Source: Oscillibacter sp.
GTDB taxonomy: Bacteria; Bacillota; Clostridia; Oscillospirales; Oscillospiraceae
Direction of reading: 5' to 3'
Assembly (NCBI GenBank): GCA_014799925.1
Contig: JAAVHC010000080.1
Coordinates: 1 to 32,085 of the forward strand
DNA length: 32,085 nucleotides
In this document: positions 1 to 32,085 of the stretch, piece after piece
How the letters are laid out: the number at the start of each line of letters is the position of its first letter
Numbering within the stretch: the first letter of the stretch is position 1
The notes under the pieces: model-generated
Databases searched by the model: none
What the model saw: only the letters and a program-made list of their open reading frames with translations
What the model was told of the DNA's origin: nothing
Translations under genes and position numbers: made by a program

Positions 1-95
1 AGCGAGGGCAGGGAACGCAGGGCAAGGCGGAGGACACAGACGGGCTGACGCCCGTCAAGGACGACAACGCGGCCATGCGTTTTCTGGACCGCTGA
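1..95 (+). CDS. 3' end of an unidentified gene
   Basis: A reading frame is open from the window edge (first full codon at position 3) and ends at TGA 93-95, giving about 30 C-terminal residues that end in AAMRFLDR. They are charged and glycine-rich, with no recognisable motif. The next gene on the same strand starts 80 bp downstream behind its own ribosome binding site, so the two could share a transcript. No terminator hairpin is obvious between them. The frame is supported only by being open and ending just before the next gene's leader. Confidence 0.45.
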   Translation, partial: RGQGTQGKAEDTDGLTPVKDDNAAMRFLDR

Positions 96-175
96 ACTTT
101 TCTCAGTATTTTTGGGTGCCGCTCTAGTCCCCGGCAGGGCCGGAAAACAACAGACAGCAAAAGGAGACCAAAACC

Positions 176-1579
176 ATGAAAATCATTCAGATTTCCGATG
201 TCACCCTCCGCAAGGCGGACGCCGCCTCCCTCAGCTTCAAGGAGCGGGTGGAGATTGCCCGGACCCTGGACCGGCTGGGGGTGGATGAGATCGAGCTGCC
301 CGCCCTCCGGGACGGCAAAGCGGACGTGCTCAGCAACAAGACCATCGCCTCCGTGGCGTCCTCCGCCCGGCTGTCCGCCGCCGTGGGGCTGACGGAGGAG
401 AGCGTGGAGCGGACCTGGGAGAGCGTGAAGGACGCCCGCGGCCCGATGCTGCATATCATGCTTCCCGCTTCCTCCGTGCAGATGGAGTACCTGTGCCACA
501 AGAAGGCTCCCGCCATCCTTGAGCTGGCCCGGACCCTGACTGCCAGAGCCCGGTACTACACCGAGCATGTGGCCTTCTCCGCCCTGGACGCAACCCGTGC
601 CGAGGAGGACTTCCTCTGTCAGCTCGCCGCCGCCGTGCTGGAGGCCGGCGCGGAATCGGTGACCCTGTGCGACACCGCCGGCATCATGACCCCTGACGAG
701 TGCGCCGCGTTTGTCAGGGACATCCGGAAGAAGGTCCCCGCCCTGGAGAAGGCCCGGCTGGGCGTGGAGCTCCACGACGGGCTGAAGATGGCCGCCGCCT
801 GCGCCGCCGCCGCCATCGACGCGGGAGCGGAGGTTGTCAAAGCGTCCATCACGCCGCTGGACGTGCCCTCCATCCCGGACCTGTCCGCCTATCTGTCCGC
901 CAGAGGAGAGGAGAAGGGCCTGCGGTGGAATCTGCGGACCACGGAACTGTCCCGCGCGGCGGGGCAGCTGCAATGGCTGATGCAGACCCAGCGCAGCGGC
1001 GGCTCCCCCTTCGACAGCGGCGTGGACGACGGCGGGACGAACATCTGCCTCACCGCCGGGGACAGCATCGAGGAGATGGTGAAGGTGGTGCTGCACCTGG
1101 GCTATGACCTGGGCGAGGAGGACAACGCCAGGGTCTATGAGTCCTTCCAGCGCATCGCGGCGAAGAAGCACTTCGTCAGCGCCCGCGAGCTGGACGCCAT
1201 TGTGGCCAGCTCCGCCATGCAGGTGCCCTCCACCTACCGGATTATCAACTATGTCATCACCTGCGGCAACATGACCTCGGCCATGGCGAACCTGACCCTG
1301 GAGAAGGACGGGGAGAAGCGGCAGGGCGTGTGCGCCGGGGACGGCCCGGTGGACGCGGCTTTCCTGGCCATCGAGCAGATCATCGGACACCACTATGAGC
1401 TGGCGGACTATCAGATCCAGACGGTGACGGAGGGCCGGGAGGCCATGGGCTCCGCCCTGGTAAAGCTGCGGTCCAACGGGAAGCTGTACTCCGGGAACGG
1501 CCTCTCCACCGACGTCATCGGGGCCAGCATCCGGGCGTATATCAGCGCGCTGAATAAGATTATTTACGAGGGGAATTGA
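176..1579 (+). CDS. LeuA/homocitrate-synthase-like protein with divergent active site
   Basis: This 467-aa protein has the two-part layout of alpha-isopropylmalate synthases: an HMGL-like TIM barrel (about residues 1-270), a linker, and a C-terminal LeuA regulatory/dimer domain (about 345-467, with GDGPVDAAF, an EAMG stretch and STDVIGAS). The family converts a 2-oxo acid plus acetyl-CoA into a 2-alkylmalate. The barrel is divergent. The usual TLRDGEQ stretch reads TLRKADAAS, keeping Asp8 and Arg12. The metal-binding HxH motif reads E198-L-H200. The GERAGN motif is not visible. A changed substrate or loss of condensing activity is therefore possible, and I would not call it leuA. The ATG follows an AAGGAGA ribosome binding site. 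The only downstream same-strand neighbour is an acyl-CoA synthetase fusion beyond a 0.6-kb repeat. Confidence 0.8.
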   Translation: MKIIQISDVTLRKADAASLSFKERVEIARTLDRLGVDEIELPALRDGKADVLSNKTIASVASSARLSAAVGLTEESVERTWESVKDARGPMLHIMLPASSVQMEYLCHKKAPAILELARTLTARARYYTEHVAFSALDATRAEEDFLCQLAAAVLEAGAESVTLCDTAGIMTPDECAAFVRDIRKKVPALEKARLGVELHDGLKMAAACAAAAIDAGAEVVKASITPLDVPSIPDLSAYLSARGEEKGLRWNLRTTELSRAAGQLQWLMQTQRSGGSPFDSGVDDGGTNICLTAGDSIEEMVKVVLHLGYDLGEEDNARVYESFQRIAAKKHFVSARELDAIVASSAMQVPSTYRIINYVITCGNMTSAMANLTLEKDGEKRQGVCAGDGPVDAAFLAIEQIIGHHYELADYQIQTVTEGREAMGSALVKLRSNGKLYSGNGLSTDVIGASIRAYISALNKIIYEGN

Positions 1580-1620
1580 GCGATGCCGCCCCTGAGGGAG
1601 GTGTCTCTCTGCTGAAACCA

Positions 1621-2220
1621 GTTTTGCGGCTGCCGCCGCAGGGCGTTGCTTTTCCCTCGTGGGAAAAGTAACCAACGATTTTGCAACGGCCACATCGAGT
1701 GGCCGTGCAAAATTTAATTATTCATGACCACTCGATGTGGTCATGAATAATCGTAGCACGCTCAAGGGGCCATTGCCCCTTGAGAATCCCCAAATGTTTT
1801 GTTTTTTGCGCTACGACCGGGCTGGTCTAATTCTACCGACAGCACCGATCAGAACGCGCCGGATTGTTCGTCTACCCACTTGTTCTAACGAAAACCAGAG
1901 GGAGCTAAGCCGCTTCTGCAATCGGCTTCCAACCATCGCCATAAGACGCAGAGTTGACGAAAAAAACGGCAGACGCAGAGGCTTCCGCGAGAGTTGCTCA
2001 ACGACAAACCGTAGTGCGCATCCGCAGAAGCAAGCACCCCTGACGGCCCACGGCATCCCGCGGAACAGGCAGGCTGCCAGGTCGCAGCGTAAACAAATCA
2101 AAACATGAAGCGTCGCCTCCGGCGACGCCCAAGGGATTCTTAAACCGTAGGTTTAAGCGCGTTTTTGCCTACTTTTGCCGCGCGGCAAAAGTAGGCCGCC
2201 GTCCGGGCGCGGGAGCCCGG
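1621..2220 (+). repeat. Large hairpin-bounded intergenic repeat, copy 1 (about 600 bp)
   Basis: This fills most of the 702-bp gap between the LeuA-like gene and the TIM-barrel/ligase fusion. Landmarks in order: GCGGC hairpin (1626-1639), TTTTCC/GGAAAA hairpin (1650-1667), an inserted 76-bp palindrome pair (1677-1752), a CTCAAGGGG/CCCCTTGAG hairpin, the block GTTCTAACG (1882-1890) followed by AGCTAAGCCGCTTCT, a GGCGTCGCC/GGCGACGCC hairpin, a 13-bp stem GCCTACTTTTGCC/GGCAAAAGTAGGC (2167-2196) and CCGGGC/GCCCGG (2203-2220). The same order occurs at 14486-14941 and 24249-24764. Without the inserted pair this copy is about 524 bp, close to the 516 bp of copy 3. Open frames in it are poor and I see no gene. 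It could be a structured RNA or a non-autonomous mobile element. Confidence 0.8.
1677..1752. repeat. REPIN-like palindrome doublet inserted in the large repeat
   Basis: Two hairpins stand in inverted order, bounded by GATT and AATC. The first (1679-1712) pairs TTTTGCA and CGGCCAC with GTGGCCG and TGCAAAA, with a bulged A at 1686 and loop ATCGA. The second (1717-1751) is a perfect 15-bp stem with loop TCGAT, the reverse complement of the first loop. The other two large repeats lack this block at the matching point, so it looks like an insertion. A 77-bp relative lies at 29171-29247 and a single hairpin of the kind at 17110-17145. Confidence 0.8.
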
Positions 2221-2281
2221 GCTATCGAACAGAACTTACTTCCCCTTGTGCCGGAACGGCGCAAAGAAAGAGGTATCAACA

Positions 2282-4747
2282 ATGAAGCTTTCCTTTTCTA
2301 TAAAATACTGGAACAAACTGGACTGGTCCCAAGCCTGCCAGGCCGCGTCCGACGCGGGGCTCCACGGTCTGGAGATCGACAGTGTGAAAAACCCCGTCCT
2401 GACCACGCGGAACAGTCCGGTCAACCCGGAGCTGGCCGCGGCGGCCCGACGCCGGCTGGCGGCGAAGGACCTGACCGTCCCCTGCGTCGGCGTGGCGGCC
2501 AACCTGCTGGACGAGGCGGCGGACGACGAGATCCCCGCCGCCGTTGAGACGGCGGCCAACCTCCTGGTGCCCTATGTGGTCCTGCATACCGTCTGCGACG
2601 ACCGGCGGGCGGTGATCGACCGTCTGGCGCACTTCGTCGCGCTGGCGGAAAAGGCCGGCGTCACCCTCCTGTTGGAGAGCGTCGGCTCCATGGCCGACAC
2701 CAGAAAACTGGTGGAGGTGCTGGACTACTTCGCCTGCGACCACCTGGCCGCCTGCTGGAATGCACACAGTACCTGCCTGATGCAGAACGAGACCCCTGAG
2801 CAGACCATCACCAACCTGGGCGCCTATGTCCGCCACGTGCGCCTCACCGACGGCGCGGCCATGGGCTCCCCGGAGCTGGTGGGCGAGGGAGAGATGCCCA
2901 TGCGGGACCTGATGAACGCCCTGCGCAGCGTCAACTATGACGGCTTCGTCTCCCTGCTGTGGGACCCCGCCTGGTCGGCGGGGCTGGACGACGCGGACAT
3001 GATCCTCACCCACTACGCCGTCTATATGTCCCGCTTCGCGCGGGAGGGCAACAAGAGCCATCTTTACTACAACACCGCCGGGACCGGACAGTACGTCTGG
3101 AAGAAGGACATCGTCATCGACTGTACCTTCCCCCAGGTGCTGGACAGGATGGTGGAGGAGTTCCCCGACCAGTACGCTTTCAAATACACCACCCTGGACT
3201 ACACCCGCACCTATTCTCAGTTCCGGGACGACGTGGATCAGTTTGCCCGCTCCCTGATCGCCATGGGCGTGAAGAGCGGCGACAAGGTGGCCATCTGGGC
3301 CACCAACGTGCCCGCCTGGTTCATCACCTTCTGGGCTACAACGAAAATCGGCGCGGTGCTGGTGACGGTGAATACCGCCTATAAGATCCATGAGGCGGAG
3401 TACCTCCTGCGCCAGTCCGACACCCATACTCTGGTGATGATCGACGGCTACCGGGACAGCAACTATGCCGGGATCATTGCCGAGCTCTGCCCGGAGCTTC
3501 AGACCGCCCAGCCGGGCAGACCCCTCCACTGCAAGCGCCTGCCCTTCCTGCGCAATGTCGTCACCGTGGGCTACCGGCAGCCGGGATGCCTCACATGGGA
3601 GGACGCTCTGGCCCTGGCAGGGAAGACATCGCCCCAGGAGGTCCGCCGCCGCGCCGCCGCCGTGCGGCCCCATGACGTGGCCAACATGCAGTATACCTCC
3701 GGCACCACCGGCTTCCCCAAAGGGGTCATGCTGACCCACTACAACGTGGTGAACAACGGGAAATATATCGGCGACCACATGGACCTCTCCACCGCTGACC
3801 GGATGATGATCCAGGTGCCCATGTTCCACTGCTTCGGAATGGTGCTGTCCATGACGGCCTCCATGACCCACGGCGCCACCATGTGCCCCCTGCCCTACTT
3901 CTCTCCCAAGCCCGCCCTGGCCTGCATCAACCAGGAGCGGATCACCACCTTTAACGGCGTGCCCACCATGTTCATCGCCATGATGAACCACCCGGATTTC
4001 GCCGCCACCGATTTCTCCTGTATCCGCACCGGCATCATGGCCGGGGCCAACTGTCCGCCGGATCTGATGCGGAAGGCGGCGGACGTCATGAACATGAAGC
4101 AGATCATCTCCGTTTTCGGCCAGACGGAGTCCTCCCCCGGCTGCACCATGAGCAGCTTCGACGATCCCCTGGACGTGCGCACGGAGACCGTGGGCAGCCG
4201 CTTCGCCAATGTGGAGTGTAAGATCGTGGACCCCAGCACCGGGGAGGAGTGCCCCATCGGGGTCAGCGGTGAGTTTGTGGCCAGGGGCTACAACATCATG
4301 AAGGGCTATTACAAGATGCCCAGGGCTACCGCCGAGGCCATCGACGCGGACGGCTGGCTCCATTTTGGGGACCTGTGCTGCGAGGACGAGAACGGCAACT
4401 TTAAGGTCACCGGGCGGCTGAAGGATATGATCATCCGGGGCGGCGAGAACATCTACCCCCGTGAGATTGAGGAGTTTCTGTATACCCACCCCAAGGTGAA
4501 GGACGTCCAGGTCATCGGCGTGCCGGACGAGCAGTACGGCGAGGAGATCATGGCCTGCATCATCCTCAAGGAGGGGGAGACCTCCTCCGTGGAGGAGATC
4601 AAAGAATTCGTCCTGTCCCATATGGCCAAGCACAAGGTGCCCCGCTATATCGACTTTGTGGACGCCTTCCCCATGAACGCGGCAGGGAAGATCCTCAAGT
4701 ACAAGATGCGGGAGGAGGCCGCGGAGCGGCTGGGGCTGAAGAAATAA
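2282..4747 (+). CDS. Sugar-isomerase-like TIM barrel fused to acyl-CoA synthetase (AMP-binding)
   Basis: An 821-aa two-domain protein. Residues 1 to about 265 resemble the sugar phosphate isomerase/epimerase (AP endonuclease 2) barrel: LLLES with Glu132, CWNAH with N160/H162, and His185. The usual final ligand in the VSxEW motif appears to be Leu226. Residues about 285-821 are an adenylate-forming acyl-CoA ligase with P-loop YTSGTTGFPKG (471-481), FGQTESS, and the C-terminal GKILK lysine (Lys803). The ligase half has full family length and its motifs are intact, so it should form an acyl-adenylate and then an acyl-CoA; the substrate is unknown. I chose ATG 2282, which has an AAAGAAAGAGGT ribosome binding site; an in-frame TTG at 2246 would add 12 residues. 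No stop or frameshift separates the halves. I know of no characterised protein with this architecture. Confidence 0.88.
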   Translation: MKLSFSIKYWNKLDWSQACQAASDAGLHGLEIDSVKNPVLTTRNSPVNPELAAAARRRLAAKDLTVPCVGVAANLLDEAADDEIPAAVETAANLLVPYVVLHTVCDDRRAVIDRLAHFVALAEKAGVTLLLESVGSMADTRKLVEVLDYFACDHLAACWNAHSTCLMQNETPEQTITNLGAYVRHVRLTDGAAMGSPELVGEGEMPMRDLMNALRSVNYDGFVSLLWDPAWSAGLDDADMILTHYAVYMSRFAREGNKSHLYYNTAGTGQYVWKKDIVIDCTFPQVLDRMVEEFPDQYAFKYTTLDYTRTYSQFRDDVDQFARSLIAMGVKSGDKVAIWATNVPAWFITFWATTKIGAVLVTVNTAYKIHEAEYLLRQSDTHTLVMIDGYRDSNYAGIIAELCPELQTAQPGRPLHCKRLPFLRNVVTVGYRQPGCLTWEDALALAGKTSPQEVRRRAAAVRPHDVANMQYTSGTTGFPKGVMLTHYNVVNNGKYIGDHMDLSTADRMMIQVPMFHCFGMVLSMTASMTHGATMCPLPYFSPKPALACINQERITTFNGVPTMFIAMMNHPDFAATDFSCIRTGIMAGANCPPDLMRKAADVMNMKQIISVFGQTESSPGCTMSSFDDPLDVRTETVGSRFANVECKIVDPSTGEECPIGVSGEFVARGYNIMKGYYKMPRATAEAIDADGWLHFGDLCCEDENGNFKVTGRLKDMIIRGGENIYPREIEEFLYTHPKVKDVQVIGVPDEQYGEEIMACIILKEGETSSVEEIKEFVLSHMAKHKVPRYIDFVDAFPMNAAGKILKYKMREEAAERLGLKK

Positions 4748-4767
4748 GCGCAATATGGTCAACGCAC

Positions 4768-4833
4768 TTGAAAAAGCGCAGCTTGCGCTTTTTCAATCGA
4801 CGGGCCAGAGGCCCGCCGGCGTGCTGCGCACGC
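4768..4833. repeat. Array of short triloop hairpins after the fusion gene
   Basis: The 299-bp gap 4748-5046 begins with three hairpins side by side: a 13-bp stem with loop GCT (4768-4796), GGGCC/GGCCC with loop AGA (4802-4814) and GCGTGC/GCACGC with loop TGC (4819-4833). GTCAAC/GTTGAC flanks the set. The first, with its run of T in the 3' arm, could act as a terminator. Further GC-rich inverted repeats (such as CTGCGGCGC/GCGCCGCAG and GCCGCC/GGCGGC) continue to about 4960. No gene is visible in the gap. Confidence 0.6.
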
Positions 4834-4988
4834 TGTTTGTTGACTATGAAGCCTTCAACCGATGCCGCTTATGCAGCATCCTGCGGCGCGTTGCGCCGCA
4901 GACTTGAAAAGAATCCTTTTCTTTCAGGAAAAGCCGCCGGAGGCGGCCCGCGGGTAACGATATCGCGCTTCTATTCGGGGAATAGTAT

Positions 4989-5032
4989 GAAGCATCCCCG
5001 CCCACCGTTTTCACGGTGGGCGGGGATGCTTC
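4989..5032 (-). terminator. Strong hairpin after the deacetylase lipoprotein gene
   Basis: A perfect 19-bp stem (4989-5007 with 5014-5032) and a 6-nt loop lie 15 bp beyond the stop codon of the minus-strand lipoprotein gene. No long T run follows on either strand, so its strength as an intrinsic terminator is uncertain. Position and perfection make transcript-end formation the likely role. Confidence 0.7.
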
Positions 5033-5046
5033 CTGCCCGGATTCCG

Positions 5047-6330
5047 TCAGTCCCAATCCACGCCATAGTCCGGCCGGACGGGGTCCATGATATCCTTCGC
5101 GTCATAGAACTGCAAATACCGCTTTCTGGATTTGCGCAGGGTGGTGCCATCGGGGTGAAGCCGGTCGCAGATCACGGCGCAAATATCCTTCTTGATGAAG
5201 CTGAAGCTCTCAATGCCCACGGAGCAGAAGACCCGGAAGCCCTGGCTCTGCAAATACTGGAAGATGGGTCCGGTCTGCTTCCAGTCGCCGCCGTCGGGCC
5301 GGGCGCCGTGGGGGTAGTAGAGGATGGGGGTTTCCCCCACCAGGCTCCCCACCTCGTCAAGCCATTTCACCGTGTCCTCTTTGATCACGTCCAGCGACTT
5401 TTTTGCAAGATTGACGTGACCCCATGTGTGACTGCCGAAGGTCCAGCCGGTGCGTTTGAGCTCGGCGATGATCGGCTTGACCGCCTCCCGCTCGGCCTGG
5501 CGGTTGGCCTCGTGTTCAGGGGACTGATCCTCCTTCTCCGTCTGGGTGCGATAGCCCAGGATGCCGCAGTATCCCGTCAGGCTCAGACTGGCCTTGGCCC
5601 CAAAGGGGGAAAAGTCCGGGTGCTCCTCCACGAACTTGTCCAGGGCGGGGATGGCGTCCAGATCCCTGCTGATTACCTCGTTCCCCTGGGGGTCCAGACC
5701 CCAGGAGGTGATCTTGCCGTCGTCGCCGATAATCAGCTTATAGGTGAAGCCGTTTTCCAGCATATAGGGATAGTAGTTGGTATCGTCGTAGGAGAAAATC
5801 ACCGGCTTTTTGCCCTCCGGCAGATAGAGTGTGTTGCGTACCATTTTGGGCTGGCCGTCGTCGCCGGTGATCTCGCTCCACACGTTGGTGATATCCACCA
5901 GGACATAGCCGTGATCGTAGACGCTCTGCAAAATCTTATTGAACTCGTCCACCGTCACCATATAGTCGTCCAGGCCCTTTTCCTGGGCGTCGCCGTCGAA
6001 AGCCAGCTCCGGATAGGCGATGATGGGGTGAAAGAACAGGTGCTCCACAATGCCGTCATAGGCCTCGTACTTCACGCCGTCCCGCTCTCCGCCCTCCGGC
6101 ATGACGGTGGGGTCATAAATGCTGTAGGCCTCCAGGACCACCGGCTCAGGCTCGGGTTCGGCTTCCGGTTCAGGCTCCGGTTCCGGCGGAGCGTCCTGAT
6201 CCACCGGGGACGCGTCCGGCTCCTGCCCGGCGGGCGGATCGGAGGGCGTCTGACCGCCCTGCGTGCCGCTGCCGCAGGCGGACGCGAACAGCAGCGTCAG
6301 CGCCAGCAGCAGCGCGATGATTTTCTTCAT
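5047..6330 (-). CDS. Lipoprotein polysaccharide deacetylase (NodB-like)
   Basis: A 427-aa exported protein. A basic N-terminus and hydrophobic stretch end at ASAC with Cys19, a slightly atypical lipobox, so it is probably lipid-anchored on the outer face of the membrane. A Pro/Glu-rich low-complexity linker (about 28-64) follows. NodB motifs are visible: FSYDD with D182/D183 (motif 1), SHTWGH with H301/H305 (metal ligands) and YYPHGARP (about 338-345). Such enzymes remove acetyl groups from peptidoglycan or other cell-surface polysaccharides. The middle is longer than in minimal NodB proteins, with about 115 residues between motifs 1 and 2. AGGAGGT precedes the ATG and a promoter lies at 6381-6408. 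It is probably monocistronic. The exact substrate cannot be told from sequence. Confidence 0.85.
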   Translation of the reverse strand: MKKIIALLLALTLLFASACGSGTQGGQTPSDPPAGQEPDASPVDQDAPPEPEPEPEAEPEPEPVVLEAYSIYDPTVMPEGGERDGVKYEAYDGIVEHLFFHPIIAYPELAFDGDAQEKGLDDYMVTVDEFNKILQSVYDHGYVLVDITNVWSEITGDDGQPKMVRNTLYLPEGKKPVIFSYDDTNYYPYMLENGFTYKLIIGDDGKITSWGLDPQGNEVISRDLDAIPALDKFVEEHPDFSPFGAKASLSLTGYCGILGYRTQTEKEDQSPEHEANRQAEREAVKPIIAELKRTGWTFGSHTWGHVNLAKKSLDVIKEDTVKWLDEVGSLVGETPILYYPHGARPDGGDWKQTGPIFQYLQSQGFRVFCSVGIESFSFIKKDICAVICDRLHPDGTTLRKSRKRYLQFYDAKDIMDPVRPDYGVDWD

Positions 6331-6380
6331 TGGTACATTACCTCCTGTAGGCGCTTTCGGCCTTCTTTGTCTGTTCCCTT

Positions 6381-6408
6381 AGTATACCACGGGATTTGCC
6401 GGAAACAA
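6381..6408 (-). promoter_or_regulatory. Sigma-A-type promoter for the deacetylase gene
   Basis: Read on the minus strand: TTGTTT (6403-6408), a 16-bp spacer and TATACT (6381-6386), with a TGG just before the -10 as in extended -10 promoters. The start codon is about 50 bp downstream. Confidence 0.55.
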
Positions 6409-6450
6409 GCCAATATTCTGTATCATTATGGAAACAAAAGGGTAACAGTC

Positions 6451-6717
6451 CTATGTATCCTTCACCGGGTCCAGGTAGTAGAAGCTGTTCATGGTTTCGA
6501 CCACAATCCGGCCGGTGGTTTTATCCTTTTTCCAGTCCTTCATCAGGCTGGTTTTGATGCAGCGTTTACTGGGCTCCCCACGCTTATCGTAGCGGCAGCG
6601 GAAGAGAACGCAGCCATCCTCCATTTTTGCGTCGCCAACGCAGCCCTGGTTGGCCAGATCCACGGGGTCGGTCTTTGCCACGCCCTCTTTATCTGTAATA
6701 CGAGTGATCTGATACAT
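6451..6717 (-). CDS. Small protein of unknown function (88 aa)
   Basis: The protein starts MYQITRITDKEG and ends FYYLDPVKDT. It is hydrophilic, has no signal peptide or membrane segment, and contains three Cys residues (CVGD, CVLFRC) plus several Lys/Arg. I do not recognise the family. The ATG at 6717 is chosen because AAGGAGG sits 8 nt upstream; a TTG 18 bp further up overlaps that site. The upstream tadA gene is separated by an imperfect hairpin (6760-6802), so this gene may have its own promoter. The very good ribosome binding site and clean frame support it being real. Confidence 0.7.
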   Translation of the reverse strand: MYQITRITDKEGVAKTDPVDLANQGCVGDAKMEDGCVLFRCRYDKRGEPSKRCIKTSLMKDWKKDKTTGRIVVETMNSFYYLDPVKDT

Positions 6718-6759
6718 AAAAGCGCCTCCTTGCAAGATTCTCTATTTTCACACAAGCCG

Positions 6760-6802
6760 AAGCGGCAGCGTGCTTCGCGCGTCAGCGGGGCACGCTGCGC
6801 TT
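6760..6802. terminator. Imperfect hairpin between tadA and the 88-aa gene
   Basis: AAGCG and CAGCGTGC (6760-6773) pair with GCACGCTG and CGCTT (6790-6802), with one bulged G. On the plus strand a T run overlaps the 3' arm; on the minus strand, the direction of tadA, no clear T tract follows. It may end or attenuate the tadA transcript. Confidence 0.45.
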
Positions 6803-6857
6803 TTTCAGCTTTGTTCGCTATATAGGGGATTATAAGCGTCCCCGACTGGTTTGTCAA

Positions 6858-7298
6858 TCACCGCAGCCCCTGAAAAAACGTACCCAGCGCCTCCCGGCAC
6901 TCCGCTTCCAGGATCCCTCCCACCAGAGCGGGCGTGTGGGGGAAGTCCTCCATAAAAAGGTTCAGCACCCCGCCGCAGGCCCCCATCGCGGCGTCCCGCG
7001 CCCCGAAATACACCCGGGGGATGCGAGCGTTCAGGATGGCTCCGGCGCACATGGGACAGGGCTCCAGGGTGACGTACAGGGCGCAGTTCTCCAGCCGCCA
7101 GGAGCCCAGAACCCGATTGGCCTGGGCGATGGCCTCGATTTCCGCGTGGGAGAGGGCGCTGCATTTCTCCTCCCGGCGGTTGCGGCCCCGGCCCACGATA
7201 TGTCCGTCATGAACAATGACGCAGCCCACGGGTACTTCGCCGGCGGCGGCGGCCTCCCGGGCCAGAAGAAGCGCCTGAAGCATATAAAACTCGTGCAT
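6858..7298 (-). CDS. tadA: tRNA-adenosine(34) deaminase
   Basis: This 146-aa zinc enzyme converts the wobble adenosine of tRNA-Arg(ACG) to inosine. The cytidine/deoxycytidylate deaminase signature is complete: HAE supplies the zinc His and catalytic Glu, and PCPMC supplies the two zinc Cys. PVGCVIV near the start and the ARIPRVYFGARD stretch are typical of TadA. The length is normal. AAGGAGG precedes the ATG. In Bacillus subtilis tadA is followed by dnaX-yaaK-recR-yaaL-bofA. Here yaaL-bofA lies just upstream in divergent orientation, and dnaX, yaaK and recR are absent from the window, which suggests a rearrangement of that cluster. Confidence 0.95.
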   Translation of the reverse strand: MHEFYMLQALLLAREAAAAGEVPVGCVIVHDGHIVGRGRNRREEKCSALSHAEIEAIAQANRVLGSWRLENCALYVTLEPCPMCAGAILNARIPRVYFGARDAAMGACGGVLNLFMEDFPHTPALVGGILEAECREALGTFFQGLR

Positions 7299-7393
7299 TT
7301 GGGCCTCCTTTCAAAAGAAACCGTCCTTCCGGTTTAAAAGCAGGAATATTTGACCAAACTGTTCATAGATTGGAAACCAAGGAGGGATCTTCC

Positions 7394-7663
7394 ATGAAAC
7401 GTATTTCTCCCATGCGAGGCCGGGGGACGGACGCGCCGGCCCTGTTGGAATTAAAGACAAGCCTGCAGCAGACGCAAAGCGCCCTGAGCCATGCCTACAC
7501 CGCCTTTGACTACGCCTGCGACCCGGAGCTGACGGAGGCCTGCATCTACGAGATTCAGTCCCTTCAGGCCAGAATGAACTACCTGGTCCGGCAGATCAAG
7601 GAGATGGAGCTGTGCGCGGCAACCGCCGCCGGCGTACCGGTGGGGAGGAGCAAATGGGTCTGA
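7394..7663 (+). CDS. yaaL: DUF2508 (YaaL-like) protein
   Basis: An 89-aa hydrophilic, probably alpha-helical protein. The length, the DELT/YEIQ-rich helical pattern with repeated Tyr/Phe-Asp, and above all the overlap with bofA downstream match the YaaL/DUF2508 family. Its molecular role is unknown to me. ATG 7394 is chosen because AAGGAGGGA lies 7 nt upstream; a TTG 24 bp earlier is less likely. The stop at 7661-7663 overlaps the bofA start by 10 nt, pointing to translational coupling. A divergent promoter region of 95 bp separates it from tadA, but I could not identify convincing hexamers. Confidence 0.75.
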   Translation: MKRISPMRGRGTDAPALLELKTSLQQTQSALSHAYTAFDYACDPELTEACIYEIQSLQARMNYLVRQIKEMELCAATAAGVPVGRSKWV

Positions 7664-7908
7664 TGCTTCTGATTCTGGCAGGGGCGGCCGCCGCGGTCCT
7701 GGCCGTCAGGACCGCGGCCAGACAGGAGGGGTTCCTCCAGGCGGCAGTCAACGGACTCTTTGGCCTGGCGGCCCTGCTGGCGGTGAATCTGTCTTCCCGG
7801 TACACGGGAGTGGGACTGGGGTTCAATGTATTCAACGGTCTGGTGGCGGGCATCCTGGGCGCGCCGGGAGTTGTCCTGCTGCTTTTGGCGCAGTGGGTGC
7901 TCATGTAA
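7654..7908 (+). CDS. bofA: Pro-sigma-K processing inhibitor BofA-like membrane protein
   Basis: An 84-aa protein with an N-terminal hydrophobic helix (about residues 2-18), a middle segment (about 26-45) and a C-terminal hydrophobic helix (about 62-83), the BofA pattern including GFNVFNGLVAGILGAPGVVLLL. In Bacillus, BofA anchors and inhibits the SpoIVFB protease in the outer forespore membrane, delaying sigma-K activation. GGGGAGGAG precedes ATG 7654, which lies inside the end of yaaL. Its presence supports a spore-forming lineage. It converges on the transporter fusion gene with a 31-bp gap; a short inverted repeat (7916-7950) is the only possible terminator. Confidence 0.88.
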   Translation: MGLMLLILAGAAAAVLAVRTAARQEGFLQAAVNGLFGLAALLAVNLSSRYTGVGLGFNVFNGLVAGILGAPGVVLLLLAQWVLM

Positions 7909-7939
7909 TGCCGCGCTCCTATGGGCAAATCGGACTTCG

Positions 7940-10900
7940 TTACATAGGAAATTTCAATTTCCCGTTGATTGTCCGCATCCGCGCCTCGTTTACCTTGCAG
8001 ATCTTCCGGTCAAAGGTCAGAATTCCGTTGATCTCGTCCTCCACGTCGCTCACCTGCGTATATACCGCGGCGGAGAGGGCCTGCTTCTCCAGGCAGGGGA
8101 CAATCTCCTTTTCGTACAGCCGGGCCAGCGCGTCCATGAACTCTCCCGCGTCCTGGTACATGCGATAGCCAAACAGCTTCTCGCTGGCGGTATGACCGGA
8201 CATGGGCAGGCTGTAGCCGCCAAACTCACTGAGCGCCAGAACGCGGCTGCCGTCGTGCTTCAGCTTTACCGGCCTGAAATAGACATGCCTGCTCTTGAAG
8301 TCGCCGCCCCCCTGGTCATGCCAGCCGCTGGCGTGGTCCACCAGCCGAGTGGGGTCCTGCTCCCAAAGCATCTGCGCGGCCTTCAGGCTGTCGAACTGGC
8401 CCCAGCCCTCGTTGAAGGGCACCCATACCGCCAGGGACGGGACATTGTACAGCAGCTCCACCGTTTCCCGCAGATCCCGGACAAACTGCTCCCGGCCGGC
8501 TTCATCCTCCCGGCCAAAGCGGTGATATTTCCCGTCCTGAAGGTTGACGCCAAGGAAGGGCAAAACCTGAATCACCAGGGGGTCCAGGCGGCTGCCGCCG
8601 CTGACCAGGTCCTGCCAGACGATCATCCCCAGCCGGTCGCAGTGGTAGTACCAGCGCAGGGGCTCGATCTTGATGTGCTTGCGCAGCATGTTGAAGCCGC
8701 AGTCCTTCATCTTCTTGATGTCGAAAACCATGGCCTCATCGCCGGCGGGGGTATACAGGCCGTCGCTCCAGTAGCCCTGGTCCAGTACGCCGGACAGGAA
8801 GATGGGCTTGTCGTTGAGCGCCATGACCTTTTTGCCGCCCAGCTCGGCAACGCCGAATTTCCGCATCCCGAAGTAGCTTTCCACCGCGTCCCCGCCGTTC
8901 AGCCTGACGGTCACGTCGTAGAGGAACGGGTCCTCCGGGCTCCAGGGGCGGAAATGCTCGTCCGGGATGGACATTGTCAACTCGCCCCTGCCCGCGTCAT
9001 ACCAGTCCTCGGCAATGACCGCGCCGTCCCTGCGGATGACGATGTTGGCTCCCTCCGGGTCTTTCGCCCGGAGGATGAAGCGGACCTCACCGCTGTCATA
9101 CAGCGGCGTGATGATCAGCCTCTCTACATAATTTTCCGGCACGGACTCCAGCCATACCGTCTGCCAGATGCCGCTCTGGGGCGTGTACCAGATGCCGCCG
9201 GGGGCAAAGCTCTGCTTGCCGTAGGCGTGGCGGGAGCGGGAGGTGGCGTCGGTGACGGAAACCACCAGGGTGTTCTCCCCCTCCGTCAGGGCGTCCGTAA
9301 TGTCGCAGGTAAAGGGCAGATAGCCCCCCTCGTGTCCGCCCACGCTCCTGCCGTTGACGGACACCTCGCAGGACTGGTCCACCGCGCCGAAGTGGAGCAG
9401 GACCCTGTCCTTCCGGAAGCCCTCCGGCAGGGTGAAGGTCCGCTGATACCAGAGCCGGTCATCCGGCATGACCGTTTTCTGCACGCCGGACAGGAAGCTC
9501 TCCGGAGAGAAGGGAACGATGATCTCGCCGTCGAAGGCGGAGGGCATTTTTTCTTTCCCGGGCCGGATGGCGTACTGCCAGCGGCCGTTGAGGTTGAGCC
9601 AGCTCTCCCGGCGCAGCTGGGGCCGGGGATACTCCGGAAGGGGGTGGTCCCGGTCCAGCTTCTCCCCCCAGGGGGTCAGCAGAGGCCGCAGGGTCCGCCT
9701 TGCCAGCGTGCGTTTCGGCTCCTTCCGCCGCAGCAGGGCGATGGGGACGGCGATGAGCAGCAGCACCAGAGCGGAGGCAACAAAGATCTCCGGCGTGGGG
9801 ACTTCCTTCACCACGCCCAGGTCCTCGTAGGTCTCCCCGCCGTGCCGGATGACGGCGGCGCCGATATAAGGCCCCGTCACCATGGGCAGGAGCACCTGAA
9901 AGAGGATGCGGATGCCTTGGAACTGTCCCGCCTTATGCTCCGGCGTATGGTCCCGGATCAGGCCCTGGAGGCAGGCGGACAGCACCATGCTGGCCCCCAG
10001 CATCAGGATGCCCGCCAGAATGACCGTCACCATACCACGGGCAAAGAACATGCAGATCAGGCCCACAAAGGCCGTGATGGCGGCGGGGACGGCCACGGTC
10101 AGCTTCCCCCGCCGGTCAATGACCCGACCGCAGGCCACGCTGACGACGCTGGCGGCGATGAGCACCACGCCCAGAATCAGCGCGTAGTTGTCTACGCCGA
10201 GATACCGCTGGATATAGATAATCAGGTAGGGCATATACACCTGCTGGCTGGCGGCGTAGACCGCCAGGGCCAGCAGGGACAGGTACAGCGCCGGGTTGGC
10301 CCAGATGACGCCGGGCCGCAGGCCGTAGAGGATGCTGCCCACGTAGTTGCCCTCCAGCCGCCGGAGGTTCTCCGGCTCCCGGATGAGCACATGGCCCAGG
10401 CCGCCCCCCAGGATGGTCAGACCGCCCACAGCAAGGAAAAACAGGCCCCATTTCCCCTGGGCGGTCAGGCCGTCCAGGGCCCCGAACACCACCAGCATGG
10501 CCACCAAGGGCATGACGGCCAGCACGGCCTCCACCCGGCCCCGGTTGCCGTCATTGGTCACGTCGGTGACCCAGGCGTTGAAGGCCGCGTCGTTGGCGCT
10601 GCTGCCGAAGAAGGTCATGACACAGTCCAGCACGATGACCGTCACCGCCGCCGCCTGGACGGCCCTGGCCGGGCCCAGCAGTTTTTCCAGCCCGCTCACG
10701 TTTACCAGGGCAAATGCCATGACGCTCAGGCCCCACAGCAGATAGCCGGTGACGATGATCGGCTTGCGCACGCCCAGCTTGTCCGACAGCGCGCCCACCG
10801 CCAGGGTGGTGACCGCGGCCACCACGGCGCTGGCGGCCACCATGGTGGCGATGGCCCCGGCGTCGCCGGTAATGGTGTTGTAGAGGAACACGTTGAAGTA

Positions 10901-11008
10901 CATGTTCTCCACCACCCAGGCGATCTGGCCGATGAGGCCGAAGCTCAGCAGCGCCAGCCATGCTCTTGCGCCCAAGCTGTTTTTTGTTTTGTCGTTCTTC
11001 TGTCCCAT
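7940..11008 (-). CDS. MFS (GPH-like) transporter fused to GH2 glycosidase
   Basis: A continuous 1022-aa reading frame. Residues 1 to about 440 form a 12-helix major facilitator transporter resembling sugar/cation symporters. After the last helix comes a basic stretch (ALLRRKEPKR), and from about 450 to 1022 a complete glycoside hydrolase family 2 enzyme: an N-terminal jelly-roll (LNLNGRWQYA), an Ig-like domain, and a catalytic barrel with acid/base Glu867 in FNEGWGQ and nucleophile Glu928 in SEFGGYS. With 12 helices both ends should be cytoplasmic, so an imported glycoside could be hydrolysed as it enters. The substrate (beta-galactoside, beta-glucuronide or other) cannot be told. ATG 11008 has an AGGAGG site; earlier starts would read into the 158-bp repeat. 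No regulator or partner gene lies beside it. Confidence 0.9.
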   Translation of the reverse strand: MGQKNDKTKNSLGARAWLALLSFGLIGQIAWVVENMYFNVFLYNTITGDAGAIATMVAASAVVAAVTTLAVGALSDKLGVRKPIIVTGYLLWGLSVMAFALVNVSGLEKLLGPARAVQAAAVTVIVLDCVMTFFGSSANDAAFNAWVTDVTNDGNRGRVEAVLAVMPLVAMLVVFGALDGLTAQGKWGLFFLAVGGLTILGGGLGHVLIREPENLRRLEGNYVGSILYGLRPGVIWANPALYLSLLALAVYAASQQVYMPYLIIYIQRYLGVDNYALILGVVLIAASVVSVACGRVIDRRGKLTVAVPAAITAFVGLICMFFARGMVTVILAGILMLGASMVLSACLQGLIRDHTPEHKAGQFQGIRILFQVLLPMVTGPYIGAAVIRHGGETYEDLGVVKEVPTPEIFVASALVLLLIAVPIALLRRKEPKRTLARRTLRPLLTPWGEKLDRDHPLPEYPRPQLRRESWLNLNGRWQYAIRPGKEKMPSAFDGEIIVPFSPESFLSGVQKTVMPDDRLWYQRTFTLPEGFRKDRVLLHFGAVDQSCEVSVNGRSVGGHEGGYLPFTCDITDALTEGENTLVVSVTDATSRSRHAYGKQSFAPGGIWYTPQSGIWQTVWLESVPENYVERLIITPLYDSGEVRFILRAKDPEGANIVIRRDGAVIAEDWYDAGRGELTMSIPDEHFRPWSPEDPFLYDVTVRLNGGDAVESYFGMRKFGVAELGGKKVMALNDKPIFLSGVLDQGYWSDGLYTPAGDEAMVFDIKKMKDCGFNMLRKHIKIEPLRWYYHCDRLGMIVWQDLVSGGSRLDPLVIQVLPFLGVNLQDGKYHRFGREDEAGREQFVRDLRETVELLYNVPSLAVWVPFNEGWGQFDSLKAAQMLWEQDPTRLVDHASGWHDQGGGDFKSRHVYFRPVKLKHDGSRVLALSEFGGYSLPMSGHTASEKLFGYRMYQDAGEFMDALARLYEKEIVPCLEKQALSAAVYTQVSDVEDEINGILTFDRKICKVNEARMRTINGKLKFPM

Positions 11009-11029
11009 CAGCAGAACCTCCTGTGTGCT

Positions 11030-11187
11030 ATTACGTTGACAATTAAATAATCGCCAACGTAATAACATGAAATTTAATGCCGTTTTGCTCGCCCCTTGCG
11101 GGGCAACCGCAAAACATGGCAAATATTACTTCGGCAATCTATAGACGCAGCAAACTTTTGGATTATTCAATTGCCGAAGTAATATTT
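11030..11187 (+). repeat. Three-hairpin 157-bp repeat, copy 1
   Basis: In order: ATTACGTTG/CAACGTAAT (11030-11063), a nested pair GTTTTGC/GCAAAAC around GCCCC/GGGGC (11082-11115), and a perfect 18-bp stem around CTTCGGCAAT/ATTGCCGAAG (11121-11138 with 11170-11187). An inverted copy of nearly the same length lies at 16831-16987. The third stem differs between copies (TTACTTCGG versus TTCCTTCGG) with matching changes in the opposite arm. It lies in the 5' flank of the MFS-GH2 gene and overlaps the end of the kinase gene. Confidence 0.85.
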
Positions 11188-11706
11188 TTGTATACGCGTC
11201 AGAACGCACGCTATGTTTTCCTCCACGGAGTTTGTCCCATCCACTCGTATGATGGGACAGTGCAGCGTCCCCGCCCATTCTTCCACCGTATTCTCCGCTC
11301 TGGACGCCACAAAATCAAAGAACCGCTCCTCACGCTCGTACAGATCCCCGTCAGGCAGCATCCGATCCCCGAACTTCTGGAAGGAACGGTTCCTCACGCG
11401 CTGTAACCGAATATCTCTAGGGACCTCTATCAATGCGGCGTAGTGGAAAAACGAAGCGACGTCAGCCCCATAGTCCCCTTTTACCGAAGTAAAAACAAAG
11501 CTCTCATGTTCCTTGATTTCATGCAGAAGGAGCTTTTCGACCTCCTCGCGCGTGCGTGGAGCGGCGTAGAGATACGCCGGGTCCGTCCTGGGAAAGTACA
11601 GATCCTCATTATCAATATAGTGAAACCCCAGTCTTTCCGCAAGGGCCCTCCCAAGCGTGCTTTTCCCAGCGCCGTTCAGGCCGCACACGAGTATTCCCGT
11701 ACCCAT
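11167..11706 (-). CDS. Small P-loop kinase-like ATPase
   Basis: A 179-aa protein with Walker A GLNGAGKST at residues 9-17, followed by FHYIDNEDLYFP, and an Arg-rich lid-like region (RDIRLQRVRNRSF) as in shikimate-kinase or adenylate-kinase-like small-molecule kinases. The substrate is unknown. ATG 11706 is preferred because it places the P-loop at the normal distance from the N-terminus and has AAGGGAA upstream. The gene starts 16 bp after the membrane-protein gene on the same strand, so they probably form an operon. The last codons and the TGA stop are supplied by the third hairpin of the 158-bp repeat (ending KYYFGN), so the repeat may have altered the original C-terminus. Confidence 0.8.
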   Translation of the reverse strand: MGTGILVCGLNGAGKSTLGRALAERLGFHYIDNEDLYFPRTDPAYLYAAPRTREEVEKLLLHEIKEHESFVFTSVKGDYGADVASFFHYAALIEVPRDIRLQRVRNRSFQKFGDRMLPDGDLYEREERFFDFVASRAENTVEEWAGTLHCPIIRVDGTNSVEENIACVLTRIQKYYFGN

Positions 11707-11722
11707 AAGCTGTTCCCTTCTG

Positions 11723-12598
11723 TCACGAAATCCTGACGATCCAATTCCACGTTGGCTCCAGGATATCCCATCCAATGACAGCCGATACCAGATTAGCCGT
11801 CAGGCCATACAGAACGGCGCGCCTTCTGGAATGCCCCTGAAGGAATTTGCGGTACACGCCCGCCTCCACACTGGCAATCATTGCCTCCGCCGGAACGAAC
11901 AGGATCAGGAACAGAGGCCCCACACCGTTCTGGAGGCTGGTGATGCTGAGGAATATCGACAGCGCCGTCTGCGTCACCAGATTGACCGCCAGAAACACCT
12001 TCCAGTTCTTCCGCCACTCATACCGGAACAGCAGAAGAATCAGTCCCTCAAAGAGCAGCGTAGGCAGCAGAGTGGACATGAATTGCAGCGTATACCCCAC
12101 CCACAGCGGCGGAGTCTTCACGGTCTTCGCCGCCCAGTCCACGGTGACGGCGGCCTGGAGAACCTCCCGCCGGCAGGTCCCCGACATCCAGACCTCCCCG
12201 GACCCGGTGACGATGAGTACCCGGTAGACGCTTGGAACGCCCGCATAGCCGAAGGTGTGGACGCCGTCCTCGCCCGTCAGCCCGCCGTAAATGGGGGCGC
12301 CGCCGGTCCCCTGGGACGCACAGGCGTGCCAGCCCTCCGGAACCGCCGCGCACAGGGCGTCCAGCAGCGCCAGGTCGATCTCGCCCCGCTCCATGGCCTG
12401 CTCCACATCCCAGCTGGGACCCTCCCAGCCGCCGTTCAGTGCGCCCTCCGCCAGGAGATCCAGATAGTAGGGCTCATCCGGACCGTTTTCCACCCTGACC
12501 GTCAGCTGGGGCTTCGGGCCGACATCGGCATAGGCCGTCCCGGCCAGCAGAGCGGCTGTGAGACAGCACAGCGCAAGAATTCTCGCGAAACGCTTCAT
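11723..12598 (-). CDS. Exported multi-pass membrane protein of unknown function
   Basis: A 291-aa protein with a signal peptide (RFARILALCCLTAALLAG, cleavage probably after AYA), an extracytoplasmic domain of about 150 residues starting DVGPKPQLTV, then about four membrane helices in the C-terminal half (LLPTLLFEGLILLLF; VFLAVNLVTQTALSIFL; LFLILFVPAEAMIASV; LTANLVSAVIGW). I do not recognise a characterised family. Start ATG 12598 follows AAAAGGAA and opens directly into the signal peptide. A promoter lies at 12707-12735, giving a leader of about 100 nt. The kinase gene follows 16 bp downstream. Extracellular sensing or transport are both possible. Confidence 0.75.
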   Translation of the reverse strand: MKRFARILALCCLTAALLAGTAYADVGPKPQLTVRVENGPDEPYYLDLLAEGALNGGWEGPSWDVEQAMERGEIDLALLDALCAAVPEGWHACASQGTGGAPIYGGLTGEDGVHTFGYAGVPSVYRVLIVTGSGEVWMSGTCRREVLQAAVTVDWAAKTVKTPPLWVGYTLQFMSTLLPTLLFEGLILLLFRYEWRKNWKVFLAVNLVTQTALSIFLSITSLQNGVGPLFLILFVPAEAMIASVEAGVYRKFLQGHSRRRAVLYGLTANLVSAVIGWDILEPTWNWIVRIS

Positions 12599-12706
12599 AC
12601 AAGTTCCTTTTCCGTCCTTTTCCGGAGGACAGCCGCGCCAAATCGCGGAAAGACTTTCTGAATTTGGCAATTTTCCCGATTTTCCGGGCCAACCACAATA
12701 TATGGT

Positions 12707-12735
12707 ATTATACACCCGGGGGGTCTATCCCGCAA
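12707..12735 (-). promoter_or_regulatory. Promoter for the membrane protein/kinase operon
   Basis: On the minus strand: TTGCGG (12730-12735), a 17-bp spacer and a perfect TATAAT (12707-12712). On the plus strand the same bases form an extended -10, TGGTATTAT (12703-12711), without a clear -35, so the site may fire in both directions. The 359-bp gap 12599-12957 holds this promoter, the Spo0A-like box and the leader of the 52-aa gene. Confidence 0.65.
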
Positions 12736-12777
12736 GTAGTGGTTGGGAAAATTAAGAAACCACAAAAATTTTTGCCG

Positions 12778-12821
12778 TTCGACAAATTCCAGCAAAATTT
12801 ATCTCCGTCCGCCGCTATACT
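12778..12821 (+). promoter_or_regulatory. Spo0A-box-like site with downstream -10 (TATACT)
   Basis: TTCGACAAA at 12778-12786 is the exact reverse complement of the 9-bp 0A-box consensus TTTGTCGAA. A TATACT -10 lies at 12816-12821 with no good -35. This spacing puts the box about 45 bp upstream of the expected transcription start, the place where Spo0A activates sigma-A promoters with poor -35 elements. The transcript would lead into the 52-aa gene. Binding is an inference from the match and geometry. Confidence 0.5.
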
Positions 12822-12957
12822 GGGCGACAGAGAGCGACAGCCGCCGCCCCGATTTTCCAAAGTCCCTGATCTTTCGCCGGAAGGACGCGGCGCACTCCCA
12901 TTTTACCCGCTTCTGCGGGCGTCATACAATTTCATCCATATGGAGGAGCTGTTTATT

Positions 12958-13116
12958 ATGGACTATCAAAAAGAGTACGCGAGTCTTGTAGGACAAATCG
13001 ACCGGGCCATCTCCATCCTGGAGCGGTACGAGCCCGGTGATCCCATAATCCGCAAGGCGGGGGATCTTCTCCTTTCCGCTCTGCGGGAGGCGGAGGAACA
13101 CTATTTGCAGGAATAG
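12958..13116 (+). CDS. 52-aa protein of unknown function
   Basis: A short protein starting MDYQKEYASLVGQIDRAI and ending AEEHYLQE, predicted to be helical and acidic. GGAGGAG lies 9 nt before the ATG, codon use resembles neighbouring genes, and a perfect terminator hairpin follows 14 bp after the stop, so this is very probably a real single-gene transcript. The first seven residues (MDYQKEY) are the same as those of the phosphoglucomutase at 16683, which I take as coincidence. No function is assignable. The upstream Spo0A-like box suggests a link to sporulation or stationary phase. Confidence 0.72.
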   Translation: MDYQKEYASLVGQIDRAISILERYEPGDPIIRKAGDLLLSALREAEEHYLQE

Positions 13117-13130
13117 GCCATGCTCATCTG

Positions 13131-13173
13131 AAAATACGGAGAGGAACGGGCTTCCCATTCCTCTCCGTATTTT
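13131..13173. terminator. Perfect bidirectional terminator hairpin
   Basis: A 16-bp stem (13131-13146 with 13158-13173) has AAAATACGGAGAGGAA as the left arm and its exact complement ending in TTTT on the right. It sits between the 52-aa gene (plus) and the aminotransferase (minus), and its A/T ends serve both directions. Confidence 0.9.
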
Positions 13174-13225
13174 AAAACCTGTAGTCACAGCTGTTGAACG
13201 TTGTCTGGGTGGGCCTTTTGCCGCT

Positions 13226-14419
13226 TTACCGCCGGTTATACGCTTCAATTCCCTTGGCCAGCAGGTCCATGGCCCGCTCCAGGTCCTGCTGCTTGAGGAC
13301 GTAGGCGATGCGGATCTCGTTCTTTCCCTTGCCGGGGGTGGCGTAGAAGGGTTCGCCGGGGGCGAACATGACGGTGTCCCCATTGTCGTCAAAGTCCGTC
13401 AGCAGCCACTGCTGGAACGCGTCCGCATCGTCCACCGGCAGGGCGGCCATCAGGTAGAAGGCCCCTCTGGGACATTCGCAGATGACGCCGGGGATTTCCC
13501 TGAGCTTCGCCACCACGGTGTCCCGGCGGAGCCTGTACTCCTCCTTGACGGCGGCGAAGTACTCCGGCCCCACGTCGTACAGGGCGGCGGAGGCAATCTG
13601 GTCCAGGGTCGCTACCGCCAGGCGGGCCTGGCAGTACTTCAGCGCCTCGCCGATGAGCTCCCGGTTCCGGCTGATGATGCACCCGATCCTGGCTCCGCAG
13701 GCGGAGAACCGCTTGGACACGGTGTCGATGATGACCACGTTTTCCGCCGCATCCTCAAACTCGCCCATGGAGCGCAGGGGCTCGTTCTCCTCGTAAACAA
13801 ACTCCCGGTAGGCCTCGTCGCCAATGAGGAACAGATCGTGCTCCTTGGCAACGTCCACCATCATCCGCATCTCCTCCGGCGTCAGGACCGTGCCGGTGGG
13901 GTTGCCGGGGTTGGTACACATGATGGCGCGGGTGCGCTCGTTGATGGCCGCCTCGATCCTGGCCCGGTCGGCGTAGAAGTAGCCATCCTCCGGGGAGGTG
14001 GGGATGGGCCGGATCACCGCACCGCAGGTGTTCACCATGGTGTTGTAGTTGGGATAGAAGGGCTCGGGGATGATGATCTCGTCCCCGTTATCCAGAACGC
14101 AGTTGAAGACGATCTGGAGCGCTTCGCTGCCGCCGGTGGTGATGAGGACCTCCTCCTGGGTGAAGCGCATCCCGTGCTTCTCGTAGTACTTCAGGATGGC
14201 CTCGATGAGCGCCGGCATCCCCGGTGACTCGGAGTAGGCCAGCACCGGCTGGTGGAAGTTCCGCACGGCCTCGAAGTACTGGGACGGCGTGGCAATGTCC
14301 GGCTGGCCGATGTTCAGGTGGTAGATACGCTTCCCCGCCGCCTTGGCAGCCACCGCGTAGGGGTGGAACTTTCTCATGGGCGACAGGCCGCATTTTTTTA
14401 CTTTACTGGAAAATCTCAT
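13226..14419 (-). CDS. PLP-dependent class I/II aminotransferase
   Basis: A 397-aa fold-type I aminotransferase of the aspartate aminotransferase superfamily. The Schiff-base lysine is Lys236 in DTVSKRFSACGARIG, with GGSEA (96-100) for phosphate binding, NPGNPTG near 170-176, and DEAY (201-204) holding the pyridine nitrogen. It transfers an amino group between an amino acid and a 2-oxo acid; aspartate, aromatic or alanine specificity cannot be decided. The ATG has AAAAAGGAATGA upstream. The 536-bp gap behind its start (14420-14955) is filled largely by a large hairpin repeat, so its promoter would have to lie within or next to that repeat, or it is read through from the phosphoglucomutase gene. 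Confidence 0.9.
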   Translation of the reverse strand: MRFSSKVKKCGLSPMRKFHPYAVAAKAAGKRIYHLNIGQPDIATPSQYFEAVRNFHQPVLAYSESPGMPALIEAILKYYEKHGMRFTQEEVLITTGGSEALQIVFNCVLDNGDEIIIPEPFYPNYNTMVNTCGAVIRPIPTSPEDGYFYADRARIEAAINERTRAIMCTNPGNPTGTVLTPEEMRMMVDVAKEHDLFLIGDEAYREFVYEENEPLRSMGEFEDAAENVVIIDTVSKRFSACGARIGCIISRNRELIGEALKYCQARLAVATLDQIASAALYDVGPEYFAAVKEEYRLRRDTVVAKLREIPGVICECPRGAFYLMAALPVDDADAFQQWLLTDFDDNGDTVMFAPGEPFYATPGKGKNEIRIAYVLKQQDLERAMDLLAKGIEAYNRR

Positions 14420-14485
14420 GATTTCATTCCTTTTTCCGCCCTGCGGGCGGCGGGAAGTGGTTCCGCCCTGCCGGACGGAGGGATT

Positions 14486-14941
14486 TACTTTTCTTGCTCC
14501 GCCAAGAAAAGTAACAAAAGAAGGCGGCTTAAGAGACTCCGTCTCTTAAGAATCTCTCATTTATTTGTTTATTTGCGCTCCGACGATACCGGGTTTGATT
14601 CTATCTCCATGCCTTCGCTGGTGTGCCGGACTTCTGCGTCTACTCACTTGTTCTAACGGACCCAGAGGAAGCTCAGCCGCTTCTTCAATCGGTTTTCACC
14701 ACCGCCGGGAGAACCCAAAGCAATACGGTAGGGTCTGCCGACAACATCGTCGGTCAGCCGCTTCGCCCATCAAACCGCACTCGCAGCCCGGTTTAGTCCG
14801 GACAGACTACAGGAGGAGCGCAAAACAAATAACCCTCGTAATAAATCAGGGAGTCCAGAACCGTATGGTTCTGGTGGCTTTTTGCCTACTTTTTGTCCAT
14901 ACAAAAAGTAGGCGCGGGGGCCGGGGGCGCGCAGCCCCCGG
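14486..14941 (+). repeat. Large hairpin-bounded intergenic repeat, copy 2 (about 456 bp)
   Basis: It begins with TACTTTTCTTG/CAAGAAAAGTA (14486-14513), then a CTTAAGAGAC/GTCTCTTAAG hairpin, GTTCTAACG (14650-14658) with AGCTCAGCCGCTTCTTC, a block shared with copy 3 around CAATACGGTAGGGTCT (near 14720), a CCAGAACC/GGTTCTGG hairpin, GCCTACTTTTTGT/ACAAAAAGTAGGC (14884-14913) and CCGGGGGC/GCCCCCGG ending at 14941. Hairpin stems differ from copies 1 and 3 but pair fully. It lies between two minus-strand genes. No gene is visible in it. Confidence 0.8.
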
Positions 14942-14955
14942 ACGTAAAAGGTAGA

Positions 14956-16683
14956 TTATTTCTTCAGCGTATCCACCCACTCGCCATACTTCCTGATATT
15001 GGCATCCCTCTCCGCGGGGGTGGCCCCTTTGGTGAGGACATACACCTTGATCTTGGGCTCGGTGCCGGAGGGGCGGACGATGGCGGAGGTGCCGTCCGCC
15101 AGCTCAAAGCGGAGCACGTTGGAGCCGGAGAGCTCCATGACGGTCTTCTCGCCGGTGGCGCAGTCCACCACGCTGCCGTCGGAATAGTCCTTGAACTGGG
15201 CCACCTTCACGCCGGCGATCTCGGCGGGGGGATTCTCCCGCAGGGACTTCATCAGCCTGGCCATGTCGGCCAGGCCGTCCAGGCCGGGCATCACCAGATT
15301 GTGGGTCTTCTCGCCGTAGAAGCCGTGCTTCTCGCACAGGGCGTTGTAAGCGTCCAGGACGGTCATGCCTTTGGCATAGTAGTAAGCGGCCATCTCGGTG
15401 AGTAGCAGGGAGGCGGTGACGGCGTCCTTGTCCCGGACGAAGTCGCCGAACATGTAACCGTAGCTCTCCTCAAAGGAGAAAACGACCTTGCCCTCGCCGG
15501 AGCTCTCCAGGGCGTTCTTCTTCTCGGCGATGAACTTGAAGCCAGTGAAGGTGTCGTAGCACTGGGCGTTGTGGCTGTGGGCCACGGCCTTGGCCATCTC
15601 GGTGGTGACAATGGTCTTCAGGGCAACCGGGTTCTCGGGCAGCTTGCCGGTGCGCTCCATAGCCCCCAGCAGATAGTCCAGCAGCACCGCGCCGGTCTGG
15701 TTGCCGGTCATGACCTTGTACTCGCCGTCCTTGTCCCGTACCATGATGCCCACCCGGTCGCTGTCCGGGTCGGTGCCCAGGATGAAGTCCACGTCGTTGG
15801 CCTTCGCCAGGTCCACGGCCAGGTAGAAGCCCTCCGGATTCTCCGGGTTGGGGGACTGGACGGTGGGGAAATTGCCGTCGATGGCCATTTGCTGAGGCTC
15901 GCAGAGCAGATGCTTCACGCCCGCACGCTTCAGGGCCTCGGGCACCAGCCTGTGGCCGCAGCCGTGGAAGGGGGTGTAGACCAGCTTGAAGCTGTCCGCC
16001 ACGGCGGGGATGGCGTCCGCGTCGCAGGTCATGGCCATGACTTCCTTCAGGAACGCCTCGTCGGTCTCCTGGCCGATGACGGTGATCATACCCTTTTCCA
16101 CGGCCTCGTCATAGGGCATGGAGGTGATGCCGGTGAAGATGTCAATCTTCTCCAGCTCCCTGGCGATGGCATCGGCGTGCTGGGGCGGCAGCTGCGCGCC
16201 GTCCTCCCAGTAGACCTTGTAGCCGTTGTACTCCTTGGGATTATGGCTGGCGGTGACGTTGATGCCCGCCTGGCAGCCGTAGTGACGCACGGCAAAGCTC
16301 AGCTCCGGGGTGGGCCGCAGGGCGTCGAAAATGCGGACTTTGATGCCGTTGCCGGCGCAGACCTCGGCGGCGGCCCGGGCAAACTCCATGCCGTGGAGGC
16401 GGCAGTCCATGGCGATGGCCACGCCCTTTTCCCTGGCCTTCTCGCCCTCTGCGCAGATGACGTTGGCGAAGCCCTGGGTGGCGTGGCGGACCACGTAGAT
16501 GTTCATGTGGTGCAGGCCCATGGCCATGGTGCCCCGCAGGCCGGCGGTGCCAAATTCCAGGGGACCGTAGAACCGACTCTCGATCTCCTTGGGGTCGTCC
16601 TTGATGGCCTCCAGCTCCGCTTTCTCCTCCGCGGTCAACACGCCGCTGGACAGCCACTTCTGATATTCTTTCTGATAGTCCAT
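14956..16683 (-). CDS. pgcA: Phospho-sugar mutase (phosphoglucomutase/phosphomannomutase)
   Basis: A 575-aa alpha-D-phosphohexomutase that should interconvert glucose 1-phosphate and glucose 6-phosphate, or the mannose equivalents, linking glycolysis to UDP-glucose and envelope polymers. Motifs: TASHNP (144-149) with phosphoserine Ser146, metal loop DPDSDR (305-310), a sugar-recognition region with EESYGYMFGDF, and C-terminal phosphate loop RPSGTEPKIK. Length matches the Firmicutes PgcA group. The start has GAGGAGTGA upstream and a good promoter at 16730-16758. It ends 15 bp from a large hairpin repeat, which may also end its transcript. The gene name is by family resemblance; glucose versus mannose preference is not visible. 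Confidence 0.93.
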   Translation of the reverse strand: MDYQKEYQKWLSSGVLTAEEKAELEAIKDDPKEIESRFYGPLEFGTAGLRGTMAMGLHHMNIYVVRHATQGFANVICAEGEKAREKGVAIAMDCRLHGMEFARAAAEVCAGNGIKVRIFDALRPTPELSFAVRHYGCQAGINVTASHNPKEYNGYKVYWEDGAQLPPQHADAIARELEKIDIFTGITSMPYDEAVEKGMITVIGQETDEAFLKEVMAMTCDADAIPAVADSFKLVYTPFHGCGHRLVPEALKRAGVKHLLCEPQQMAIDGNFPTVQSPNPENPEGFYLAVDLAKANDVDFILGTDPDSDRVGIMVRDKDGEYKVMTGNQTGAVLLDYLLGAMERTGKLPENPVALKTIVTTEMAKAVAHSHNAQCYDTFTGFKFIAEKKNALESSGEGKVVFSFEESYGYMFGDFVRDKDAVTASLLLTEMAAYYYAKGMTVLDAYNALCEKHGFYGEKTHNLVMPGLDGLADMARLMKSLRENPPAEIAGVKVAQFKDYSDGSVVDCATGEKTVMELSGSNVLRFELADGTSAIVRPSGTEPKIKVYVLTKGATPAERDANIRKYGEWVDTLKK

Positions 16684-16729
16684 AGCAAGTCACTCCTCAT
16701 TCTCTTTTTCGCGTAAAGAAGATGGTACC

Positions 16730-16758
16730 ATTGTATCAAATTTCCAGCTCTGGTTCAA
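16730..16758 (-). promoter_or_regulatory. Sigma-A promoter of the phosphoglucomutase gene
   Basis: On the minus strand: TTGAAC (16753-16758), a 17-bp spacer and TACAAT (16730-16735), about 45 bp before the start codon. Confidence 0.75.
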
Positions 16759-16830
16759 GGGGAAATCCTGCTGCTTTTGTCCGCTTTCCCGAAAAGATTT
16801 GAACACGGCGCGGAAGATATGATTTCCGAA

Positions 16831-16987
16831 TGATTCCTTCGGCAAATAAATAATCCAAAAGCTTGCTGCGACTATAGATTGCCGAAGGAATCATTGCCAT
16901 GTTTTTCGGCTGCCCCGCAAGGGGCGAGGAAAACGGCATGAAATTTAATGTGATTACGTTGGCGATTATTTAATTGCCAACGTAATC
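16831..16987 (-). repeat. Three-hairpin 157-bp repeat, copy 2 (inverted)
   Basis: This is the inverted counterpart of 11030-11187. TGATTCCTTCGGCAA (16831-16845) pairs with 16879-16893, then come the CCCCGC-AAGGGG hairpin flanked by GTTTTTC/GGAAAAC, and TGATTACGTTG/CAACGTAATCA (16951-16987). The loop AATCCAAAAG followed by TGCTGCG is conserved between copies. It lies in the 646-bp gap 16684-17329 between two divergent promoters and overlaps neither gene. Confidence 0.85.
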
Positions 16988-17031
16988 AAAATACGGAAAA
17001 TAAGATCTTTGATTTAAGCCGGTTTGAAAAT

Positions 17032-17060
17032 TTGACGAACAGGGAAAAATCTGATATAAT
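17032..17060 (+). promoter_or_regulatory. Strong sigma-A promoter of the SLH-domain gene
   Basis: TTGACG (17032-17037), a 17-bp spacer and perfect TATAAT (17055-17060). Transcription would begin near 17067, leaving an unusually long leader of about 260 nt before the ATG at 17330. Confidence 0.8.
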
Positions 17061-17100
17061 ACTACTTACGAACTGAAAGTTCGGAAGCAATGTATGCTGT

Positions 17101-17247
17101 GTTTTGCGGATTTCGCAATGGCCGCATCGAGCGGCCGTGCGAAATTGAGTTCTGCGCAGCCGGTCAATGCGGCCGCTGCGGAATCGCGGCTGCCGGGACA
17201 GCCGTTCGGCGAAAGCCGGATGACCGTCCTCAAGCGGCGGGCAAAAC
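17101..17247 (+). repeat. Structured repeat inside the SLH gene leader
   Basis: GTTTTGC (17101-17107) can pair with GCAAAAC (17241-17247). It encloses an ATCGA-loop hairpin (17110-17145; GGCCGC/GCGGCC with a bulged A) of the family at 1677-1752 and further GC-rich inverted repeats. A later CCTGCG/CGCAGG hairpin lies near 17273-17290. The whole block is transcribed upstream of the SLH gene, so it could affect its expression. I see no match to a riboswitch I know. Confidence 0.6.
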
Positions 17248-17329
17248 GACTCAAATGAAATGGTATTTATTCCTGCGGTTAAACGCAGGGATAATATATC
17301 CGATTTCACGGAACATAAGGAGTGAATCC

Positions 17330-18397
17330 ATGAAAAAGCAATTATTTTCCCTGTTGCTGGCCGTCCTGCTGTGCCTGAGCCTGACGCCGTCCTCTCTCGC
17401 GGCCGGAGGAGAAGGTTACGAAGGTTATTCGGACGTGCCGGAGAACCACTGGGCTGCCGGGAGCATCCGGCGGGCCACGGAGCTGGGCCTCTTCCAGGGC
17501 GTTGGGGACGGCCTCTTCGGCCTTGGCCGCCCGATCTCTCGGGCCGCCTTTGCCACCGCGATGACGCGGCTGTTCGGCTGGGAGGAGGTCTGCCCGGACA
17601 AGCCCTCCTACACCGACGTGGCAAGGAACAGCTGGTACTACACCGCGGTGGAGACTGTGCTGGCCAACGACGCCGTGGCCGCCTCCGGGCACACCTTCCG
17701 TCCGGAGGACGAGCTGACCCGGGGGGAGATGGCCTCCATGCTGGTGCGCGGCCTGGGGTATACCTCTCTGGCGGGGACCGCCGCCGATTACGGCGTGCCC
17801 TTCAGCGACGTGGCGGTCAACAAGGGCTTTATCACCGTAGCCTATGACCTGGGCCTGATGGACGGCAAGGGCGGAGGACGGTTTGACCCCGACGCCTCCG
17901 CCACCCGCGAGCAGGCCGCCACCGTGCTGGTCCGGGTGTATGAGCAGTGCGCCGTTGAATCCGTCCGGCTTTCCGCTGATGCCGACTGCCAGCTGATCAC
18001 CATCAGTACGCCCACGGCTCAGCCCGACGCGGAGATGCCCGTTACCCCGCTGGAACCGCTGCCGGAGCTGTACGCCACCCTCCGGCGGATGAAGAACAAC
18101 GGCGCGGACATGTCCCAGGTGGCCCTGCGCCTGATGGCGGGCGGCGTGCGCACCATCACGGACGCCGGGGGAAATCCCATTGCCGCCAGCCAGTTGATTA
18201 CGGCCGGGGAGGTTCAGGAGGCGCTGCGGCAGAAGGACGTCCATATCTTCTACTCGGAGCAGTATGAGAGCGCCTACTGCATTTATCCGCCCAACGCTTA
18301 CCAGACCGCCTACGTCTGGTACCAGAGCGAGGAGAGCATGGCCGCCAAGCTTCAGATGGCGCGGCTCTTCGGCGTGACCCGGTATATCCTGGAGTGA
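17330..18397 (+). CDS. Exported protein with S-layer homology (SLH) domains
   Basis: A 355-aa protein with a clear signal peptide (MKKQLFSLLLAVLLCLSL, ending SLAA). Three SLH repeats follow within about residues 38-205, marked by SDVPENHWAAGSI, SYTDVARNSWYYTAVE and FSDVAVNKGFITVAYDLGL, each with an Arg-containing FxPxxxxTR-type segment (FRPEDELTRGEMA; FDPDASATREQAA). SLH domains bind pyruvylated secondary cell-wall polymers and fix proteins to the wall. The C-terminal 150 residues have no domain I recognise. ATG 17330 has AAGGAGTGA upstream; the frame is open to 17090 but that is repeat sequence. A hairpin terminator follows at 18481. Confidence 0.88.
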   Translation: MKKQLFSLLLAVLLCLSLTPSSLAAGGEGYEGYSDVPENHWAAGSIRRATELGLFQGVGDGLFGLGRPISRAAFATAMTRLFGWEEVCPDKPSYTDVARNSWYYTAVETVLANDAVAASGHTFRPEDELTRGEMASMLVRGLGYTSLAGTAADYGVPFSDVAVNKGFITVAYDLGLMDGKGGGRFDPDASATREQAATVLVRVYEQCAVESVRLSADADCQLITISTPTAQPDAEMPVTPLEPLPELYATLRRMKNNGADMSQVALRLMAGGVRTITDAGGNPIAASQLITAGEVQEALRQKDVHIFYSEQYESAYCIYPPNAYQTAYVWYQSEESMAAKLQMARLFGVTRYILE

Positions 18398-18480
18398 GAG
18401 AGGGACAAACGAAGGGCAAAAGAAGGGACTGTTAAAAAACTCTCTTTTCAAAAAAATGCCCTCCCACGAAAAGTTTAAGG

Positions 18481-18522
18481 AATCCCGCAGAAGGTCTTGT
18501 TTTGAAAACCTTCTGCGGGATT
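18481..18522 (+). terminator. Terminator hairpin after the SLH gene
   Basis: A 15-bp perfect stem AATCCCGCAGAAGGT (18481-18495) with its complement at 18508-18522, loop 12 nt, followed by TTTCATT. It lies 84 bp after the SLH stop. The preceding 60 bp contain TTAAAAAACTC and a run of A but no gene. Confidence 0.75.
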
Positions 18523-18569
18523 TCATTGACCCGGATTTTATAGCAGCCGCAGTTCAAAATCAGTAAAGT

Positions 18570-18646
18570 TTAGGGCTGCCCCAGCCCTAAGCCGCGCAAA
18601 GCGCGGCCCACGGGGCAAAGCCCTGGTGGGTTTGGGCGAAGCCCAA
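18570..18646. repeat. Array of four short hairpins
   Basis: Four hairpins follow each other almost without spacing: TTAGGGCT/AGCCCTAA (18570-18590), GCCGCGC/GCGCGGC with loop AAA (18591-18607), GGGC/GCCC with loop AAA (18613-18623) and TTGGGC/GCCCAA with loop GAA (18632-18646). The style matches the array at 4768-4833. It lies in the 378-bp gap 18398-18775, which has no gene. Confidence 0.6.
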
Positions 18647-18730
18647 CACTTACTCGTTCTCAACTGTGTTGATTATATCGGCATGTTCCCGGACGTGGGG
18701 ACGGACTTTCTTATGCTGAGACAGCGGCAA

Positions 18731-18764
18731 AACGCCGGACGGGAGAGATATCCCGTCCGGCGTT
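18731..18764 (-). terminator. Terminator hairpin of the sigma/anti-sigma operon
   Basis: A 14-bp perfect stem AACGCCGGACGGGA (18731-18744) with 18751-18764 and a 6-nt loop, 11 bp beyond the stop of the anti-sigma gene. On the minus strand TTTTGCC follows, a short T tract. Confidence 0.75.
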
Positions 18765-18775
18765 GCTGATTCCGG

Positions 18776-19921
18776 TCAATGACGGCCATGGCGGCCGGAG
18801 TCCTCCTCACATTCAAACTCCAGAATCGTACCGTCCGCGGCGCTGATTTCCAGCTCGTACTTCATTCCGCTGTAGAGAATCTTCACCTCATAGATCTGGA
18901 TTCCATCATCCCGGTCCAGCTCCAGCTTCGTCACGTCATCCGCCGCTGCGCCGGGGACCTCTCCCAGGGCGATCTCCAGAGCCTGCTCTTGCGTAAGGGT
19001 GGCCCCGGCGGGACCGACCGGAGTGATATGGGCGTGGGATTCCACGTCACGGTCAAACTTTACCACCGCGCCGGTGACGGCGTCGATCTCATAGTCGTAT
19101 TCTGTGCCGGCGGCGCAGAAGTCCATATCGTATACCTGCCGCCCGTCCTCCCATTCCAGCTCCCACTGGGTAAAGGTGACCTCATCCCCGGTAAGCCCCG
19201 CGTGGGCCAGGGCCATGGACTGGGCTTCCTCCGCCGTGAGAAGGCCGGCCCCCTCGCCGAGCGGGGCGTCCGCGTCGGAAGCGCGGACGTAACCGGGGGA
19301 CGGCTGCTCCTCCGGAAGGACGCTGTCCGGCTGGACGCTTGCCGCCGCCTCCAGAGGCGGCGCCGCGCCGGGAGTATATGCCGCCTCCAAATCAGCAGCC
19401 TTCTGTTCGGCGCCTGCCGTGCCGCCGGACGTCGGCAGGTCAACCGCCGGGGCGGCGTTCTCCGCTTCCTCCATCGTCAGAGCGGCGTCTTCCGTCTCCG
19501 CTTCCGGCAGGGCGGCGGCGCCCTCAACGGCCGCAGGCATAGCGGCGCTGCGGGCCATCTGGCTGGCCTCCAGATATCCCTCCTGAGGCCGGAAACGCCA
19601 CACGCCCAGCGCCACGACGGCGCAACAGGCCGCCAGCGCCGCCCACTGCCGCCAATGGGGGAAGGAAATCACAGGTTTCTTTTCCTGGGGCTGGTCCTGC
19701 GCCGTCTCCCGCACCCGGTCCATCACATGCCGGGCGAAGCCCTCCGGCAGGCGGGCCTCCTCCCGTATGAAGCTCTCGTGAATGAGCCGGATGTCCTCAA
19801 AATACGCCCGGCAGGCAGGGCAGGCTTCCAGGTGAGCCGTCAGCTCCGCCTGTTCCGCTTCGGAGGCTTCCCCGTCGACCACCAGACTGGCCAGCAGCTG
19901 AATTTCTTTGCAGTCGCTCAT
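18776..19921 (-). CDS. Anti-sigma factor: zinc finger, one TM helix, two PepSY-like domains
   Basis: A 381-aa membrane protein. The N-terminus has the ZAS anti-sigma zinc-finger pattern with Cys4 and HLEACPAC (H30, C34, C37), facing the cytoplasm where it should hold the ECF sigma factor. One membrane helix (QWAALAACCAVVALGVW) starts near residue 90. An Ala/Glu/Pro-rich linker follows, then two PepSY-like repeats outside the cell: one with LTAEEAQSMALAHAGL and YDYEIDAVTGAVVKF, one with LTQEQALEIAL and YELEISAADGTILEF. PepSY domains are thought to bind or inhibit proteases, so they may sense or gate proteolysis of this protein. Its ATG overlaps the sigma stop by 4 nt (ATGA), indicating coupled translation. 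Confidence 0.9.
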   Translation of the reverse strand: MSDCKEIQLLASLVVDGEASEAEQAELTAHLEACPACRAYFEDIRLIHESFIREEARLPEGFARHVMDRVRETAQDQPQEKKPVISFPHWRQWAALAACCAVVALGVWRFRPQEGYLEASQMARSAAMPAAVEGAAALPEAETEDAALTMEEAENAAPAVDLPTSGGTAGAEQKAADLEAAYTPGAAPPLEAAASVQPDSVLPEEQPSPGYVRASDADAPLGEGAGLLTAEEAQSMALAHAGLTGDEVTFTQWELEWEDGRQVYDMDFCAAGTEYDYEIDAVTGAVVKFDRDVESHAHITPVGPAGATLTQEQALEIALGEVPGAAADDVTKLELDRDDGIQIYEVKILYSGMKYELEISAADGTILEFECEEDSGRHGRH

Positions 19922-20526
19922 TTCCGTCCTCCCCTCTTCTCCCCTTCTAATGAGTTAGACGGCAGATAGCCGGATAAGTTCCCGCTTTTCAGCAGGATTT
20001 TTCTCAGCGCGCTCCTGGCGCGGGAGATCCGGGACTTCACAGTCCCCAGATCCACGCCCAGACGCTCCGAAATTTCCTCGTAGCTCAGCTCCTGGTATTC
20101 CCGCAGATCCAGCGCCTCCCGGTGTTCCCAGCTCAGCTCGCCCATGCTCCGGCGCACCGCCTCCCGGAGTTCCGCTGATTCCGCCCTCTCCTGGAGGGAG
20201 GGGGCGGCGTCCACCGCGTCCACGCCCAGCGTCTCGTCGTCCAGACTGGCCTCTCCCCGCAGGCGGCGGTTCTTCCGCAGATGGTCGATGGCCGCGTTGG
20301 AAGCTAGACGGTAGAGCCAGGTGGAGAATCCGGCGTCTCCCCGGAAATTGGGCAGGCCCCGCCAGGCGGACAGGAAAGCCTCCTGGGCCGCGTCCGCCGC
20401 GTCCTCCTGATTCCCGGTGATCCGCAGGGTCAGGGCGTATACTCTTTTCTCGTGCAGGGCCACCAGCCGGGCAAAGGCTTCCTCATCGCCCCGGGCCGCG
20501 TCCCGCGCCAATTCTTCAACCGTCAT
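19918..20526 (-). CDS. ECF-type RNA polymerase sigma factor
   Basis: A 202-aa sigma-70 family protein of ECF layout. Sigma region 2 is seen in [21 protein letters not shown] and [21 protein letters not shown], and region 4 in [25 protein letters not shown], the helix-turn-helix that reads the -35 element. Regions 1.1 and 3 are absent. The linker (about 90-125) is acidic. It should direct RNA polymerase to a small regulon when released from the anti-sigma factor encoded directly downstream. Its start overlaps the end of dusB by 11 nt, so it is made with tRNA-modification genes and not only from an autoregulated promoter; no ECF-type promoter is obvious. Confidence 0.93.
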
Positions 20527-21490
20527 GCAGGTCCCTCTTGATCCCTTTTGTCACCCGGTACACGTCCTCCAGCGTCTCCATCCGGACAATCTGCTCCTTG
20601 TAGTATCCCGAATGGGGCACGCCCTTGAGATACCATGCGTAATGCCGCCGGGCGGTGAGCACGGCGATTTTTTCGCAGTTGTACGCCGCGGCCAGCTCGA
20701 TCTGCCGCACGGCGGTGTCGCACCGCTCCGCCAGGGGCGGACGCTCCGGCACCGGCTCGCCCGCCAGGGCGGCCTCCGCCTCCCGGAAGATCCAGGGGTT
20801 GCCGAAGCATCCCCGGCCGATCATGGCCATGTCGGCCCCGGTCTGCTTTAAAATCCGCACCGCGTCCTCCGCGGAGAATACATCGCCGTTGGCAATCACC
20901 GGGATGGACACGGCTTCCTTGACCTCCCGGATGGTGGACCAGTCCGCCGCGCCGCCGTACATCTGCACACGGGTCCGGCCATGGATGGTGACGGCGGACA
21001 CGCCCGCCTGCTCCAGCATTCTGCTCAGTTCCACGGCGTTGACGCTGCCCTTGTCCCATCCCCGGCGCATCTTCACCGTCACCGGGACGGGGCTGGCCTT
21101 CACCACCGCCTCCGCGATGCGGGCGGCCTTCTCCGGGTCCTTCATCAGCGCCGCGCCGTCGCCGGAGGAGACCACCTTCCCCACCGGACAGCCCATGTTG
21201 ATATCCAGAATGTCCGCCCCGCTGGCCTCCACGGCGATCTGGGCCGCCTCCGCCATGCAGGCGACGTCGCTGCCGAAGATCTGGGCGGCAAAGGGTTTTT
21301 CTCCCGGAAAGGGCCGGAGCAGCTGTTTGCTTTTTTTGTCCTGGTAGCAGAGGGCCTTGGCGCTGACCAGCTCGGTAACGGTGAGGCCCGCCCCCAGCTC
21401 GGAGCATATCTGCCGGCAGGCGGCGTCGGTGACGCCCGCCATAGGCGCCAGAGCCAGGCGGGAGGTGATGGATACGGTGCCGATCTGCAT
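20516..21490 (-). CDS. dusB: tRNA-dihydrouridine synthase
   Basis: A 324-aa FMN enzyme that reduces uridine to dihydrouridine in the tRNA D-loop using NADPH. Signatures: LAPMAGVTD (about 14-22), INMGCPVGK with catalytic Cys101, KMRRGWD, HGRTR, and [10 protein letters not shown] near the phosphate-binding site, followed by the C-terminal helical domain. ATG 21490 is chosen because GAGGAGT precedes it; a TTG 21 bp earlier would add MRNEEST. It lies 17 bp behind tilS and overlaps the sigma gene by 11 nt, in a tight operon. Confidence 0.94.
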
Positions 21491-21507
21491 GGTAGACTCC
21501 TCGTTTC

Positions 21508-22842
21508 TCAATCCGTTTTATCAGAAGGGTGCTCCAGGGTAATCGTAATCACCCAGCAATGCTCGCCCTCTCCGGGCCGACAGGCCCAGTCTGTGGCAAT
21601 CCCCAACAGGGCAACTGCTTTTCCGTCCAGGAGCACCGCCGGATGCTCCCCCCGCCGCTGGACGGGGACGCCCGCGTCGGCAAACAGGCGCTTGATGGTT
21701 CGGCTCCCGTTCTCTACCGTCATGCGGCCCGTGCCGTCCCAGGGGGCGATGGACAGCTCCCCGCCCGTGTCCCGCAGAACCGCGCGGCAGGGCGTCTCCT
21801 CCACCGGCTCCGCCCGGCGCTCCAGCGTCACCCGCCAGGGGCCCCAGGTCTGACTGCCCTCGCGCAGCGCCAGCGGGAGAAGGGGCGGCGGCTGCTTTTT
21901 CAGAATGAGATGCCGCTCCGTCCGGACGGCGCACAGCCCCCCCGGCAAATTCAGAAAACCGCCGCTGCCCAGCTCCAGCACCGCTTCCGTCTGCCGCTGG
22001 GTCAGCGAAACGCCCAGGCGCTCCCCCATAGCCCGCGCCAGCCGGCGGCGCAGGACCTGGTCCTGCCGTGCCAGGACCGGGATAGGAAGGGCTATGGCCC
22101 CGTTCTCCACAGCGGGGAGCAGCTCATCAGCTTCCCGCCGGATGTGCTCATTTTCCTCCCGCAGCAGCGCCGCGGAGGAAGCGATCCGCCCTCCGCAGCC
22201 GGGGGAGAGCTCCTCCAGCAGCGGCAGGACCTCCAGGCGCAGGCGGTTGCGGGCGAAACGGGTGTCCCGATTGCTCTCGTCTTCGACACAGGGAAGGCCG
22301 TACCGGGTTACATACTCGTCAATTTCGGCCCGGCTGATCTCCAGCAGGGGCCGGACAATTTTTCCCCGGACCGGAGCGATGCCGCCCAGCCCCTGTAAGC
22401 CCGCGCCCCGGAGGAGGTGGAGCAGCACCGTCTCGGCGTTGTCCTCCCGGTGGTGGGCGGTGGCGATCCGGTCCGCCCCCATGTCCCGGGCGGCACTCTC
22501 CAGAAACGCGTACCGCAGCGTCCGGGCGGCGTCCTCGATGCCAAGGCGCTCCCGGCGGGCAAATTCTCTTACGTCTCCCCGCCCGCAGGTGAAAGAGAGG
22601 CCGCGCTCCCGGCACCAGTCCCGGACAAAGGCTTCATCCCGGTCCGCCGTGGGGCGCAGCTGGTGGTTGAAGTGAGCGGCGGCGACCTGAAATCCCGCCT
22701 CCTCCGCCAGCGCGGAGAGCAGATGGAGCAGCGCCATGGAATCCCGCCCGCCGGACACGGCGCACAGGATCGTTCCGCCCTGAGGGAGCATGTCCCACTT
22801 TCCGCAAAAGGCGGCGGCCCGCCGGACCAGCGGGTCACTCAT
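21508..22842 (-). CDS. tilS: tRNA(Ile)-lysidine synthetase
   Basis: A 444-aa N-type ATP pyrophosphatase that attaches lysine to the wobble C of tRNA-Ile(CAU), changing both its decoding and its charging. The PP-loop SGGRDS lies at 30-35; AAHFNHQLR and [20 protein letters not shown] follow, and the C-terminal third matches the TilS substrate-binding and C-terminal domains. The ATG at 22842 overlaps the dnaB stop by 8 nt and starts just before the catalytic domain; longer starts would only read back through dnaB. Unlike Bacillus, hpt and ftsH do not follow; dusB does. Confidence 0.93.
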
Positions 22843-24190
22843 CCTCGTCATACCGCATTTCCAGGGTGCTGAAGGTGACATGCTCCGGCGTCCAGCGGAG
22901 AGGCACCTTTCCGGTTTCGCCGTGGCGGTTTTTTGCGATGATGCACTCGGCCACGTTCCGGTTTTCCGCGTCTTCCTTATAGTAGTCCTCCCGATAGAGG
23001 AACATGACGATATCCGCGTCCTGCTCGATGGCGCCGGAATCGCGGAGATCGGACAGCATGGGCCGCTTGTCCTCCCGTTTCTCGTTGGCGCGGCTGAGCT
23101 GGCTGAGGCAGATGACCGGCACATCCAGCTCCTTTGCCATAATTTTCAGCATACGGGAAATATCGCTGACCGCCTGCTGGCGGTTTTCTCCGGCGTAGCT
23201 CTTCCCGCCGGCGGAGCTCATCAATTGCAGATAGTCCACGATGACCAGCCCCAGATTGTCCAGCCTCCGGCACTTGGCATTCATGTCGGCGGCGGTGAGC
23301 ATGGGGTTGTCGTCAATGCGGATGTCGGTCTGGCGCAGGGCGCGGGCGGCCTGGGTGATTTTGCCCCAGTCGGAGGCGCTGAGCCGTCCGGTCATCAGCT
23401 TATTCAGGTCCACCAGCGCCTCCGAGGCCATCAGCCGCACCAGCAGCTGCTCCCTGCTCATCTCCAGAGAGAACACGGCCACCGTCTTCTGGGACTGCCG
23501 GGCCACATTCAGGGCCATGTTCATGGCGAAGGAGCTCTTGCCCACGCCGGGCCGGGCGGCCAGCAGGATCAGATCCGATCTGTTCAGTCCGTGGATCTTC
23601 TGATCCACCGCCGAAAACCCGCTGGGCAGCCCAGGCAGTCCGGTCTTCCCGGAGGCCAGTTCATTCAGCCTGTCCAGAAACGGCTTGAGGAGCTGGGCCA
23701 CGGGGACCAGCTCCTGACTGCCCCGTCCCCGGCGGATGGCATAGATTTTCTGCTCGGAAGCCTCCAAAATGTCCCGGGCCTCGCCCAGGCCCTCCTGCAC
23801 CATGCCGGTGATCTCCCCGGCGGCCTTGGCCAGGGAGCGGAGGAGGGACTTGTCCAGAATAATTTTCACGTACTCCATGACGTTTGCGCTGGTGGGCGTG
23901 ATCTCCATCAGCTGGACCAGATAATTTCTGGTGGTCTGGTCGTCATAGGTGCCGTTTTTCTGCATTTCCTCCGCCACCGTAACGCCGTCGATGGCCCTGG
24001 AGTAGCTGAACATGGTGTAGATCGTCTCAAAAATGTCCCGATTCTGCTTGATGTAAAAGTCATCGGGCTGGAGCTTGTCCATGACGTCCTTGATGCAGTC
24101 GGCGTCGATAAGCATGGACCCCAGGGCGGACTGCTCCGCCTCCAGGCTGTGGGGCATTTGCCGGGATAAAATTTCATCCTCAAAAGCCAT
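22835..24190 (-). CDS. dnaB: Replicative DNA helicase
   Basis: A 451-aa hexameric 5'-3' helicase of the replication fork. The N-terminal DnaB domain (SLEAEQSALGSMLID, about 15-115) binds primase. The RecA-like domain has Walker A ARPGVGKSS (about 212-220), FSLEMS, Walker B LVIVDYLQLM, and QLSRANEKREDKRPMLSDLRDSG-type motif 4. It is intact and of normal length. In Bacillus the equivalent gene directly follows rplI; here a 624-bp gap with large repeat copy 3 separates them. The ATG has AGGAGGTGTCCCG upstream. It begins the overlap-linked run dnaB-tilS. Confidence 0.96.
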   Translation of the reverse strand: MAFEDEILSRQMPHSLEAEQSALGSMLIDADCIKDVMDKLQPDDFYIKQNRDIFETIYTMFSYSRAIDGVTVAEEMQKNGTYDDQTTRNYLVQLMEITPTSANVMEYVKIILDKSLLRSLAKAAGEITGMVQEGLGEARDILEASEQKIYAIRRGRGSQELVPVAQLLKPFLDRLNELASGKTGLPGLPSGFSAVDQKIHGLNRSDLILLAARPGVGKSSFAMNMALNVARQSQKTVAVFSLEMSREQLLVRLMASEALVDLNKLMTGRLSASDWGKITQAARALRQTDIRIDDNPMLTAADMNAKCRRLDNLGLVIVDYLQLMSSAGGKSYAGENRQQAVSDISRMLKIMAKELDVPVICLSQLSRANEKREDKRPMLSDLRDSGAIEQDADIVMFLYREDYYKEDAENRNVAECIIAKNRHGETGKVPLRWTPEHVTFSTLEMRYDEDE

Positions 24191-24248
24191 CGGGACACCT
24201 CCTTCTGATTGCGGGGGCTCCGCCCCCGCGGCCTCAATTCCAAAATCG

Positions 24249-24764
24249 GTTTTGCGGCTGCCGCCGCGGGACGGGGCCTACTTTTCCCTTGCAGGAAAAG
24301 TAGCAAAAGTGCCCTCAAGGGGGCCTGCCCCCTTGAGAATCCCCGAATGATCTATTTATTTTCGCTACGACGTACCGGGTTTAGTTCTGCCCAAGTGCCT
24401 ACCCAAATGCGCCGGCGCCTATCGTCTACCCACGAGTTCTAACGAGAGCCAGAAGAAGCTAAGCCGCTTCTCGGTCTGCTGCCTGGCCATCGCCAGAACC
24501 GCGAAGTTTTACGCCGGGAGGACCCAAAGCAATACGGTAGGGTCTACCGACGACCACACTGAAATAGACGCAGAAGAGGAACGAAGCGGACGGCAGTACG
24601 GTAAACAAAACCAGACTGTGCCACGGGCGCAAACAAATAACCCCCGTAATAAGGTGTCGCCTCCGGCGACGCCTTAAGGGGTCCAGGACCATTGGTCCTG
24701 GCGCGTTTTTGCCTACTTTTGCCGCGCGGCAAAAGTAGGCCGTCGTCCGGGCGCGGAAGCCCGG
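24249..24764 (+). repeat. Large hairpin-bounded intergenic repeat, copy 3 (about 516 bp)
   Basis: It starts with GTTTTGCGGCTGCCGCCGC, identical to copy 1, then CTTTTCC/GGAAAAG, CTCAAGGGGGC/GCCCCCTTGAG, GTTCTAACG (24436-24444) with AGCTAAGCCGCTTCT, CAATACGGTAGGGTCT (near 24530, shared with copy 2), GGCGTCGCC/GGCGACGCC-type and CCAGGACC/GGTCCTGG hairpins, GCCTACTTTTGCC/GGCAAAAGTAGGC (24711-24740, identical to copy 1) and CCGGGC/GCCCGG ending at 24764. It separates rplI from dnaB. No gene is visible in it. Confidence 0.85.
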
Positions 24765-24814
24765 AAGTTTTGTAACGAAACAATTCCCGTTTGCCGCACG
24801 AAGTGCAGGAGAAA

Positions 24815-25264
24815 TTACTTCCCTTCCACCACCATCACGTAGATGGTCCCGGAAACCTCATACCCCAGCTTGGCCTTCAGCTCATAATTTCCATACGCCT
24901 TGATGGGCTCGTCCATGACGATCTTCTGCTTGGCAAGCTCAATGCCGTGCTGCGCCAGCAGGGCGTCGGAGACCTCCTTGCTGGTAACGGCTCCGAAAAG
25001 CTTTCCGTTGGCTCCGGCCCGGGCCGTCACCTTGACGGGAGCGTTCTTCAGCTTTTCCACAACCGCCTCAGCCTCGGCCTTGAGCCGGGCATCCTCCGCC
25101 TTCTTTGCCTTCTCCCGGAGCTTCATGGTATTCACCGCGTCCGCCGTGGCGGGCACCGCCAGTTTCCTGGGGAGCAGAAAATTCCGGGCGTAGCCCTCCG
25201 CCACCTCGATCATCTGGCCCTTCTTGCCCTGACCCCGCACGTCCTGCTGTAAAATCACTTTCAT
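24815..25264 (-). CDS. rplI: 50S ribosomal protein L9
   Basis: A 149-aa ribosomal protein binding 23S rRNA near the L1 stalk. The N-terminal domain is typical ([33 protein letters not shown]), followed by the long charged connecting helix (Lys/Glu/Ala-rich, about 45-80) and the C-terminal domain ([15 protein letters not shown]). The length is standard. AGGAGG precedes the ATG. The gene follows gdpP with a 114-bp gap that contains a GAAAGAGC/GCTCTTTC hairpin (25302-25328) and a CATGTTT/AAACATG palindrome, which may attenuate or process the transcript. The order gdpP-rplI-dnaB is the conserved Firmicutes arrangement. Confidence 0.97.
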
Positions 25265-25378
25265 GGTGTTTGTCCTCCTAGATTTGTTTCCTGTTCTCTC
25301 TGAAAGAGCGGCAATACGCGGCTCTTTCGGTTAAGCCCTGCCTGATAGACAGCTGCTCTGTCATGTTTCAAACATGGC

Positions 25379-27373
25379 CTAAGAAGCGTAATAATTGTTG
25401 ATGGCCGCCATCAGCCGCCGGCGGACCTCCTCCAGGGAGCCGCCCGGCACGTGGCCGCCCGCCGAGGTGCCGTTGCCGCCGCCGCCCAGCTGCTCCAGGA
25501 TCACCTGTACGTTGATTTCGCCCAGGGAGCGGCCGGACATGGACACGCCGTCCCCCTGCCGGTAGAGGACGATGGACGCCTGGACCCCCTGAAGGGTCAG
25601 CAGATCGTCCGCGGCCTTGGCCGCCGTCACCCGGTTGACCTCGTTCCTGGCCACCGCCAGGGCAATGTCCCCATGGACCATCTCGGCCTCCCGGATGATG
25701 TCATAGCGCTGGATCATGCTGGGCAGATCGCTCTGGAAGTACCGGCGGACCTCGTAGGTATCCGCCCCCGCCCGGCGCAGGAAAGCTGCCGCCTCAAAGG
25801 TCCGGCTCCCCGCCCGCATCATGAAATTCTTGGTATCCAGCACAATGCCCGACAGCAGGGCCTCCGCCTCGCCCCGCAGCAGGTCGCTGGGCTCCACCAG
25901 GTATTGCAGCAGCTCCGTCACCAGCTCCGAGGCGGAAGAGGCGTAGGGCTCATGGAAGTTCAGCGCCGCGTTTTCAATGTAGGTAGCCGCCCGGCGGTGG
26001 TGGTCGATCACCGCCACGCGGTTGCAGGCGTCCAGCAGCTGGCGGTTCTCCACCATGTCCGGACGGTTGGTGTCCACCACCACCAGCAGAGCGCCCGGCT
26101 GGGCATGGATGAACGCGTCGGGGCCGCTGACAAACACGCCGTCGTACTCCGGCAGCTCCTGGAGCTTCCGCACCAGGGGTCGGGCGTTGTTGCCCTCCAT
26201 GTCGATAACGATCTGGGCCTTCTTTCCCTTCTTCCGGGCCGCGCAGCATATCCCCGCCGCCGCGCCTACCGCGTCCATGTCCGCGTACTCGTGGCCCATG
26301 ACGTAGACCTGGCCCGCGTCGGCGATCAGCTCGCCCAGGGCCTTGGCCATGACGCGGCTCTTGACCTTGGTGCGCTTCTCGGTGGATTTGGAGCGGCCGC
26401 CGTAGAACTGGAAATCCAGACTGTCCTTCACCACCGCCTGGTCTCCGCCCCGGCTGAGGGCCATCTCAATGGATTTTTCCGCCCACCGGAAGGATTCCTC
26501 ATAGCTCTCGCAGTCCTTGCCCACGCCGATGGAGAGGGAGGCGGTGACGCCGTCCTCGCTGGTAATCTGGTGGATGGTCTCAAGAATAGAGAACTTCTCC
26601 TCCATAATCTGATGAAAGTGCTGCTCATCACAGAGGAAGAGATACCGGTCCCGGCTGTATTTGAGCAGCAGGCCGCCCAGTTCCGTGACCCATGTGTTCA
26701 GAAGCTCGTCAATTCTGGCGCGGATGGCGCTCTTGGCCGCCTCGCCGCCGGCCTTCATCAGCTCCTCGTAATTATCCAGCACCAGCAGGCAGATGACCGG
26801 ACGGCTGCCCTCGTACAGCGCCTCGACATGCTTGCTCTCGGTGACGTCGACGAAATAAGCGGTGACAAGCGGGCCCTGGCTGGCTGTCCGGTCGCTTTCC
26901 TTGCTGACCGTGCCGTAGACCCGGCAGATATGGCCGGAGATCTCCGTCAGCTCCTCGGCGGATTTGCCCGTCTCCCCGGTCAGGAGCCACTGGTAATCAA
27001 AGTCCGGGGCCAGCTCGCTGATCGGCATGGCCAGCACATCCTCCCCGGCGGAGGCCAGCTCCACGAAGCCGTCGTTCGCCCAGGCCACCTCTCCGGTGTC
27101 CGCGCGGAACACCACCACAGGCAGGGGCGTATTCAGCATGCTGTTTTTGCTGATGGAATCGGCTCCGCCGGTAATGGTCTCGATATACCGCACCACGTTG
27201 CGCCGCCGGCGCATGCTCTGCTTCCGGTGGTAGATGTACAGCGCGACCAGGACCACCAGCTCCGCCGACGCCAGCAGGGGCTGGGCCGACGCCGTCAGCA
27301 CGGCAAACAGGGCAAGGCACAAAAAATATGGCTGCAAATTCGGCTCGATCAACCGGGACAGTTTTCGGTTCAT
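25379..27373 (-). CDS. gdpP: Cyclic-di-AMP phosphodiesterase (GdpP/YybT family)
   Basis: A 664-aa membrane enzyme hydrolysing c-di-AMP to pApA, so it sets the level of a second messenger that controls potassium and osmolyte uptake and wall stress. Two N-terminal membrane helices (about 15-50), a PAS-like domain (about 75-150), a degenerate GGDEF domain (about 170-310) and a DHH/DHHA1 module: GHEYADMD (360-367, metal ligands H361, D365, D367), DTNRPD, and D457-H458-H459. All metal-binding residues are present. The start has GAGGGGGAAA upstream and a promoter at 27434-27463. It heads the rplI-dnaB-tilS-dusB-sigma line of genes. Confidence 0.95.
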   Translation of the reverse strand: MNRKLSRLIEPNLQPYFLCLALFAVLTASAQPLLASAELVVLVALYIYHRKQSMRRRRNVVRYIETITGGADSISKNSMLNTPLPVVVFRADTGEVAWANDGFVELASAGEDVLAMPISELAPDFDYQWLLTGETGKSAEELTEISGHICRVYGTVSKESDRTASQGPLVTAYFVDVTESKHVEALYEGSRPVICLLVLDNYEELMKAGGEAAKSAIRARIDELLNTWVTELGGLLLKYSRDRYLFLCDEQHFHQIMEEKFSILETIHQITSEDGVTASLSIGVGKDCESYEESFRWAEKSIEMALSRGGDQAVVKDSLDFQFYGGRSKSTEKRTKVKSRVMAKALGELIADAGQVYVMGHEYADMDAVGAAAGICCAARKKGKKAQIVIDMEGNNARPLVRKLQELPEYDGVFVSGPDAFIHAQPGALLVVVDTNRPDMVENRQLLDACNRVAVIDHHRRAATYIENAALNFHEPYASSASELVTELLQYLVEPSDLLRGEAEALLSGIVLDTKNFMMRAGSRTFEAAAFLRRAGADTYEVRRYFQSDLPSMIQRYDIIREAEMVHGDIALAVARNEVNRVTAAKAADDLLTLQGVQASIVLYRQGDGVSMSGRSLGEINVQVILEQLGGGGNGTSAGGHVPGGSLEEVRRRLMAAINNYYAS

Positions 27374-27433
27374 GCAGATTTCCCCCTCTTCTTTCCGGTT
27401 AACGCGGGAATCATAATGGCCGCCGTGGGGATA

Positions 27434-27463
27434 TTATAACATAAACGACACGCTTATGACAAG
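27434..27463 (-). promoter_or_regulatory. Promoter of gdpP
   Basis: On the minus strand: TTGTCA (27458-27463), an 18-bp spacer ending TGT (extended -10) and perfect TATAAT (27434-27439). The start codon is about 60 bp downstream. It may drive much of the gdpP-to-anti-sigma block. Confidence 0.75.
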
Positions 27464-27535
27464 GGAAGGTTCGCGTTATCGGGCATTTCTTTTTTCCGGG
27501 CCGGCGGGAACGGGGAAAAACGCGAAAATACGGGT

Positions 27536-27564
27536 TTGCTTTCCCCGCCGCTCTATGGTACAAT
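27536..27564 (+). promoter_or_regulatory. Promoter of the PlsC-like gene
   Basis: TTGCTT (27536-27541), a 17-bp spacer ending TGG (extended -10) and TACAAT (27559-27564), about 100 bp before the ATG at 27665. It is divergent from the gdpP promoter in a 291-bp intergenic region. Confidence 0.7.
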
Positions 27565-27664
27565 AGTTATAAATAAGCCCTTTTTGCCCCTGCCGGACAA
27601 TCGAATGGCATACTGACATTACATAACCGCCGGATGCGTGTCCTCCGGCGGGAGGGAGAGTACC

Positions 27665-28972
27665 ATGGAGAGCATTGACGTCAACTATGGCAGCCTGAAG
27701 CGCTATGACACCACCAAGCCGCCCCTGCGGCAGAGAAAGATTTTCACCGCCATCCTCCGGGTCCTGTGCGGCATGAGCATGATCGGCCAGGAATACAGAA
27801 TCGAAAAAATCAACATGGAGGGCCTCAAGCCCCCCTACATTCTTTTAAGCAACCACATGTATTTCGTGGATTTTCATCTCTGCTCCATCGCCACCTGGCC
27901 CCATTCCGTCAACAACATCGCCACCATCGACGGCTACTACCGCCGGCCTTTTATCATGGAGTGGCTGGGCTGCCTGTGCAAGCGGAAGTTCACCACCGAC
28001 ATGACCCTGCTGCGCTCGGTGAAAAAGGTGCTCCAGGAGTACGGAGACATCCTGTGCATGTATCCGGAGGCCCGCTACTCCCCCATCGGCACCACCGCCA
28101 TCCTGCCCGACTCCCTGGGCAAGCTGGTGAAAAAGCAGGGCGTTCCGGTGGTGGTGCTGCTCCACCACGGCAACTATCTCCACACTCCCTTCTGGAACTA
28201 CCGCAGGCCCCGGAAGGTGCCCCTCCACACCACCATGACCCAGGTGCTCACCGCCCGGGAGGTAGAGGAGAAGTCCGCCGCCGAAATCGGCGAGATCATT
28301 CGCGCCGCCATGGACTATGACGAGTACCGCTGGCAGCGGGAGCAGAATATCCGCATCACCGAGCCCTTCCGTGCGGAGGGACTCCACAAGGTGCTCTATC
28401 AGTGCCCCCGCTGTCTCGCGGAGTCGAAGATGGAGAGCCGGGGAACCATTCTCCGCTGCGCCGCCTGCGGCAAGGAGTGGGAGATGGACGAGCTGGGGGT
28501 CCTCCACGCCAAAGACGGCGAGACGGAGTTCCCCCACATCCCCGACTGGTTCGAGTGGGAGCGGAGCCAGGTCCGCTCTCAGCTGGAGGCGGGCACCTAC
28601 CGCTTTGAGGACGAGGTGGAGGTGTTTTCCCTGCCCAACGCCTGGCGGTTTCAGAAGCTGGGGAAGGCCAGGCTCATTCACGACATGGAGGAGGGCTTCA
28701 TCGTGGAGGGCGAGCACAACGGCCATCCCTACCGCGTCCACCGCCCGCCCCTGGGGATGTACGGGCTGCACATCGAGTACGACTACTGCTACGTCCGCCC
28801 GGACGACTGTGTGGACATCTCCACCGACAACGACAGCCTCTACTGCTATCCCGTGAAGCAGAACGTGGTGACCAAGCTGGCCTTCGCCACGGAGGAGCTG
28901 TATAAGATGAAGCGGGCGGAGCGGAAGCTGGCCCGGACAGGCGGACGCCCCGTATCCCCGCAGCCCCGGTGA
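27665..28972 (+). CDS. PlsC-like 1-acylglycerol-3-phosphate acyltransferase with zinc ribbon
   Basis: A 435-aa protein. The N-terminal half is an LPLAT-type acyltransferase: LLSNHMYFVDFH carries the NHxxxxD catalytic motif and MYPEARYSPIG corresponds to the EGTRS acceptor motif, here EARYS. Such enzymes acylate lysophosphatidic acid in phospholipid synthesis. The acyltransferase domain is followed by a zinc ribbon, CPRC with 17 residues then CAACGKEW (about residues 245-270), and a C-terminal beta-rich domain of about 150 residues with no known match. It is much longer than a minimal PlsC (about 200-250 aa). ATG 27665 follows GGGAGGGAGAG. A CTCCGCCC/GGGCCGGAG hairpin (28975-28994) may end the transcript. 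Whether it acts on lipid acceptors needs proof; the acyltransferase call itself is firm. Confidence 0.85.
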   Translation: MESIDVNYGSLKRYDTTKPPLRQRKIFTAILRVLCGMSMIGQEYRIEKINMEGLKPPYILLSNHMYFVDFHLCSIATWPHSVNNIATIDGYYRRPFIMEWLGCLCKRKFTTDMTLLRSVKKVLQEYGDILCMYPEARYSPIGTTAILPDSLGKLVKKQGVPVVVLLHHGNYLHTPFWNYRRPRKVPLHTTMTQVLTAREVEEKSAAEIGEIIRAAMDYDEYRWQREQNIRITEPFRAEGLHKVLYQCPRCLAESKMESRGTILRCAACGKEWEMDELGVLHAKDGETEFPHIPDWFEWERSQVRSQLEAGTYRFEDEVEVFSLPNAWRFQKLGKARLIHDMEEGFIVEGEHNGHPYRVHRPPLGMYGLHIEYDYCYVRPDDCVDISTDNDSLYCYPVKQNVVTKLAFATEELYKMKRAERKLARTGGRPVSPQPR

Positions 28973-29073
28973 TCCTCCGCCCGACGGGCCGGAGAGACGG
29001 AAAGAAACGTTTTCCTTTTCAGATTGGCGCTGCCAGGCGCTGCTTTGTGAAATCATCCGCCGAAATGTCGAAA

Positions 29074-29105
29074 TTGGGGATCTGCTCTTGCGGGCAGATC
29101 CCCAA
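29074..29105. repeat. 12-bp stem hairpin downstream of the PlsC-like gene
   Basis: TTGGGGATCTGC (29074-29085) pairs perfectly with 29094-29105, loop 8 nt. It lies in the 322-bp gap 28973-29294 together with the mosaic repeat that follows. No T run, so termination is doubtful. Confidence 0.55.
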
Positions 29106-29134
29106 CAAACTGAAAATTGTATGATTTGATCCGA

Positions 29135-29297
29135 GCCGTTTTACTCGCCGCCGTAAACGGCGGCAACCGTGATTCTGCAACAGCCGCATCGAGCGGCTGT
29201 GCAGAATTGAATTTCGCATGACCACTCGATGTGGTCATTGCGAAATCCGTAAACATGGCGCATATTACTCCGGCCTTTTAGCTCGGAAGTAATATTA
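29135..29297 (+). repeat. Mosaic repeat: 157-bp-type element interrupted by a REPIN-like unit
   Basis: GCCGTTTTACTCG at 29135, a GCCGCCGT/ACGGCGGC hairpin and CAACCG match the middle of the three-hairpin repeat. The matching right side resumes as GTAAACATGGC (29249) and TATTACTCCGG, followed by CGGAAGTAATA, ending at the stop of the ydcF-like gene. Between them lies the 77-bp unit 29171-29247. GTTTTAC/GTAAAC can still pair across the insertion. Confidence 0.7.
29171..29247. repeat. REPIN-like palindrome doublet, second copy
   Basis: Bounded by GATT and AATC like the unit at 1677-1752 and 1 bp longer. Left hairpin: ATTCTGCA, bulged A29180, CAGCCGC, loop ATCGA, GCGGCTG, TGCAGAAT. Right hairpin: ATTTCGCA, TGACCAC, loop TCGAT, GTGGTCA, bulged T29238, TGCGAAAT. 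Stem bases differ from the first copy with compensating changes, while loops, bulge and ends are kept. Confidence 0.8.
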
Positions 29298-29900
29298 TAT
29301 TTCGAAATCAGGAATTACTCCGTTATTAACACATCTTACAATGTTCAATACCTCCTTGTATACTCTGTCAATTCCTTCAGGCGTATTCATCCAATTATCC
29401 CTTTTGGTTGTTGTGTCATCTGCCGGACAAGGATATACATTTATATGAGATGGAAAAAGATATTTTGCTATACATAAGCTTCGGCGCATATGATATGTTG
29501 TTGTCACCAGCAATACGCTTTTTACTTTATTAAGCCACATTGAACGCTGCAATTCCAAAAGTGAGCATAATATATTTTCTATTGTGTTTTGAGAATTTTT
29601 TTCAATGATGACGCCTGCTTCTGGAACTCCTAACTCTAAGGCTTTTTCACACATATTCTCTGCTTCTGTCATGCGTTTACCTGAAAAGTCCCTTACTTTC
29701 CCTCCACAAAGCATGATTTTTTCAGATCTGCCTGCAAAAAACGCCTCGGCCGCCGCGGGAACCCTGTATTCGGCCGCCTTCATGCTGCCCAAAACAATAA
29801 TACAGTCAACACTCGCTCCATTGTCATTCAAGCCTTCAAATAAAAGGCAGTCTACTACATCATTTGTCAGGTTTTCTTTTGTTATCTTCGATACCCACAT
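29295..29900 (-). CDS. YdcF-like (DUF218) protein
   Basis: A 201-aa protein of the DUF218/YdcF family: VDCIIVLGS near the start, IMLCGGK, TEAENMCEKALELGVPEAGVIIEKNSQNT and LLVTTTYHMRRS are the usual blocks, with the Glu, Asn and His of the putative active cleft. The biochemical function is not established; some relatives bind S-adenosylmethionine or act in envelope metabolism. No signal peptide or membrane helix is seen. The start ATG 29900 is the first after an in-frame TAA; AGAGG lies upstream. The gene is visibly AT-richer than its neighbours, suggesting recent transfer. Its own promoter is at 29980-30008. The TAA stop falls at the edge of the mosaic repeat. Confidence 0.85.
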   Translation of the reverse strand: MWVSKITKENLTNDVVDCLLFEGLNDNGASVDCIIVLGSMKAAEYRVPAAAEAFFAGRSEKIMLCGGKVRDFSGKRMTEAENMCEKALELGVPEAGVIIEKNSQNTIENILCSLLELQRSMWLNKVKSVLLVTTTYHMRRSLCIAKYLFPSHINVYPCPADDTTTKRDNWMNTPEGIDRVYKEVLNIVRCVNNGVIPDFEI

Positions 29901-29979
29901 GCTTTACAGCCTCTTCACATCTTTTGAAAATCCATTCAAATCTATCAGGCATTTCTATCAATCCCGATTTGTCACTTTG

Positions 29980-30008
29980 ATTATATCACGCGCCCATACC
30001 TTGCTCAA
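29980..30008 (-). promoter_or_regulatory. Promoter of the YdcF-like gene
   Basis: On the minus strand: TTGAGC (30003-30008), a 17-bp spacer and perfect TATAAT (29980-29985), about 80 bp before the start codon. It points away from the thrS promoter at 30081. Confidence 0.75.
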
Positions 30009-30080
30009 CTAATTTTTGTGAAGCCGATGGGATTTTATCCAGCAGCGCCAATCTTAAGCAGAGACCGAAACATTTCCCCC

Positions 30081-30110
30081 TTGACAATTTCCCGCCTCCG
30101 GTGCTATATT
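30081..30110 (+). promoter_or_regulatory. Promoter of the thrS T-box transcript
   Basis: Perfect TTGACA (30081-30086), an 18-bp spacer ending TGC (extended -10) and TATATT (30105-30110). Transcription should start near 30117 and run into the T-box leader. Confidence 0.85.
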
Positions 30111-30116
30111 GAGAAG

Positions 30117-30371
30117 CAGGAAATCAGCGATGACGGAGAAGCCGCCGGCCGCGCCGCCCAGAGAGGGGATCGTATGCTGCGAGATCCCTGCGGAACCGCG
30201 CCCGGCAGAGGCCACCGCTCCCGAGCCGCCTGGGATGACCAGGACGGGGCCTTCCCGTTACAGGGGGACACAAAGCGACAGTCTGCATATTTGCAGATTG
30301 TAAGCAGGGTGGAACCGTGGAGTTGACTTTTTGACTTCACCCCTGAATTTTGGTCAGGGGTGAATTTTTTT
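30117..30371 (+). promoter_or_regulatory. T-box riboswitch controlling thrS
   Basis: A tRNA-sensing leader between promoter and thrS. Stem I has AGAGAGGGGATC pairing through GATCCC, with the GCTGCGAGA apical motif (about 30163-30189). On its 3' side ACC at 30214-30216, followed by G, sits opposite GGAG/CTCC pairing and is the likely Thr specifier codon. Stem III is ACAGTCTGC/GCAGATTGT (30278-30301). The T-box sequence AGGGTGGAACCGTGG lies at 30306-30320, its TGGA facing the tRNA NCCA end. The intrinsic terminator follows at 30336-30371, and its CACCCCT arm can alternatively pair with AGGGTG to form the antiterminator. Uncharged tRNA-Thr would allow read-through into thrS. The specifier was placed by hand folding. 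Confidence 0.93.
30336..30371 (+). terminator. T-box regulated terminator
   Basis: TTCACCCCTGA (30336-30346) pairs with TCAGGGGTGAA (30354-30364), followed by seven T (30365-30371). It is 29 bp before the thrS start and mutually exclusive with the antiterminator. Confidence 0.95.
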
Positions 30372-30400
30372 GCCCCTAGTAAAGAAAGGAGCTTATTCCC

Positions 30401-32085
30401 ATGTCCGAAGAAAACCTGTATACCTTTGAAAACGAAACCTACCGCAAGACCTACTGGCACACCTGCTCCCATATCCTGGCCCAGGCCATGAAGCGCCTGC
30501 ACCCGGAGGTGAAGCTGGCCATCGGCCCGTCCATCGACAACGGCTTCTACTACGACTTCGACACCCCCCGGCCCTTTACCGAGGCAGAGCTGTCCGAGCT
30601 GGAAGCCGAAATGCGGAAAATCTGCAAGGAAAAGCTGAAGCTGGAGCGCTTTGAGCTGCCCCGCGAGGAGGCCATCAAGTTCATGGAGGAAAAGGGCGAG
30701 CCCTACAAGGTGGAGCTCATCAACGACCTGCCGGAGGACGCGGTCATCTCCTTCTACAGGCAGGGCGAGTTTACCGACCTCTGCGCCGGCCCCCACGTGG
30801 ACTCCACCGGCCGCATCAAGGGCAACGCCATCAAGCTGACCGCCTGCAACGCCGCCTACTGGCGGGGCGACTCCAGCCGCCAGACCCTCCAGCGGATCTA
30901 CGGCGTGGCCTTCCCCAAGAAGGACGAGCTGGACGAGTACCTGGCCCGCATTGAGGAGGCCAAGAAGCGGGACCACCGCAGGCTGGGCCGTGAGCTGGGC
31001 CTGTTCATGATGAGTGACGAAGGCCCCGGCTTCCCCTTCTTCCTGCCCAAAGGCATGGTGCTGAAAAACACCCTGCTGGACTACTGGCGCCAGTGCCACA
31101 AACGGTACGGCTACATGGAAATCGCTACCCCCATTATCCTCAACCAGCATCTCTGGCACCAGTCCGGCCACTGGGACCACTACAAGGAGAATATGTATAC
31201 CACGGTCATTGATGAAGAGGACTATGCCGTCAAACCCATGAACTGCCCCGGCGGCATGCTGGTGTATAAGAACGAGCCCCACTCCTACCGCGACCTGCCC
31301 CTTCGCGCGGCGGAGCTGGGCCTGGTCCACCGCCATGAGATGAGCGGCGCGCTCCACGGACTCTTCCGGGTCCGATGCTTCACCCAGGACGACGCCCACA
31401 TCTTCATGACCCCGGACCAGATGAAGGAGGAGATCAAGAACGTGGTGCGGCTCTTTGACGAGATGTACTCCACCTTCGGCCTGACCTACCAGATCGAGCT
31501 GTCCACCATGCCGGAGGACCACATGGGCGACGAGGAGGTCTGGCACTTCGCCGAGGATACCCTGCAAGCTGCTATTACCGAGCTGGGCAAGGACTTCCAG
31601 ATCAACCCCGGCGACGGCGCGTTCTACGGCCCCAAGCTGGACTTCCATCTGGCCGACAGCCTGGGCCGGACCTGGCAGTGCGGCACCATCCAGCTGGATA
31701 TGCAGATGCCTGAGCGCTTCGAGCTGGAATACGTGGGCGAGGACGGCGAGAAGCACCGGCCCATCATGATCCACCGCGCCCTGCTGGGCTCTATCGAGCG
31801 GTTTATCGGCGTCATCACCGAGCACTTCGCCGGAGCCTTCCCCACCTGGCTGCACCCGGTGCAAGTAAAGATCCTGCCTGTCACTGACCGTGCGGCGGAC
31901 TATGCCAGGAACGTCGCTGCCAAGCTGGATGCCCAGGGCTTCCGCGTAGAGGTGGACGCCCGCAGCGAGAAGATCGGCAAGAAGATCCGGGAAGCCACGC
32001 TGGAAAAGATCCCCTATATGCTGGTGGTGGGCGACCGGGATATGGACGCCCGGACGGTTTCCGTCCGGCACCGCTCCGGCGAGGA
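30401..32085 (+). CDS. thrS: Threonyl-tRNA synthetase, 3' end cut by the window
   Basis: 561 codons are visible and the frame is still open at the window end. It charges tRNA-Thr. The editing domain is present with HTCSH (H20, H24) and CAGPH (C128, H132), which clears Ser-tRNA-Thr. The class II catalytic core has MNCPGGM (zinc Cys), RHEMSGALHGLFRVRCFTQ (motif 2), QDDAH (zinc His) and IHRALLGSIERFIG (motif 3). An anticodon-binding domain begins near residue 480 (VKILPVTDRA). The usual N-terminal TGS domain of about 60 residues is missing: residue 19 is already in the editing domain and an in-frame TAA at 30380-30382 blocks any longer start. AAAGGAG precedes the ATG. Expression is set by the upstream T-box. 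Confidence 0.96.
   Translation, partial: MSEENLYTFENETYRKTYWHTCSHILAQAMKRLHPEVKLAIGPSIDNGFYYDFDTPRPFTEAELSELEAEMRKICKEKLKLERFELPREEAIKFMEEKGEPYKVELINDLPEDAVISFYRQGEFTDLCAGPHVDSTGRIKGNAIKLTACNAAYWRGDSSRQTLQRIYGVAFPKKDELDEYLARIEEAKKRDHRRLGRELGLFMMSDEGPGFPFFLPKGMVLKNTLLDYWRQCHKRYGYMEIATPIILNQHLWHQSGHWDHYKENMYTTVIDEEDYAVKPMNCPGGMLVYKNEPHSYRDLPLRAAELGLVHRHEMSGALHGLFRVRCFTQDDAHIFMTPDQMKEEIKNVVRLFDEMYSTFGLTYQIELSTMPEDHMGDEEVWHFAEDTLQAAITELGKDFQINPGDGAFYGPKLDFHLADSLGRTWQCGTIQLDMQMPERFELEYVGEDGEKHRPIMIHRALLGSIERFIGVITEHFAGAFPTWLHPVQVKILPVTDRAADYARNVAAKLDAQGFRVEVDARSEKIGKKIREATLEKIPYMLVVGDRDMDARTVSVRHRSGE

Follow-up and report, generated by a model that had tools for sequence, protein, structure and literature searches.

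The locus at position 1,677 of the window (the whole 32,085-nucleotide stretch of an Oscillibacter sp. genome analysed here) raises the question of whether a mobile double hairpin comparable to the REPINs of Proteobacteria exists in a Gram-positive genome, and what could have moved it.

A doublet of inverted hairpins in the window

The element, called D in the following, is a doublet of 76–77 nt present in three copies in the window (Table 1). Its layout is GATT-hairpin-spacer-hairpin-AATC, with loops ATCGA and TCGAT. Copies 1 and 3 had been described in an earlier, sequence-only reading, and both were recovered at the same positions as inverted hairpins with these loops; the decayed copy 2 had been overlooked. 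Folding as DNA clearly separated copies 1 and 3 from shuffled sequences (z-scores of −10.4 and −8.8, respectively), none of 200 shuffles being as good for either. The single bulged base at a fixed place, also part of that reading, holds for most hairpins: it is missing from hairpin 2 of copy 1, and among the 202 hairpins parsed out of 117 D copies it is an A in 161, a G in 9, a T in 1 and absent in 31.

Table 1. Positions of D, its host repeats, neighbouring genes and examples of element B
Feature	Position	Strand	Remarks
D copy 1	1677..1752	.	76 nt; within large repeat 1, host-repeat type T; 98.5 bits
Hairpin 1 of D copy 1	1678..1713	.	Loop ATCGA 1694-1698; extra A at 1685/1686
Hairpin 2 of D copy 1	1717..1751	.	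Loop TCGAT 1732-1736; perfect 15-bp stem, bulge-free
D copy 2	17109..17185	.	Decayed; host-repeat type W; 82.5 bits; fold z −4.1
D copy 3	29171..29247	.	77 nt; host-repeat type W; 103.7 bits; extra base in each hairpin
Hairpins of D copy 3	29172-29207 and 29211-29246		Extra A at 29179/29180; extra T at about 29239
Type T repeat without D	24294..24322	+	Empty site for copy 1
Another D-free type T repeat	14504..14537	+	Orthologous intergenic space in relative G018 (L045) with two D
Type W repeat without D	11079..11120	+	Empty site for copies 2 and 3
Another D-free type W repeat	16896..16937	+	
Large intergenic repeat, three copies	1590-2225, 14490-14930, 24240-24770		Roughly 450-640 bp; several hairpins; ends approximate
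Type W repeat, about 157 bp	11030-11183 and 16833-16986		Three consecutive hairpins; itself dispersed
Aminotransferase-like gene	13226-14419		Name assigned by eye
Phosphomutase-like gene	14956-16683		Name assigned by eye
B examples, own genome	L025:944-1000; L029:1057-1113; L035:945-1000		

Occupied and empty sites

All three copies are embedded in intergenic repeats of other kinds. The earlier account of these host repeats and of their empty sites was confirmed, types T and W being each present in the window in two D-free copies. By visual inspection, the stems of type W show matching differences between copies. A lack of polymorphic empty sites in relatives had been named beforehand as a ground for giving up the proposal. 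Such a site was found between the aminotransferase-like and the phosphomutase-like gene, where the type T repeat is D-free in the window while the orthologous space of G018 holds two D. Judged by sequence comparison, this is the cleanest presence/absence case for D.

In all DNA examined, 117 unique copies of D were collected, of which 107 could be sorted into 64 flank types, the other 10 having no 40-base flanks. D-free versions were found for 26 of the 64 types, with up to 4 substitutions tolerated per side, some weak alignments and several flank types belonging to one host repeat. On reading, the occupied and empty types seem to represent about a dozen unrelated host sequences. One of these (GCCCC^GGACC) shows several different insertion points of D, and the independent insertions are fewer than 64 since many flank types are common to one host repeat. 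The REPIN-like layout and a past mobility of D are supported.

The explanation favoured here, with moderate confidence, takes D for a non-autonomous mobile element of DNA with two hairpins and a REPIN-like layout, which was moved in trans as a folded single strand and then multiplied mostly in a passive manner. D would have inserted into pre-existing intergenic repeats, with its stems held near-perfect in Watson-Crick pairing by compensatory change. An enzyme supplied in trans would cut and join the folded strand; it would not be encoded in the own genome as a recognisable Y1 transposase and may have been lost, be visiting or be of another kind. Most copies would then multiply as the surrounding larger repeats are copied or converted.

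The junctions speak in part against this explanation. When occupied and empty sites were aligned by eye, D was seen to bring 0–4 further bases rather than to join at a constant position, a less orderly result than would be expected of an enzyme. Direct repeats and flank composition were analysed in 47 of the 64 flank types, split or decayed copies being omitted. No flush direct repeat of 4–9 bp was present at the ends of D in any of the 47 types. A flush 3-bp repeat occurred in 3 of 47 (two in repeat W, one in another repeat), against 0.8 in shuffles, 23 of 500 of which reached three; a short duplication is thus possible at some sites, which also has to be set against the favoured explanation, and no consistent target-site duplication was seen. 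Bacterial DDE-type MITEs are likewise short, palindromic and non-autonomous; D differs from them in lacking a consistent, fixed-length duplication. The flanks of D are pyrimidine-rich on the left and purine-rich on the right in the same 47 types.

Targeting of hairpin loops by D was considered and rejected. An outer stem of at least 6 was present in 13 of 64 flank types, compared with a shuffled mean of 5.2 (0/300 as high), but the folds were unsupportive: in folded joined flanks D fell in the apical loop in 15 of 45 cases with 10.2 expected (p about 0.06), and in 10 of 45 with 9.5 expected after trimming 2 bases from each side. The corresponding figure for the second element, B (see below), was 3 of 11 with 2.5 expected, and loop targeting is not claimed.

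Family size and host range

A blast search of the own genome with copy 1 gave 61 matches, corresponding to about 40 places as counted by hand; some of these are split or ended by contig edges, and copy 2 is not among them. A covariance model of D, built on the 30 copies known at that time (29 distinct; 23 from the own genome, 7 from relatives), gave 115 strand-wise matches, with two of the places listed being new relative to blast. As the doublet reads almost alike on the two strands, so that most copies match on both, the total is probably roughly 55–60 places. The idea that only the copies first noticed exist was clearly contradicted, since many are present in the genome and in the genus.

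Among 60 relatives searched by blast with copy 1, nine were positive including the own genome, every one of the same genus. The covariance model detected D in 13 of 25 congeners. With stricter filters, a family sample of 400 genomes from 106 genera gave six carriers, all of this same genus, and no D in the 105 other genera. In these model searches only part of the first-look candidates was scored per genome (150 in the genus search and in that for element B, described below, and 11 in the family sample). The numbers obtained are therefore minimum values, and weak copies may be present in genomes scored as non-carriers. As far as these searches reach, the D family is confined, among the sampled relatives, to one genus of gut Oscillospiraceae.

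In public assemblies, 65 stretches with a matching hairpin were found, belonging to metagenome-assembled Oscillospiraceae or Oscillibacter or labelled as Clostridia or uncultured bacterium; one contig carries a Bacteroides label and is taken to be mis-binned. No match was obtained in viral contigs with one hairpin pattern, nor in plasmid and phage records by blastn with one copy as query. The genomes are mostly incomplete metagenome assemblies, in which short repeats may be mis-joined, and this too has to be held against the favoured explanation.

DNA palindromes rather than RNA structures

In the alignment of 29 distinct copies, 97.2% of 870 cells were paired, 18 of 30 pairs were changed on both sides and 93 cells were double changes. 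None of 500 shuffles reached the paired percentage, either double-change count or the covariation score, while the number of further pair types was unexceptional (85/500 shuffles). The 202 parsed hairpins comprise 3030 pairs, of which 2977 are Watson-Crick, 15 are G-T (0.5%) and 24 are A-C. A constraint at the RNA level would be expected to tolerate G-U pairs above the level found here, as structured RNAs typically do. The strong covariation together with the near absence of G-T pairs points to palindromes kept perfect in DNA, and thus to DNA hairpins rather than RNA.

A structured RNA element, either a terminator or an mRNA stabiliser copied for its function, is very improbable, with G-T pairs no more frequent than A-C. 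It would agree with D being intergenic where cases were inspected by eye, and with 1 of 20 resolvable places lying between divergent genes, a count based on a rough and unreliable gene call. The gene context is difficult to score in this GC-rich DNA, where 16 of 32 copies seemed to overlap an open frame of at least 150 aa, some of them being intergenic by eye. The window gave no Rfam match at gathering scores, and D-free versions of the host repeats exist, both of which argue against an RNA function.

Spread with the host repeats

Distances were compared among 87 copies (2 without genome assignment). Copies that share a flank type across genomes differed by 0.072 on average (n = 32 pairs), copies from different flank types of one genome by 0.142 (n = 484 pairs). 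By this measure, copies of D resemble those in the same host repeat more than those in their own genome. Such closer kinship by host repeat suggests that much of the increase of D was passive, by copying or conversion together with the larger repeat, in other words by hitchhiking. An identical 77-base D was also found in G017 and G023, two species, with unrelated flanks, and it is suggested that D also jumps.

Lone D hairpins linking the halves of two different host repeats were observed in three loci (L037:1000-1038, L039:1000-1038 and L044:1000-1038). They are either recombination products or assembly joins.

It is rather unlikely that D spread with no dedicated enzyme at all, hairpin DNA having been picked up at breaks or in template switching and then distributed by recombination between host repeats. 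The variable junctions with no consistent duplication, the tracking of host-repeat type and the single-hairpin hybrids of L037, L039 and L044 would all fit such a process. Full-length GATT/AATC doublets at about a dozen unrelated host sequences, as read by eye, do not, nor does the blunt entry of the sister element B described below.

Search for a transposase

The sequence-only reading had linked D to RAYT-like Y1 transposases and had advised looking for such a gene flanked by single hairpins. A search for Y1 transposases (PF01797) gave no match in the own genome at a cut-off as loose as E<=10, with a positive E. coli control; at 97.9% completeness, the assembly may have missed a gene. Y1 matches were obtained in 5 of 25 congeners, four of these being D carriers; the proposal had been open to refutation by a general absence of Y1 transposases from carriers, and this absence was seen in 9 of the 13, in incomplete assemblies, the remaining 4 having a match. 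Five Y1 proteins of the genus were tested (one per genome, from seven matches in all, three entered as domain fragments). All five were of IS200/IS605 type and none reached the RAYT cut-off, and D was present at one of the five Y1 loci searched, on one side only. A host-encoded Y1 transposase, RAYT or other, thus found no support as the mover of D.

That D is a true REPIN, moved in the recent past by a RAYT since lost from the own genome or lying in its unassembled part, is unlikely. E. coli genomes without a RAYT gene still carry REPINs, according to excerpts of one study (PMC8049555), so the absence of RAYT weakens such an origin without eliminating it. Its layout, compensatory stems and fixed-place bulge would fit, and the completeness given above leaves room for a missed gene. 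Against it stand the nine carriers with no Y1 match, the IS200 nature of the five proteins and the missing GTAG-type tag, the bases ATT at this place being paired in the stem.

IS200-type enzymes are common in Clostridia, with other subclasses sparse and concentrated in other phyla, in the part of a TnpA-Y1 survey that was consulted (PMC6006769). In G018, D and an IS200 that ends in hairpins of its own lie, by eye, in one loop of a larger inverted-repeat element starting AGAACCTGTATTCA (L068:1236-2066). It is improbable that D is a miniature element derived from IS200 and mobilised by the TnpA of the IS200 present in some relatives. This origin draws on the arrangement in G018, in which the IS200 gene starts about 150 bp from D, so that one kind of site served both D and a genuine Y1 element. 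The ends of D are not identical to resident IS200/IS605 hairpins, the end hairpins of the G018 IS200 (the one compared in detail) being different and unrelated to D by eye. Moreover, D is absent at the other four Y1 loci searched, and most carriers, including the own genome, gave no Y1 match.

Other candidates were sought around D. The surroundings of the D copies comprised 727 stop-to-stop open frames of 90 aa or more; clustering of these by blastp gave no gene recurring beside D, and no moving enzyme was identified, which counts against the favoured explanation. The clusters that did recur were, by eye, translations through repeats or orthologous neighbours, with no transposase. IS110 (PF02371) showed no association with D: it is present in 8/13 carriers and 5/12 non-carriers, once in the own genome, and is absent from the D-rich genomes G008, G015 and G017.

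In prophage-like contigs, one from a Bacteroides-labelled MAG, D is found a short distance upstream of a HUH Rep gene of phage type, family PF23343 (L146:3163-3239 and L155:6538-6614); such contigs are a possible route of transfer between hosts. These two cases would be in line with mobilisation of D as an origin-like hairpin by the phage rolling-circle Rep, which is scarcely credible. An apparent association in a protein search (6/13 carriers, 0/12 non-carriers) was not maintained with the family model (7/13 and 5/12), and D was present at none of the 8 loci of the former and none of the 15 Rep-like loci of the latter.

A second doublet family

A second element, B, measures 55–58 nt, has the ends CGTG/CACG and two hairpins, and splits several D copies exactly at ATC^GA of the hairpin loop. 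It gave no match in the window. In the own genome, 19 strong matches were found (E below 1e-7), and in 13 of them, with flanks read by eye, B lies in the loop of a D hairpin: doublets account for 12 cases, two of these ended by contig edges, and a single-hairpin remnant for one. At least four different D contexts were hit, so that the presence of B in D loops does not reflect one event. Entry was blunt at C^G in all 11 distinct contexts left after merging similar ones, D loops included; one copy outside this set entered at C^A (L153).

In some places the sites of B and D are no more than a few bases apart, as at GCCCC^GGACC and in the TTTTTCCC^ACGTACACG repeat. Such sharing of spots hints at a common mechanism without demonstrating one. 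It is put forward tentatively, as possible but not likely, that D (GATT...AATC) and the unrelated B (CGTG...CACG) were moved to the same intergenic-palindrome spots, B also into the D loop at TC^GA, by one shared non-Y1 enzyme, which would constitute a RAYT-independent system of REP mobilisation.

Which enzyme moves RAYT-less REP-type elements was left open, as stated for CGTC REPs in the consulted part of one report (PMC3733652). The genus studied here offers two co-resident doublet families with many copies, host repeats free of them and closely related carriers and non-carriers, which makes the question testable by genome comparison and by in vitro nicking of defined hairpins.

Comparison with REP-type elements

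The REPIN-like character proposed at the outset is borne out by the two inverted hairpins with GATT/AATC ends forming one unit, by their dispersal in many copies and by the occupied and empty sites. It does not extend to the transposase and the tag: in place of an unpaired GTAG-type tag at the hairpin foot D has GATT with ATT paired in the stem, its hairpins were not found flanking a transposase gene, and no RAYT (class 2 Y1) was found in the incomplete genomes of the genus. D thus has the layout of a REPIN but, judged by RAYT and tag, does not qualify as one; it is a variant among the REPs that lack a RAYT.

As far as the consulted excerpts describe them, REPINs and BIMEs share with D the two short imperfect inverted hairpins, compensatory stem changes, dispersal in many copies, the occurrence of lone hairpins and the insertion of elements in or beside one another (PMC3116915, PMC8049555, PMC2817692). 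D differs from them by GATT instead of GTAG, mostly paired, by a spacer of about 3 bases, by carriers that were RAYT-free in searches and by being hosted in larger repeats.

CGTC-tagged REPs without a known transposase, and REP dimers inside palindromes, were reported for Proteobacteria, Cyanobacteria and others (PMC3733652); the words Firmicutes, Clostridia and Gram-positive are all absent from the main text of that report. Going by its excerpts, D resembles these REPs in its head-to-head dimers, loops of 4–5 bases, lack of a known dedicated transposase and location of some dimers in palindromes. They are defined by a CGTC, TGTC or CCTC tag, a stem of 8–9 bp and a CCA-like tail, and D departs from this in its GATT ends, 15-bp stems, fixed-place bulge and Oscillospiraceae host, and B in its tag CGTG. 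In the open-licence literature, nothing relevant on REPs or REPINs in the Oscillospiraceae clade was retrieved by title or abstract; these limited searches agree with the earlier remark that no well-described equivalent exists in the clade.

Small repeated hairpins and double hairpins that are thought to be mobile are also described, in the part of the source consulted, for mitochondria (PMC2800124). They differ from D in residing in organelle genomes and have no sequence link to it; the likeness lies in the repeated hairpin form.
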